Source of the DNA: Azoarcus olearius
GTDB taxonomy: Bacteria; Pseudomonadota; Gammaproteobacteria; Burkholderiales; Rhodocyclaceae
Reading direction: 5' to 3'
Assembly (NCBI RefSeq): GCF_001682385.1
Contig: NZ_CP016210.1
Span: 3,782,001 to 3,846,000 of the forward strand
DNA length: 64,000 bases
Shown here: positions 1-64,000 of the stretch, in pieces
Numbering within the stretch: the first letter of the stretch is position 1
How the letters are laid out: the number at the start of each line of letters is the position of its first letter
The notes under the pieces: model-generated
What the model was told of the DNA's origin: nothing
Seen by the model: the letters and a program-made list of their open reading frames with translations, nothing else
Databases searched by the model: none
Position numbers and translations under genes: made by a program

Positions 1-906
1 GCGGAACAGGTTGCGCTTGGCCTGGTAGAAGGCCGCCAGGCCGAGATGGCGCGAGGCCTCCGCCATGTAGTCGGCCAGCGCGTACTGCACCGGCGTATTC
101 ACCGTGAACACGTTGAACTGGTGCACCTTGCGGAACTCCGCCATCAACTCGCGCGGCGCAACCACATAGCCCACCTTCCAGCCGGTGATGTGGTAGGTCT
201 TGCCGAAGCTGGACACCACGATGCTGCGCGCGGCGAGTTCCGGATGGGCGGCGCAGCTGCGGTGCTGCAGGCCGTCGAACACGATGTGTTCATACACCTC
301 GTCCGACACCACGATGATGCCGGTATCGCGCAGCAGCGCCGCGAGGCGGTCGTAGTCCGCCGCGGTCCACACCGTGGCGGTGGGGTTGTGCGGCGAGTTG
401 ATCATGATCATGCGGGTACGCGGGGTGATTGCCGCGGCCACCGCCGCCCAGTCGGGTCGGTAATCCGGCGCCGCCAACTGCATGCGCACCACGCGCCCCC
501 CGGCCAGCTCGATCGCGGGGCCATAGGAGTCGTACACCGGCTCGAACACGATCACCTCGTCGCCCGGATGCACCAAGGCCGCCACCGCGGTGAACAGCGC
601 CTGGGTGGCGCCGGCGGTAATCGTTACCTCGTGTTCGACGTCGTACGCGGTGCCGTACAGCGCCGCCACCTTGCCCGCCACCGCCTCGCGCAGTGCGGGC
701 ACGCCAGCCATCGGCGCGTACTGGTTGTGCCCGCTGCGCATCCAGTGCGCCACGCGCTCGAACAGCGCGTCGTCGGCATTGAAGTCGGGGAAGCCCTGCG
801 ACAGGTTGATCGCGCCACACTCCTGCGCGAGGCGCGACATCACGGTGAAGATCGTGGTGCCCACCTGCGGCAGGCGGGAAACGACCGGAGCGGGAAAGTG
901 CGGCAT
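1..906 (-). CDS. PLP-dependent aminotransferase, methionine/KMTB type (3' end cut by window edge)
   Basis: 302 codons are present and the C-terminal part lies beyond the left edge. It is a fold type I, class I/II aminotransferase: SQGFPDF at residues 36-42, the NSPHNPT motif near 170, SDEVYEH near 201, and the Schiff-base lysine K236 in SSFGKTYHITGW. This set matches the YbdL/kynurenine aminotransferase branch, which transaminates 2-keto-4-methylthiobutyrate to methionine with aromatic or glutamine donors. The ATG at 906 begins MPHFPAP and no closer upstream start fits. It is divergent from mtnA with about 150 bp between. The link to methionine salvage is an inference from that neighbour; a general aromatic/methionine aminotransferase is the alternative. 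Confidence 0.88.
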   Translation of the reverse strand, partial: MPHFPAPVVSRLPQVGTTIFTVMSRLAQECGAINLSQGFPDFNADDALFERVAHWMRSGHNQYAPMAGVPALREAVAGKVAALYGTAYDVEHEVTITAGATQALFTAVAALVHPGDEVIVFEPVYDSYGPAIELAGGRVVRMQLAAPDYRPDWAAVAAAITPRTRMIMINSPHNPTATVWTAADYDRLAALLRDTGIIVVSDEVYEHIVFDGLQHRSCAAHPELAARSIVVSSFGKTYHITGWKVGYVVAPRELMAEFRKVHQFNVFTVNTPVQYALADYMAEASRHLGLAAFYQAKRNLFR

Positions 907-1055
907 GGCGGCCTCGCGGCGGCGGACAAGGGCCGCATTCTCGCACCCGTAGCGATCGCCCGTCATGCCCGCGGGCGCCCTGTCGCGCTTGCGGCCCCTG
1001 CCGCGCGCTGGCACATTCGACGGCTCCCCCAACCGCCTCCGGCCACCGCCCCGCG

Positions 1056-2132
1056 ATGACACCCTTCCGCTTCACCCAGCCCATCCCCACCCTGTGCCGC
1101 GACGGCGATAGCGTTCTGGTGCTGGACCAGACACGCCTGCCCTGGCGTAGCGAGCAGCGCCGCCTGCGCACGCTGGACGAAGCGGCGGAAGCGATCCGCG
1201 CCATGTGGGTGCGCGGCGCACCGCTGATCGGGGGCACGGCCGCCTACGGCGTGGCACTCGCGCTGACGGCGGACCCGGGCGACGACGCGCTCGAATACGC
1301 CCTCGCCACCCTCGCCGCCACCCGCCCCACCGCGGTCAACCTGCACTGGGCGCTGGCGCGCATGGCCGCGGCCTTGCGCCCGCTGACACCCGGCGCGCGC
1401 CGCGCCGCCGCGTGGGACGAGGCGGCCGCGATCTGCGCTGACGACGTGCGCTGCTGCGCTGCGATCGGCGCCCACGGTCTGCCGCTGCTGCAAGCCATCG
1501 CCGCGGTACGCGGACGGGTGCGGGTGATGACCCACTGCAACGCCGGCTGGCTGGCGACCATGGGGGCCGGAACGGCGCTGGCGCCGGTGTATGCGGCGCA
1601 TCTTGCCGGGCTGGCGGTCGAGGTCACCGTCAGCGAGACCCGGCCCCGCAACCAAGGGCTGCTGACGGCGTGGGAACTGCGTGAAGCGGGGGTGCCGCAC
1701 CGGTTGATCGCCGACAACGCCGCCGGCCTGCTGCTGGCACGCGGCGAAATCGACCTGGTCATCACCGGCGCAGACCGCATCGCCGCCAATGGCGACACGG
1801 CGAACAAGGTCGGCACCTACCTGAAGGCGCTCGCCGCGCGCGAAGCGGGCGTGCCCTTCTACATCGCGGCCCCGCACTCCACGCTGGACTTCGGCTGCCC
1901 GGACGGCGACGCGATCCCGATCGAAGACCGCGGCGCGGCCGAGGTGTGCAACGTGCGCGGCGCCGGCACGGATGGCGAACCGGCGGAGCTGCGACTTGCG
2001 CCGGACGCCACTGCGGCGGCCAACCCCGCCTTCGACGTCACGCCCGCCCGCTTCATCGCCGGCATCATCACCGAACGCGGCATCGCCGCCGCCGACGCGC
2101 TGGCGGCGCTGTATCCGGAGGACGCGCAATGA
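1056..2132 (+). CDS. mtnA: S-methyl-5-thioribose-1-phosphate isomerase
   Basis: 358 aa, full length for the eIF2B-related MtnA family. It interconverts 5-methylthioribose-1-phosphate and 5-methylthioribulose-1-phosphate, and the 5-deoxyribose equivalents, in the cytosol. Visible motifs are MWVRGAPLIGGTAAYG (residues 50-65, substrate phosphate loop), MTHCNAG with the catalytic cysteine C161, SETRPRNQG near 193-201, and ITGADRI with the catalytic aspartate D240. The stop codon overlaps the start of the downstream class II aldolase (ATGA), so the two are translationally coupled. No mtnC, mtnD or mtnK is in view, which points away from a complete classical methionine salvage operon here. Confidence 0.95.
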   Translation: MTPFRFTQPIPTLCRDGDSVLVLDQTRLPWRSEQRRLRTLDEAAEAIRAMWVRGAPLIGGTAAYGVALALTADPGDDALEYALATLAATRPTAVNLHWALARMAAALRPLTPGARRAAAWDEAAAICADDVRCCAAIGAHGLPLLQAIAAVRGRVRVMTHCNAGWLATMGAGTALAPVYAAHLAGLAVEVTVSETRPRNQGLLTAWELREAGVPHRLIADNAAGLLLARGEIDLVITGADRIAANGDTANKVGTYLKALAAREAGVPFYIAAPHSTLDFGCPDGDAIPIEDRGAAEVCNVRGAGTDGEPAELRLAPDATAAANPAFDVTPARFIAGIITERGIAAADALAALYPEDAQ

Positions 2133-2827
2133 ACGCCCCGGATACGCTGCGCGAGCCGCTGCTTGCCACGGCCCGCGCGATGACCACAGCCGGCCTCAAT
2201 GTCGGCGCCTCCGGCAACGCCAGCGTGCGGCTCGCCGACGGCCTGCTGATCACCCCCAGCGGACTGCCCGCCGAAGCCTGTTCGCCGCAGGACATGGTGC
2301 CGCTGGACGACGAAGGCCGCCCGGCGGCGGGCGCGCCGGCCTGGGCACCGTCGTCCGAATGGCAGATCCATCGCGACATCTACGCCGCCTTCCCGCAGGC
2401 GCAGGCGGTGCTGCATGCGCACGCGCCGTTCGCCACCGCGCTCGCCTGCCAGCGCATCGAAATTCCGCCGTTTCACTACATGATCGCGCGCTTCGGCGGG
2501 GACACCGTGCGCTGCGCCCGCTACGCCACCTTCGGCACGCCCGCGCTGTCCGAGGCCGCCGTCGCCGCGCTGCAGGACCGCAGCGCCTGCCTGCTCGCCA
2601 ACCACGGCATGCTGGTGTTCGGACGCGACCTGGCGCACGCGCTGGCGCAGGCCATCGAGTTCGAAACCCTGTGCGCGCAGTACTGGCGCACCTGCCAGCT
2701 CGGCGCGCCGGTGCTGCTGTCGCGTGAGGAAATGGATGAGGTGATCGAACGCTTCCGCTGGTACGGGCGGCCGCGCGCCGCCGCGGAAGACGCTGCGGGC
2801 GATGGCGGAGGCGCGTCCCGCCGCTGA
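2129..2827 (+). CDS. class II aldolase family protein (MtnB or 5-deoxyribulose-phosphate aldolase type)
   Basis: 232 aa, starting at the ATG at 2129 that overlaps the mtnA stop. It is a zinc-dependent class II aldolase/adducin fold: ASGNASVR (27-34) for phosphate binding, the acid/base glutamate E77 in PSSEWQIH, zinc ligands H96 and H98 in LHAHAP, and H159 in ANHGML. Two family activities fit next to MtnA: MtnB dehydration of methylthioribulose-1-phosphate, or aldol cleavage to DHAP plus an aldehyde (the DHAP shunt known in Rhodospirillum and some E. coli). The lack of mtnC/mtnD beside it makes the aldolase reading attractive. The C-terminal tail (about 217-232) is low complexity. Confidence 0.85.
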   Translation: MNAPDTLREPLLATARAMTTAGLNVGASGNASVRLADGLLITPSGLPAEACSPQDMVPLDDEGRPAAGAPAWAPSSEWQIHRDIYAAFPQAQAVLHAHAPFATALACQRIEIPPFHYMIARFGGDTVRCARYATFGTPALSEAAVAALQDRSACLLANHGMLVFGRDLAHALAQAIEFETLCAQYWRTCQLGAPVLLSREEMDEVIERFRWYGRPRAAAEDAAGDGGGASRR

Positions 2828-2895
2828 CCGGGCCCGGCGCCCATCACCGGGAAACAGGGCCACGGCCGACGGCCGGCCAGCGCGGCAGCATTCCC

Positions 2896-3129
2896 CTACT
2901 CGCGCCGCTCGCTGCCCTCTTTGGCGTGCTGCGCCTTTTCGTCCTCGTCATCCGAGGTTGCCGCCTCGATCCCTGCGCCCACCACATCGACCGCGGCGCC
3001 CGCCACCACGGCGCCGGCCTTCACCGCGGTGGCACCCACGGTGATGACCGCATCGGCCACCGCGAACACCGCACACCCCTGCAGTGCAACGACCAGAACG
3101 AACGCGGCGGCAATCCGCAGCGCGCTCAC
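2896..3129 (-). CDS. small putative lipoprotein, function unknown
   Basis: 77 aa from a GTG start that overlaps the stop of the upstream dehydrogenase gene (GTGA), so it appears coupled to it. The N terminus is a signal peptide with a lipobox-like LQGC (cysteine at residue 19). It is followed by an alanine/valine-rich, glycine-spaced segment with repeated AVxxGA units, then an acidic and charged tail (SDDEDEKAQHAKEGSERRE). The hydrophobic repeat with charged tail resembles small envelope lipoproteins of Proteobacteria. No catalytic motif is visible and no function is offered. Confidence 0.6.
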   Translation of the reverse strand: MSALRIAAAFVLVVALQGCAVFAVADAVITVGATAVKAGAVVAGAAVDVVGAGIEAATSDDEDEKAQHAKEGSERRE

Positions 3130-4016
3130 GATGGCCGCGCCGCCATGTTTTCGAGCACGCGCAGCAGGCTGCTGGTGTCGTCGCGCCCCATGCCCGAGGC
3201 CATCAGCGCATTCAGCTGCTGCCACACCTGCGCAGCCACCGGCAGCGGCACCCCGAGCCCCACCGCCTCGCCCATCAGGATGGCGAAATCCTTGTGATGC
3301 AGGCGGGCCTCGATGCCGGCGCCGAAGTCGCGCGCCACCATGCGCCCGCCCATCACCTCCATCACGCGCGAAGCCGCGGAACCGCCCATCAAGGCGCGCT
3401 GCACCGCCGCCAGGTCGACGCCGTGGGCGTTGGCCAGGTGCATCGCCTCGGCGCTCGCCTGGATCGCGGCCACCATGATCATCTGGTTGCAGGCCTTGGC
3501 CACCTGCCCCGCCCCGGCCGGGCCGATGTGCACCACGGTGCGGCCCAGCACCTCGAACAGCGGCCGCACGCGAGCCAGGGTTTCTGCCTCCCCGCCGGCC
3601 ATGATCGCCAGCGTCGCCTCGCGCGCGCCCGTGCCGCCGCCGGACACCGGCGCATCCACCCAGCCCACGCCCTGCTGCGCATAGCGCGCGGCGAGTGCGC
3701 GCGCGGTGGTCGGCGCGATCGTGCTCATGTCTACATGGATTGCGCCGGGCGCGAAACCGGCCGCCAGTCCGTCGTCGCCGAAAGCCAGCGCCTCGACGTC
3801 GGCGCTGGCGGTGATGATGCTGATCACGACCTCGCTGCGCGCCGCCAGCGCCGCCGGCGTGGCGCACAGCTCGGCGCCGGCGAGCGTGCCGTCGGCAATC
3901 AGTGCCTGCGCCGCATCGGGCCGCCGCGCCCAGATCGCCACCTGATGACCGGCCTTGAGCAGATGGCCGGCCATCGGCACGCCCATCACGCCGAGGCCGA
4001 CGAAGCCGACCTTCAT
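3126..4016 (-). CDS. NAD(P)-dependent beta-hydroxyacid dehydrogenase (3-hydroxyisobutyrate dehydrogenase family)
   Basis: 296 aa, full length. The Rossmann motif GFVGLGVMGVPMAGHLLKAG lies at residues 4-23. The substrate loop DAPVSGGGTGA is near 121-131, and the catalytic lysine sits in GQVAKACNQMI (about 171). The family reduces or oxidises small beta-hydroxyacids such as 3-hydroxyisobutyrate, tartronate semialdehyde or L-threonate; the substrate cannot be fixed from sequence. It overlaps the upstream paralogue by 4 bases and the downstream lipoprotein by 4 bases, giving a tightly coupled three-gene unit. Confidence 0.88.
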   Translation of the reverse strand: MKVGFVGLGVMGVPMAGHLLKAGHQVAIWARRPDAAQALIADGTLAGAELCATPAALAARSEVVISIITASADVEALAFGDDGLAAGFAPGAIHVDMSTIAPTTARALAARYAQQGVGWVDAPVSGGGTGAREATLAIMAGGEAETLARVRPLFEVLGRTVVHIGPAGAGQVAKACNQMIMVAAIQASAEAMHLANAHGVDLAAVQRALMGGSAASRVMEVMGGRMVARDFGAGIEARLHHKDFAILMGEAVGLGVPLPVAAQVWQQLNALMASGMGRDDTSSLLRVLENMAARPS

Positions 4017-4894
4017 TCGCCCGCGCCCCCGCTCATGCGTTCGAGCAGCTTCAGCATCGCGATCGAATCGTCCTCACCGAGGCCGCTGCCGACCATCGCG
4101 TTGAACATCTGCGCGGTGGCCGCCGAGGACGGCAGCGCCAGACCCAGGCGGTGAGCCTCTTCCATCACGATGCGCATGTCCTTCTGATGCATCCAGGCCT
4201 TGAAGCCGGGGCGGAAGTTGCGGTCGAGCATGCGCTGGCCGTGGTTTTCAAGGATGCGCGAGTAGGCAAAGCCGCCGAGCAGGGCCTCGCGCACCTTGGT
4301 GGCATCGACGCCGCTGCGGGTGGCGAAGTTGAGCGCCTCGGCCACCGCCGCCACGCCGACGCCGGTGAGGATCTGGTTGCAGGCCTTGGCGACCTGCCCG
4401 GCGCCGGAGTCGCCGATGCGGTTGATCGACTTGCCCATCGCCTCGAACGCCGGCTTGACCGTGTCGAAGGCCGCGGCGTCGCCGCCGACCATGATGGTGA
4501 GGCTGCCGGCGATCGCGCCAACCTCACCACCGGACACCGGCGCATCCAGCAGGGTGACGCCGCGCTCGGCCAGCCGCGCGGCGATCGCCTGCGCAGCGGC
4601 AGGGGCGATCGTGCTCATATCCACATGGATATGCCCCGCACGCGCCGCGCTGGCGACGCCGCCCTCGCCCAGCGTCACCTGTTCGACGTCGGGGGCATCG
4701 GCCACCATGCTGAAGGTCACCGCGGCGCGGCTCGCCACCTCGGCGGCGCTCGCACAGTCGCCGGCGCCGGCTTCGAGCAGCGGCACCATGGATTCGCGCC
4801 GGCGGCTCCACACGTGCACCGTGTGGCCGGCCTTCAGCAGGTTCAACACCATGGGGCGGCCCATCAGGCCGAGTCCGATGAATCCGACTTCCAT
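4013..4894 (-). CDS. NAD(P)-dependent beta-hydroxyacid dehydrogenase, paralogue of the next gene
   Basis: 293 aa from the ATG at 4894, where the protein begins with the glycine-rich GFIGLGLMGRPM loop; a longer in-frame start would add a non-homologous leader. Same family layout as its downstream neighbour: MSTIAP near 116, DAPVSGGEVGA for substrate binding, and GQVAKACNQIL with the catalytic lysine. Sequences of this type are often annotated 2-hydroxy-3-oxopropionate reductase or succinic semialdehyde reductase-like. The ATGA overlap with the downstream paralogue suggests a tandem duplication kept as a co-translated pair. Confidence 0.88.
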   Translation of the reverse strand: MEVGFIGLGLMGRPMVLNLLKAGHTVHVWSRRRESMVPLLEAGAGDCASAAEVASRAAVTFSMVADAPDVEQVTLGEGGVASAARAGHIHVDMSTIAPAAAQAIAARLAERGVTLLDAPVSGGEVGAIAGSLTIMVGGDAAAFDTVKPAFEAMGKSINRIGDSGAGQVAKACNQILTGVGVAAVAEALNFATRSGVDATKVREALLGGFAYSRILENHGQRMLDRNFRPGFKAWMHQKDMRIVMEEAHRLGLALPSSAATAQMFNAMVGSGLGEDDSIAMLKLLERMSGGAGE

Positions 4895-4948
4895 AATCGT
4901 GGGCTCCGGGAGAAACAGGGAAAGGGAGAAAAAGGCGGCGGCCGCGGG

Positions 4949-4984
4949 TTCCAGCGCGCTGCTCAGGCGCGGATAATGCCGGCA
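4949..4984 (+). promoter_or_regulatory. candidate promoter placing the transcript start at the ybiB ATG
   Basis: A -10-like GATAAT at 4972-4977 lies 6 bases before the ATG, with a weak TTCCAG -35 at 4949-4954 and a 17-base spacer. No Shine-Dalgarno sequence precedes the start. If real, the transcript would be leaderless. This is inference from spacing only. Confidence 0.35.
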
Positions 4985-5904
4985 TGAGCTACGCCCCAAT
5001 CATCAAGGAAATCGCCCGTGGCGCCAAGGGCGCGCGGCCGCTGGACGTTGCCCAGGCGGAAAGCCTGTTCGGCGACATACTCGACGGCCGCGTGCCGGAC
5101 CTCGAACTCGGCGCCATCCTGATCGCGCTGCGGGTCAAGAGCGAATCGCTCGCCGAATTGCTCGGCTTCAAGCGCGCGATGGACGCCCGCACCGCCCAGG
5201 TGACCGTTCCGCCCGGCCCGCGCTGCGTGGTGCTGCCCACCTACAACGGCGCGCGCCGCCAGCCCAATTTGATGCCGCTGGTCGCGCTGTTGCTGGCGCG
5301 GGAAGGGGTGCCGGTGCTGATCCAGGGCCGGCATGACTTCGAAGCCCGCGTCAGCCCGTTCGAACTGCTCGCCGCGCTCGACATCCATCCTGCCGCCGAT
5401 GCCGCCGCCGCGTCCGCGCAACTCGCCGCCGGCCGCCTTGCCTGCCTGCGCGTCGAGCAGATGCTGCCGGGCATGGCCGAACTGCTCGCGCTGCGCACCC
5501 GCTTCGGCCTGCGAGGCAGCGGCCACATCATGGCCAAGCTGATCGACCCCTGCCGCGGCTACAGCGTGCGCGTGGTGGCGGTGACGCACCCGGAATACCT
5601 CGAACGCATGGGCGAATTCCTGCGCGAGGACGGCGGCCGCGCGATGCTGCTGCGCGGCACCGAAGGCGAGATCTACGCCAATCCGCGGCGCACGCCGGAA
5701 ATGCAGGTGTTCCGCGACGGCATCGCCAGCATCGGCGTGCCGGGTGAGGAAGGCGGCGCGCCGCCGCTGGCCGGCCTGCCCGACAGCCCGTCGATTGAAG
5801 ACAACGTGGCCTGCATCCGCGCGATGCTGGCGGGCGAGCAGGCGGTGCCGGAGCCGATCACGGCGCAGGTGGCAGCGCTGGCGGCGTTGGCGCGCGAGGG
5901 GTGA
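4984..5904 (+). CDS. ybiB: YbiB-like DNA-binding protein (TrpD2 family)
   Basis: 306 aa, similar in fold to anthranilate phosphoribosyltransferase but with the YbiB/TrpD2 features: an N-terminal helical domain (IIKEIARGAKGARPL to KRAMDAR, about 7-65), then a catalytic-fold domain with LPTYNGARRQPNLMPL near 85-100 instead of the canonical PRPP loop, and GSGHIMAKLIDPC near 178-190. E. coli YbiB binds single-stranded DNA and RNA without sequence preference and is SOS-linked; it is not a tryptophan enzyme. No LexA-type CTGT-N8-ACAG box was seen upstream here. It is transcribed divergently from the dehydrogenase pair. Confidence 0.87.
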   Translation: MSYAPIIKEIARGAKGARPLDVAQAESLFGDILDGRVPDLELGAILIALRVKSESLAELLGFKRAMDARTAQVTVPPGPRCVVLPTYNGARRQPNLMPLVALLLAREGVPVLIQGRHDFEARVSPFELLAALDIHPAADAAAASAQLAAGRLACLRVEQMLPGMAELLALRTRFGLRGSGHIMAKLIDPCRGYSVRVVAVTHPEYLERMGEFLREDGGRAMLLRGTEGEIYANPRRTPEMQVFRDGIASIGVPGEEGGAPPLAGLPDSPSIEDNVACIRAMLAGEQAVPEPITAQVAALAALAREG

Positions 5905-6265
5905 GAGGTTTTTCCGCTCCCCCTTCAAGGGCGCGGAGCAGGATTTCGGCGAGCACAACCTGATGCCTTCCTGTTTGCGAGGCGAAGCGAAGACTCCGCA
6001 CCTGGAAGGTTTTTCCCCTCCCCCTTCAAGGGGGAGGTTGGGAGGGGGATGGGGTTGGCTTCAGCGCCATGCCTAACCCCATCCCCACCCCAGCCCTCCC
6101 CTTGAAGGGGAGGGAGCAAATTGGGCCCGCCCGGGTGCCTTCGCTTCGCTCCGTCGTTCAGCAGGCGGCAAGCAATGCTAGCCGAAACGGCGTCCTCACC
6201 CCTTGAAGGAGCGGGAGCGAGGCGCTCATCACCTCGCCGCCGAAAAAAAGCGCGTTTCGCCGTCC
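5905..6265. repeat. intergenic palindromic repeat cluster
   Basis: This 361-bp gap has no convincing gene. It holds four copies of a palindromic core built on CCCTTCAAGGG or its complement, near 5916-5939, 6017-6037, 6094-6114 and 6194-6217. The middle two lie on the arms of a long imperfect inverted repeat (about 6015-6059 against 6071-6116, spacer about 11 bases). It lies between convergent ybiB and modD, so RNA hairpins here could end transcription from both sides. Such GC-rich mosaic repeats occur in many high-GC proteobacterial intergenic regions; read as protein they give spurious SPLKGEG-like peptides. Confidence 0.75.
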
Positions 6266-7111
6266 TCAATCCCGCAAGAACGTCACCTTCACATCCCGCG
6301 GCGCCGCAGTAAATGGCGCCGACGTCACCAGCACATCGGCCCCCGCCGCCACGTAGGCGCCGGCGTTGTCCGCCTTGATGCCGCCGGCGGCCGCCAGCAA
6401 GGGGCGCATCCGGCTGTGGGCGATCGCGGCGCGGCATTCGGCTACCCGTTCGGGCGGGAATTTCTCCAGCTGGATCACGTCGGCGCCGGCCTCGGTCCAC
6501 ACCACCGCCTCCTCCACCGAGCCCACCTCGACGACGATGCGCTTTTCCGCTTCGGCCGCGCGCAGGCGGGCGATGGTGACCGCCGGGGCCTCATCCAGGT
6601 AGAGCCGGTGCTCGGGGAACACGAGCAGGGTCTCCGAAAGGCCCAAGCGGTGCATGCTGGCGCCGGCGCAGCGCACCGCCTTGACCGACAGCGCCTTGGT
6701 GCCCGGCACGGTCTTGCGGGTGCAGGCCACCGGCACGCGGCGGCCGTCGTGCTGGGCGGCCTCGACGATGGCGGAAGCGCTGCTGGCGATGCCGCTCGCC
6801 CACTCGACCAGCACCTGGGCGGTCTTCCACACCCGGTGCAGCACGTCGGCATCGCCTTCGGCGGTCAGGATGGGCGACTGGAAGCTGAGCACGTCGCCGG
6901 AGGCGAGTTCGGCCTTCACCGCGGCGCCGGCGAGTTCGAACATCCGCACGGCTTCCTCGACCCCGCACACGGTCATCGGCTGGCGCGCGATGAAGCTCAG
7001 CCGCGCCGGCTGCGGGCCGATGCGCAGCGCGTCGGTGGTGAGATCGCCGCAGGGCACGTCGTCGGCCAGCAACGCGGCCAGTTCGTGATCGGCTAGGACG
7101 GAGCGTGGCAT
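6266..7111 (-). CDS. modD: ModD, NadC-like pyrophosphorylase of molybdenum/nif clusters
   Basis: 281 aa. The fold is that of quinolinate phosphoribosyltransferase: an N-terminal DDVPCGDLTTDAL, then ACTRKTVPGTKALSVKAV near 129-146, CAGASMHRLGLSETLLVFPEH near 148-168, and a C-terminal AAGGIKADN. The ASMHRLGLSETLLVFPEH version is typical of ModD rather than biosynthetic NadC, which carries an HR-GLSD-LIKDNH pattern. ModD is found beside molybdate uptake and nitrogenase genes and its reaction is not well established. Here it is the last gene after fdx, nifZ and a NifX-like gene, about 88 bases downstream of the latter, which supports the ModD call. Confidence 0.82.
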   Translation of the reverse strand: MPRSVLADHELAALLADDVPCGDLTTDALRIGPQPARLSFIARQPMTVCGVEEAVRMFELAGAAVKAELASGDVLSFQSPILTAEGDADVLHRVWKTAQVLVEWASGIASSASAIVEAAQHDGRRVPVACTRKTVPGTKALSVKAVRCAGASMHRLGLSETLLVFPEHRLYLDEAPAVTIARLRAAEAEKRIVVEVGSVEEAVVWTEAGADVIQLEKFPPERVAECRAAIAHSRMRPLLAAAGGIKADNAGAYVAAGADVLVTSAPFTAAPRDVKVTFLRD

Positions 7112-7199
7112 GCGGCTTCCCCTGTGGAACCGGCCGCCCGGAGGCAGCCGGCGCGGAAAAACGGAGGCCGCCGCGCGCGGAGCACGGCGGCGCCGGTGA

Positions 7200-7583
7200 T
7201 CAGTGGCGCGAGAACAGGTCGCGCAGCGCGCACAGCGCGCGGGTGGGATCGAAGCGGGTGTCGGCCAGCGTTTCGCCCGCGATCAGCTTCTGCAGGGCCA
7301 CCTCCGGCTCGGACTCGCCGGTCAGCAGCACCTGGGCGCCGCGCTTGCTCATGTGGCGCAGAAAGCCGTCGCCCGCGCTGCCGGCGACGATCAGCTCGAC
7401 ACCATCGAGCGGATGCGGCCCCACGTCGTCGAAATAGTGGAACAGCTGCGACTTCTCCAGCGTCACCTGTTCGGGCTGCGGCAGCGGCGCGCCGGGCTGG
7501 CAGTCGTACACCAGCCATTCGCGCGCCTTGCCCGCGTGCCCCGAGACGCGGCTGAAGTCCTGCGTGGCGACGGCGATCCGCAT
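7200..7583 (-). CDS. NifX/NafY-like dinitrogenase iron-molybdenum cofactor domain protein
   Basis: 127 aa with the domain shared by NifX, NafY and the NifB C terminus: MRIAVATQDFSRVSGHAGKA at the N terminus, LDGVELIVAGSAGDGFLRHM in the middle, and GEETL-like GETLADTRFDP toward the end. Such proteins bind FeMo-co or its NifB-co/VK precursors and carry them between NifB, NifEN and apo-dinitrogenase. Family histidines are visible (H16, and FHYFDD near 68). The start is 5 bases downstream of the nifZ stop, so co-transcription is expected. It is too short and diverged to say NifX strictly. Confidence 0.82.
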   Translation of the reverse strand: MRIAVATQDFSRVSGHAGKAREWLVYDCQPGAPLPQPEQVTLEKSQLFHYFDDVGPHPLDGVELIVAGSAGDGFLRHMSKRGAQVLLTGESEPEVALQKLIAGETLADTRFDPTRALCALRDLFSRH

Positions 7584-7588
7584 CGCGC

Positions 7589-7864
7589 TCAGTTGGCGAC
7601 CGCCGGAGCGGTCTCCTCGCGCACCAGTTCTTCGCGGAGGCAGCCGATCGGCGGACCGAGCACTTCATCTGCGCCCTGGAAACGCACGATGTAGATCGCG
7701 ACGTCCTGCATCGCCTCGACGTGGCCGACCTTGACGATGACGCCGCGCGCGCCTTCGGCGGCGAGCAGCGCGCCCTCCGGCACGTCGGGCACGCCGCCGT
7801 CGTTGTAGATGTCTTCGGCGGCGCGGACGATCTCGCCCGGCAGCAGTTCGGTGCCCTGTTCCAT
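7589..7864 (-). CDS. nifZ: NifZ-family protein
   Basis: 91 aa. It shows the small NifZ domain: LLPGEIVRAAEDIYNDGGVPDV at the N terminus, GARGVIVKVGHVE in the middle, and DVAIYIVRFQG followed by GPPIGCLREELV. NifZ acts in maturation of the P-cluster/MoFe protein of nitrogenase. The ATG at 7864 is chosen because a GGGG tract lies 5 bases upstream; a GTG two codons earlier, overlapping the fdx stop, is possible. Genes on both sides are nif-associated and share the upstream sigma-54 promoter. Confidence 0.85.
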   Translation of the reverse strand: MEQGTELLPGEIVRAAEDIYNDGGVPDVPEGALLAAEGARGVIVKVGHVEAMQDVAIYIVRFQGADEVLGPPIGCLREELVREETAPAVAN

Positions 7865-7866
7865 GA

Positions 7867-8193
7867 TCACCCCCAGATTTCGGCCGGAACCTTCAGCCGC
7901 TCGACCGGCGTGCCGCCGATCAGGTGCTCGTCGATGATGGTGCCCACGTCGGCCGCGGTGACGCCGCCGTACATGACCGCGTCGGGATAGACCAGCACGC
8001 TGGGGCCGGCCATGCAGGGGCCGAGGCAGCCGGTGTTGGTCACCGCGAATTCATTCCACAGGTTGCGCGCCTGAAAGGCTTCGAGGAAGGCCTGATGGAC
8101 CTCGCCACAGCCCTTTTGCTGACAGGAACCGCGGGGATGGCCGGGCGGACGGCCCTGGACACAGACGAGGACGTGTTTTTTTGGCTTCGGCAT
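7867..8193 (-). CDS. thioredoxin-like [2Fe-2S] ferredoxin (Shethna protein I type)
   Basis: 108 aa. The four cluster ligands expected of this family are in place: C11 and C24 near the N terminus (HVLVCVQGRPPGHPRGSC), then C56 and C60 in NTGCLGPCMAGP; a fifth cysteine, C29, is not a usual ligand. The fold is thioredoxin-like and such proteins are dimeric. In Azotobacter and related diazotrophs they are encoded with nif genes and may protect or donate electrons to the nitrogenase system. It is the first gene behind a clear -24/-12 promoter and overlaps or abuts nifZ. Confidence 0.9.
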   Translation of the reverse strand: MPKPKKHVLVCVQGRPPGHPRGSCQQKGCGEVHQAFLEAFQARNLWNEFAVTNTGCLGPCMAGPSVLVYPDAVMYGGVTAADVGTIIDEHLIGGTPVERLKVPAEIWG

Positions 8194-8231
8194 GACGCGC
8201 TCCTTGCAGGCGTTGGGTTCATGGCAAGGAA

Positions 8232-8247
8232 AGCAAGCCGGGTGCCA
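8232..8247 (-). promoter_or_regulatory. sigma-54 (-24/-12) promoter of the fdx-nifZ-nifX-like-modD operon
   Basis: Read on the minus strand the sequence is TGGCAC-CCGGC-TTGCT, a full match to the RpoN consensus TGGCAC-N5-TTGCW. It lies about 40 bases upstream of the ferredoxin start codon, as expected. RpoN promoters need an activator such as NifA. Confidence 0.85.
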
Positions 8248-8278
8248 CGGGTAAAATCGCGTTGTTTCAAGGAGTTGG

Positions 8279-8316
8279 AAAAGGCCGTTTGTCGGGTGTG
8301 CGACAAACGGCCTTTT
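8279..8316 (-). terminator. intrinsic terminator of the pirin gene, containing a NifA-site-like dyad
   Basis: A perfect 16-bp inverted repeat, AAAAGGCCGTTTGTCG with a six-base loop GGTGTG, ends in a T run on either strand. It sits 33 bases after the pirin stop. At 8290-8305 the same hairpin reads TGT-N10-ACA, the NifA upstream activator pattern, about 45 bp upstream of the -24 element. Confidence 0.85.
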
Positions 8317-8348
8317 GCGCGTAGGACAAGGGTGACGCAGCCTGCGGG

Positions 8349-9233
8349 TTACGCCGCCTCGCCCAGCCGGCCCTCGCGGAAATCCGCCAGTGCCTGATAG
8401 ATCTCCTGCTCGGTGTTCATCACGAAGGGACCGTACTGCGCGATCGGCTCGTTCAGCGGCCGGCCCGCGATCAGCAGCGCACGCGCGTCGCCGCCCACCG
8501 CTTCCAGCACCACGCCGTCGCGTTCGGCGGCGTTGGCCAGGATCGCCATGCGCTGCGCCGGCACCCGGGTTTCCGCCACCTGCACGCTACCGCGATAGAC
8601 ATACACGAAGGCGTTGTGCGCCGCCGGCAGCGTCTGGCTGAAGCGGGCGCCGGCGGGCAGGTGGAGGTCGAGATACAGCGGCGCGGTGGCTTCGCGGGTG
8701 ACCGCGCCTTCCACACCGTGGCTGCTGCCGGCGATCACCGCCGCCGCGACACCCGCCTCGGTGAGGAAAGACGGCAACTCGGCCGCACCGAAGTCGCGGT
8801 ACCAGGGCGCGCTCATCTTCTCGGCCGCCGGCAGGTTGAGCCACAACTGGAAGCCTTCCATCACGCCGTCTTCCTGCTGCGGGATTTCGGAATGGATCAC
8901 GCCGCGGCCGGCCGTCATCCATTGCACGCCCCCGTTCTCCAGCAGGCCTTCGTGGCCGGCGCTGTCGCGGTGGCGCATGCGCCCGGCGATCATGTAGGTG
9001 ACGGTTTCGAAGCCACGGTGCGGATGGTCCGGAAAGCCGGCGATGTAGTCGTCCGGATTGGCGCTACCGAAGGCGTCGAGCATCAGGAAGGGGTCGAGCC
9101 GGCGCTGCAGCGGCTGTGTGAGCACGCGGGTGAGCTTGACCCCGGCGCCGTCGGAGGTCGGCATGCCGGCCACCAGACGCTCGACGGCGCGCGGGCGGAG
9201 GACGGTTTCACTGGGGCGGACGCTGGTGTTCAT
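8349..9233 (-). CDS. pirin family protein
   Basis: 294 aa bicupin. The metal site of the N-terminal cupin is complete: H70 and H72 in FPDHPHRGFETVTYM, and H114 and E116 in GVIHSEIPQ. Bacterial pirins of this kind include YhhW-type quercetin 2,3-dioxygenases and redox-sensing co-regulators; the substrate cannot be read from sequence. The gene is followed by its own terminator and preceded by azoR on the same strand, 60 bases away. Both products relate to quinone or flavonoid redox chemistry in other species, but co-function here is only a suggestion. Confidence 0.88.
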   Translation of the reverse strand: MNTSVRPSETVLRPRAVERLVAGMPTSDGAGVKLTRVLTQPLQRRLDPFLMLDAFGSANPDDYIAGFPDHPHRGFETVTYMIAGRMRHRDSAGHEGLLENGGVQWMTAGRGVIHSEIPQQEDGVMEGFQLWLNLPAAEKMSAPWYRDFGAAELPSFLTEAGVAAAVIAGSSHGVEGAVTREATAPLYLDLHLPAGARFSQTLPAAHNAFVYVYRGSVQVAETRVPAQRMAILANAAERDGVVLEAVGGDARALLIAGRPLNEPIAQYGPFVMNTEQEIYQALADFREGRLGEAA

Positions 9234-9293
9234 GGCACGACTCCCTTCGCTGGGCGCCGGGGCACGGAGGCCCGGCGCGGGTGAGTGGATGGA

Positions 9294-9896
9294 TCAGGCG
9301 GCGAGCACGGCGTCGAGGTCGGCCGCGGCCTGGGCGAAGCCCTTGGCCGCCGCCTCCGGCCCCATGTTGAGCCCTTCGGCGTAGATGAAGCGCACGTCGG
9401 TGATGCCGAGGAAGCCCAGCACCGCCTTCAGGTACGGCACCTGGGTGTCGAGCGGCGAACCGCGGTACTGGCCGCCGCGGGCAAGCGCGACATAGACCGT
9501 CTTGCCCTTCAGCAGGCCTTCGGGACCGTTGGCGGTGTAGCGGAAGGTGACCCCCGCGCGGGCGATGGCGTCGATCCAGTTCTTGAACTGGGCGGTGACG
9601 GTGAAGTTGTACATCGGCACGCCGAGCACCAGCACGTCGGCCGCCTGCACCTCCGCGATCAGCGCGTCGCTCGCGGCAACACGCGCCGCCTGATCCGCGC
9701 TGCGGCTCTCGACCGGGGCGAACAGCGCGCCGAGCGCGGCTTCGTCGAGTACCGGCACCGGGTTCTTCGCCAGGTCGCGCACCGTCAGGGTGGCGTCGGG
9801 GTTGGCGGCGAGCAGGCGGGTGGTGACGTCGTTGGCGACGCGGGTGGAGTTGGCGCCTTCGCTGCGCGCGCTGGAGTTGATCTGGAGGATGTTCAT
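9294..9896 (-). CDS. azoR: FMN-dependent NADH:quinone/azo reductase
   Basis: 200 aa, the usual AzoR length, from the ATG at 9896 ([19 protein letters not shown]), where the flavodoxin-like phosphate-binding loop begins. [28 protein letters not shown] near 95-122 and LARGGQY near 140 are the characteristic FMN-binding stretches. It reduces quinones and azo compounds by two-electron transfer, protecting against quinone stress. A LysR regulator is encoded divergently, 108 bp away, and is the likely controller. Confidence 0.93.
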
Positions 9897-10004
9897 GGCG
9901 GTGGCCTCTCGGTGTCGTCGGGGTTCGGGGTGCTGCGATGGATGCACTTTATTCCGATCAAAAACCGCTAAAAACCCGGACAAACGGATAACATTGTTCC
10001 CTCC

Positions 10005-10928
10005 ATGGAACAATTCGACGCCAATGATCTGCTGATCTTTGCCCGCGTGGCCGAAGGCGGCAGCTTCAGCCGCGCGGCCGAGCGCCTTGGTCTGCCCAAG
10101 TCCACCGTGTCGCGCCGGATCACGCTGCTGGAAGAACGGCTGGGCGAACGGCTGATGCTGCGCACCACGCGCCGACTGTCGCTCACCGACTTCGGCCAGC
10201 ATCTGCTGGAACACGCGCGCCAGCTCGCCGCCGAGGTCGATGCCGTCGCCAGCCTCGCCCAGCACCGCCAGGCGCAGCCAAGCGGACGCCTGCGCGTCTC
10301 GATGCCGGCCGATTTCGCCAACCACCTGCTGCTGGACATGCTCGCCGCCTTCGTCGCGCTGCACCCGGCCATCAGCCTGGATCTCGACCTGTCGCCCCGG
10401 CGGGTGGACCTGATCGGCGAGAACTTCGACCTGGCGATCCGCATCGGTGACCTGCCGGACGACGCCTCGCTCGCCGCGCGGCGCATCCGCAGCTTTCCGA
10501 TCAGCCTGTATGCCGCGCGCGACTACCTCGCCGAACGTGGAACGCCGCGGGTGCCGGACGACCTGATGCGGCACGAGGCGCTGCGCCTGTTCGGCCGCAG
10601 CGGCGAACCGACGCCGTGGCGTCTGCTCAACGGCGAGCAGCACTGGGAAGGTCTGCCACCGGGCCGGATCACCGCCAACTCACCGGAAACACTGATCCAG
10701 CTCGCCCGCGCCGGACAGGGCATCGCGGCGGTGCCCGACTACTTCGCGGTGGCCCACGTGCGCCGCGGCGAGTTGCTGCGCGTGCTGCCCGAGTGGAGCC
10801 TGCCGGCCAACACCGCGTGGGCGGTATTTCCCGGGCGCAAGCTGATGCCGGCGCGCACCCGCGCCTTCCTGGACATGGTGCTGGCGGCGCTGCCCGACGA
10901 CGCGCCGCGCGCGCCCTCGCCCCGCTGA
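10005..10928 (+). CDS. LysR-family transcriptional regulator
   Basis: 307 aa. The N-terminal winged helix-turn-helix is at about 8-65 ([50 protein letters not shown]). The rest is a two-lobed effector domain including the [22 protein letters not shown] stretch typical of the CrgA/AaeR-like subgroup. It is divergent from azoR across a 108-bp gap holding an AT-rich tract (about 9948-10000) that stands out from its GC-rich surroundings. LysR proteins usually control their divergent neighbour, so azoR is the most likely target. Confidence 0.9.
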
Positions 10929-11054
10929 ACGCAGGCCGACGATGCGGGCTCGGGGGAGGGCGGAACTTTCACCGCGCCACGGCGACGAAGCCCGGCCCGC
11001 GCGCCTCACCTACAATCGCGTCCGCACCCCGAACAACCACGCCCGCTCTCACCC

Positions 11055-11555
11055 ATGATCGCCCTCCCCCGCAACCGCCGTCCGCTCTTTCTCGCCGTGT
11101 TCGCCTACTGCGCGGCGCTGCTCGCCTTCGGGCTCTACCTGCAGCACTACCAGGGCATCGAGCCGTGCCCGATGTGCATCATGCAGCGCTATGCATTCGC
11201 ACTGGTGGGCGTGATCGCGCTGGTCGCCGGCCTGCACGGACCGCGCGGCGCGGGCGTGCGCGTGTATGGGGGACTGCTGTTGCTCGCGGCGCTGGCCGGC
11301 GGCAGCGTCGCCGCGCGCCAGACGTGGATGCAGCTCTACCCGCCGGAAATTCCGGAGTGCGGGCCAGGGCTGGAATACATGCTGGAGAGCTTTCCGCTGA
11401 CTTCGGCGCTGCCGATGATCTTCCGCGGCGCGGGCGACTGCAGCGCGATCGACTGGACCTTCCTCGGCCTGTCGCTCGCCAACTGGTCGCTGCTCAACTT
11501 CGGCGCCGCGGCGCTGCTCGCGCTGTGGCTGCTGTTCGGCCGCCGCGTCCGCTGA
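11055..11555 (+). CDS. dsbB: disulfide bond formation protein B
   Basis: 166 aa inner-membrane protein with four hydrophobic segments. Both redox pairs are present: C38 and C41 (EPCPMCIMQRY, first periplasmic loop) and C102 and C129 (PPEIPECGPG and GAGDCSAIDW, second loop). It reoxidises DsbA and passes electrons to ubiquinone. The R45 of QRY, which binds quinone in the family, is conserved. It stands alone between the LysR gene and a convergent PilZ gene. Confidence 0.95.
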   Translation: MIALPRNRRPLFLAVFAYCAALLAFGLYLQHYQGIEPCPMCIMQRYAFALVGVIALVAGLHGPRGAGVRVYGGLLLLAALAGGSVAARQTWMQLYPPEIPECGPGLEYMLESFPLTSALPMIFRGAGDCSAIDWTFLGLSLANWSLLNFGAAALLALWLLFGRRVR

Positions 11556-11562
11556 AGCGGGT

Positions 11563-11871
11563 TCAGCCGACCACGCGCACGATGGCGCCGCCGATCTCGT
11601 AGCGGCCGTCGCCGAGCGCGTGACAGCGCTTGACCTGCAGTTTGGTCACCAGCGGCGGGCGGTCCACCCGGGCGCCCGGCGAGGCCACCATGACCTCGAT
11701 GACCTCCTGCTCGCCCGGCACGTAAGCCGCGCGCAGCGTCATGCCGCTCACGCTCAGTTCCACGCATTCGGCCGGCACCGCCTCACCGCTGCGCAACAGG
11801 ATGGACGCCGAGCAGCCGAGCGGAATGCGGCGGTCGAGACGGCGTTCCGGAGGAGCGGTGCGATCGTTCAT
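11563..11871 (-). CDS. PilZ-domain protein, putative c-di-GMP receptor
   Basis: 102 aa from the ATG at 11871. The first PilZ motif is the arginine-rich ERRLDRRIPL (residues 9-18; the RxxxR pattern is met by R11/R15-type spacing) and the second is the ELSVSGMTL stretch (D/NxSxxG-like, with V for the usual D/N neighbour). PilZ domains bind c-di-GMP and modulate motility, exopolysaccharide or pili. A c-di-GMP enzyme is encoded about 9 kb away, but no physical link is implied. The gene ends 8 bases from the convergent dsbB. Confidence 0.75.
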   Translation of the reverse strand: MNDRTAPPERRLDRRIPLGCSASILLRSGEAVPAECVELSVSGMTLRAAYVPGEQEVIEVMVASPGARVDRPPLVTKLQVKRCHALGDGRYEIGGAIVRVVG

Positions 11872-11982
11872 GGATATGCCCGAAGCGATAGTGTGGCCGA
11901 CGATTGTAGCGCGCCGCCGCGGTACCGCTCGTGCTCGTGTGCGCGGGCCGTGGAACCGCACACGGCCGCTCCGCCTCGGGGC

Positions 11983-12197
11983 TCAGCGGCAGCCCTCGGG
12001 CACGCCGAGCCGGCGCAGGATATTGACCAGCGGGCAGAACCCGGTGAAGCCGCTCTGGAACAGGTTGGCGCCGACAAAGGCGGTGAACCACAGGAAATTC
12101 GGGCTGACGAACAGCGGTGAAGCGGCCACGCCGAGCGCGAGCGACAGCAGCACGAAGGCACCTGCAACGATGCGGACATAGCGTTCGGTGGTGAGGG

Positions 12198-12201
<4 letters not shown>
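11983..12201 (-). CDS. DUF2892 small membrane protein (YgaP membrane-domain type)
   Basis: 72 aa. Two hydrophobic segments are visible (IVAGAFVLLSLALGVAAS, about 10-27, and LWFTAFVGANLFQSGFTG, about 37-54), followed by FCPLVNILRRLGVPEGC. This is the pattern of the DUF2892 domain that is fused to rhodanese in E. coli YgaP and stands alone in many sulfur- or metal-stress operons. The ATGA overlap with the RND permease stop makes it the third gene of that operon. A role in sulfide/persulfide or metal handling is inferred from the family only. Confidence 0.82.
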
Positions 12202-15475
<3,274 letters not shown>

Positions 15476-15476
<1 letters not shown>

Positions 15477-16540
15477 CACTTGCCCTGCCGCGCGCGGGCG
15501 ACGATGCCGGCCTGCACCGGATCGAGCGCCACGACATCGCCCTCGCCCAGGCCGGCGAGCACCTCGACGGCGGGACGTCCGGTGTCGTCGCTGATCGTAT
15601 CGCCCAGGCGAAGCTGGCGCAGGCTGAAGCCGCCCCGCCCTTCCGCCACATACACCGCGGTCAGCTCGCCCCTGCGCAGCACGGCGGCGGCAGGCACGGT
15701 GAGACGGCGGGTTGCAGCCGAGAGGAAATGGACGCGGGCATAGGTGCCCGGGACCACGTCATTACTGCCCGGCGGCAGCTCCACCCGCACCCGCACGGTG
15801 TGGGTGCGCGCGTCTGCCGCCGGCAGCACGGTGACGCTCGCGGCCTCGAACACCCGCTGCTGGCCCGGCAGCTCGATGCGGGCCTTCACGGGGCCGGTGC
15901 CGAGCTGGGCGAGGCGTTGCTGCGGCAGATCGACCACGGCGCGCAAGGCTGCGGGATCGTACAGGGTGAGCAATTCGCGCCCGGGCTGGGCCATTTCCCC
16001 GGCCTCGATGTAGCGCGCGGCGATCACGCCGGCGAACGGCGCAGCCACCACGGCGTGGCCCTGGACGCTTGCCGCCTGCCCGCGGCCCGCACGCGCGGCG
16101 CGCAGCTGCGCGGCAGCGGCATCGAAGGCCGCCTGGGCCTGGTCGAGCACGGCCTGGCTCACGAATTTGCGCTCGAACAGGCTCCGGCTACGGGCAAGGT
16201 TGGCGCGCGCCTCGGTCAACCCGGCCTCGGCGCGTGCCACGTCGGCGTCGGCCGCGGCGACCGCCTGGCTGGCTTCCGCCGCGTCGATGCGCAGCAGCAC
16301 CTGGCCGGCGCGAACCGCATCGCCGGCATCCGCCGCCAGCTGCACCACGCGCCCCGGCACCTGCGCTGCCAGCGTGCTCTGCCGTACCGCCTCGATACTC
16401 GCCTCCGCGACGATTGCGCTGGCGAGCGCACGCGCGCCGATGCGCACGGTCGGAATGGCCTCTACCTCATCAGCGGAATGCGCGGACGAGGTGGCAATCA
16501 GCAGGGACAGCAGCAGGGCAAGCGGGCGCGGGATCATCAT
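15476..16540 (-). CDS. RND efflux periplasmic adaptor (membrane fusion protein)
   Basis: 354 aa. A Sec signal peptide covers residues 1-23 (MMIPRPLALLLSLLIATSSAHS). The lipoyl halves flank a coiled-coil hairpin (about 80-145, ADADVARAEAGLTEARANLARS and following), then a beta-barrel and membrane-proximal domain. It bridges the inner-membrane pump and a TolC-like channel that is not encoded here. No Shine-Dalgarno sequence lies before the start; a strong promoter places the RNA start almost on the ATG (see the operator entry). First gene of adaptor-permease-DUF2892. Confidence 0.9.
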
Positions 16541-16575
16541 GCATATAAGTATATTCTTATATGCACAAGTTTCAA
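16540..16575 (-). promoter_or_regulatory. promoter with overlapping palindromic operator of the RND operon
   Basis: On the minus strand TTGAAA (16575-16570), a 16-base spacer and TATACT (16553-16548) form a good sigma-70 promoter whose start site falls next to the ATG at 16540. A perfect inverted repeat with 10-bp arms, TGCATATAAG and CTTATATGCA (16540-16549 and 16556-16565), covers the -10 box. An AT-rich dyad of this kind is typical of ArsR/SmtB-family repressor sites. No such regulator gene is nearby. Confidence 0.75.
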
Positions 16576-16586
16576 GACAGCCGCGT

Positions 16587-16991
16587 TCAGCCCCGGCAGC
16601 GCTCCGCGTAGGCCGCGATCGCGTCGATGACGGCGTCGGCCTCGCCGACCGCGCCGGCCAGTTCGATGCGGCAGCGCGGATGCTCGGCGGCGGCAGTGGC
16701 GACCAGCGCCGGAACATCCCGCTTCAGATGACCGCCTTGGGCGAGGAACACCGGCACGACGAGGATGTGGCGCGCGCCGTCAGCCACCGCCGCGGCGATC
16801 GCTTCCGGCAGCGAGGGGCTCATGAGTTCGAGAAAGGCCAGCTCCACCCGCGGCGGGTTGGGCGCGGCCAGCATGCGCGCCCGGATGCGCTGCATCGGCC
16901 CGGCCCATTGCGGGTCGCGCGCGCCATGGCCGAACAGCAACACGGTGTCGGCCGGCGTTGCCGCCTGCCCGCTTGGCATCGTCGCGCTCAT
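16587..16991 (-). CDS. cbiX: CbiX/SirB-like chelatase
   Basis: 134 aa, the single-domain length of short CbiX-type sirohydrochlorin chelatases. The metal-binding histidines are H22 in LLFGHGARDPQW and H88 in FLAQGGHLKRD. The family inserts cobalt or iron into sirohydrochlorin for cobalamin or siroheme. The ATG overlaps the stop of tcdA (ATGA). No other corrin or siroheme gene is in view, so the metal cannot be assigned. Confidence 0.85.
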   Translation of the reverse strand: MSATMPSGQAATPADTVLLFGHGARDPQWAGPMQRIRARMLAAPNPPRVELAFLELMSPSLPEAIAAAVADGARHILVVPVFLAQGGHLKRDVPALVATAAAEHPRCRIELAGAVGEADAVIDAIAAYAERCRG

Positions 16992-17824
16992 ACGTTTGCT
17001 CCCGCTTCGGCCGCGACCGGCTTCGCCACCAGCCGGTCGATTGCGCGGGCGGCGAGAAACAGCCCGACGCTCGCCGTCACCGCCATGCTGGAACCAAAGC
17101 CCGCGCAGGCGAGCCCCTGCGGCCCGCGGCCGGTCTCGCAGCTTGCCGCCGGGTAGCGTAGCGGCTCGCTGGAGTACACCACTTCGATGCCGAACTTCTT
17201 GCCCGCCGCGCGCGGAAAAGCGTGGTCGCGCCGCAGCGTGGCCCGCACCTTGGCCAGCAGGGGGTCCTGCTCGGTGGCGACGAGGTCGGCAACACGGATG
17301 CGGCCCGGGTCGCGCTTGCCGCCGGCGCCGCCGGCCATCAGCAGCGGCAACCGGGCGCGCCGGCAATGGACCGCCATCGCAACCTTGGCGCGGACGTTGT
17401 CGATGGCGTCGATGACGAGGTCGAACTCGCGCAGCAGCGCAGCCACGTTGTTCGGCTCGACAAAATCCTCCACGGTATCGACGCGGGCGCGCGGATTGAT
17501 GCCGCGGATGCGTTCGGCCATTGCCTGGACCTTCGCCTGCCCGAGGGTGGCATCGAGCGCGTGCGCCTGGCGGTTGATGTTGGATTCGGCCACGTGGTCG
17601 AGATCGATCAGCGTCAGACGGCCCACGCCGCTGCGCGCCAGCGCTTCCGCCGCCCACGAACCGACGCCGCCGATTCCGACCACACAGACGTGGGCCAGAT
17701 TCAGGCGATGAAGGGCGGCATCGTCGTACAAACGCGCGATGCCGCCGAAACGGCGGCCGCCGTCGGCCTCGGCGGCGACAGCCTCGTCGAGCGGGGCAAG
17801 GAGTTCGGCAGGGGAATCGGACAT
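16988..17824 (-). CDS. tcdA: tRNA threonylcarbamoyladenosine dehydratase
   Basis: 278 aa from the ATG at 17824. It is an E1/ThiF-type ATP-binding protein: VVGIGGVGSWAAEALARSGVGRLTLIDLD (about 48-76) is the nucleotide fold, and NINRQAHA follows at about 84-91. SCETGRGPQG and CAGFGSSM carry the C-terminal motifs. TcdA cyclises t6A37 of tRNA to ct6A using ATP. Transcribed together with cbiX by overlap. A longer upstream in-frame reading exists but is not supported by homology-like sequence. Confidence 0.92.
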   Translation of the reverse strand: MSDSPAELLAPLDEAVAAEADGGRRFGGIARLYDDAALHRLNLAHVCVVGIGGVGSWAAEALARSGVGRLTLIDLDHVAESNINRQAHALDATLGQAKVQAMAERIRGINPRARVDTVEDFVEPNNVAALLREFDLVIDAIDNVRAKVAMAVHCRRARLPLLMAGGAGGKRDPGRIRVADLVATEQDPLLAKVRATLRRDHAFPRAAGKKFGIEVVYSSEPLRYPAASCETGRGPQGLACAGFGSSMAVTASVGLFLAARAIDRLVAKPVAAEAGANV

Positions 17825-17855
17825 GACGGTGAGCGGAAACACAGGCGAAGCGATG

Positions 17856-18020
17856 TTACCGCAGCCGGGACGGCCGGCTGAACTCGCGTCCGCCGCTTCT
17901 CCAACGCGCGTGCTGCGCAAGGACGTCTTCGCGGGCGCAAAGACCCAGCCACCGCTGCGCGATCTCGGCGCACAAGGCGGGCGGGGGCCGCGGCACCCGG
18001 TGCAACGCAAGCCGTCGCAC
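17856..18020 (-). CDS. possible small protein, unknown
   Basis: 54 aa from a GTG at 18020 preceded by a GGCGGGG stretch; an in-frame stop lies just upstream, so it is self-contained. Third codon positions are nearly all G or C, as in the surrounding genes. It contains a hydrophobic-charged core (CAEIAQRWLGLCAREDVLAQ) and ends in an arginine-rich tail. It sits 32 bases before tcdA on the same strand. No family is recognised; it could be chance coding-like sequence. Confidence 0.3.
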   Translation of the reverse strand: MRRLALHRVPRPPPALCAEIAQRWLGLCAREDVLAQHARWRSGGREFSRPSRLR

Positions 18021-18072
18021 GGCCCCGCCGGGCTACGTCGGCGCGGCGGACAGCCCGCCTAGAGCCGGCGGC

Positions 18073-19038
18073 TTACGCCGCCGCAGCCTCCCGCACGCGC
18101 AGACTATCCAGCCAGATGCCCAGCCCCTGGGCGTTCAGTTCCAGATCGAGCTGCATCAGGTCGACGCTCGCCTCCTCCCCCAATGCCCAGCCTTGCCGCG
18201 CGGCCTCCTCGCGCACCACCTGCTCCAGCCCGGCGAGGATCTCGACGTGGCGCGCGACGCCCTCGCCGCGCGCAGCGCGCGCTACCGCGACGAAAGTGTC
18301 GATCAGGCGGTGCATGTCCGCACCCAGCCGGGCGGGTTCGCCCACCCGGCTGTAATGCGTGAGGTACAGCGCCTGCGGCTCGCACGCCAGCATGCGGTCG
18401 ACAGACGCATGCATCGCACCCGGGTCGAACTGCGTCGGCGTGGTGGTGGGCAGGATGAAGGCGCGCCCATCGACGTCGAGATCGCGGTAGGAGATACCGA
18501 ACGCGTCGCCGGTGAACAGCGCCTGCGCGAATTCATCGTGCACGCAGATGTGGTGGCGCGCGTGGCCCGGCACGTCGAGGACGTGCAGTGCGCGTCCGCC
18601 CAGTTCGACCGTGAGGCCGTCGGTGGCGGGAACGATGCGCTCCTCCGCCACCGGTACAAGCCGGCCATAGAGCTGGAACGCGCGCTCCGGCCCGTAGACC
18701 GCCATCGTCCCTTCCCACAGCCGGGCCGGGTCCACCATGTGGCGCAGCCCGCGCGGATGAACCAGCAGACGTGCGGCAGGGAAGGCGCACATCAGGCTGC
18801 CGGCGCCGCCGGCATGGTCGAGATGGACATGGGTGAGAATGACCCAGTCCACCTTGTCCGGGGCAATGCCGAGCGCCGCGAGCACCGCCAGCACGCGTGG
18901 CACCGAGGCGTTCGTGCCGGTGTCGACCACCGCGGCCCGCCCGCGGTGGACAATCAGATGTATCGCCGCCAGCTGTGGCCGTCCGTAGCCGGAGTCCACC
19001 GCGTAAATACCGTCCGGATGGGCGATCACGTCTTGCAC
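18073..19038 (-). CDS. MBL-fold metallo-hydrolase
   Basis: 321 aa. The binuclear metal motif is intact: THVHLDHAGGAG (about 80-91), with further ligands in LDVPGHARHH (about 165-174), FTGDAFG (near 190) and YLTHYS (near 238). Family members include glyoxalase II-like thioester hydrolases and lactonases; the substrate is not evident. The GTG at 19038 is chosen since GGGAGGAG lies just upstream, whereas the alternative TTG 12 codons earlier has none. A TATAAT at 19079-19074 lies about 35 bases upstream. The C-terminal helical extension (about 215-321) is unusual for a plain MBL hydrolase. Confidence 0.85.
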   Translation of the reverse strand: MQDVIAHPDGIYAVDSGYGRPQLAAIHLIVHRGRAAVVDTGTNASVPRVLAVLAALGIAPDKVDWVILTHVHLDHAGGAGSLMCAFPAARLLVHPRGLRHMVDPARLWEGTMAVYGPERAFQLYGRLVPVAEERIVPATDGLTVELGGRALHVLDVPGHARHHICVHDEFAQALFTGDAFGISYRDLDVDGRAFILPTTTPTQFDPGAMHASVDRMLACEPQALYLTHYSRVGEPARLGADMHRLIDTFVAVARAARGEGVARHVEILAGLEQVVREEAARQGWALGEEASVDLMQLDLELNAQGLGIWLDSLRVREAAAA

Positions 19039-19154
19039 CTTGGTCTCCTCCCTCGTTCGATTGATTTTGCGCAATTATATCTGCCGCACCCGGCGGTCCC
19101 GGGCCATCACAAGCGACGTTACACTACCGGCCTCGCTTACCTGCCGTAGCCGCC

Positions 19155-20297
19155 ATGCAATTCGACTTTGACCGACACCCCGACCGGCGCCAGGTTCCCG
19201 GTGAAAAGTGGGGCCGCTACGCGGGCCGTGACGTGCTGCCCTTGTGGGTTGCCGACATGGATTTCAGTGCGCCGCCGCCCGTGCTCGAAGCCCTGCGCCG
19301 CCGTCTCGACCACGGCGTGTTCGGCTACACCGATGCTCCCCCGTCGCTGGCCGAGGCGGTGGTCGAGGGCCTGCGGCGCGACCACGACTGGCACATCCAG
19401 GCTGAATGGCTGGTGTGGCTGCCGGGCGTGGTTACCGGGTTCAACCTCGCCTGCCGCGCGGTGGGCGAAGCGGGCGACAGCGTGTTTACCGCCACCCCGG
19501 TCTACCCGCCCTTCCTGACCGCACCGGAAAACAGCGGTCGCCGCCTGGTGAGTTGCGCGCTGGTGGAGCGCAACGGGCGCTGGGAATGGGACCGCGCCGC
19601 AGTGGAGGCGGCAATCGAGCCGCGCACCCGCGTCTTCATGCTGTGCAATCCGCACAACCCGGTCGGGCGCGCGTTCGATCGCGAGGAGCTGCGCTGGATC
19701 GCGGATCTCGCGGAAAGCCGCGACCTGGTGGTCTGCAGCGACGAGATCCACTGCGGCCTGGTCCTCGATGCGGCGCGCCCACACCTGCCGATCGCCGCGC
19801 TCGACGAGCGCATCGCGCGGCGCAGCATCACGCTGATGGCGCCCTCCAAGACCTGGAACATCCCCGCGCTGTACTGTGCTTTCGCGGTCATCCCGGACGC
19901 CGGTCTGCGGCGCCGCTACCAGCGCGAGATGCGCGGCATCGTGCCGCACGTGAATGTGATGGGTCTGGTCGCCGCCGAGGCGGCCTACCGCCATGGCGGC
20001 CCCTGGCGCGCCGCGCTGCTGGACTATCTGCGCGACAACCGAGAGCGCGTGCTCGACGCGGTGGCGACGATGCCCGGCCTGCGCACGACGCGGCCGGAAG
20101 CCACCTATCTGGCCTGGATCGACTGTCGCGACGCCGGACTCGACGACCCGGCCGCGTTCTTCGAAGCCGGCGGCGTCGGCCTGTCCGACGGACGCGCGTT
20201 CGGCATGCCGGGTTTCGTGCGGCTCAACTTCGGCTGCAGCCGGGCGACGCTGGACGAAGCGCTGGCACGCATGCGGCGCGCGCTCACCGCGCGCTGA
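19155..20297 (+). CDS. MalY/PatB-type aminotransferase, putative cystathionine beta-lyase
   Basis: 380 aa PLP enzyme of the MalY/PatB branch. Visible: the N-terminal LPLWVADMDFSAPPPV (27-42) that is diagnostic for this branch, GYTDAP near 57, CNPHNPVGRAF near 161, CSDEIHCGLV near 194, and the Schiff-base lysine in MAPSKTWNIP near 229. PatB/MalY enzymes release pyruvate, ammonia and a thiol from cystathionine or related thioethers; E. coli MalY also represses the maltose system by binding MalT. It is divergent from the MBL gene. Confidence 0.9.
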   Translation: MQFDFDRHPDRRQVPGEKWGRYAGRDVLPLWVADMDFSAPPPVLEALRRRLDHGVFGYTDAPPSLAEAVVEGLRRDHDWHIQAEWLVWLPGVVTGFNLACRAVGEAGDSVFTATPVYPPFLTAPENSGRRLVSCALVERNGRWEWDRAAVEAAIEPRTRVFMLCNPHNPVGRAFDREELRWIADLAESRDLVVCSDEIHCGLVLDAARPHLPIAALDERIARRSITLMAPSKTWNIPALYCAFAVIPDAGLRRRYQREMRGIVPHVNVMGLVAAEAAYRHGGPWRAALLDYLRDNRERVLDAVATMPGLRTTRPEATYLAWIDCRDAGLDDPAAFFEAGGVGLSDGRAFGMPGFVRLNFGCSRATLDEALARMRRALTAR

Positions 20298-20301
20298 GGG
20301 T

Positions 20302-23160
20302 TTAGCGCAGCCGCAGGAAGCGCGCCTCGAACTCGTCCGCCGGCAGCGGCGGGCTGCACAAGTAGCCCTGGTAGCTGCCACAGCCCAGTCCGCGCAGCAG
20401 CTCGAGCTGCGCCTCGCCTTCCACGCCTTCGGCCTGCACCGCCATGTCGAGCGCCCGCGCCATCGCGACAATGGCCGACGCGATCGCCAGGTCGTTGCTG
20501 TCGTCGGCGATGTCCTGCACGAAGCTGCGGTCGATCTTGAGCTTGTCGATGGAAAAGCGCTTGAGGTAGGCGAGCGAGGAATACCCGGTACCGAAGTCGT
20601 CGATCGCCAGCCCCACGCCCTGCTGCTTCAGCCGCTCCAGCAAGCCGACCGCATGCTCGCCCGCCTCCAGCAGGCTGCTCTCGGTGATCTCGAGTTCCAG
20701 CTGCGTTGCCGGCAAGCCGGTTTCGGCCAGCACCGTCGCCAGCATCGCGCTGACGTCCTGCCGGCGGAACTGCTCGGCCGACAGATTGACCGCGACCTGG
20801 CCGAAGGCGTAACCGGCGTCGATCCACTCGCGGACCTGCCTGCAGGCGTCGCGCAGCACCCATTCGCCCAGTGCCACGATCAGGCCGGTTTCCTCGGCCA
20901 CCGGGATGAACGCGGCGGGCGACACCATTGGTTCGCCCTGCGGTTTCCAGCGCACCAGGGCTTCCGCGCCGAGCAGACGGCCATCCTTCACGCCCAGCAC
21001 AGGCTGGTAATAGACGACGAACTCGTCGTGCTCGAGTGCCCGGCGCAGGCGTGTTTCAAGCGCCAGCCGCTCGGTCGCGGAGCGGATCAGGTCTTCGGTG
21101 TAGAAGCCGTAGGTGTTGCGGCCCTGGGCCTTGGCGCGATACATCGCCGCGTCGGCGTTGCGCACCAGGGTCATGAAGTCGTCGCCGTCGTCGGGATAGA
21201 AGCTGATGCCGATGCTCGCGCGGATGAATACCTCGTGGCCGTTGGATAGCGCAAACGGCGCCGCCAGCACCTCCACGAGGTTTTTTGCCACCACGGCGGC
21301 GTCCGCCGGCGCCTCCACGTGTTCGAGCAGCACCATGAACTCGTCGCCGCCGAGCCGGCCGAGGGTATCTTCCTCGCGCAGCGCACCGCGCAGCCGGGCG
21401 GCCACCGCGCGCAGCAGTTCGTCGCCGGCCGCGTGCCCGAGGCTGTCGTTGACCGTCTTGAAGCGGTCGAGATCGAGGAACATGACCGCCACCCGGCATC
21501 CCCGCCGCTGCGCGCCGTCGAGCGCGTGCTCCAGCCGCGACAGCACCAGCAGGCGGTTGGGCAGGTCGGTCAGCGGATCGTGGTGGGCAAGGTAGTCCAG
21601 CCGGTCCTCGGTCTGCTTGAGCTTGCTGATGTCGGTGAACACGCCCACGTAGTGGGTGACGTGGCCGACCTCATTGCGCACCGCGTTGAGCGTAAGCCAC
21701 TCGGGGAACAGTTCGCCGTTCTTGCGCCGGTTCCACAGTTCGCCCTGCCAGTGGCCTGCCTCCTTGAGCGCGGCCCACATCGACAGGTAGAAGCCGCGAT
21801 CGTGGCGGCCGGACTGCAGGAAACGCGGATTCTGCCCGACGACTTCGTCACGGCTGTAGCCGGTGACCTCGGTAAACGCGCGGTTGACCGCGACGATGGC
21901 ACCGTCGAGATCGGTCAGCACCACGCCGTCGTGGGTGCTTTCGATGACCGCGGAGTTCAGTCGCAGCAGTTCAGTGGCCTGGCGCTGCTCGGTGATGTCG
22001 ATCCACACGCCGGCGACACGCACCACGCGCCCGCCCTCGTCGCGCACCGCGCGCAGTTCATCGCGGATCCAGCGCACCCCGCCGTCGGCACAACGGATGC
22101 GGTATTCGTGGACATAGTGACCGTCCTCCTCCACCGCGCGGACCGCGCGCGACGCCCGCTCGAGATCGTCCGGGTGGACAGTGCGTGCCCACCATCCCTG
22201 CGCGAGCGCCTCGGCCACGCTGAACCCGGTCATCCGCGTGAGGTTGTGGCTCATCCACGTGCCCACCCATCCCTCTTCACCGCGGGTGAGCGTGTAATTG
22301 ACGGAAGGGCTGCAGTCCAGCACCTCCTCTAGGCGTTGGGTCATCGTCCGCAGCGCGGCCCGTTCGCGCACCAGTTCGGCCTGGCGAAACGCCTTGTCGA
22401 GCACCAGCGGCAACTCGTGCAGATAGCTTTCGTGCTTGACCAGATAATCCGACACACCCAGCCGCAGCGCCTGGGCCGCGGTCTGCTCACTGCCCTGCCC
22501 GGTCACCATCACGATCGGAATGTCGAGCCGGCGCTGCTGGCGCAGCACTTTGGTGAGGTCGAGCGCGTTCAGCCCCGGCAGCATGTAGTCGAGCAACAGC
22601 ACGTCGACGGCGCAAGGCTCGGCCCCTGACGCCGGCAGCCGGCGCAACACATCTTCCGCGCTGCTGACGGTTTCGAAGCGCAGATGCGGCGCCGAGTGGG
22701 CCAGCTGACGCAGCGTCAAGTCGATGTCGAAACGGTGGTGCTCGGCATAGAGCACGCGGATCGGCCGCCCGCGCCCGGCGACTTCGGCCTGGCCGCGCTC
22801 GATGGCGGCGACGATGGTGTGCGGCAGGCGCTCGAGGTAGTCGCCGTCCTTCACCAGATAGTCGTCGGCGCCGGCTTTCAGCGCGCCGACCGCCGCCTCC
22901 TGGTCGCCCGAGCCGGTGAGCACGACGAAGGCACCGGGCATCCGCCGTTCGCGCACCCAATTGAGCAGGTCGATGCCGCTGCCGTCGGGCAGGGCGAGAT
23001 CAGCCAGCACGATGTCGAAGTCGCTGCTGGCGGCAAGCCTGCCCATCGCCTCGCCGATGCTGGTGACGATCTCCAGCGCGAGCGCGGGCATGCCCCGCGC
23101 GAGGCTGCGCCGAAGCAGGTCGGCATCGGCGGGATTGTCTTCTACGTACAGTGCTTTCAT
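20302..23160 (-). CDS. REC-REC-PAS-PAS-GGDEF-EAL c-di-GMP turnover protein
   Basis: 952 aa from the ATG at 23160, with GGGGAG just upstream. Domain order: receiver 1 (phospho-acceptor D54, VLADLALPDG), receiver 2 (D191, LLLDYMLPG), two PAS domains (about 285-395 and 400-515), GGDEF (GGDEF at 604-608, intact) and EAL (EAL at 733-735, intact, followed by the DDFGTGYSSL loop near 826-835). An RxxD inhibitory site (R595-D598) lies five residues before GGDEF. Both active sites look competent, so it could make or degrade c-di-GMP. It is the last gene of the binding-protein/kinase/regulator operon, starting 20 bases after the response regulator stop. Confidence 0.93.
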   Translation of the reverse strand: MKALYVEDNPADADLLRRSLARGMPALALEIVTSIGEAMGRLAASSDFDIVLADLALPDGSGIDLLNWVRERRMPGAFVVLTGSGDQEAAVGALKAGADDYLVKDGDYLERLPHTIVAAIERGQAEVAGRGRPIRVLYAEHHRFDIDLTLRQLAHSAPHLRFETVSSAEDVLRRLPASGAEPCAVDVLLLDYMLPGLNALDLTKVLRQQRRLDIPIVMVTGQGSEQTAAQALRLGVSDYLVKHESYLHELPLVLDKAFRQAELVRERAALRTMTQRLEEVLDCSPSVNYTLTRGEEGWVGTWMSHNLTRMTGFSVAEALAQGWWARTVHPDDLERASRAVRAVEEDGHYVHEYRIRCADGGVRWIRDELRAVRDEGGRVVRVAGVWIDITEQRQATELLRLNSAVIESTHDGVVLTDLDGAIVAVNRAFTEVTGYSRDEVVGQNPRFLQSGRHDRGFYLSMWAALKEAGHWQGELWNRRKNGELFPEWLTLNAVRNEVGHVTHYVGVFTDISKLKQTEDRLDYLAHHDPLTDLPNRLLVLSRLEHALDGAQRRGCRVAVMFLDLDRFKTVNDSLGHAAGDELLRAVAARLRGALREEDTLGRLGGDEFMVLLEHVEAPADAAVVAKNLVEVLAAPFALSNGHEVFIRASIGISFYPDDGDDFMTLVRNADAAMYRAKAQGRNTYGFYTEDLIRSATERLALETRLRRALEHDEFVVYYQPVLGVKDGRLLGAEALVRWKPQGEPMVSPAAFIPVAEETGLIVALGEWVLRDACRQVREWIDAGYAFGQVAVNLSAEQFRRQDVSAMLATVLAETGLPATQLELEITESSLLEAGEHAVGLLERLKQQGVGLAIDDFGTGYSSLAYLKRFSIDKLKIDRSFVQDIADDSNDLAIASAIVAMARALDMAVQAEGVEGEAQLELLRGLGCGSYQGYLCSPPLPADEFEARFLRLR

Positions 23161-23180
23161 CGTCTCCCCGCCCTCGGCGG

Positions 23181-23636
23181 TCACTGTCGGGCCGGCTTGT
23201 TGAGGGCGCACCAATAGAGTTCGATCTGGCTGGCGACTTGGGTGAACTTGTCGAAATCGACAGGCTTGAGAATGTAGGAATTTGCGCCGAGGCTGTAGGC
23301 CGACTCGATGTCGGCATCCTCGTCGGAGGTCGTCAACACCACGACCGGCACCGGGCGGGTCAGGGGGTTGGCCTTGAAGGTGCGCAGCACCTCCAGCCCC
23401 GGCACCTTGGGCAGCTTGAGATCGAGCAACACCACCAGCGGCAGCGGCTCGCCGGCCGACCAGCGGGGAATGAAATCGAGGGCTTCCTGGCCGTCGCGCG
23501 CGACCAGCAAGGGGTTGAGCAGATGGCGGCGGCGAAACGCGCGCAGCGTCAGGTCAAGATCGGCGGGGTTGTCCTCGACCAGCAGGATGGAACGCTCCGT
23601 GCTCATGACCGGCGGGTCGAAAGGTTCACGCTGCAT
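23181..23636 (-). CDS. single-domain response regulator (Rcp1/CheY-like)
   Basis: 151 aa. Receiver domain with ILLVEDNPAD at 18-27, phospho-acceptor D72 (VVLLDLKLPKVPG), TTSDED near 103 and lysine in ILKPVDFDKF near 126. The long beta4-alpha4 region and YSLGANSYILKPVDF follow the Rcp1 type that pairs with PAS/phytochrome-like kinases. The ATG at 23636 has AGGA about ten bases upstream; the in-frame ATG at codon 11 has no ribosome site. Sandwiched between the sensor kinase and the GGDEF/EAL protein, and likely to relay phosphate between them. Confidence 0.88.
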   Translation of the reverse strand: MQREPFDPPVMSTERSILLVEDNPADLDLTLRAFRRRHLLNPLLVARDGQEALDFIPRWSAGEPLPLVVLLDLKLPKVPGLEVLRTFKANPLTRPVPVVVLTTSDEDADIESAYSLGANSYILKPVDFDKFTQVASQIELYWCALNKPARQ

Positions 23637-23718
23637 GCTCACAGTTCCTGCTCCCGCCGCTGCACGGCAGCGCATGGGTGAGTGGGTGACCGCTGCACGC
23701 GCGGCGCTGCCGGCCTGG

Positions 23719-26325
23719 TCATGCGGGCAGCTCCAGATGGAAGCACGCGCCTTCGTCCGGGGCGCTTTCGGCCCACACGCGGCCACCCATGCGCTGCACG
23801 GCCTTGCGCACGATGGCCAGGCCGATGCCGGTTCCGGCGTAGTCTTCCTGACGCTGCAGGCGCTGGAAGATTTCGAAGATGCGGTCGTGGAACTTCATGT
23901 CGAAGCCGATCCCGTTGTCCTGGACGCGGATATGACAGACGCCGTTCTGCTCGGCCGCCGAAATCACGATGCGCGGCGGTTGAGCGTCGCGTGAATATTT
24001 GAGGGCGTTGTCGATCAGATTGCGCAAGACCTGGGAGAGCCCTTCCGGGTCGGCCTGCACACGCAACGGCGGCACCTCCAGCACGATCTGCGCGGGCCCT
24101 TGTTCGAGTTCCGCCCTACGCTCGGCGAGTATGCCACGCACCATGTCCTGGAGGTTTACGGCGGTACGCTGCAGTGTGCGACGCTCCACACGCGAGTACG
24201 CGAGCAGGTCGTCGATCAGCCGTGCCATCTGCCGCACCCCGGTGCGGATGTGGGAGATGAAGAGCCGTCCCTCGTCGTCCAGCCGGTCGCTGTGATCCTC
24301 CAGCAGCAGGTGGCTGTAGCCGTCGATGCCGCGCAGCGGCGCCTTGAGGTCGTGCGACACCGAGTAGGCGAAGGTTTCCAGTTCCTGATTCAACGCGGCG
24401 AGCTGGGCGGTGCGCTGCGCCACGCGCGCCTCCAGTTCGGCGTTGAGCGCGCGCACCTCATCCTCGGCGCAGCGCCGCTCGGTGATGTCGGTGGCGAGTC
24501 CGGCGAGATGGAGCACGCCCCCCTCGTCGTCACGCTGCACCACGGTGCGGTCCTCGATCCAGATGTAGTGGCCGTCGCTGGTCCGGATCCGGTACTCCAG
24601 CGTGTATTCGCCCTGGCCCCCGGCGATGAAGCCGTCGACCATCTGCGTCACCTGGTCCCGCTCGTCGGGGTGGATCAGGTCGGTGAAGCGGAATGCCGGC
24701 TGCAGCATGTCACGCGCGCGGTAGCCCCATCGATCCACGTTCTCGGACACATAGGCCACGGGCCAGCCGGGGCGCGGCAGCCACCGGAACAGCACCGTGG
24801 GGCTGGCCTCGACCACCTCGGAGGCGGCCTTCAGCGCCGCCTCGTAACGGGCGCGCTGGGTGTGGTCGAGCAAGGTGCCGATGACCGCGGCACCGCCGGC
24901 CTGCTCGATCCGGGTGCCGTAGGCCTCCACCGGGAAGTAGCTGCCGTCGCGGCGGCGCCCACGGAAGGTGTACTGGACGCACTCCAGTTCGCCGCTTTCA
25001 CGCTGGCGCAGCTTTTCGGCCACCAACGGCAGGTCGTCCGGATGGACCAGCGCCGCCACCGGCATGCCTTCGAGTTCCTTCGGGGTATAGCCGAACCACT
25101 CCGCGAGGCGGGGGTTGGCATAGACCATGTGACCGCCGCGGATGAGGTAGACGCCCACCAGCGTGCGTTCGACCAGGCTGCGGAAGCGCTGCTCGCTGGC
25201 CGCGATTTCCGCCGCGGCGTCCTTTTCCTGCTGCACGTCGAAGCCGCTGCCGATATAGGCCTGCAGGCGCCCTTCGGCGTCGAACACCGGCTCGCCGTGG
25301 TCGGACACCCAGCGATGGCCTCCGCTGCGGTGGGCAAGCCGGTACTCGACCGAGAACGGCGAGCGCTCGTCGAGTGCGGCGCGAAAGGTTCGCGCGAAGT
25401 GTTCGCGATCGTCGGGGTGGATGCAGTCCAGCCAGCCCATGCCCTGGCCGTCCTCCAGGCTGCAACCGGTAAAGCCGAGCCAGGCGCGGTTGAAGTAGTC
25501 GGCCCGGCCGTCGGCGCCGGTACGCCAGATCAGGTTGGGCAGACGGTCGAGCAAACGGATGTGGTAGTCGCGCGAGGCCACCACTTCCTTCATCAGCGCG
25601 GCCAGCTGCACGCCGAGCAAACCGAGTTCGTCGGCGCCGGTTACCGGTCTCGGCAGGCTGCTGCCGCGCGCCTGCGACCGCGCGTAGGCGAGCAGCTGCT
25701 CGATGCGGTCGGTCAGCAGGAACTTGACCAGCGCCCCGATACCCAGCGAGAGCAACAGGATGGGCACGAACACGATCAGGCTCTGCCCGAGCGCCTGGCG
25801 AAGGGCACTGCGGCGCAAGGTCCGCGTGTCCATTGCCAACACCGTATAACCGGTCTGACGCGCGACTTCTCCCAGGCTGGGCAGGCGGACGGGGAATACC
25901 GCCCACAGCCGGTCGCGATCGGGCTCCTCGCGCACCTGGCCAGCAAGCGTGCGGCGCGCCGCGGTGACGAGGTCCGCCGGCGGCGTCTCGAGCCCCAGAC
26001 GGGCGAATCCGACCCGCTCGAGCCCCGGACGGCTTCCGGCCACCACCTGGTCGTCCGGCCCCACGTAGGCGGCGTAGTACAGGTGCGGCAGCGTGATCTT
26101 CTGCGCCACCAGGTGCGCGACAAAGCGCGAATCGCCCTCCACCAGCGCGGCCTCGAGATTGGCGGCCAGGGTGCCGCCGGAGTGCCGCGCCAGCGCCGCC
26201 ACCTCGGACAAGGCGTCGGCATGGTAGGTGCGCAGCATGAAGGTGAACTGGCCGGCCGCAACCATGAAGCCGAAGCCGATCAGGATGCCGAGCAGCAGCC
26301 GGCGCAGGGACAGATGGCCGCTCAC
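23719..26325 (-). CDS. membrane-bound PAS sensor histidine kinase
   Basis: 868 aa. Transmembrane segment 1 is at about 9-30, then a periplasmic domain of about 150 residues, TM2 at about 183-204 and a HAMP-like stretch. Three PAS domains follow (about 252-372, 373-495, 500-620, each ending with a DITERR/DHTQRA-like or DVQQEK exit). A coiled coil (620-650) leads to the HisKA site H658 in SVSHDLKAPLRG. The ATPase has an N box (N773), a G1 motif DNGIGF (803-808) and GTGIGL (831-836). No receiver domain is fused. ATGA overlap couples it to the upstream binding protein; the likely signal path runs to the next gene's D72. Confidence 0.92.
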   Translation of the reverse strand: MSGHLSLRRLLLGILIGFGFMVAAGQFTFMLRTYHADALSEVAALARHSGGTLAANLEAALVEGDSRFVAHLVAQKITLPHLYYAAYVGPDDQVVAGSRPGLERVGFARLGLETPPADLVTAARRTLAGQVREEPDRDRLWAVFPVRLPSLGEVARQTGYTVLAMDTRTLRRSALRQALGQSLIVFVPILLLSLGIGALVKFLLTDRIEQLLAYARSQARGSSLPRPVTGADELGLLGVQLAALMKEVVASRDYHIRLLDRLPNLIWRTGADGRADYFNRAWLGFTGCSLEDGQGMGWLDCIHPDDREHFARTFRAALDERSPFSVEYRLAHRSGGHRWVSDHGEPVFDAEGRLQAYIGSGFDVQQEKDAAAEIAASEQRFRSLVERTLVGVYLIRGGHMVYANPRLAEWFGYTPKELEGMPVAALVHPDDLPLVAEKLRQRESGELECVQYTFRGRRRDGSYFPVEAYGTRIEQAGGAAVIGTLLDHTQRARYEAALKAASEVVEASPTVLFRWLPRPGWPVAYVSENVDRWGYRARDMLQPAFRFTDLIHPDERDQVTQMVDGFIAGGQGEYTLEYRIRTSDGHYIWIEDRTVVQRDDEGGVLHLAGLATDITERRCAEDEVRALNAELEARVAQRTAQLAALNQELETFAYSVSHDLKAPLRGIDGYSHLLLEDHSDRLDDEGRLFISHIRTGVRQMARLIDDLLAYSRVERRTLQRTAVNLQDMVRGILAERRAELEQGPAQIVLEVPPLRVQADPEGLSQVLRNLIDNALKYSRDAQPPRIVISAAEQNGVCHIRVQDNGIGFDMKFHDRIFEIFQRLQRQEDYAGTGIGLAIVRKAVQRMGGRVWAESAPDEGACFHLELPA

Positions 26326-27290
26326 TCGCGGACCCCGTTGACCAGATCGGGGACCAGCAGGTGGCCCAGGGGCGGCACCTGTTCGATCGACCGCAGCGCC
26401 ACCATGGTCTGCGCCAGGCGCTCGAGGGTGGCACTCAAGCCTTCGCCGCGGCCGGCGAGCAGGCGCCGATTGGTTGCGGCGTCGGGCAGGTTCATCAGCG
26501 CAAGCGCGGCGCGGTAGCTCTCCGGCTCCGCGCCGGCCCGCGGCCCGAGCAGACGCACCGCCTCATCGGGCTGGGATAGCGCGAGGGCACGCCCGCCGAA
26601 GTAACCATTCACGACGGTTTGCAGGTCGGCACGGCGGCGGGCGAGGGTTTCGGCGCGGACCACCAGGACATCGACAACCTCGCCGGGAATTTCGGACGAC
26701 GAGAAAAGCTGGCGGCCGCCCATCGCGAGCAGGCGGGAGCGCACCGGCTCGAAGGTCACCACCGCATCCACCTGTCCGCTCTCGAATGCGGCTTCGTGGC
26801 GGTCCACCGGCAGCGGAACGATGTCGACCTCGGCAAGCGTGAGGCCCACACGCTCAAGCGCACGCGCGACCAGGTAGGCGCCCAGCGCTTCAGTCTCGAC
26901 CCCGATGCGCTTGCCCCGCAGGCCGTCGAGCCGGCGCAGTTCGCCGCGCGCGATCACCACGTCCGCGCCGTCGGAGAAGTCGAACACCAGGATGACGCGC
27001 GGCGCCTGGTCGTTGGCCGCCAGCAGGACCACCTCGTCCAGCGTCAGCGCTGCCGCATCCACCGCGCCGTTGCGAAAGGCGGTCAGCACCATCGACGAGT
27101 TGGGAAAGTCGAGCACGACGGCAACCTCGGGCGCCAGCGCCCCGGTGGCCACGGCCAGCCGCAGCGGCGAATAGCCGGGCCACAGGTTGGCGCCGATGCG
27201 CAAGGGGTCCTCGCGTAGCGCACAGCCTTGTGCCAGCGCCACCGGCAGCGCCGGCATCAACATCGACTGCAGAAAACGACGGCGTCTCAC
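26322..27290 (-). CDS. periplasmic substrate-binding protein (NrtA/SsuA-like), likely sensing module
   Basis: 322 aa. The GTG at 27290 is preferred since GGGAG lies about nine bases upstream; a TTG five codons earlier is weaker. The N terminus VRRRRFLQSMLMPALPVAL carries a Tat-like RRRFLQ motif, and a cysteine follows at about residue 23 in LAQGC, a weak lipobox. The rest is the type II periplasmic fold of nitrate/sulfonate/thiamine-precursor binding proteins (GANLWPGYSPLRLAV near 33; GKRIGVETEALGAYLVARAL near 124). No ABC permease or ATPase is adjacent. Coupled by ATGA to the PAS kinase, so it probably presents a ligand to that kinase rather than to a transporter. Confidence 0.85.
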   Translation of the reverse strand: MRRRRFLQSMLMPALPVALAQGCALREDPLRIGANLWPGYSPLRLAVATGALAPEVAVVLDFPNSSMVLTAFRNGAVDAAALTLDEVVLLAANDQAPRVILVFDFSDGADVVIARGELRRLDGLRGKRIGVETEALGAYLVARALERVGLTLAEVDIVPLPVDRHEAAFESGQVDAVVTFEPVRSRLLAMGGRQLFSSSEIPGEVVDVLVVRAETLARRRADLQTVVNGYFGGRALALSQPDEAVRLLGPRAGAEPESYRAALALMNLPDAATNRRLLAGRGEGLSATLERLAQTMVALRSIEQVPPLGHLLVPDLVNGVRE

Positions 27291-27466
27291 GGCGCTCGCT
27301 CCCAAGGCGGTTAAGGCAGGACGACGGCCCGCACCGACCGGGACCGCCGCTTACCTTTCGACACATTGTGCGCCGACTTGAGTACGTCGGCATAGCGCCG
27401 TGGCCTGCGAGGCCGCGCTACCTGCCAACCGGGCCGCAACGCGAGTGCGCGGCCCGCGGAACGATG

Positions 27467-27949
27467 TCAGAACGGGATGTCGTCGTCGAAATCGCCGAAA
27501 CCGCCGCTGTCGCGCTGCGGCGCCGGGCGCGACGCGGGCGCAGGGGCGGCCTGCTGGCGCGGCGCGGGCGCGCTGTAGCCATCGTCGCCACCGCGCATCG
27601 GCGCATCGCCACCTTCGCGGCGGCCGAGCATCTTCATCTCGTCGGCCCGGATCTCGGTGGTGTAGCGCTCCTGGCCGTTCTGGTCCTGCCACTTGCGCGT
27701 GCGCAGGCTGCCTTCGATATAGACCTGGCTCCCCTTGCGCAAGTACTGGCCGGCGATTTCGGCGAGCTTGCCGTAGAACGACACCCGGTGCCACTCGGTC
27801 GCTTCGCGGCGCTCGCCAGTGGACTTGTCGCGCCAGTTTTCGGTCGTCGCGAGACGGATGTTGCAGATCGCATCGCCCGAGGGGGCGAAGCGGCTTTCCG
27901 GATCGGCGCCGAGGTTGCCGATCAGAATGACTTTGTTGACGGATGCCAT
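27467..27949 (-). CDS. ssb: single-stranded DNA-binding protein
   Basis: 160 aa. The OB fold occupies about residues 1-110 ([18 protein letters not shown] at the start, [21 protein letters not shown] in the middle, [14 protein letters not shown] at its end). A glycine/proline/alanine-rich linker follows, then the acidic protein-docking tip DFDDDIPF at the C terminus. It coats ssDNA as a tetramer and recruits repair and replication partners. The placement next to an MFS gene and uvrA is common in betaproteobacteria. Confidence 0.97.
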
Positions 27950-28000
27950 CCGGTTCTCCTTTGAGTGCGTGCCGGCCTGCGCGGCCGGCGCTGATTTCGG

Positions 28001-29206
28001 TCAGTTTCGTGCCGTCGCGACCTGCGGCCGGGGCGGCGGAGGCGTCATCGTCGCCGCCACCAGCAGCCATGCCAGCGCCAGCGCCGCCGCACACAGGCTG
28101 ACGCCGGCGGTGCCGAAATGCTGCGCGAGCCAGCCCCCGAGCACGCCACCCAGGAACAGCCCGATCGACTGCAGCGTGTTATACACCCCGAGCGCCATGC
28201 CCTTGGCGTGCGGCGGTGCCACCCGCGAAATCCACGACGGCTGCGTCGCCTCCAGCACATTGAAGGCGACGAAGAACAGCGTCAGCACCGTGGCGAGTGC
28301 GATCACGCTGCCAACGCTGAGATAAAGCCCCACTTGCACCAGCAGCAGCAGCAGCACCGCGGCGCCGAACACCCGCTTCACCAGGTTGCGCCGCTCCGCC
28401 ACGATGACCGCAGGGACCATCGCGCAGAACGACAGCAGCACCGCCGGCAGGTAGATCTTCCAGTGCGCCTCGACCGCGAGGCCGCCCGCCACCAGGCCCG
28501 ACGGCACTACCACCCACATCATGGTCTGGATGAGGTGCAGCACGAAGACGCCGAAATTAAGCCGCATCAACTGTCCGTTGCGCAGCACTTCACCCAGGCT
28601 GCCGCGGCTGCCCCGCGGCACCGGCGGGGCGGCGGGAACGATCCAGAGCAGCACGCCGATGGCAGCGGCGGCAAGCAGCGCGGTAAGCCAGAACAGGCCA
28701 TCCAGCCCGATGCGTGCATAGAGCAGCGGCGCGGCCACCATGGAGCCGGCAAACACCAGACCGATGCTCGATCCGATCATCGCCATCACCTTGGTGCGGT
28801 GCTGGTCGCGGGTCAGGTCCGCCGCCAGCGCGGTGACCGCGGCCGAGATGGCGCCCGAGCCCTGCAGCACGCGCCCGGCGATCACGCCGAAGATGTCGTC
28901 CGCCAGCGCCGCGACGACGCTGCCGAACACGAACAGCAACAGGCCGAAAACGATCACCGGCTTGCGCCCGAAGCGGTCGGACGCGGCGCCGTAGGCGATC
29001 TGCAGACAGGCCTGGGTAAAACCGTAGGCGCCGATCGCAAGGCCGACCAGGGTCAGGTTATCGCCGCCGCGCAACTCGTGGGCATGGACTGCGAACACCG
29101 GCAGGATCAGGAACAGGCCAAGCATGCGCAGCGCGAAGATGGCCGCCAGACTGACGCCGGCGCGGCGCTCGGCGGGCGTCATCGGATCGCGCAAAGGGGC
29201 AGACAT
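28001..29206 (-). CDS. MFS transporter, YajR-like
   Basis: 401 aa with twelve hydrophobic segments. The MFS signature between TM2 and TM3 is visible as GAASDRFGRKPVIVFG (about 74-89), and motif C-like sequence is near TM5. Substrate is unknown; E. coli YajR is also uncharacterised in function. It is 51 bases upstream of ssb on the same strand and divergent from uvrA, the usual arrangement in this bacterial group. Confidence 0.88.
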   Translation of the reverse strand: MSAPLRDPMTPAERRAGVSLAAIFALRMLGLFLILPVFAVHAHELRGGDNLTLVGLAIGAYGFTQACLQIAYGAASDRFGRKPVIVFGLLLFVFGSVVAALADDIFGVIAGRVLQGSGAISAAVTALAADLTRDQHRTKVMAMIGSSIGLVFAGSMVAAPLLYARIGLDGLFWLTALLAAAAIGVLLWIVPAAPPVPRGSRGSLGEVLRNGQLMRLNFGVFVLHLIQTMMWVVVPSGLVAGGLAVEAHWKIYLPAVLLSFCAMVPAVIVAERRNLVKRVFGAAVLLLLLVQVGLYLSVGSVIALATVLTLFFVAFNVLEATQPSWISRVAPPHAKGMALGVYNTLQSIGLFLGGVLGGWLAQHFGTAGVSLCAAALALAWLLVAATMTPPPPRPQVATARN

Positions 29207-29258
29207 GCTGATGTGACTTCCAGGGGATATCGGGTCGGGCGGGGGAAGGATTCTAGCA

Positions 29259-29288
29259 TTGGCCCGGCGCAGGCTTCTCTCTTATAGT
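29259..29288 (+). promoter_or_regulatory. sigma-70-type promoter of uvrA
   Basis: TTGGCC (29259-29264), an 18-base spacer, and TATAGT (29283-29288) stand upstream of uvrA, giving a leader of about 27 bases. No LexA-like CTGT-N8-ACAG site was seen in this gap. Confidence 0.5.
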
Positions 29289-29321
29289 CATGCGTTGGCC
29301 CGCTTCCGGCACCTTCCCGAC

Positions 29322-32159
<2,838 letters not shown>

Positions 32160-32238
32160 GGCTGAGGCCTACGACCGGCGTTGCAGACACCGGAGCAGCG
32201 CGTCACGATGCCGGATTGCGCCGAGGAGGACATCGATC

Positions 32239-32538
32239 ATGGCCGATAAACCCAGCACCCCGAAAGAAGCCTTCCTGCAGCGGATCGACCGGCGGGCGCG
32301 CTTCCTGAAGACACTGCAGACATGCGGACTGGGTGTCTATCTCCCACCCGACGAGCGCGCCCGGCGCCAGGCCATCGAACAGATCGTGCGTACCACCGCG
32401 CGTCAGAGCGAGTTGCCTCACCTCGATGCCGCCACCCTACACACCGCCGGCGAGACCCTGCGCGCGCATCTGGAGGCGATGCAGCCGCTGTTGCCGCACG
32501 ACGTCCAGTACCGCAACCGCATCAAGCGCGAATGGTAG
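32239..32538 (+). CDS. conserved-looking small protein, function unknown
   Basis: 99 aa from the ATG at 32239 with GAGGAGGA ten bases upstream, a good ribosome site. It is charged and mostly helical by appearance, with a central stretch RARFLKTLQTCGLGVYLPPDERARRQAIEQIVRTTAR (positions about 20-55) and a C-terminal VQYRNRIKREW. No enzymatic motif, membrane segment or signal peptide was found. It lies 80 bases after uvrA on the same strand and may be co-transcribed. Confidence 0.6.
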   Translation: MADKPSTPKEAFLQRIDRRARFLKTLQTCGLGVYLPPDERARRQAIEQIVRTTARQSELPHLDAATLHTAGETLRAHLEAMQPLLPHDVQYRNRIKREW

Positions 32539-32545
32539 GCACCGG

Positions 32546-33559
32546 CTAGCGGTAGCCTGACGGGTTGGCGGACTGCCACCGCCATGCGTCGGCACACATT
32601 TCAGCAATGCCCCGCTCGGCCTGCCACCCCAGCACGCGCCGCGCCTTCGCGGTGTCCGCCCAGCACGCGGCGACATCGCCGGGACGACGGTCGACGATAC
32701 GGAACGGCACCGCGCGCCCGCTCGCCTTGCGGAAAGCCTCCACGACCTCCAGCACACTGTACCCGCACCCGGTCCCCAGGTTGATCGCATCTACCGGAGG
32801 CAGCGAGTCGAGCCGCCTGAGCGCGCTGAGGTGACCCAGCGCAAGATCGACAACGTGGATGTAGTCGCGGACCCCGGTGCCATCGGGCGTCGGGTAATCC
32901 CCCCCGAAAACCTGCAGCGCCGGCAAACGCCCGACCGCAACCTGGCTGACGTAGGGCATCAGGTTGTTGGGTATCCCCGCCGGGTCCTCACCCAGCCGCC
33001 CGCTGGGGTGGGCGCCGACCGGGTTGAAGTAGCGCAATAACGCAATGCGCCACGCCGGATCAGCATGCGCCACATCCGCCAGAATCTGTTCGCACATCAA
33101 CTTCGTGCGCCCATACGGGTTCGTCGCACTGGTCGGAAAATCCTCGACGATAGGAACACTCGCAGGATCGCCATACACCGTTGCCGAGGAACTGAACACC
33201 AGGCGCCGGACCTCGGCGCGACGCATGGCATCCACCAGTCCGAGTAGCCCGCAGACGTTGTTGTCGTAATACGCCAGCGGCTTCGCGACCGATTCCCCGA
33301 CCGCCTTCAACGCCGCAAAGTGGATCACCGCGCTTACCGTGTAGCGCGCAAACAACGCGTCCAGGGCCTGAACGTCACGCACGTCGGCATTGACGAAGCC
33401 CGCCAGGCGGCGCCCGGCGAGCGCCTCGACGCGCCGCAACGCCTCCTCCGACCCATTGGAAAGGTTGTCGATCACCACAACCTGCTCGCCTGCGTTGAGC
33501 AACTCGAGCACGGTATGCGACCCGATGTAACCCGCACCACCCGTCACCAGCACTGTCAT
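32546..33559 (-). CDS. galE: UDP-glucose 4-epimerase
   Basis: 337 aa short-chain dehydrogenase/epimerase. NAD motif VTGGAGYIGSHT at about 4-15, SSSATVYG near 121-128, the YxxxK pair in YGRTKLMCE (about 147-155). It interconverts UDP-glucose and UDP-galactose, and in this group often also the N-acetyl forms for surface polysaccharide. The ATG at 33559 is chosen (GAGGA six bases upstream) over a GTG one codon earlier. Its start follows the rplQ terminator by about 45 bases, so it is likely a separate unit. Convergent with the small gene ahead of it. Confidence 0.94.
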   Translation of the reverse strand: MTVLVTGGAGYIGSHTVLELLNAGEQVVVIDNLSNGSEEALRRVEALAGRRLAGFVNADVRDVQALDALFARYTVSAVIHFAALKAVGESVAKPLAYYDNNVCGLLGLVDAMRRAEVRRLVFSSSATVYGDPASVPIVEDFPTSATNPYGRTKLMCEQILADVAHADPAWRIALLRYFNPVGAHPSGRLGEDPAGIPNNLMPYVSQVAVGRLPALQVFGGDYPTPDGTGVRDYIHVVDLALGHLSALRRLDSLPPVDAINLGTGCGYSVLEVVEAFRKASGRAVPFRIVDRRPGDVAACWADTAKARRVLGWQAERGIAEMCADAWRWQSANPSGYR

Positions 33560-33584
33560 CACGCGTCCTCAGATGTCGTCTGCA

Positions 33585-33599
33585 TGTCCGGATCGGACA
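33585..33599 (-). promoter_or_regulatory. inverted repeat in the galE leader
   Basis: TGTCCG-GAT-CGGACA is a perfect 6+3+6 dyad, with outer bases TCGTC and GACGA that can extend it after a small bulge. It lies 26 bases before the galE ATG, just after the ribosomal terminator. It may be an operator or an mRNA leader hairpin; neither can be settled from sequence. Confidence 0.35.
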
Positions 33600-33603
33600 G
33601 ACG

Positions 33604-33630
33604 AAAAAAAGGCCGGAAACTCCGGCCTTT
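33604..33630 (-). terminator. intrinsic terminator after rplQ, end of the ribosomal string
   Basis: On the minus strand AAAGGCCGGA and its complement form a 10-bp stem with a very short loop (33608-33630), followed by seven T residues (33610-33604). It lies about 20 bases past the rplQ stop. Confidence 0.92.
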
Positions 33631-33649
33631 CTTTCATTCCCGGGCAGCT

Positions 33650-34045
33650 TTACGCCGCCACGGCTTCCTGCTCCGCCACTTCAGCTTCCGGGCGGTCGAG
33701 CAGTTCGACCAGCGCCATCGGCGCATTGTCGCCGTCGCGGAAACCGAACTTCAGGATGCGAAGATAACCACCGTTGCGGGTGGCGTAACGCGGACCCAGC
33801 TCGTCGAACAGCTTGACGACGATTTCACGGTCGCGCAGCCGGTCAAAAGCCAGACGGCGGTTGGCGAGGCTGGGCTTCTTGCCCAGCGTGATCATCGGCT
33901 CGACCACCCGGCGGAGTTCCTTCGCCTTCGGAAGAGTCGTCTTGATGACCTCGTGACGCAGCAGCGCGTTGGCCATGTTGCGGAACATGGCCTGACGGTG
34001 GCTGCTGGTCCGGTTCAGCTTGCGAAGACCGTGACGGTGACGCAT
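33650..34045 (-). CDS. rplQ: 50S ribosomal protein L17
   Basis: 131 aa, beginning [23 protein letters not shown], the diagnostic N terminus of L17. L17 lies near the polypeptide exit tunnel in domain III of 23S rRNA. It is the last gene of the alpha operon, 26 bases after rpoA. The acidic/alanine C-terminal tail (about 120-131) is a variable feature of the family. Confidence 0.97.
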
Positions 34046-34071
34046 TTCAATTCCTCACTTCACTGCTACCG

Positions 34072-35052
34072 TTAACCGAGCTTCTCAAGCCCGGCCGGCG
34101 GCCAGTTTTCCAGTTTCATACCCAGGGTCAGCCCGCGGGAGGCCAACACTTCCTTGATCTCGTTGAGCGACTTCCGGCCCAGATTCGGCGTCTTCAGCAA
34201 CTCAGTCTCGGTGCGCTGGATCAGATCACCGATGTAGTAGATGTTCTCGGCTTTCAGGCAGTTCGCCGAGCGAACGGTCAGCTCGAGATCATCCACCGGA
34301 CGCAGCAGCACCGGATCGATCGACGGCGTCTTCTCGGGCACGACGGCAACCGGCGTACCTTCGAGGTCAGCGAACACCGACAACTGGTCCATCAGCACGC
34401 GCGCGGCGTAACGGATCGCCTCTTCAGGATCGACCGCACCATTGGTCTCGATGTCGATCACCAGCCGATCGAGGTCGGTACGCTGCTCGACGCGAGCGCT
34501 CTCGACCAGGTAGCTGACACGGCGCACCGGGCTGAACGAAGCGTCCAGGACGATACGACCAATGGTCTTGTTCTCGGCCGACACCGGACGTGCATTGCCG
34601 GGCACATAGCCCCGACCCTGCTCGACCTTGATCTGCATTTCGAGCTTTCCGCCCGGAGCCAGATGGGCGATGACGTGATCAGGATTGATGATCTCGACAT
34701 CATGACCGCCCTCGATGTCGCGCGCCGTGACCACACCTTCGCCGGACTTCGACAGGGTCAGCATCGCCTCGCTGCGGTTGTGCAGCTTCAGCACCACACC
34801 CTTAAGGTTCAGCAACAGGTCGACGATGTCTTCCCGCATGCCATCCAGGGTGGAGTACTCGTGCAGCACGCCTTCGATCGACACTTCGGTCGGCGCGTGG
34901 CCGGGCAGCGACGACAGGAGAATGCGCCGCAGCGCGTTCCCCAGCGTATGGCCGAAACCACGCTCGAACGGCTCCATCGTCACCCGCGCCTGAACCGGCG
35001 AGATGCTCTGGACGTCGATAATGCGCGGTTTCAGCAGTGCATTGCTTTGCAT
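34072..35052 (-). CDS. rpoA: DNA-directed RNA polymerase alpha subunit
   Basis: 326 aa. The N-terminal assembly domain (about 1-230) includes [22 protein letters not shown], and the C-terminal domain (about 245-315) has [27 protein letters not shown], the surface that contacts UP elements and activators. The ATG at 35052 starts [15 protein letters not shown] and has AGGG seven bases upstream, better than the ATG two codons before. It sits in the usual place between rpsD and rplQ. Confidence 0.97.
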
Positions 35053-35090
35053 CAGCATTCCCTCGGGAACCAGTGGGAACCAGCTCGCGC

Positions 35091-35720
35091 TTAGCGCGAG
35101 TACAGTTCGACCACCAAGCCTTCGTTAATCGTCGCCGACAGCTCGGAACGTTGCGGGTAGGCCTTGAACACGCCCTTGCCCGCCTTCGCGTCGACTTCGA
35201 TCCACTCCGGGAAGCCGCGCGATTCGGCGGCCTCGAGCGCAGCCTTGACACGGAGGTGACCCTTGGTGCCTTCGGCCAGTTCGATGACATCGCCCGGACG
35301 AACGGTGTACGACGGGATATTCACGCGCTTGCCGTTGACCAGCACGCCGTTGTGACGCACCACCTGACGCGCCTCGGCACGCGACGCGCCGAAACCCATG
35401 CGGTAGGCAACGGAATCCAGGCGGCCTTCGAGCAGCTGGAGCAGGTTCTCGCCAGTCTGACCGCGACGGCGGTCGGCCTCGGCGTAGACCTTGCGGAACT
35501 GACGTTCCAGAACACCGTACAGACGACGGATCTTCTGCTTTTCACGCAGTTGCACGCCATAGCCGGACAGACGCTGACCGGAGCGCTGGCCATGCTGACC
35601 CGGCGCGTAGGCGCGGCGCTCGATGGCGCACTTGTCGGTAAAGCACTTTTCGCCCTTCAGAAACAGCTTTTCGCCTTCGCGACGGCACTGACGGCACTTG
35701 GGATCGAGATTACGAGCCAC
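35091..35720 (-). CDS. rpsD: 30S ribosomal protein S4
   Basis: 209 aa. S4 domain in the centre (about 99-160). The N terminus holds four cysteines, C9 and C12 (KCRQC) and C26 and C31, in the spacing of the zinc-binding form of S4, which E. coli lacks. S4 is a primary assembly protein of the 30S subunit and in E. coli the translational repressor of this operon. Located between rpsK and rpoA. Confidence 0.97.
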
Positions 35721-35734
35721 GTTTCAACTCCTTG

Positions 35735-36124
35735 TCAGATACGGCGCTTCTTCGGCGGACGGCAGCCGTTGTGCGGAATGGGGGTGATATCCGTGATGCT
35801 GGAAATCTTCATCCCCAGCGCGTTCAGCGCGCGAACGGCGGATTCGCGGCCGGGGCCCGGCCCCTTGATGCGAACCTCGAGATTCTTGACGCCGCACTCC
35901 TGCGCCACCTTGCCGGCCGCCTCGGCGGCGACCTGAGCGGCGAACGGGGTGCTCTTACGCGAACCCTTGAAGCCGGCGCCCCCGGAAGTCGCCCACGACA
36001 GGGCGTTGCCCTGGCGATCGGTGATCGTGATGATCGTGTTGTTGAAGCTCGCGTGCACGTGGGCGATACCCTCGGCAACGTTCTTCTTGATCTTCTTGCG
36101 AACCTTAGTTGCAGTCTTGGCCAT
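35735..36124 (-). CDS. rpsK: 30S ribosomal protein S11
   Basis: 129 aa. Ends in the highly conserved stretch [18 protein letters not shown] and has [16 protein letters not shown] near 29-44. S11 shapes the 30S platform near the mRNA exit. Twelve bases separate it from rpsM. Confidence 0.97.
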
Positions 36125-36136
36125 GATCCGTTCCTA

Positions 36137-36499
36137 TCACTTCTTGCCGGCGATCGCCTTGCGCGGTCCCTTGCGGGTGCGGGCGTTCGTGCGGGTGCGC
36201 TGACCACGAAGCGGCAAGCCGCGACGATGACGGACGCCACGGTAGCAACCGAGGTCCATCAGGCGCTTGATGTTCATCGTGACTTCACGGCGCAGGTCAC
36301 CCTCGACCACGAAGCGACCGACCTCGTCACGAAGCTTTTCCATGTCGGACTCGGTCAGATCCTTGATCTTGGCCGAACGAACCACACCAGCAGCATCACA
36401 AATCTTTTGAGCACGCGAACGGCCGATCCCATAGATGGCGGTCAGCGCGATCTCGGCATGCTTGTGGTTGGGAATGTTTACCCCAGCAATACGGGCCAT
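36137..36499 (-). CDS. rpsM: 30S ribosomal protein S13
   Basis: 120 aa beginning [14 protein letters not shown], with helix-two-turns-helix [17 protein letters not shown] at about 23-39 and the basic C-terminal tail [21 protein letters not shown] that reaches the P-site tRNA. It contacts 16S rRNA at the subunit head and bridges to 23S. Starts the alpha operon, after a 53-bp gap from rpmJ. Confidence 0.97.
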
Positions 36500-36552
36500 C
36501 CGTTTACCCCAAAACGCGAAACATTAAATTCTAGTACCTAGAGTCGACAACA

Positions 36553-36666
36553 TCAACCCTGGCGTTGTTTGTGCCGCGGATCGGTGCAAATGACGCGCAC
36601 CACACCCTTACGACGAATGATCTTGCAGTTGCGGCAGATCCGCTTCACGGAAGCCTGGACTCTCAT
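36553..36666 (-). CDS. rpmJ: 50S ribosomal protein L36 (zinc form)
   Basis: 37 aa, shorter than most gene callers accept alone. The sequence begins [21 protein letters not shown] and ends in DPRHKQRQG. The C11-C14-C27-H32 set is the intact zinc ribbon. It sits between infA and rpsM as in most bacteria. Confidence 0.95.
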
Positions 36667-36691
36667 CTTCTTGCTCCTGTTTCCTTGTTTC

Positions 36692-36910
36692 TTACTTGGT
36701 CCGGAAGACGATCCGACCCTTGGTCAGATCGTACGGCGTCAGCTGGACCGTCACCTTGTCACCGGGGAGGATGCGGATGTAGTGCATGCGCATCTTGCCG
36801 GAGATGTGCCCCAGAACCATGTGCCCGTTCTCGAGCTTTACCCTGAAGGTTGCATTGGGAAGGTTCTCGGTAACCTCCCCCTGCATTTCAATTACGTCTT
36901 CCTTGGCCAT
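36692..36910 (-). CDS. infA: translation initiation factor IF-1
   Basis: 72 aa, single OB fold (S1 domain): [19 protein letters not shown] at the start, [25 protein letters not shown] in the middle, [10 protein letters not shown] at the end. IF-1 occupies the A site of the 30S subunit during initiation. Three bases separate it from secY; the order secY-infA-rpmJ-rpsM is conserved. Confidence 0.97.
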
Positions 36911-36913
36911 GAA

Positions 36914-38239
36914 TCACCTGGTCGGGAGACCCGCTCCCTTGAAGTTCGCCTTCTTCAGCAGACTCTCGTACTGGTGCGACATCACGTAGGCCTGAACCTG
37001 GGCCATGAAGTCCATCGTCACCACGACGATAATCAGCAGCGAAGTTCCGCCGAAGTAGAAAGGAACATTCCACTTGAGGATCAGAAACTCCGGAAGCAGA
37101 CAAACCAGGGTGATGTACACCGCTCCGGCCAGCGTCAGCCGCACGAGAATCTTGTCGATGTACCTCGCCGTCTGATCCCCCGGGCGAATCCCGGGCACGA
37201 ACGCCCCGCTCTTCTTCAGGTTGTCCGCCGTCTCCCGCGCGTTGAACACCAACGCGGTATAGAAGAAGCAGAAGAAGACAATCGCCAGCGCATACAACAA
37301 CACGTACACCGGTTGACCAGGCGACAGCGTGGAGGCGAGATCCCTCAGCCAGTACAAGCCCTCGGAACTGCCGAACCACTGCCCCAGGGTTGCCGGGAAC
37401 AGGATGATGCTGGACGCGAAGATCGGCGGAATCACACCAGCCATGTTCAGCTTCAACGGCAGATGGGAGCTTTGGCCACCATAAATCTTGTTGCCGACCT
37501 GGCGCTTGGCGTAGTTGACCAGGATCTTCCGCTGCCCCCGTTCCACAAACACCACGAAGCCGGTGACCAACACCACCAATACGCAGATCAGCAATGCGGT
37601 GAAAGGATGCATCGCGCCAGTGCGTACGAGTTCGAACAGCCCACCGATGGAACTGGGCAATCCGGCCGCAATACCGGCGAAGATGATGATGGAGATCCCG
37701 TTGCCGACACCGCGCTCCGTGATCTGCTCGCCCAGCCACATCAGGAACATGGTTCCGGTCACCAGCGTCGCCAGCGTAACGAAGCGGAACATCAGCCCCG
37801 GATCGAGCACCAGACCCGCCTGCCCTTCCAGCGCAATTGCGATACCAAGCGATTGCGCCACCGCCAACACGAGCGTCCCGTAACGGGTGTACTGCGTGAT
37901 CTTCCGCCGACCGGCTTCGCCTTCCTTCTTCAGCGCCTCCAGCTGAGGCACTGCGACGGTCATCAACTGCATGATGATCGACGCCGAGATGTACGGCATG
38001 ATCCCGAGCGCAAAGATCGTGAACCGCGACAACGCCCCGCCGGAAAAGAGGTTGAACACGCCGAGGATCCCACCCGCCTGCGACTGGAACAGCTCCGCAA
38101 GACGGGCAGGGTCGATACCGGGCACCGGGATATGCGCACCGATTCGATAGACGATCAGGGCGCCGACCAGGAACAGCAGGCGGCGCTTGAGGTCACCGAA
38201 CTTGCCCGGATTCCCGAGAGCGGCTGACGGATTTGCCAC
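36914..38239 (-). CDS. secY: preprotein translocase subunit SecY
   Basis: 441 aa with ten hydrophobic segments. The pore lining and plug region is near 60-75, and characteristic cytosolic loops are visible (YARKRQV-like [23 protein letters not shown] near 245-267, and [20 protein letters not shown] near 352-371). SecY forms the SecYEG channel with SecE, which is encoded near the right end of this window. Co-transcribed in the spc operon. Confidence 0.97.
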
Positions 38240-38253
38240 GACCCGGTCCTGAC

Positions 38254-38688
38254 TTACTCGCCGCAGCTGCCGCCGGCAGCTTCGATCGCGGCGCGCGCGC
38301 CAGCAGTAGCAGCGATGCCGCGCAGCACGACCTTCTTGCTGATCGCGCCGGACAGCACAACCTTCGCGGACAAAGCATCAGCGGCGATGACGCCGGCCTG
38401 CTTCAGAACCAGCAGATCAACATCTTCCACCGGCAACTGGGCCAGTTCGGAAAGGCGAACTTCGGCACAACGGCCGCGCGTCAGCGAGACGAAGCCACGC
38501 TTCGGAAGGCGACGCTGCAGCGGCATCTGACCGCCTTCGAAGCCGACCTTGTGGAAACCGCCGGCACGGGACTTCTGACCCTTGTGACCACGACCGCAAG
38601 TCTTGCCCAGACCGCTGCCGATGCCACGACCGACACGCTTGCCGGCGGACTTGGAACCCGCACCGGGCTTGATGGTATTCAGGCGCAT
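38254..38688 (-). CDS. rplO: 50S ribosomal protein L15
   Basis: 144 aa from the ATG at 38688 ([26 protein letters not shown]). The basic glycine-rich N-terminal extension (about 10-60) threads into 23S rRNA. An upstream in-frame extension is discounted because rpmD covers it. Two bases from rpmD. Confidence 0.97.
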
Positions 38689-38689
38689 C

Positions 38690-38872
38690 TTATGCCTCCA
38701 CCTTAACCAGATACGCCACCTTGGTGACCATACCGCGAACGGCCGGCGTATCAACCAGCTCGACGGTGTGGTTCAGGCGACGCAGACCCAGACCACGCAC
38801 AGTAGCGCGGTGGGATTGCTTAGTGCCGATCACGCTCTTGACGAGCGTGACCTTGATCTTCTTGTCGGACAT
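38690..38872 (-). CDS. rpmD: 50S ribosomal protein L30
   Basis: 60 aa: [31 protein letters not shown] is the family core (about 4-34), and [22 protein letters not shown] follows. L30 is present in this lineage but absent from many others. It lies between rpsE and rplO. Confidence 0.96.
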
Positions 38873-38875
38873 GGC

Positions 38876-39400
38876 TTACCCCAGGATCTCTTCGATCGTC
38901 TTGCCACGCTTAGCCGCGATCTCAGCCGGGGTGTTCACCGCCATCAGACCGTTGAGCGTTGCACGCACGACGTTGTAGGGATTGGTCGAACCGATGCACT
39001 TGCAGATGATGTCGGTAACGCCCATGACTTCGAACACCGCGCGCATCGGCCCGCCGGCGATGATGCCGGTACCGCCGGGCGCCGGCTGCATCAGCACCGA
39101 CGCGGCACCGTGCTTGCCGACGACGGTGTGCTGCAGGGTGCCGTCCTTGAGCGAAACCTTGACCATCTTGCGACGCGCTTCGTCCATCGCCTTCTGGACA
39201 GCGACCGGAACTTCGCGGGACTTGCCCTTGCCCATCCCGATGCCACCGTCGCCATCGCCGACCACCGTCAGCGCCGCGAAACCGAGGATACGACCGCCCT
39301 TCACAACCTTGGTGACGCGGTTGATCGCCACCATCTTCTCGCGCAGGCCGTCGTCACGCTCCTCGGAGGCTTGTGCGCGCTTCGTTTGCTGCTTAGCCAT
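38876..39400 (-). CDS. rpsE: 30S ribosomal protein S5
   Basis: 174 aa. An N-terminal double-stranded RNA-binding domain (about 18-80, with [25 protein letters not shown]) and a C-terminal domain with [22 protein letters not shown]5 takes part in decoding fidelity; the spectinomycin-contact loop is near VVKGGR. Followed by rpmD. Confidence 0.97.
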
Positions 39401-39412
39401 TCGTATCCTCGC

Positions 39413-39766
39413 TTAGAACTTCAGGCCGCCTTCGCGGGCAGCCTCGGCCAGCGCCTTGACGCGACCGTGATACAGGAAGCCCGAGCGGTCGAACGCAACC
39501 GTCTCGATCCCGGCAGCCTTGGCGCGCTCGGCAATCAGCTTGCCGACCACTTCCGCTGCCTGCTTGTTGCCACCGTTCGCAACCTGGGACCGCACCGCGG
39601 ATTCCACGGTGGAGGCCGCGGCGAGCACGCGCGAGCCGCAGCCCGAAATCACCTGGGCGTAGATGTGGCAATTGGTACGGAACACGGCGAGGCGCACCGC
39701 CTTGAGCTCCGCGAGCTTGGCGCGGGTTTTGCGCGCACGGCGAAGACGAGTTTCTTTCTTGTTCAT
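39413..39766 (-). CDS. rplR: 50S ribosomal protein L18
   Basis: 117 aa, [20 protein letters not shown] start, [18 protein letters not shown] in the middle and [26 protein letters not shown] at the C terminus. It binds 5S rRNA with L5 and L25. Confidence 0.97.
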
Positions 39767-39777
39767 GACGAACCGCC

Positions 39778-40311
39778 TTACTTCTTCTTGGTTTCCTTGA
39801 GCACCACCACTTCGTCCGAATAACGGACGCCCTTGCCCTTATAGGGTTCGGGAGCGCGGTAGGCCCGCACCTCAGCCGCGACCTGGCCGACCTGCTGCTT
39901 GTCGACACCCTTGATCACGATTTCGGTCTGGGAGGGAGTTTCCACCTTCACACCGGCAGGCATCTGATGCACGACCGGATGGGAGAAACCCAGCGAGAGA
40001 TTCAGCTTGTCGCCCTGTGCCTGCGCACGATAGCCGACGCCAACGAGCAGGAGCTTGCGCTCGAAGCCCTTGGAAACACCGACAACCATGTTGTTCAGCA
40101 GCGCACGAACGGTACCGGACATGGCACGCGCATTCACCTGGCCGTCACGGGCCTTGCAAACCAGCGCTTCGCCATCTTGCTCCACGGTAACGGCGGGGTG
40201 CTGCGAGCGCACCAAGGTGCCCAACGGCCCCTTGATCGCGATTTCCGCCGCCGAGATCGACACCTCGACACCCTTCGGAATCACGACCGGATTCTTAGCT
40301 ACACGAGACAT
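39778..40311 (-). CDS. rplF: 50S ribosomal protein L6
   Basis: 177 aa with two L6 domains. [16 protein letters not shown] starts the first, and the second ends [22 protein letters not shown], the strongly conserved C-terminal motif. It contacts the sarcin-ricin loop region of 23S rRNA. Confidence 0.97.
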
Positions 40312-40320
40312 GACTCCCCC

Positions 40321-40716
40321 TTAGGCAACGAGGCAGATGACTTCGCCACCGACGTGGCTGGCACGCGCGGCGCGGTCGGTCATCACACCCTTCGGCGTGG
40401 AAACGATCGCAACGCCGAGGCCGTTCATGACACGCGGCAGATCGTCGGTACCCTTATAGACGCGCAGACCAGGACGGCTGACGCGCTCGATACGCTCGAT
40501 CACCGGACGGCCGGCGTAATACTTCAGCGCCACATCGAGAACGGCCTTGCCTTCGCCTTCGCGAACGGAAAAACCTTCGATGTAACCTTCGTCTTGCAGC
40601 ACCTTCGCGATCGCAACCTTCACCTTGGAGGACGGCATCGTGACGCTCGCCTTCTGGGCCTGCTGGCCGTTGCGGATGCGCGTCAGCATGTCGGCGATAG
40701 GATCGGACATACTCAT
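40321..40716 (-). CDS. rpsH: 30S ribosomal protein S8
   Basis: 131 aa. [19 protein letters not shown] at the N terminus and [26 protein letters not shown] at the end are the family signatures. In E. coli S8 represses the spc operon by binding mRNA near rplE. The ATG at 40716 has AAGGAGA eight bases upstream. Confidence 0.97.
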
Positions 40717-40729
40717 CTTCGAATTCTCC

Positions 40730-41035
40730 TTACCAGCTCGCCTTGGTCATGCCCGGCACTTCGCCGCGGAAAGCGATTTCGCGCAGCTTGTTACGACACA
40801 GACCGAACTTGCGGAAGACGCCACGAGGACGCCCGGTGAGACTGCAGCGATTGCGGCCGCGAGTCGGATTTGCATTGCGCGGGAGCTGCTGCAGCGCCAG
40901 GCGAGCAGCCATGCGCTCCTCTTCCGACAGCTTGGTATCCTTGACCTGGGCGACCAGGGCGGCACGCTTGGCAGCAAACTTCTCCACCAGCTTGCGACGC
41001 TTCTCTTCGCGATTGATCAGAGCGAGTTTCGCCAT
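40730..41035 (-). CDS. rpsN: 30S ribosomal protein S14 (non-zinc form)
   Basis: 101 aa, the longer form without the CxxC zinc ribbon; [34 protein letters not shown] is the core (about 62-95). It starts at the ATG at 41035, [19 protein letters not shown]. Located between rplE and rpsH. Confidence 0.97.
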
Positions 41036-41042
41036 TTCAACC

Positions 41043-41582
41043 TCAATTCTTGAACGGGAACTTGAACGCCGCGAGCAGAGCACGAGCCTCGTCGTCGCTC
41101 TTCGCCGTCGTGGTAATGCTGATATTCATCCCGCGAAGCGCGTCGATCTTGTCGTACTCGATTTCGGGGAAAATGATCTGCTCCTTGACGCCCAGGTTGT
41201 AGTTACCCCGACCGTCGAAACCCTTCGCGGCGATACCGCGGAAGTCGCGCACACGCGGCAGCGCCACGGTCACGAGACGATCGAAGAACTCAAACATGCG
41301 CGGGCCGCGCAGCGTAACCATGCAGCCGATCGGATAGCCTTCACGGATCTTGAAGCCAGCGATGGACTTGCGCGCCTTCGTGGCAACCGGCTTCTGACCT
41401 GCGATCTTGGTCATGTCGCCAATCGCATTCTCCAGCACCTTCTTGTCACCGACAGCCTCACCGACACCCATATTGAGGGTGATCTTGGTGATGCGCGGCA
41501 CTTCCATGACGGACTTGTAACCGAACTGCTTCAGCAGCTGCGGAACAACTTCGTCCTTGTAAAACTGTTGCAAGCGAGCCAT
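41043..41582 (-). CDS. rplE: 50S ribosomal protein L5
   Basis: 179 aa from the ATG at 41582 ([22 protein letters not shown]), which has AAGGAG five bases upstream; a GTG two codons earlier is less likely. [24 protein letters not shown] and [20 protein letters not shown] are the C-terminal signatures. Binds 5S rRNA and contacts the P-site tRNA. Confidence 0.97.
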
Positions 41583-41591
41583 TGCCACTCC

Positions 41592-41909
41592 TTAAGCGTC
41601 CACCAGCTCACCGTTCGACTTGAAGAAGCGCACCTTGCGACCATCTTCAAGCACCTTGATCCCGACGCGATCAGCCTTCTGCGCAGCGGGATTGAACAGC
41701 GCGACGTTAGAAACGTGGATCGGCATTTCCTTCTCGACAATGCCACCCACTTCACCCTTGAGCGGATTCGGACGAACGTGCTTCTTCACCCGATTCACAC
41801 CCTCCACAACGACACGCTCGTCATCGACGCGGCGCAACACGGCACCCCGACGACCGCGATCCTTGCCGGCCAGGACAACAACCTCATCACCCTTGCGGAT
41901 CTTGTTCAT
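41592..41909 (-). CDS. rplX: 50S ribosomal protein L24
   Basis: 105 aa with the KOW motif near the N terminus, [25 protein letters not shown] (3-27), and [31 protein letters not shown] in the middle. It starts early 50S assembly by binding the 5' end of 23S rRNA. Confidence 0.97.
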
Positions 41910-41921
41910 CAGTAAGACTCC

Positions 41922-42290
41922 TCAGAGCACTTCCGGCGCAAGCGACACGATCTTCATGAAGCGCTCGGAGCGCAGTTCGCGCGTCACCGGCCCAAAGATG
42001 CGCGTGCCGATCGGCTCGAGCTTGTTGTTCAGAAGCACCGCGGCGTTGTTATCGAACTTCACCAGCGAGCCGTCCGGACGACGAACACCCTTGGCAGTAC
42101 GGACAACGACTGCGTTGTAGACGTCACCCTTCTTGACGCGACCACGCGGGGCGGCGTCTTTCACGGTGACCTTGATGATGTCGCCGATACTGGCGTACCG
42201 ACGCTTGGAGCCGCCCAGCACCTTGATGCACATAACCGAACGCGCACCGGTGTTGTCAGCAACGTCCAACTTGGACTGCATTTGAATCAT
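41922..42290 (-). CDS. rplN: 50S ribosomal protein L14
   Basis: 122 aa, [27 protein letters not shown] at the start and [24 protein letters not shown] at the end. L14 lies at the subunit interface, near L3 and L19. It is preceded by a 151-bp gap with its own promoter, so it begins a separate transcription unit (spc operon). Confidence 0.97.
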
Positions 42291-42441
42291 GGATATATCT
42301 CCAACTTATCCCGCTACGCGGTCAGTCTTGGAACCCGTCAGGGCGGAATGCCCCGAGCGAGCACCGGAGCAAAGATTTAAAAGTATAACAGCCTGGCACC
42401 GAGGCGCCAAGCTGTCTTTGCAGAATTTCTGCAGCCGCGGA
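42291..42441 (-). promoter_or_regulatory. spc-type promoter and leader before rplN
   Basis: On the minus strand TTGGCG (42410-42405), a 17-base spacer and TATACT (42387-42382) form a near-consensus sigma-70 promoter. It lies between rpsQ and rplN, the place of the spc promoter in E. coli. The remaining leader is about 85 bases. No gene is visible in the gap. Confidence 0.75.
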
Positions 42442-42711
42442 TCAGATGACCCGCGCCTTTTCCACTACTCGCGTCACGCGCCAGGTCTTGGTGCGCGAAA
42501 TCGGACGGCACTCCTCGATCTCGACCAGATCGCCTTCGCCAGCACCGCCGTCTTCCACGTGGGCGTGGTACTTGGCGGAGCGGGTAATGATCTTGCCGTA
42601 AAGCGGGTGCTTGACACGACGCTCGACCAGCACGGTCACCGTCTTCTGCATCTTGTCGCTCACCACGCGCCCGATCAGGGCGCGGCGAACCTTTTCAACT
42701 TGCTCGCTCAT
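42442..42711 (-). CDS. rpsQ: 30S ribosomal protein S17
   Basis: 89 aa, [36 protein letters not shown] (about 6-41) is the OB-fold core. It is a primary 16S rRNA binder. The start overlaps the stop of rpmC by 4 bases, and it is the last gene of the S10 operon. Confidence 0.97.
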
Positions 42712-42902
42712 TTCTGGCCCGCCTTTTCCCGAAGGAGGGTGCGCACCCGGGCGATGTCCCGGCGCACCTTGCCAATCTGACTGGTATTGCTCAGTTGCTG
42801 GGTAGCCAGTTGCATGCGCAGCGAAAACTGCGCCTTCAACAACTCAAGCAACTCTCCGTTCAATTCGTCCACGCTCTTGGCGCGAAGTTCACTCGCTTTC
42901 AT
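42708..42902 (-). CDS. rpmC: 50S ribosomal protein L29
   Basis: 64 aa coiled helical protein: [39 protein letters not shown], then [18 protein letters not shown]. It lies at the tunnel exit near L23. Starts two bases after rplP. Confidence 0.96.
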
Positions 42903-42904
42903 GC

Positions 42905-43321
42905 TTACCCCACCTGACGAGTGACAAACACGGTCTCGAGCGGAAGCTTGGCGGCGGCAAGCCGGAAAGCTTCGCGGGCGAGCGCCTCGTCCACGCCGTC
43001 CATCTCGTAGAGCACCTTGCCGGGCTGGATCTCAGCGACCCAGTACTCGGGGTTACCCTTACCGTTACCCATCCGCACTTCCGCGGGCTTCTTCGAAATC
43101 GGCTTGTCCGGGAAAATCCGGATCCAGATCCGACCGCCACGCTTGATGTGGCGAGTCATCGCGCGACGCGCGGATTCAATCTGACGGGCAGTCAGACGAC
43201 CGCGGGCAATCGCCTTCAGACCGAAATCACCGAAGCTGACCTTGGTGCCGCGCGTCGCCAGGCCGGTGTTGCGACCTTTCTGCTCCTTGCGGTATTTCCT
43301 TCTCGACGGCTGCAGCATCAT
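42905..43321 (-). CDS. rplP: 50S ribosomal protein L16
   Basis: 138 aa: [24 protein letters not shown] at the N terminus and [24 protein letters not shown] near 82-105. It contacts A-site tRNA and organises the peptidyl transferase region. The ATG overlaps the rpsC stop. Confidence 0.97.
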
Positions 43322-44100
43322 TCACTCCTGCTATCTTCTTGCCGACCCTGGCCGTCACCGCGGCGAGCGGGACGACGACCCGGACGACCCTCGCCACCGT
43401 CGTTACGCGGCGCACCGCGACGACCGCGACGGTTGTCGGCTTCGGGTTCGGCAACGACCGGCTGCTCGTTGCGACCCAGCATTTCGCCCTTGAATACCCA
43501 CACCTTGATGCCGATCACACCGTAGGTGGTCTGGGCTTCCGAGACACCGTAGTCGATGTTGGCGCGCAGCGTATGAAGCGGCACGCGACCCTCGCGGTAC
43601 CACTCGGTACGGGCAATTTCCGCACCGTTCAGACGCCCGGAGCTCATGATCTTGATACCCTGCGCGCCCAGGCGCATGGCATTCTGCATCGCGCGCTTCA
43701 TCGCACGACGGAACATGATCCGCTTTTCGAGTTGTTGCGCGATCGAGTCGGCAATCAGCTTGGCATCGATCTCGGGCTTGCGGACCTCTTCGATGTTCAC
43801 GTGCACCGGCACGCCAACGATCTTCTGCAGGTCGCGCTTGAGCGCCTCGATGTCTTCGCCCTTCTTGCCGATCACGACGCCGGGACGCGCGCTGAACAGC
43901 GTGACGCGGGCGTTCTTCGCCGGACGCTCGATCACGACGCGACCGACGGAGGCGTGAGCAAGACGCTTCTTCAGGTAATCGCGGACCTTCAGGTCCTCGT
44001 GCAACATCTTGGAGAAGTCGCGGCTGGATGCGAACCAGCGCGAACCCCAATCACGCGTGACAGCGAGGCGGAAGCCAGTCGGATGGATTTTCTGACCCAT
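43318..44100 (-). CDS. rpsC: 30S ribosomal protein S3, with an extended C-terminal tail
   Basis: 260 aa. KH type II domain (about 38-108, with [18 protein letters not shown] carrying GKKG) and S3 C-terminal domain (about 120-210). The tail beyond about residue 224 is rich in arginine, glycine and acidic residues and makes the protein longer than the 233-residue E. coli S3. S3 forms part of the mRNA entry site and helicase. The start is 9 bases from rplV. Confidence 0.96.
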
Positions 44101-44109
44101 ATCTACTCC

Positions 44110-44439
44110 TTACTCGCCGACCGTCACGAAGACGTGGCAGGTGGGCTTGAGGATGCGGTTGCCACGACCCTTCGCACGCGCGGTGAAACGCTTGAGGGTA
44201 GTGCCCTCTTCCACGTAGATGGTCTTGACCTTCAGCGCGTCGATGTCGGCGCCGTCGTTGTGCTCGGCGTTCGCAATCGCAGACTCGACCACCTTGCGAA
44301 TGATCTTCGCGCCCTTCTTGGGCGAGAAGGCCAGAATGTTCAGCGCCTGGTCGACCGACTTGCCGCGCACCAGGTCTGCAACCAGCCGACCCTTCTGAGC
44401 GGACAGGCGGACGCCACGGAGAATAGCTTTAGTTTCCAT
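44110..44439 (-). CDS. rplV: 50S ribosomal protein L22
   Basis: 109 aa, with the conserved [34 protein letters not shown] (about 11-44) and [22 protein letters not shown] at the end. The beta-hairpin loop reaches into the exit tunnel and is the usual site of macrolide-resistance changes; no obvious oddity is seen. Confidence 0.97.
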
Positions 44440-44448
44440 GATGTCGGC

Positions 44449-44724
44449 TTACCTCTTGGCCTTCTTGCTCGCCGCGTGACCCTTGAACGTACGGGTCAGG
44501 GCAAACTCGCCGAGCTTGTGACCGACCATGTTCTCGGACACGTACACCGGGATGTGCTGGCGGCCGTTGTGGACCGCAATCGTAAGACCCACGAAGTCCG
44601 GCAGGACCGTGGAGCGGCGCGACCAAGTCTTGATCGGACGCTTGTCGTTGCTCGCCCGCGCGGCGTCAACCTTCTTCAGAAGGTGCGCGTCGATAAACGG
44701 GCCTTTCTTGATAGAACGTGCCAT
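44449..44724 (-). CDS. rpsS: 30S ribosomal protein S19
   Basis: 91 aa. [22 protein letters not shown] and [29 protein letters not shown] are family signatures. It forms a complex with S13 in the 30S head. Next to rplB, ten bases away. Confidence 0.97.
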
Positions 44725-44734
44725 CTGTTACCCC

Positions 44735-45562
44735 TTAACGCTTATGACGACGCTGCACGATCATGTTGTCGGTGCGCTTGTTGCGACGGGTGCGGTAACC
44801 CTTCGCCGGCGTACCCCACGGGCTCACCGGCACGCGACCCTCGCCGGTACGGCCTTCGCCGCCGCCGTGCGGGTGATCCACCGGGTTCATCGCGACACCG
44901 CGAACCGTCGGGCGGATACCGCGCCAGCGATTGGCGCCCGCCTTACCGATCTTGCGCAGACTGTGCTCTTCGTTGCCAACCTCGCCGATCGTCGCGCGAC
45001 ACTCGACGTGCACACGACGGATTTCGCCGGACCGCAGGCGCAACTGGGCGTAAGCGCCCTCGCGCGCAAGCAGCTGAACCGACGTACCCGCAGCGCGCGC
45101 AATCTGCGCACCCTTGCCGGGCATCATTTCGACGCAATGGATCGTCGAGCCGACCGGGATGTTGCGGATCGGCAGTGCGTTACCGGCCTTGATCGGCGCT
45201 TCGGCGCCGGACATCAGCTGCTGCCCGACCTCAACACCGCGCGGAGCGATGATGTAGCGACGCTCGCCGTCGGCGTAGCACAGCAGGGCGATGTTGGCCG
45301 AACGGTTCGGGTCGTACTCGATGCGCTCGACCTTCGCCGCGATGCCGTCCTTGTTGCGACGGAAATCGATGACGCGATAGTGCATCTTGTGACCACCGCC
45401 CTGGTGGCGAACAGTCACGCGCCCGCTGTTGTTCCGACCGGCCTTGCTGGTCTTCTTCTCAGTCAGTGCGTCGTGGGGACGACCCTTGTACAGATCAGGA
45501 TTGACCACCTTGACCATGCCGCGACGGCCGGCCGAGGTAGGCTTCAGTTTTACCAGTGCCAT
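44735..45562 (-). CDS. rplB: 50S ribosomal protein L2
   Basis: 275 aa. Signature sequences include [21 protein letters not shown] near 48-68 and [22 protein letters not shown] near 217-238, the latter with the universally conserved histidine near the peptidyl transferase centre. Primary 23S-binding protein linking subunits. Confidence 0.97.
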
Positions 45563-45568
45563 GATCGA

Positions 45569-45874
45569 TTACTCCCCAGCCACAAAGTTGATTTCCTGGC
45601 CGGGCTTGAGGCAGACGAAGGCCTTCTTCCAGTCCTTGCGGCGACCCATCATTTTGCCGAAACGCTTGGACTTGCCCTTGACGTTCGAGATCTGAACCGA
45701 CTTGACCTCGACCTTGAAAAGCAGCTCGACGGCGGCCTTCACTTCAGGCTTGGTCGCGCTCGTGGCGACCTTGAAGACCACCTGCTCGTTCTTGTCGGCG
45801 ACATAGGTCGCCTTCTCGGAGATCTGCGGGGCGAGCAGCACCTGCAGCAGACGTTCCTGGCTGATCGCGCTCAT
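45569..45874 (-). CDS. rplW: 50S ribosomal protein L23
   Basis: 101 aa. The ATG at 45874 overlaps the rplD stop (ATGA) and gives [22 protein letters not shown]. The family motif [34 protein letters not shown] is at about 56-90. It sits at the tunnel exit, the dock for trigger factor and SRP. A GTG two codons earlier is possible. Confidence 0.96.
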
Positions 45875-46491
45875 TGCCACGCTTCCTCCATCTTGGCCAG
45901 CGCACCCTTGGTGACCAGCACCTTCGGGAACCGCACCAGCGACACCGGATCAGTTTCGTGCACGTCGAGCACCAGCACCTTGTGCAGGTTGCGCGACGAC
46001 AGGAACAGGTTCTCGTCGAGACCATCGGTGATCACGAGCACGGAATCCAGCCCCATACCCTTCAGCTTCTCGGCCAGCAGACGAGTCTTCGGCGCTTCGA
46101 CGCTGAAGTTGTCGACCACGGCGAGACGGTCTTCGCGGGCGAGTTGCGACAGGATTGCGGCAACACCGGCGCGATACATCTTCCGATTCACCTTCTGCGA
46201 GAAGTTCTCGTCAGGGCTGTTCGGGAAGATCTTGCCGCCGCCACGCCACAGCGGGCTCGACGCCATACCGGCGCGCGCATTGCCGGTACCCTTCTGCCGG
46301 AACGGCTTGCGGGTCGACTTCGCGATCTCGGAACGCCCCTTCTGGGCGCGATTACCCGAGCGCGCGTTGGCGAGATAGGCAGTGACGACCTGGTGAACGA
46401 GCGCTTCGTTGTACTCGCGGGCGAACAGCACATCCGACGCATCGAGCGTCGAAGCAGGCTGGCCCTGTTCATTCAACAATTTGAGTTCCAT
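45871..46491 (-). CDS. rplD: 50S ribosomal protein L4
   Basis: 206 aa, [23 protein letters not shown] at the start and the basic loop [32 protein letters not shown] (about 44-75) that lines the exit tunnel. In E. coli L4 represses its own operon through the S10 leader. The stop overlaps rplW. Confidence 0.97.
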
Positions 46492-46505
46492 TACGCCTCG
46501 CTCCC

Positions 46506-47144
46506 TTACGCCTTGATAGCCGGACGAACGACCACGTCGCCGCCCTTGGCACCCGGAACGGCACCCTTGACGAGAAGCAGCTGACGCTCGGCATCGACGC
46601 GCACGACCTCGAGCCCGAGCGTGGTGCGCTGAACCGCACCGTATTGACCAGCCATGCGCTTACCCGGGAAGACGCGACCCGGATCCTGCGCCATACCGAT
46701 CGAACCCGGCGAGTTATGCGACACGGAGTTACCGTGGGAGGCGCGGTTCGAGGAGAAGTTGTGACGCTTGATCGGACCGGAGAAACCCTTACCGATCGAC
46801 ACACCGGTCACATCGACCTTCTGCCCAACCGAGAAAATTTCGACGCTGACTTGATCGCCCGCCTTCAGACTCGCGAGGCCTTCCGGCTCCACGCGAAACT
46901 CCTTCAGCACGCGGCTGGGCTCGACGCCCGCCTTGGCGAGATGACCAGCGATCGGCTTCACGACGCGACTTGCGCGGCGCTTGCCAAAGGCGACCTGAAC
47001 CGCGGAATAACCATCGGCTTCAGGCGTCTTGATCTGGGTCACTTTGTTATCGGACACGTCAAGCACCGTCACGGGGATGGAACGCCCATCATCCGCAAAG
47101 ATGCGAGTCATGCCGACCTTGCGACCAACAAGGCCTAGACTCAT
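46506..47144 (-). CDS. rplC: 50S ribosomal protein L3
   Basis: 212 aa from the ATG at 47144 ([16 protein letters not shown]); in-frame sequence before it is leader. [31 protein letters not shown] (about 125-155) is the loop near the peptidyl transferase centre, including the glutamine/asparagine region methylated in some species. An upstream promoter and leader make it possibly separately expressed. Confidence 0.96.
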
Positions 47145-47258
47145 TTTTTTCTCCTGAGTCCCGGTTGCGATTGACCGGGGGTAACACAAATTAATGCGCC
47201 AATAGGCACAAAGGCCGGATTATACCGGCCTTTTCACCTTCACTGCAAGAGGAGAAGC
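47145..47258 (-). promoter_or_regulatory. promoter and leader between rpsJ and rplC
   Basis: On the minus strand TTGCAG (47248-47243), an 18-base spacer and a perfect TATAAT (47224-47219). The -10 box forms the loop of a perfect 9-bp inverted repeat, AAAGGCCGG (47210-47218 and 47225-47233). Downstream, CCCGGT/ACCGGG (47160-47165 and 47174-47179) can form a hairpin just before the ribosome site GGAG. The same hairpin could act as a weak terminator, but no long T run follows. Confidence 0.65.
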
Positions 47259-47570
47259 TTACTGCAGCTTGATCTCGACGTCCACGCCCGCCGGCAGATC
47301 GAGCTTCATCAGCGCATCGACGGTCTTGTCCGTCGGGTCGATGATGTCCATCAGACGCTGATGGGTGCGAATCTCCATCTGGTCGCGCGAAGTCTTGTTG
47401 ACGTGCGGCGAACGCAGCAGGTTGAAGCGCTCGATACGAGTCGGCAGCGGCACCGGCCCACGAACCACGGCGCCGGTGCGCTTGGCGGTATCGACGATCT
47501 CCAGCGCGGACTGGTCGATCAGGCGATAGTCGAAAGCCTTCAGGCGGATACGGATCTTCTGGTTTTGCAT
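47259..47570 (-). CDS. rpsJ: 30S ribosomal protein S10
   Basis: 103 aa: [45 protein letters not shown] is the conserved first half, and [20 protein letters not shown] ends it. Also acts with NusB in transcription antitermination. Starts 57 bases after tuf. Confidence 0.97.
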
Positions 47571-47593
47571 GAGGAAATTCCCAAAGAGCGAGA

Positions 47594-47616
47594 GGGCGGG
47601 CCACGATGGCCCGCCC
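47594..47616 (-). terminator. hairpin between tuf and rpsJ
   Basis: GGGCGGGCCA-CGA-TGGCCCGCCC is a 10-bp perfect stem with a 3-base loop, in the 57-base gap. On the minus strand only a short T-poor tail follows, so attenuation or mRNA processing is as likely as full termination. Confidence 0.5.
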
Positions 47617-47627
47617 CTGAAACGATA

Positions 47628-48818
<1,191 letters not shown>

Positions 48819-48845
48819 TGCTTGTCCTCGTGAGGTTTCGGTTGA

Positions 48846-50942
48846 TTACTTGCGATTGCTGATCACCGCCTCCGCGACGCTCTTCGGCGCTTCGGAGTAG
48901 TGCTTGAATTCCATGGAGTAGGTGGCGCGGCCCTGAGTCAGCGAACGCAGCTGGGTCGCGTAGCCGAACATCTCGGCCAGCGGAACCTCGGCCTTGATCT
49001 CCTTCATGCCGCCAGGCAGATCGTCCATGCCCTGGACAATGCCCCGACGACCGGACAGGTCGCCCATCACGTTGCCCATGTAATCTTCCGGCGTCTCGAC
49101 CACCACCGCCATCATCGGCTCGAGCAGGATCGGATTGGCCTTGCGCATCGCGTCCTTGAAGGCCATCGAAGCAGCCATCTTGAACGCGTTTTCATTCGAA
49201 TCGACGTCGTGGTAGGAGCCGTCGAACAGCGTGACCTTGACGTCAACCACCGGGAAGCCGGCCAGAACGCCATTAGGCAGCGTTTCCTGCAGACCCTTGT
49301 CGACCGCCGGGATGTACTCGCGCGGCACCACGCCACCCTTGATCGCGTCGACGAACTCGTAGCCCTTGCCGGTTTCGTTCGGCTCCAGCTTGATCCAGAC
49401 GTGACCGTACTGACCGCGGCCGCCGGACTGCTTGACGAACTTGCCTTCCTGTTCGACCGCCTTGCGGATCGCCTCGCGGTACGCAACCTGCGGCGCACCC
49501 ACGTTGGCTTCGACGTTGAACTCGCGCTTCATGCGGTCAACGATGATCTCGAGGTGCAGCTCACCCATACCGGAAATGATGGTCTGGCCAGACTCTTCGT
49601 CCGTGCGCACACGGAAGGACGGATCCTCCGCAGCCAGGCGGCCCAGCGCGATACCCATCTTTTCCTGGTCGCCCTTGGTCTTCGGCTCGACAGCGACGTG
49701 GATCACCGGATCCGGGAACACCATGCGCTCCAGGATGATCGGCGCCGACGGATCGCACAGCGTCTCGCCGGTGGTCACTTCCTTCAGACCCACGCACGCA
49801 GCGATGTCGCCAGCGAGCACTTCCTTGATTTCCTCGCGCTCGTTCGCGTGCATCTGCAGGATGCGGCCGATGCGCTCCTTCTTGTTCTTGACCGAGTTCA
49901 GCACGGTCTCACCGGAATTCAGCACGCCGGAATAGACGCGAACGAAGGTCAGCTGGCCGACGAACGGGTCGGTCATCAGCTTGAACGCGAGCGCAGCAAA
50001 CTTTTCCTTGTCATCCGCCTTGCGGGTGACTTCCTTCTCGTTGTCGTCCACACCGGCAACAGGCGGGATATCGACCGGCGACGGCAGGAACTCGATGACC
50101 GCGTCGAGCATGCGCTGCACGCCCTTGTTCTTGAAGGCGGTACCGCACAGCATCGGCTGGATTTCACACGCGATCGTACGGGTGCGCAGACCGAGCTTGA
50201 TCTTCTCTTCGGACAGATCGCCGTTCTCGAGATACTCGTTCATCAGGTCTTCGTTGGCCTCGGCGGCCGCTTCAACCATCTGCTCGCGCCAGGTTTCGGC
50301 ATCGCCCTGGAGTTCGGCCGGGATGTCCTGATACTCGAACTTCATGCCCTGGGAGGCTTCGTCCCAGATGATCGCCTTCATCTTGATCAGATCGACGACA
50401 CCCTTGAAGCCTTCTTCCGCGCCGATCGGCAGCACGATAGGCACCGGGTTGGCCTTCAGACGCATCTTCATCTGGTCGACGACCTTGTAGAAGTTGGCGC
50501 CCGAGCGGTCCATCTTGTTGACGAACGCGAGACGCGGCACCTTGTACTTGGTCGCCTGGCGCCACACGGTCTCCGACTGGGGCTGCACGCCACCGACGGC
50601 GCAATACACCATGCAGGCGCCGTCGAGCACGCGCATGGAACGCTCGACTTCGATGGTGAAGTCGACGTGCCCCGGGGTGTCGATGATGTTGAAGCGATGC
50701 TCGGGGAAGTTCAGATCCATGCCCTTCCAGAAGCAGGTCGTCGCCGCGGACGTGATCGTGATCCCGCGCTCCTGCTCCTGCGCCATCCAGTCCATGGTTG
50801 CGGCGCCGTCATGCACTTCACCGATCTTGTGGTTCACACCGGTGTAGTAAAGGATCCGCTCGGTGGTAGTCGTCTTGCCGGCGTCGATGTGAGCGGAAAT
50901 ACCGATATTGCGGTAGCGCTCAATAGGAGTCTTGCGAGCCAC
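48846..50942 (-). CDS. fusA: elongation factor G
   Basis: 698 aa from the GTG at 50942 ([22 protein letters not shown]), since AGGA lies eight bases upstream and the usual FusA N terminus begins here. Motifs: [19 protein letters not shown] (17-35), DTPGHVDF near 89, [10 protein letters not shown] near 143. Drives ribosomal translocation. Followed by tuf after 27 bases. Confidence 0.97.
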
Positions 50943-51010
50943 GATGTTATTCCTGCCTTCCGGTAATCGCGTTGAAAAGCGCGATGATCTGATTGTTGCG
51001 TTACAAAACA

Positions 51011-51032
51011 ATCGAGCCCTTCACAGGGCCCG
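51011..51032 (-). terminator. possible attenuator hairpin between rpsG and fusA
   Basis: On the minus strand CGGGCCCT-GTGA-AGGGCTCG gives an 8-bp stem with one G-U pair, followed by ATTGTTTTG. The gap between rpsG and fusA is 111 bases and holds no gene. Weak as a terminator. Confidence 0.35.
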
Positions 51033-51053
51033 AATTACCGCCGACCGTACAGA

Positions 51054-51524
51054 TCAGAAGCGGTAGTGCGAGAACGCCTTGTTGGCTTCGGCCATCCGGT
51101 GCACTTCTTCGCGCTTCTTCATCGCGGCGCCGCGGCCTTCCGCCGCCTCGAGCAGCTCGCCAGCGAGGCGCTGAGCCATCGACTTTTCGGCACGCTTGCG
51201 CGCAGCTTCGCGCAACCAGCGCATCGACAGCGCCATGCGGCGCGACGGACGCACTTCGACCGGAACCTGGTAGTTGGCACCACCGACGCGGCGGCTCTTC
51301 ACTTCAACAACCGGCTTCACGTTGGCAACGGCGGCCGCGAACACTTCGAGCGGATCCTTGCTCGCCTTCGCGGTGATGTGATCGAACGCGCCGTAGACGA
51401 TGCGCTCCGCAACCGACTTCTTGCCGGACTGCATGATCACGTTGATGAACTTGGAAACATCCTGGGAAGCGAACTTCGGATCCGGGAGAACTTCACGCTT
51501 CGGTACTTCACGACGACGCGGCAT
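51054..51524 (-). CDS. rpsG: 30S ribosomal protein S7
   Basis: 156 aa, [18 protein letters not shown] start; [15 protein letters not shown] near 36-50 and [25 protein letters not shown] near 80-104 are signatures. S7 nucleates the 30S head and in E. coli represses the str operon. Confidence 0.97.
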
Positions 51525-51557
51525 GACAACCTCTCAATAATTTTCGTGTGCCGACAA

Positions 51558-51935
51558 TCAGGCTTTCTTCGGACGCTTGGCGCCGTACTTCGAGCGCGAC
51601 TGCTTCCGGTCCTTGACGCCTTGAAGGTCAAGGGAACCACGCACGATGTGATAACGCACACCAGGCAAGTCCTTCACACGGCCGCCGCGGATCAGGACAA
51701 CCGAGTGCTCCTGCAGGTTGTGACCTTCGCCGCCGATGTAGGAGATGACCTCGAAACCATTGGTCAGACGAACCTTCGCAACCTTACGCAGCGCGGAGTT
51801 CGGCTTCTTCGGGGTCGTGGTATAGACACGGGTGCAGACGCCGCGCTTCTGCGGGCAGGCTTCGAGAGCAGGAACCTTGCTCTTGACGACGTCCATCTGA
51901 CGCGGCTTGCGGACAAGCTGATTGATTGTTGGCAT
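51558..51935 (-). CDS. rpsL: 30S ribosomal protein S12
   Basis: 125 aa. [22 protein letters not shown] (about 39-60) and [25 protein letters not shown] (about 74-98) are the decoding-site loops. The two lysines that change in streptomycin resistance (K43 and K88 by E. coli numbering) are present, so the sequence looks wild type. First gene of the str cluster. Confidence 0.97.
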
Positions 51936-51950
51936 AGCTTAAGAATTTCC

Positions 51951-51986
51951 CAAAAAACCGAGGCAGCCCACCACGGGCCGCCTCGG
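51951..51986 (-). terminator. intrinsic terminator/attenuator between rpoC and rpsL
   Basis: On the minus strand a 12-bp stem CCGAGGCGGCCC with GGGCTGCCTCGG (one G-U pair), loop GTGGT, followed by six T residues (51957-51952). It ends just 16 bases before the rpsL start codon. It could terminate rpoBC, or attenuate a transcript that starts at the promoter just upstream. Confidence 0.85.
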
Positions 51987-52004
51987 GCGGATTATTCCGG
52001 CTGC

Positions 52005-52068
52005 GACTGACTACGATTGGTCAGTCCACAAAAAGAGGCCGGATTTTATTCCGATTATCCCGCCGGAG

Positions 52069-52072
<4 letters not shown>
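52005..52072 (-). promoter_or_regulatory. promoter and leader hairpin ahead of rpsL
   Basis: TTGACT (52072-52067), an 18-base spacer and TAAAAT (52048-52043) on the minus strand. The -35 overlaps the rpoC stop codon. A 7-bp hairpin GACTGAC/GTCAGTC (52005-52011 and 52020-52026) follows, then the T6 terminator hairpin, all within the rpsL leader. Confidence 0.7.
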
Positions 52073-56283
<4,211 letters not shown>

Positions 56284-56297
56284 GTATCACTCCATCC

Positions 56298-56323
56298 GGG
56301 ACGCGGCGGCGAAGCCGCGTCCC
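56298..56323 (-). terminator. rpoB-rpoC intergenic hairpin
   Basis: GGGACGCGGC and its exact complement form a 10-bp stem with a 6-base loop in the 74-bp gap. No T run follows, so it is more likely a processing or ribosome-spacing element than a terminator. Confidence 0.45.
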
Positions 56324-56357
56324 CGGGATTCAATCGCAGGCAGGTTTGGCTTCCGGG

Positions 56358-59300
56358 TCACTCGCGGTCGAGATCGATGTCGATCGCGAGCGAGCGGATT
56401 TCCTTCACCAGCACGTTGAAGGACTCCGGCATGCCGGAATCGATCTTGTGTTCGCCCTTGACGATGTTTTCGTACACCTTGGTCCGGCCGGTCACGTCGT
56501 CGGACTTCACCGTCAGCATTTCCTGCAGCGTGTAAGCCGCGCCGTAGGCTTCCAGTGCCCAGACTTCCATTTCCCCGAAACGCTGGCCGCCGAACTGCGC
56601 CTTGCCACCCAGCGGCTGTTGGGTAACCAGCGAGTACGGGCCGGTCGAGCGGGCGTGCATCTTGTCATCGACCAGGTGGTGCAGCTTAAGCACGTGCTTG
56701 TAGCCCACCGTCACCTTGCGCTCGAAGGCCTCGCCGGTGCGACCGTCGAACAGCGTGACCTGACCGCCCACCGGCAGTCCGGCCAGTTCGAGCATCTTGG
56801 CGATCTCCTCTTCCTTCGCGCCGTCGAACACCGGGGTTGCGAACGGCACGCCCTTCTTCAGGTTAGTAGCCAGTTCGATCACGTCGCCGTCGGTAAATTC
56901 GCTGAAATCCTCCGGCTTGCCGCTGCCGTTGTAGATTTCCTCGAGCAGGCCGCGCACTTCGCCCGCCGCCGCGTTGGCGCGCAGGAGGCGATCGATCTTC
57001 TGGCCCAGGCCCTTCGCCGCCCAGCCGAGGTGGGTTTCGAGAATCTGACCGATGTTCATCCGCGAGGGCACGCCGAGCGGGTTGAGCACGATATCGACCG
57101 GGGTGCCGTCTTCCATGTAAGGCATGTCTTCGACCGGAACGATCTTGGACACCACACCCTTGTTACCGTGACGGCCGGCCATCTTGTCGCCCGGCTGCAG
57201 ACGACGCTTCACCGCCAGATAGACCTTGACCATCTTCTGCACGCCCGGGGGCAGTTCGTCGCCCTGGGTGAGCTTCTTCTTCTTGATCTCGAAGGCCTGC
57301 TCGAAGTCCTTGCGCGTCTTCTCCAGACCTTCGCGCACCGCTTCGAGCTGGATCGCCAGCTCTTCATCCGCCATGCGGATGTCGAACCAGTGATAGAACT
57401 CGAGGGTTTCCAGGTACTCGGCGGTGATCGCCGCGCCCTTGGCCAGCTTTTTGGGACCGCCGTTGGCCTTCTGGCCAACGATCATGCGCTGGATACGGGC
57501 GAACGCGTCGCGCTCGACGATGCGCATCTGGTCGGCGAGGTCCGTCTTGAAGCTGCGCAGCTGGTCGTCGATGATCGACTGCGCGCGCTTGTCGCGTTCG
57601 ATGCCTTCACGGGTGAAGACCTGGACGTCGATCACGGTGCCGGTCATGCCGGACGGCACGCGCAGCGAGGTGTCCTTCACGTCCGACGCCTTCTCGCCGA
57701 AGATCGCGCGCAGCAGCTTTTCTTCCGGCGTCAGCTGGGTCTCGCCCTTCGGCGTGACCTTGCCGACCAGCACGTCGCCGGCTTCGACTTCGGCACCGAT
57801 GTAGACGATGCCGGATTCGTCCAGGCGCGACAGCTGGGCTTCGCCCAACGACGCGATGTCGCGGGTGATTTCCTCGGGCCCGAGCTTGGTGTCGCGTGCG
57901 ACCACGGTGAGTTCTTCGACGTGGATCGAGGTGAAACGATCATCCGCCACCACGCGCTCGGAGATCAGGATCGAGTCTTCGAAGTTGTAGCCGTTCCACG
58001 GCATGAACGCGACCAGCATGTTCTGGCCGAGGGCAAGTTCGCCGAGGTCGGTCGAAGCGCCGTCTGCGATCACGTCACCCTTGGCGATCAGATCGCCCAC
58101 CCGCACCACCGGACGCTGGTTGATGTTGGTGTTCTGGTTGGAGCGGGTGTACTTGATCATGTTGTAGATGTCGACACCGACTTCGCCCGCGAGGGCTTCG
58201 TTGTCGTTCACCCGCACCACAACGCGCTGCGCATCCACGTAGTCCACCACACCGCCCCGCATCGCCTGCACCGCGGTGCCGGAGTCGACCGCGACCGTGC
58301 GTTCGATACCGGTACCGACCAGCGGCTTTTCGGGACGCAGGCAGGGCACCGCCTGACGCTGCATGTTGGCGCCCATCAGCGCGCGGTTCGCATCGTCGTG
58401 TTCCAGGAACGGAATCAGCGAGGCGGCAACCGACACGATCTGGCCCGGCGCCACGTCCATGTACTGGACCTGATCGGCGGTCGCCAGCATGAACTCACCC
58501 TTGTGGCGGCACGAAACCAGGTCGCCTTCAAGCGCGCCGTCGCCGCCGATTTCCGCGTTCGCCTGGGCGATCACGTACTGGCCTTCTTCGATCGCGGAGA
58601 GGAAGTCGATCTGGTCCGTGACCTTGCCGTCGGTCACCTTGCGGTACGGCGTCTCGAGGAAGCCGTGGCGGTTGGTGCGGGCATACACCGCGAGCGAGTT
58701 GATCAGACCGATGTTCGGACCTTCCGGGGTCTCGATCGGGCACACGCGGCCGTAGTGGGTCGGATGCACGTCGCGCACTTCGAAGCCGGCACGCTCACGC
58801 GTCAGACCGCCCGGGCCGAGCGCCGAGACGCGGCGCTTGTGGGTGATCTCGGACAGCGGATTGGTCTGGTCCATGAACTGGGAGAGCTGGCTCGAGCCGA
58901 AGAACTCCTTGATCGCGGCCGAGATCGGCTTGGCGTTGATCAGGTCATGGGGCATCAGGTTGTCGGATTCAGCCTGCGACAGGCGTTCCTTGACCGCACG
59001 CTCGACGCGCACCAGACCGGCCCGGAACTGGTTCTCGGCGAGTTCGCCAACCGAACGCACACGACGGTTGCCGAGGTGGTCGATATCGTCGATCTCACCG
59101 CGCCCGTTGCGCAGCTCGACCAGCACGCCGATCACCGCGAGGATGTCCTCGTTGGCGAGCACGCCTTCGCCTTCCTCGCCATGCGGACCGACCTTGTCGT
59201 AGAAGCGCTTGAGCCAGCCCGGCGCCTTGTCGTCGATCTTCTCAGGATAGGCGCGACGGTTGAACTTCATGCGGCCAACGGTGGAGAGGTCGTAACGCTC

Positions 59301-60491
59301 CGGCGCGTAGAACAGGCCCTGGAACAGCGCTTCGACCGCCTCCTCGGTGGGCGGCTCGCCCGGACGCATCATGCGGTAGATCGCGACGCGCGCCGCCCAC
59401 TGGTCGGCGGTTTCGTCGATACGCAGCGTGGACGAGATGTAGGCGCCGCGATCGAGGTCGTTCACATACAGCGTCACCAGATCGCGGACACCCGCGTCGC
59501 GCAGCTTGCCGAGCAGGTCCTCGGTGATCTCCTCGTTGGCGCGGGCCAGCAGTTCGCCGGTTTCGGGGTCGACGACGTTACGGGCGATGATGCGGCCCAG
59601 GACGAAGTCATCCGGAACGCCGATCATCTTGATGCCGGCCTGATCGAGTTCGCGGATGTGCTTGGCGGTGATGCGCTTGTCGCGGGCAACGATGACCTTG
59701 CCCGTGGGGTCGACGATATCGAAGCGCGCAACCTCACCACGCAGGCGATCCGGCACCAGTTCGAACTGGGCACCCTCGGCGGACAGGTGGAAGGCATCGA
59801 AGTCGTGGAAGGTTTCGAGGATCTCTTCCGGCGTCATGCCGATTGCGCGCAGCAGGATGGTGACCGGCATCTTGCGCCGACGGTCGACGCGGAAATACAG
59901 GTAGTCCTTGGGATCGAACTCGAAATCGAGCCACGAACCGCGGTAGGGGATGATGCGCGCCGAGAACAGCAGCTTGCCCGACGAATGCGTCTTGCCGCGG
60001 TCGTGCTCGAAGAACACGCCGGGCGAACGGTGCAGCTGGGACACGATGACACGCTCGGTCCCGTTGATCACGAAGGATCCGGTGGTGGTCATGAGCGGGA
60101 TTTCGCCCATGTACACCTCCTGCTCCTTGACTTCCTTGATCGTCTCCTTCGGCGCCTCGCGATCCATGATCACCAGCCGCACGCGGGCGCGCAGCGGCGA
60201 AGCAAACGTCAGACCGCGCTGTTGGCATTCCTTCACGTCAAAGGCCGGCTCGCCCAGCATGTACTGGACGAACTCGAGCCGGGCGTTGCCGCTGTGGCTC
60301 GAAATCGGAAAGATCGAGGTGAACGCTGCCTGCAGGCCCTGGTTGAAACGCGACTCCGGCGGAGTCTCGGCTTGCAGGAAGGAGGCAAACGACTCAATCT
60401 GGGTGGCGAGCAGGAAAGGCGCATCAAGCACGGCCGCGCGCTTGGCGAAGCTCTTGCGGATACGCTTCTTTTCGGTGTAGGAATACGCCAT
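56358..60491 (-). CDS. rpoB: DNA-directed RNA polymerase beta subunit
   Basis: 1377 aa. The rifampicin cluster [30 protein letters not shown] (near 530-560) and [17 protein letters not shown] following it appear wild type. The C-terminal [21 protein letters not shown] and [17 protein letters not shown] are signatures. Starts [15 protein letters not shown], the standard beta-subunit N terminus. Confidence 0.98.
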
Positions 60492-60605
60492 GAATGCTCC
60501 GGCTAGTAGGTCGAACTAGGGGTCGAACGTCGGGAAGACAGAACGAAGGGCCTCGGATGACGAAAGGCGCTCGGTTCTGGCTTCACGCTTGATACAAAGC
60601 ACGAA

Positions 60606-60635
60606 AGGGCTGGCGCTCGTGAGAGCGCCAGCCCT
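60606..60635 (-). terminator. hairpin between rplL and rpoB (L12-beta attenuator position)
   Basis: AGGGCTGGCGCTC-GTGA-GAGCGCCAGCCCT is a perfect 13-bp stem, loop of 4, followed on the minus strand by TTTCG. It lies in the 160-bp gap where E. coli has its rplL-rpoB attenuator. The rest of the gap (60492-60605) shows no gene. Confidence 0.7.
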
Positions 60636-60651
60636 GCGGCGAAAGCGAGAA

Positions 60652-61029
60652 TTACTTGATCTCGACCTTGGCGCCAGCGTCTTCCAGTTGCTTCTTCAGC
60701 GCTTCGGCGTCGGCCTTGGCGATGCCTTCCTTCACAGCCTTCGGGGCGCCGTCGACGACGTCCTTCGCTTCCTTCAGGCCCAGGCCGGTAGCGGCACGGA
60801 CGACCTTGATGACTTCGACCTTCTTCTCGCCGGCGGCGGTCAGGATCACGTCGAACTCGGTCTTCTCTTCGGCAGCCGGAGCAGCAGCGCCGCCGGCACC
60901 CGGAGCAGCCACGGCCAGCGCGGCAGCGGACACACCGAACTTCTCTTCGAACGCCTTCACCAGGTCGTTCAGTTCCATCACAGTCATCGAGCCAACGGCT
61001 TCGAGGATATCGTCTTTGCTGATAGCCAT
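60652..61029 (-). CDS. rplL: 50S ribosomal protein L7/L12
   Basis: 125 aa. N-terminal dimerisation domain (1-33), a hinge rich in alanine and glycine (about 36-54), and the globular C-terminal domain ending VEIK with [22 protein letters not shown]. Forms the stalk that recruits translational GTPases. 51 bases after rplJ. Confidence 0.97.
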
Positions 61030-61080
61030 ATCAAATCACTCCAAAATCGAACGTATTCTGAAAACGGTAGTAGCGGAAGC

Positions 61081-61584
61081 TCAGGCAGCCGCGCCTTCTT
61101 CCTCGCGCTTCTTGGCGAGGGCGGCGAGCGCACCGGCGAAGCCGGAGACCGGCGCCTGCATGACGCCCAGCAGCTTGGCGAGCAGTTCCTCGCGGCTCGG
61201 GATCGAAGCCAGCGCCTGCACACCGGCCTTGTCGAGCACGTTGCCCGCATAGGAACCGGCCTTCAGCACCAGCTTGTCGTTACCCTTGGCGAAGTCGTTG
61301 AGCACCTTGGCCGCGGCGACGGGATCCTCGGAGATGCCGTAGATCAGCGGACCGGTCAATTGGTCGGCCAAGCCGGCAAACGGGGTTTCCGCGATCGCAC
61401 GACGCACCAGGGTGTTCTTCAGCACACGCAGGTACACGCCAGATTCGCGGGCCTTGGCACGCAGCGCAGTGAGATCGCCCACTGCAATGCCGCGATACTC
61501 GGCCACCGCGATGGTCTGGGCGTTGGCAACCTGTGCCGACACCTCTGCCACTACGGCTTTCTTGTCATCGAGATTGAGACCCAC
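61081..61584 (-). CDS. rplJ: 50S ribosomal protein L10
   Basis: 167 aa: [33 protein letters not shown] start, and a C-terminal L12-binding helix region ([17 protein letters not shown]). Base of the L7/L12 stalk, and autoregulator of its own mRNA leader in E. coli. Followed by rplL. Confidence 0.97.
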
Positions 61585-61817
61585 GGGTCTTTCCTCCTTT
61601 CAAGTCCACACGCGAGATGCCGATTGGCACCTCACACCCACGGCGACCTGGATCAGGAGTGCGGTCTGGAGGACCAAAATCCTGTTCTGGGCTCACCGTC
61701 TGCGCAGGCCTTCCTCACGGACGCTTAAACGGATGCTCGACCATCCGCACCTGCGGTCTTTGACGATCCGCCCCTGCAGCGAGAGCCGCAGGGACGTCCC
61801 AAAGTTCCTGCTTTGCG
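61585..61817 (-). promoter_or_regulatory. rplJ leader (L10-leader position)
   Basis: This 233-bp gap between rplA and rplJ has no gene, and many short GC-rich stems are visible. It is the place of the conserved L10 mRNA leader bound by the L10-(L12)4 complex, and GGAGG lies just before the rplJ ATG. The structural match to the known motif was not computed; the call rests on position and the lack of coding. Confidence 0.55.
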
Positions 61818-62513
61818 TTAAGCCGAAGCGGTGGTCGGCTCGACGCGGACGCCCGCGCCCATCGTGCTGGAGACCGCGACGCGGCGCAGATAGACGCCCT
61901 TCGCGGCGGCCGGACGGGCCTTGACCAGCGCTTCGATAAACGCATTCAAGTTCTGTTGCAGCGCTTCGACACCGAACGAGGCGCGACCGATGGTGGCGTG
62001 CACCAGGCCGCCCTTGTCGGTGCGGTACTGGACCTGACCGGCCTTGGCGTTCTTCACCGCGGTGGTCACGTCCATCGTGACGGTACCGACCTTCGGGTTC
62101 GGCATCAGGCCGCGCGGACCGAGGATCTGGCCGAGCTGACCGACAACGCGCATGGCGTCCGGAGTGGCGATGCAGAGGTCGAAGTCGATGGTGCCGCCCT
62201 TGACCTGCTCGGCGAGATCGTCAAAACCGACCACATCGGCACCCGCGGCGCGGGCCGCCTCGGCCTTGTCGCCCTGGGCGAACACCGCCACGCGAACGGT
62301 CTTGCCGGTGCCGGCGGGCAGCACGACGGAGCCGCGGACCACCTGATCGGACTTACGCGCGTCGACGCCGAGATTCACGGCGACGTCGATGGATTCGTCA
62401 AACTTGGCAGTGGCGCATTCCTTCACCAGCGCCAGCGCTTCCGCGACCGGGTAGATGCGGTTGCGGTCGACCTTGGCGCGGAGCGCCTGAACACGCTTGG
62501 AAATCTTGGCCAT
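61818..62513 (-). CDS. rplA: 50S ribosomal protein L1
   Basis: 231 aa: [32 protein letters not shown] start, [12 protein letters not shown] near 127 and [22 protein letters not shown] near 156-177. L1 binds the mobile L1 stalk and is the E. coli repressor of rplKA. Two bases after rplK. Confidence 0.97.
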
Positions 62514-62515
62514 GA

Positions 62516-62947
62516 TTACAGACCCTCCACGGTGATGCCCATGCTGCGGGCGGAACCGGCGATCGTACGCACGGCGGCTTCCATATCGGCAGCGGTGAGG
62601 TCAGGCATCTTGGTCTTGGCGATTTCCTCGACCTGGGCGCGCGAGATCGAGCCGACCTTGTCGGTATGGGGCTTCGGAGAGCCCTTCTGGATGCCAGCCG
62701 CCTTCTTGATCAGAATGGTCGCCGGCGGCGTCTTCATGATGAAGGTGAAGCTCTTGTCGGCAAACGCGGTGATCACCACCGGAATCGGCAGACCAGGCTC
62801 CAAGCCCTGAGTCTTGGCATTGAAGGCCTTGCAGAATTCCATGATGTTCAGACCGCGCTGACCCAGCGCCGGACCGATCGGGGGGCTGGGGTTGGCCTTG
62901 CCCGCCGGCACCTGCAGCTTGATGTAACCGATAATCTTCTTTGCCAT
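62516..62947 (-). CDS. rplK: 50S ribosomal protein L11
   Basis: 143 aa: [39 protein letters not shown] (about 5-43) is the conserved start, with the thiostrepton-contact prolines, and [28 protein letters not shown] ends it. Lies in the GTPase-associated centre. Confidence 0.97.
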
Positions 62948-63004
62948 TTAGGCTGACTCCTGAGTTGAGTACAAGCGCACCGGAAATCCGGCGCTCCTCG
63001 TAAT

Positions 63005-63044
63005 GCCCGCGTGAACGGGCAAAGGCGGGTGCAGCGCACCCGCC
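63005..63044 (-). terminator. hairpins after nusG, before rplK
   Basis: On the minus strand GGCGGGTGC-GCT-GCACCCGCC (63044-63024) is a 9-bp perfect stem followed by TTTG, then a second stem GCCCG/CGGGC (63020-63005). They separate secE-nusG from rplK. The T run is short, so readthrough is likely. Confidence 0.55.
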
Positions 63045-63051
63045 CTATCAC

Positions 63052-63585
63052 TCAAGTCTTTTCGACTTGAGCGAAATCCAGTTCTACCGGCGTCGCGCGA
63101 CCGAAGATGGTCACCGACACCCGCAGCTTGCTCTTTTCGTAGTTCACGTCTTCAACCGAACCATGGAAGTCGGTGAAAGGGCCTTCCTTCACGCGCACCA
63201 CTTCGCCGGTTTCGAACAACACCTTGGGACGCGGCTTGTCGACGCCTTCCTGCATCTGCTGCATGATCTTCTCGACTTCCTTTTCGGAAATCGGAGTTGG
63301 CTTGTTGGCAGTACCGCCGACAAAACCGGTGACCTTGGGCGTCGATTTGACGAGGTGCCAGGACTCGTCGTTCATTTCCATTTCGACGAGCACGTAGCCG
63401 GGGAAGAACTTGCGTTCAGAAATGCTCTTCTGCCCGCCTTTCATCTCGATTACTTCCTCGACAGGCACGAGGATCTGACCGAACGCATCCTGCATGCCGG
63501 CGCGATTGATGCGGTCGACCAGCGCACGCTGCACGGACTTCTCGAAGCCCGAATACGCATGCACGACATACCAGCGCTTCGTCAT
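63052..63585 (-). CDS. nusG: transcription antitermination/termination factor NusG
   Basis: 177 aa from the ATG at 63585 ([22 protein letters not shown]), which has GGAA about seven bases upstream; an ATG two codons earlier overlaps the secE stop. The N-terminal NGN domain (about 1-115) includes [12 protein letters not shown], and the KOW domain (about 125-177) includes [20 protein letters not shown]. Couples RNA polymerase with Rho or the ribosome. Confidence 0.97.
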
Positions 63586-63587
63586 GA

Positions 63588-63935
63588 TCATTTCCAGCCC
63601 AGAATCAGGTCGTACAACACCCACTCCAGGCTCTTGTCCGTCAGCCAGAGAAAGATCGCCATCACGACAACGAAGGCGAACACCATACCGGTGGTCTGCA
63701 CCGTTTCCTTGCGGCTCGGCCAGACAACCTTTTTCGTCTCGACCACGGCCTCGCGTGCGAACTCGGCGAAGCGGCGGCCCGGCTCGGAAAACCAGGCAAC
63801 CGTGACGCCTGCAGCAAGACCGGCGAGCACGGAAAGCACACGCAGAACCAGCGCCTGATCGGACAGCAGGTAAAAGCCGACCACGCCGGCTGCAACCAAA
63901 AAGATCGCCAGCGCAACCTTCAACTTATCGGCCAT
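63588..63935 (-). CDS. secE: preprotein translocase subunit SecE
   Basis: 115 aa from the ATG at 63935 ([17 protein letters not shown]); further upstream in-frame sequence reaches into the tRNA. Three hydrophobic segments are seen (about 6-24, 28-49 and 82-101). The conserved [17 protein letters not shown] amphipathic stretch lies before the last one, the essential part of SecE. SecE clamps SecY. nusG follows within a few bases. Confidence 0.96.
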
Positions 63936-63959
63936 CTGGGTCGTGACTTCCGGAAAGTA

Positions 63960-64000
63960 TGGCAGGGGCAGAGGGAATCGAACCCCCAACCTTCGGTTTT
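63960..64000 (-). tRNA. tRNA-Trp, 3' half (cut by window edge)
   Basis: On the minus strand the window shows the last base of the anticodon (A), then AAACC, the variable region, a TpsiC arm with GGTTCGATTCC, the acceptor strand CTGCCCCT, and the encoded discriminator G and CCA end. This fits tRNA-Trp(CCA), which usually precedes secE in this group; the full anticodon lies outside the window. Confidence 0.8.

Follow-up and report, generated by a model that had tools for sequence, protein, structure and literature searches.

An NMT1-fold solute-binding protein of Azoarcus olearius as a likely sensor acting through its adjacent kinase on c-di-GMP

The solute-binding protein (SBP) encoded by the first gene of a four-gene operon of Azoarcus olearius is likely to be a dedicated sensor that acts through the adjacent kinase on c-di-GMP, this being the best overall explanation of the sequence comparisons. 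Its family is widespread, almost never found beside an importer and nearly always beside a membrane sensor, and the SBP therefore most likely reports a small molecule to a c-di-GMP switch. In the window (the whole 64-kb stretch of DNA analysed), the genes run head to tail on the minus strand, from 27290 to 20302, and encode the SBP, a membrane histidine kinase, a single-domain response regulator and a REC-REC-PAS-PAS-GGDEF-EAL protein. An earlier note on this DNA had described these four genes and their domains, and Pfam agrees with it throughout (NMT1_2/NMT1; PAS x3-HisKA-HATPase_c; Response_reg; Response_reg x2-PAS x2-GGDEF-EAL); as it had also stated, no ABC permease adjoins the SBP gene. 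The same note had the first two genes coupled by ATGA: the overlap exists but reads GTGA (26322..26325, minus strand), the kinase start codon, a GTG at 26325, lying over the SBP stop codon. Control of the operon by a riboswitch was considered and dropped, as the whole window holds no Rfam match. No recognisable sigma-70 promoter was found 5' of the SBP gene, an absence that is uninformative.

The SBP gene (26322..27290, minus strand) starts with GTG and encodes an NMT1-fold protein of 322 aa (NMT1_2 E=2e-15) that exceeds the curated Pfam cut-offs of both NMT1 (PF09084, 34.4 bits vs 20.5) and NMT1_2 (PF13379, 57.7 vs 24.7). The best fold match of its AlphaFold model (pLDDT 93) is TauA (TM 0.80). 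Its scores lie below the cut-offs of the NCBIfam importer models SsuA_fam (97.7/163.5) and taurine_ABC_bnd (34/304), and of TIGR03427, a model of SBPs linked to guanidine/urea carboxylase (89.3 bits, cut-off 333.9). The N-terminus, of which the earlier note made no mention, carries a twin-arginine-like signal and a lipobox (MRRRRFLQS...LAQGC), so that the SBP is probably a lipoprotein. The lipobox cysteine C23 (27222..27224, minus strand) is a near-invariant column of a 31-row alignment and is found in 96 of 106 receptor-linked SBPs versus two of nine permease-linked ones (Fisher test, ignoring relatedness). Together with TLDE and DxSxGxD motifs, it constitutes the signature of the sensory clade to which the SBP belongs. 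Alignments and comparison with TauA place TLDE (T83-E86, 27033..27044, minus strand) in the loop that in TauA binds the sulfonate. The second motif reads DFSDGAD (D104-D110, 26961..26981, minus strand), its S106, G108 and D110 being invariant in the A1 alignment, as is D207 (26670..26672, minus strand). D110 is aligned to Glu106 of TauA, a residue in contact with the amine of the ligand according to the TauA alignment and paper, and D207 to the amine-binding Asp205. The TauA chain used in this motif alignment was entered by hand, and its relevant part agrees with a printed chain fragment.

The sensor reading, already put forward in the earlier note, draws its main support from gene neighbourhoods. 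Relative loci (n=101) were picked by SBP score alone (at least 240 bits), using a profile built from A1 alone because an iterated profile came to match the PhnD-like domains that some receptors carry. Longest-ORF gene calling missed SBPs under antisense ORFs and was replaced by another gene caller. Of the 398 genomes sampled from the phylum, 46 encode an SBP that reaches 240 bits. The gene directly downstream of the SBP codes for a kinase or a GGDEF(-EAL) receptor in 98 of the 101 loci (in 7 of the 98 it is split or truncated at the end of a contig), and in many relatives a GGDEF-EAL receptor occupies the place of the kinase. Among the 106 receptor-linked pairs, the receptor starts within 15 nt of the SBP in 99, and the overlap is exactly 4 nt in 63. 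SBP score was the only criterion of choice and some 100 loci nevertheless show the pairing, which thus exceeds chance.

The same data bear on the case named by the earlier note as refuting its proposal, i.e. that the SBP serves an ABC importer encoded elsewhere. The fold and NCBIfam matches are importer SBPs and distant relatives of the SBP do adjoin permeases, but a permease was found next to none of the 101 close relatives. Furthermore, the other strong NMT1_2 genes of the A. olearius genome are already grouped with a permease gene, and the lipobox cysteine is missing in seven of the nine permease-linked SBPs. An importer partner was therefore rejected, the neighbourhood of a permease and an ATPase being absent from the window gene and its close relatives, and service to a distant importer appears very improbable.

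The kinase (23719..26325, minus strand) comprises a transmembrane helix, a periplasmic Cache-like domain, a second transmembrane helix, a HAMP-like region, three PAS domains, HisKA (H658) and HATPase. The Cache-like domain (residues 30–180, 25786..26238, minus strand; AlphaFold pLDDT 93) is the proposed docking site of the SBP. It is modelled between the two transmembrane helices as a long helix, five strands and a long helix, and its fold matches include WalK, the LapD orthologue CdgS9, DctB and CitA. Since no Pfam profile matches the periplasmic region, its assignment to the Cache superfamily holds at the fold level only. A reciprocal search used a profile of the periplasmic part only, because the transmembrane and HAMP parts could draw in generic receptors: in 151 family genomes, it gave 38 Cache matches, 32 of them next to a sensory SBP. 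SBP divergence correlates more closely with that of the Cache domain (r=0.81) than with that of the kinase core (r=0.63). On the SBP tree, the output has switched from kinase to GGDEF or back about 17 times, the starred branches forcing at least nine changes of each label, and signalling and importer contexts interchange twice. For instance, the SBPs of L041 and L042 are 67% identical and their Cache domains 44%, one receptor being a histidine kinase and the other a GGDEF-EAL protein.

These observations also weigh on the possibility that the kinase senses a cue of its own through its Cache or PAS domains, the SBP being a modulator or a passenger and its adjacency saying little about the input. 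Direct ligand binding is frequent in Cache domains, DctB and CitA are among the fold matches, and two loci, L206 (at the same MFS-ssb position) and L207, hold the kinase, regulator and effector genes without the SBP. However, 98 of 101 SBPs have kept a receptor partner through the numerous output swaps, and most Cache matches adjoin an SBP, which makes an independent kinase improbable.

The single-domain response regulator (23181..23636, minus strand; Response_reg E=2.9e-17; alternative start ATG 23606) carries D72. The effector (20302..23160, minus strand) carries D54 in REC1, D191 in REC2, RxxD at 595, GGDEF at 604 and EAL at 733. The earlier claim that all key residues are intact stands for H658, D72, D54, D191, GGDEF, the I-site RxxD and the catalytic residues of EAL, and the D72 and D54 pockets are canonical; it does not stand for the acidic pair of REC2, which is E140-H141 versus E7-D8 in REC1. 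The second acid of REC2 is likewise absent from each of the 18 double-REC relatives that were inspected. Judging from its residues, REC2 has probably degenerated as a receiver. With 728 bits, the effector does not reach the cut-off of the DibA phosphodiesterase model (980).

The whole set (SBP-HK-REC-REC-REC-PAS-GGDEF-EAL) is kept in relatives from the same genus and family (L129, L132, L135, L147, L152–L156). More widely, stand-alone kinases, which lack a receiver of their own, are accompanied by a REC-GGDEF and/or EAL effector in 19 of 25 loci, whereas such an effector was found in only one of 37 hybrid-kinase loci. It could be argued that the SBP and kinase do form a sensor, but that the regulator and GGDEF-EAL protein serve mainly other kinases or that the main output is not c-di-GMP: 36 of the 37 hybrid-kinase relatives have no nearby REC-GGDEF gene, and a single-domain regulator could act elsewhere. 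This has a low probability, as a double-REC GGDEF-EAL effector lies beside the stand-alone kinase in 16 of the 25 loci and in two gene orders (L060/L061 vs the rest), and as other relatives carry GGDEF-EAL within the receptor itself.

Taken together, signalling through the SBP and its adjacent kinase can be pictured as follows. The SBP would be exported by its Tat-type signal, probably lipid-anchored, and would hold a small ligand in its cleft. In one ligand state, it would dock on the Cache-like domain of the neighbouring kinase and thereby alter autophosphorylation at H658. D72 of the response regulator, D54 of the effector REC1 or both would then receive the phosphate, and the intact GGDEF and EAL domains of the effector would change the c-di-GMP level. 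Three points count against this explanation. The kinase can persist without the SBP, as L206 and L207 indicate. In Escherichia coli, lipoproteins without Asp at position +2 are sorted to the outer membrane; most SBP lipoproteins of the clade lack this Asp, and by this rule most of them would sit at the outer membrane, beyond the short-linker reach of the kinase. Finally, PA0602/AgtS of Pseudomonas aeruginosa, a binding protein encoded beside a kinase, tested negative for activation (PMC11113362), so that adjacency to a kinase need not mean activation.

Receptors activated by SBPs are as such already known. In Vibrio cholerae and Sinorhizobium meliloti, NspS-MbaA combines a separate periplasmic binding protein with a membrane receptor controlling c-di-GMP (PMC8967002, PMC9993111). 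Those relatives that pair an SBP with a Cache-like-PAS-GGDEF-EAL receptor follow the same logic. However, NspS is an SBP of the polyamine-binding type and not of the NMT1 fold of the window SBP, and GGDEF-EAL is part of MbaA, neither a kinase nor a regulator intervening. In LuxP-LuxQ and TorT-TorS, a binding protein acts with the membrane-proximal domain of a histidine kinase, and the pairing of an SBP gene with a transmembrane receptor bearing a periplasmic domain is alike. LuxP and TorT nevertheless belong to other SBP families and their partners are hybrid kinases with a phosphorelay to transcription factors; the fold match between LuxQ and the window Cache-like domain is weak. As for importers, the SBP resembles TauA in fold and keeps both amine-binding carboxylates as D110 and D207, but differs from TauA and SsuA by TLDE in place of the sulfonate loop, by its lipobox and by the lack of a permease.

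The ligand might be a small cation, e.g. an amine or a guanidinium compound, which is a guess from binding-site residues. The clade signature is partly common to a guanidine-riboswitch-linked importer SBP: the TIGR03427 importer SBPs also have D104, S106, G108, D110 and D207 and likewise carry an acidic residue at position 86, and the one of L212 is encoded just downstream of a Guanidine-I riboswitch. Besides its low TIGR03427 score, the window SBP differs in that its own genome holds neither a guanidine-I riboswitch nor a full-length match to guanidine/urea carboxylase; guanidine as ligand thus stays a guess, and guanidine catabolism by the host was rejected. It is rather unlikely, though conceivable, that a large, hitherto unnamed family of lipid-anchored NMT1-fold sensors, annotated as components of ABC importers, detects extracellular guanidinium-like or amine cations and feeds interchangeable outputs, either kinase relays or direct GGDEF-EAL receptors, such a cation, possibly guanidine, setting c-di-GMP.

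No description of NMT1-type sensory SBPs was found in the literature searched, a search that was not exhaustive and does not prove absence. The label "ABC transporter substrate-binding protein", as in a Niveispirillum example, is probably wrong for the clade. Membership of this clade predicts, by adjacency, the receptor of each SBP, and a single ligand screen could supply the input of numerous kinases as well as GGDEF-EAL proteins together. The clade constitutes a natural series, one kind of input having been joined many times to different outputs.

The earlier note had described four genes running head to tail, and this array is borne out: all lie on the minus strand, from 27290 down to 20302, and encode the NMT1-fold solute-binding protein (SBP, 27290-26322), a kinase (26325-23719), a response regulator (23636-23181) and a REC-REC-PAS-PAS-GGDEF-EAL effector (23160-20302). 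The domains assigned to the four proteins were matched by domain search; the junction of the SBP and kinase genes, read as ATGA, is GTGA in the window sequence. The key residues are not all intact as had been proposed, since the second receiver (REC2) of the effector carries E140-H141 (22738-22743, minus strand) where REC1 has E7-D8. None of the 18 inspected double-REC GGDEF-EAL proteins (among them those of L001, L060, L129, L147, L152-L156, L206 and L207) has the second acid of REC2, not even those from loci lacking the SBP, and REC1 is canonical in nearly all such relatives inspected. The loss is thus conserved across these proteins, which makes REC2 probably a weak receiver or a pseudo-receiver.

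Across the order, 203 of 399 genomes hold matches to the SBP (query P0001), ranging from close to distant. Neighbourhoods of the 40 top matches and of 80 more, obtained by searching the family and phylum with A1 (an alignment of 31 SBPs), were picked on SBP score alone, the partner gene playing no part. At 240 bits or more, a same-strand receptor (kinase or GGDEF(-EAL) membrane protein) lies directly downstream in 98 of 101 loci and a permease in none. These partners are hybrid kinases (33), GGDEF-EAL proteins (30), kinases (22), GGDEF proteins without EAL (6), receptor fragments, mostly contig-end cuts (4), and split kinases (3). Below 240 bits (n = 24), the partner is a permease in nine loci and a receptor in eight. 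SBP and partner genes overlap by exactly 4 nt in 63 of 106 receptor-linked pairs versus 0 of 9 permease-linked ones. In Niveispirillum cyanobacteriorum TH16, independent annotation places an 'ABC transporter substrate-binding protein' 9 nt before an EAL domain protein. In L004 (7878-10357), from a MAG labelled Nanoarchaeota (a label resting on binning as given), the gene for an SBP relative that carries a membrane helix at its C-terminus shares 4 nt with an apparent Cache-type receptor gene.

The A. olearius genome holds 10 PF09084 and 7 PF13379 matches (genes partly shared) and 24 permease matches. None of the latter lies near the window SBP (3.8086 Mb), in agreement with the reported absence of an adjacent ABC permease. 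The remaining strong NMT1_2 matches (1.05, 2.70-2.71 and 2.82 Mb) and the best PF09084 match (3.94 Mb) are grouped with permease genes, and no orphan NMT1-type permease that could serve the window SBP was seen among the genome's matches.

Conversely, a search of 151 family genomes with only the kinase periplasmic domain gave 38 matches, 32 of which adjoin a sensory SBP when compared with the SBP match table. Of the six that do not, L206 and L207 have kinase, regulator and effector without SBP, so the SBP is the rule and not an absolute requirement. The L206 set adjoins ssb at about 180 nt, with an MFS gene also there as in the window, and looks as if the SBP were neatly missing. The four-gene form is conserved within the genus (L129, L152, L154) and beyond it, frequently at a seemingly identical uvrA-MFS-ssb position (L001, L132, L135; names from translations in the window, from gene sizes and order in relatives). 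A REC-GGDEF and/or EAL effector is present in 19 of 25 stand-alone-kinase loci (in 16 of them the double-REC GGDEF-EAL protein, usually with a single-domain regulator) versus 1 of 37 hybrid-kinase loci, a concentration which supports a chain from kinase through regulator to c-di-GMP effector as one unit.

The SBP model (pLDDT 93) has a TauA/SsuA fold. That of the kinase N-terminus (pLDDT 93) shows a helix, a PAS-like domain, a helix and a HAMP-like region, and its structural matches, which include WalK, DctB, CitA and the LapD orthologue CdgS9, are all distant; the periplasmic domain is thus Cache-like by predicted fold. Across 46 kinase loci, pairwise divergence of the SBP correlates at 0.81 with that of the Cache part versus 0.63 with that of the HK core, shared ancestry inflating both values.

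The SBP N-terminus (MRRRRFLQSMLMPALPVALAQGC) is a twin-arginine-like signal with a lipobox. The lipobox-site Cys is found in 96 of 106 receptor-linked versus 2 of 9 permease-linked SBPs, counts that ignore relatedness, and only a short linker (a median of 14 residues up to WxG) leads from it to the fold. In E. coli, lipoproteins are sorted by their +2 residue and, without Asp, go to the outer membrane. As only seven members have Asp there, most sensory SBPs would be outer-membrane proteins by this rule, which fits poorly with docking. Some Cys-less members (L175, L176, L201) have an N-terminal stretch resembling an uncleaved membrane helix, a prediction that suits inner-membrane anchoring.

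Sensory SBPs share W37xG39, TLDE, DxSxG[AG]D and D207. TauA holds the taurine amine by Glu106 and Asp205 and the sulfonate by main-chain groups including Gly79 (PMC6906117); in a profile alignment D110 falls on Glu106 and D207 on Asp205, and the Gly79 loop is matched by TLDE. Because the amine-binding acids are retained and acids are added at the anion site, a cation appears a more likely ligand than sulfonate or nitrate. Importer SBPs of TIGR03427, a family linked to guanidine/urea carboxylase, also have D104, S106, G108, D110, D207 and an acid at 86. One such gene, in L212, sits directly behind one of two Guanidine-I riboswitches in opposed orientation (5295-6174), and guanidine import by riboswitch-controlled ABC transporters has been reviewed (PMC12186494). 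The window genome has neither a Guanidine-I riboswitch nor a full-length carboxylase match, so guanidine itself stays a candidate.

In a maximum-likelihood phylogeny of 125 SBPs, built by a quick search with SH-aLRT support, the kinase/GGDEF label changes 17 times, an exact number made soft by the quick search and some long branches; the starred branches alone require at least nine changes of each label. Signalling versus permease changes twice. The SBPs of L041 (kinase output) and L042 (GGDEF-EAL output) are 67% identical. Repeated swapping between kinase and GGDEF outputs is well supported by this phylogeny. The input side changed as well, since in one sub-clade (L049, L051, L056, L058, L059) the receptor itself has a periplasmic part that looks like a PhnD-type binding protein; these systems would each combine two binding proteins. 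The SBPs of L164 and L162 nest among permease-linked ones, with a PAS-HK-REC receptor or cut-off PAS gene as partner, apparently a separate recruitment into signalling.

The window system would work in the manner of NspS-MbaA and LuxP-LuxQ without being a member of either: its SBP is of another fold family and its predicted output is a kinase-to-GGDEF-EAL relay. No description of an NMT1 sensory clade was found in a literature search that reached few subscription papers and missed the main review of sensory SBPs. The novelty would lie in this clade and how large it is, and in the output having changed repeatedly around it.
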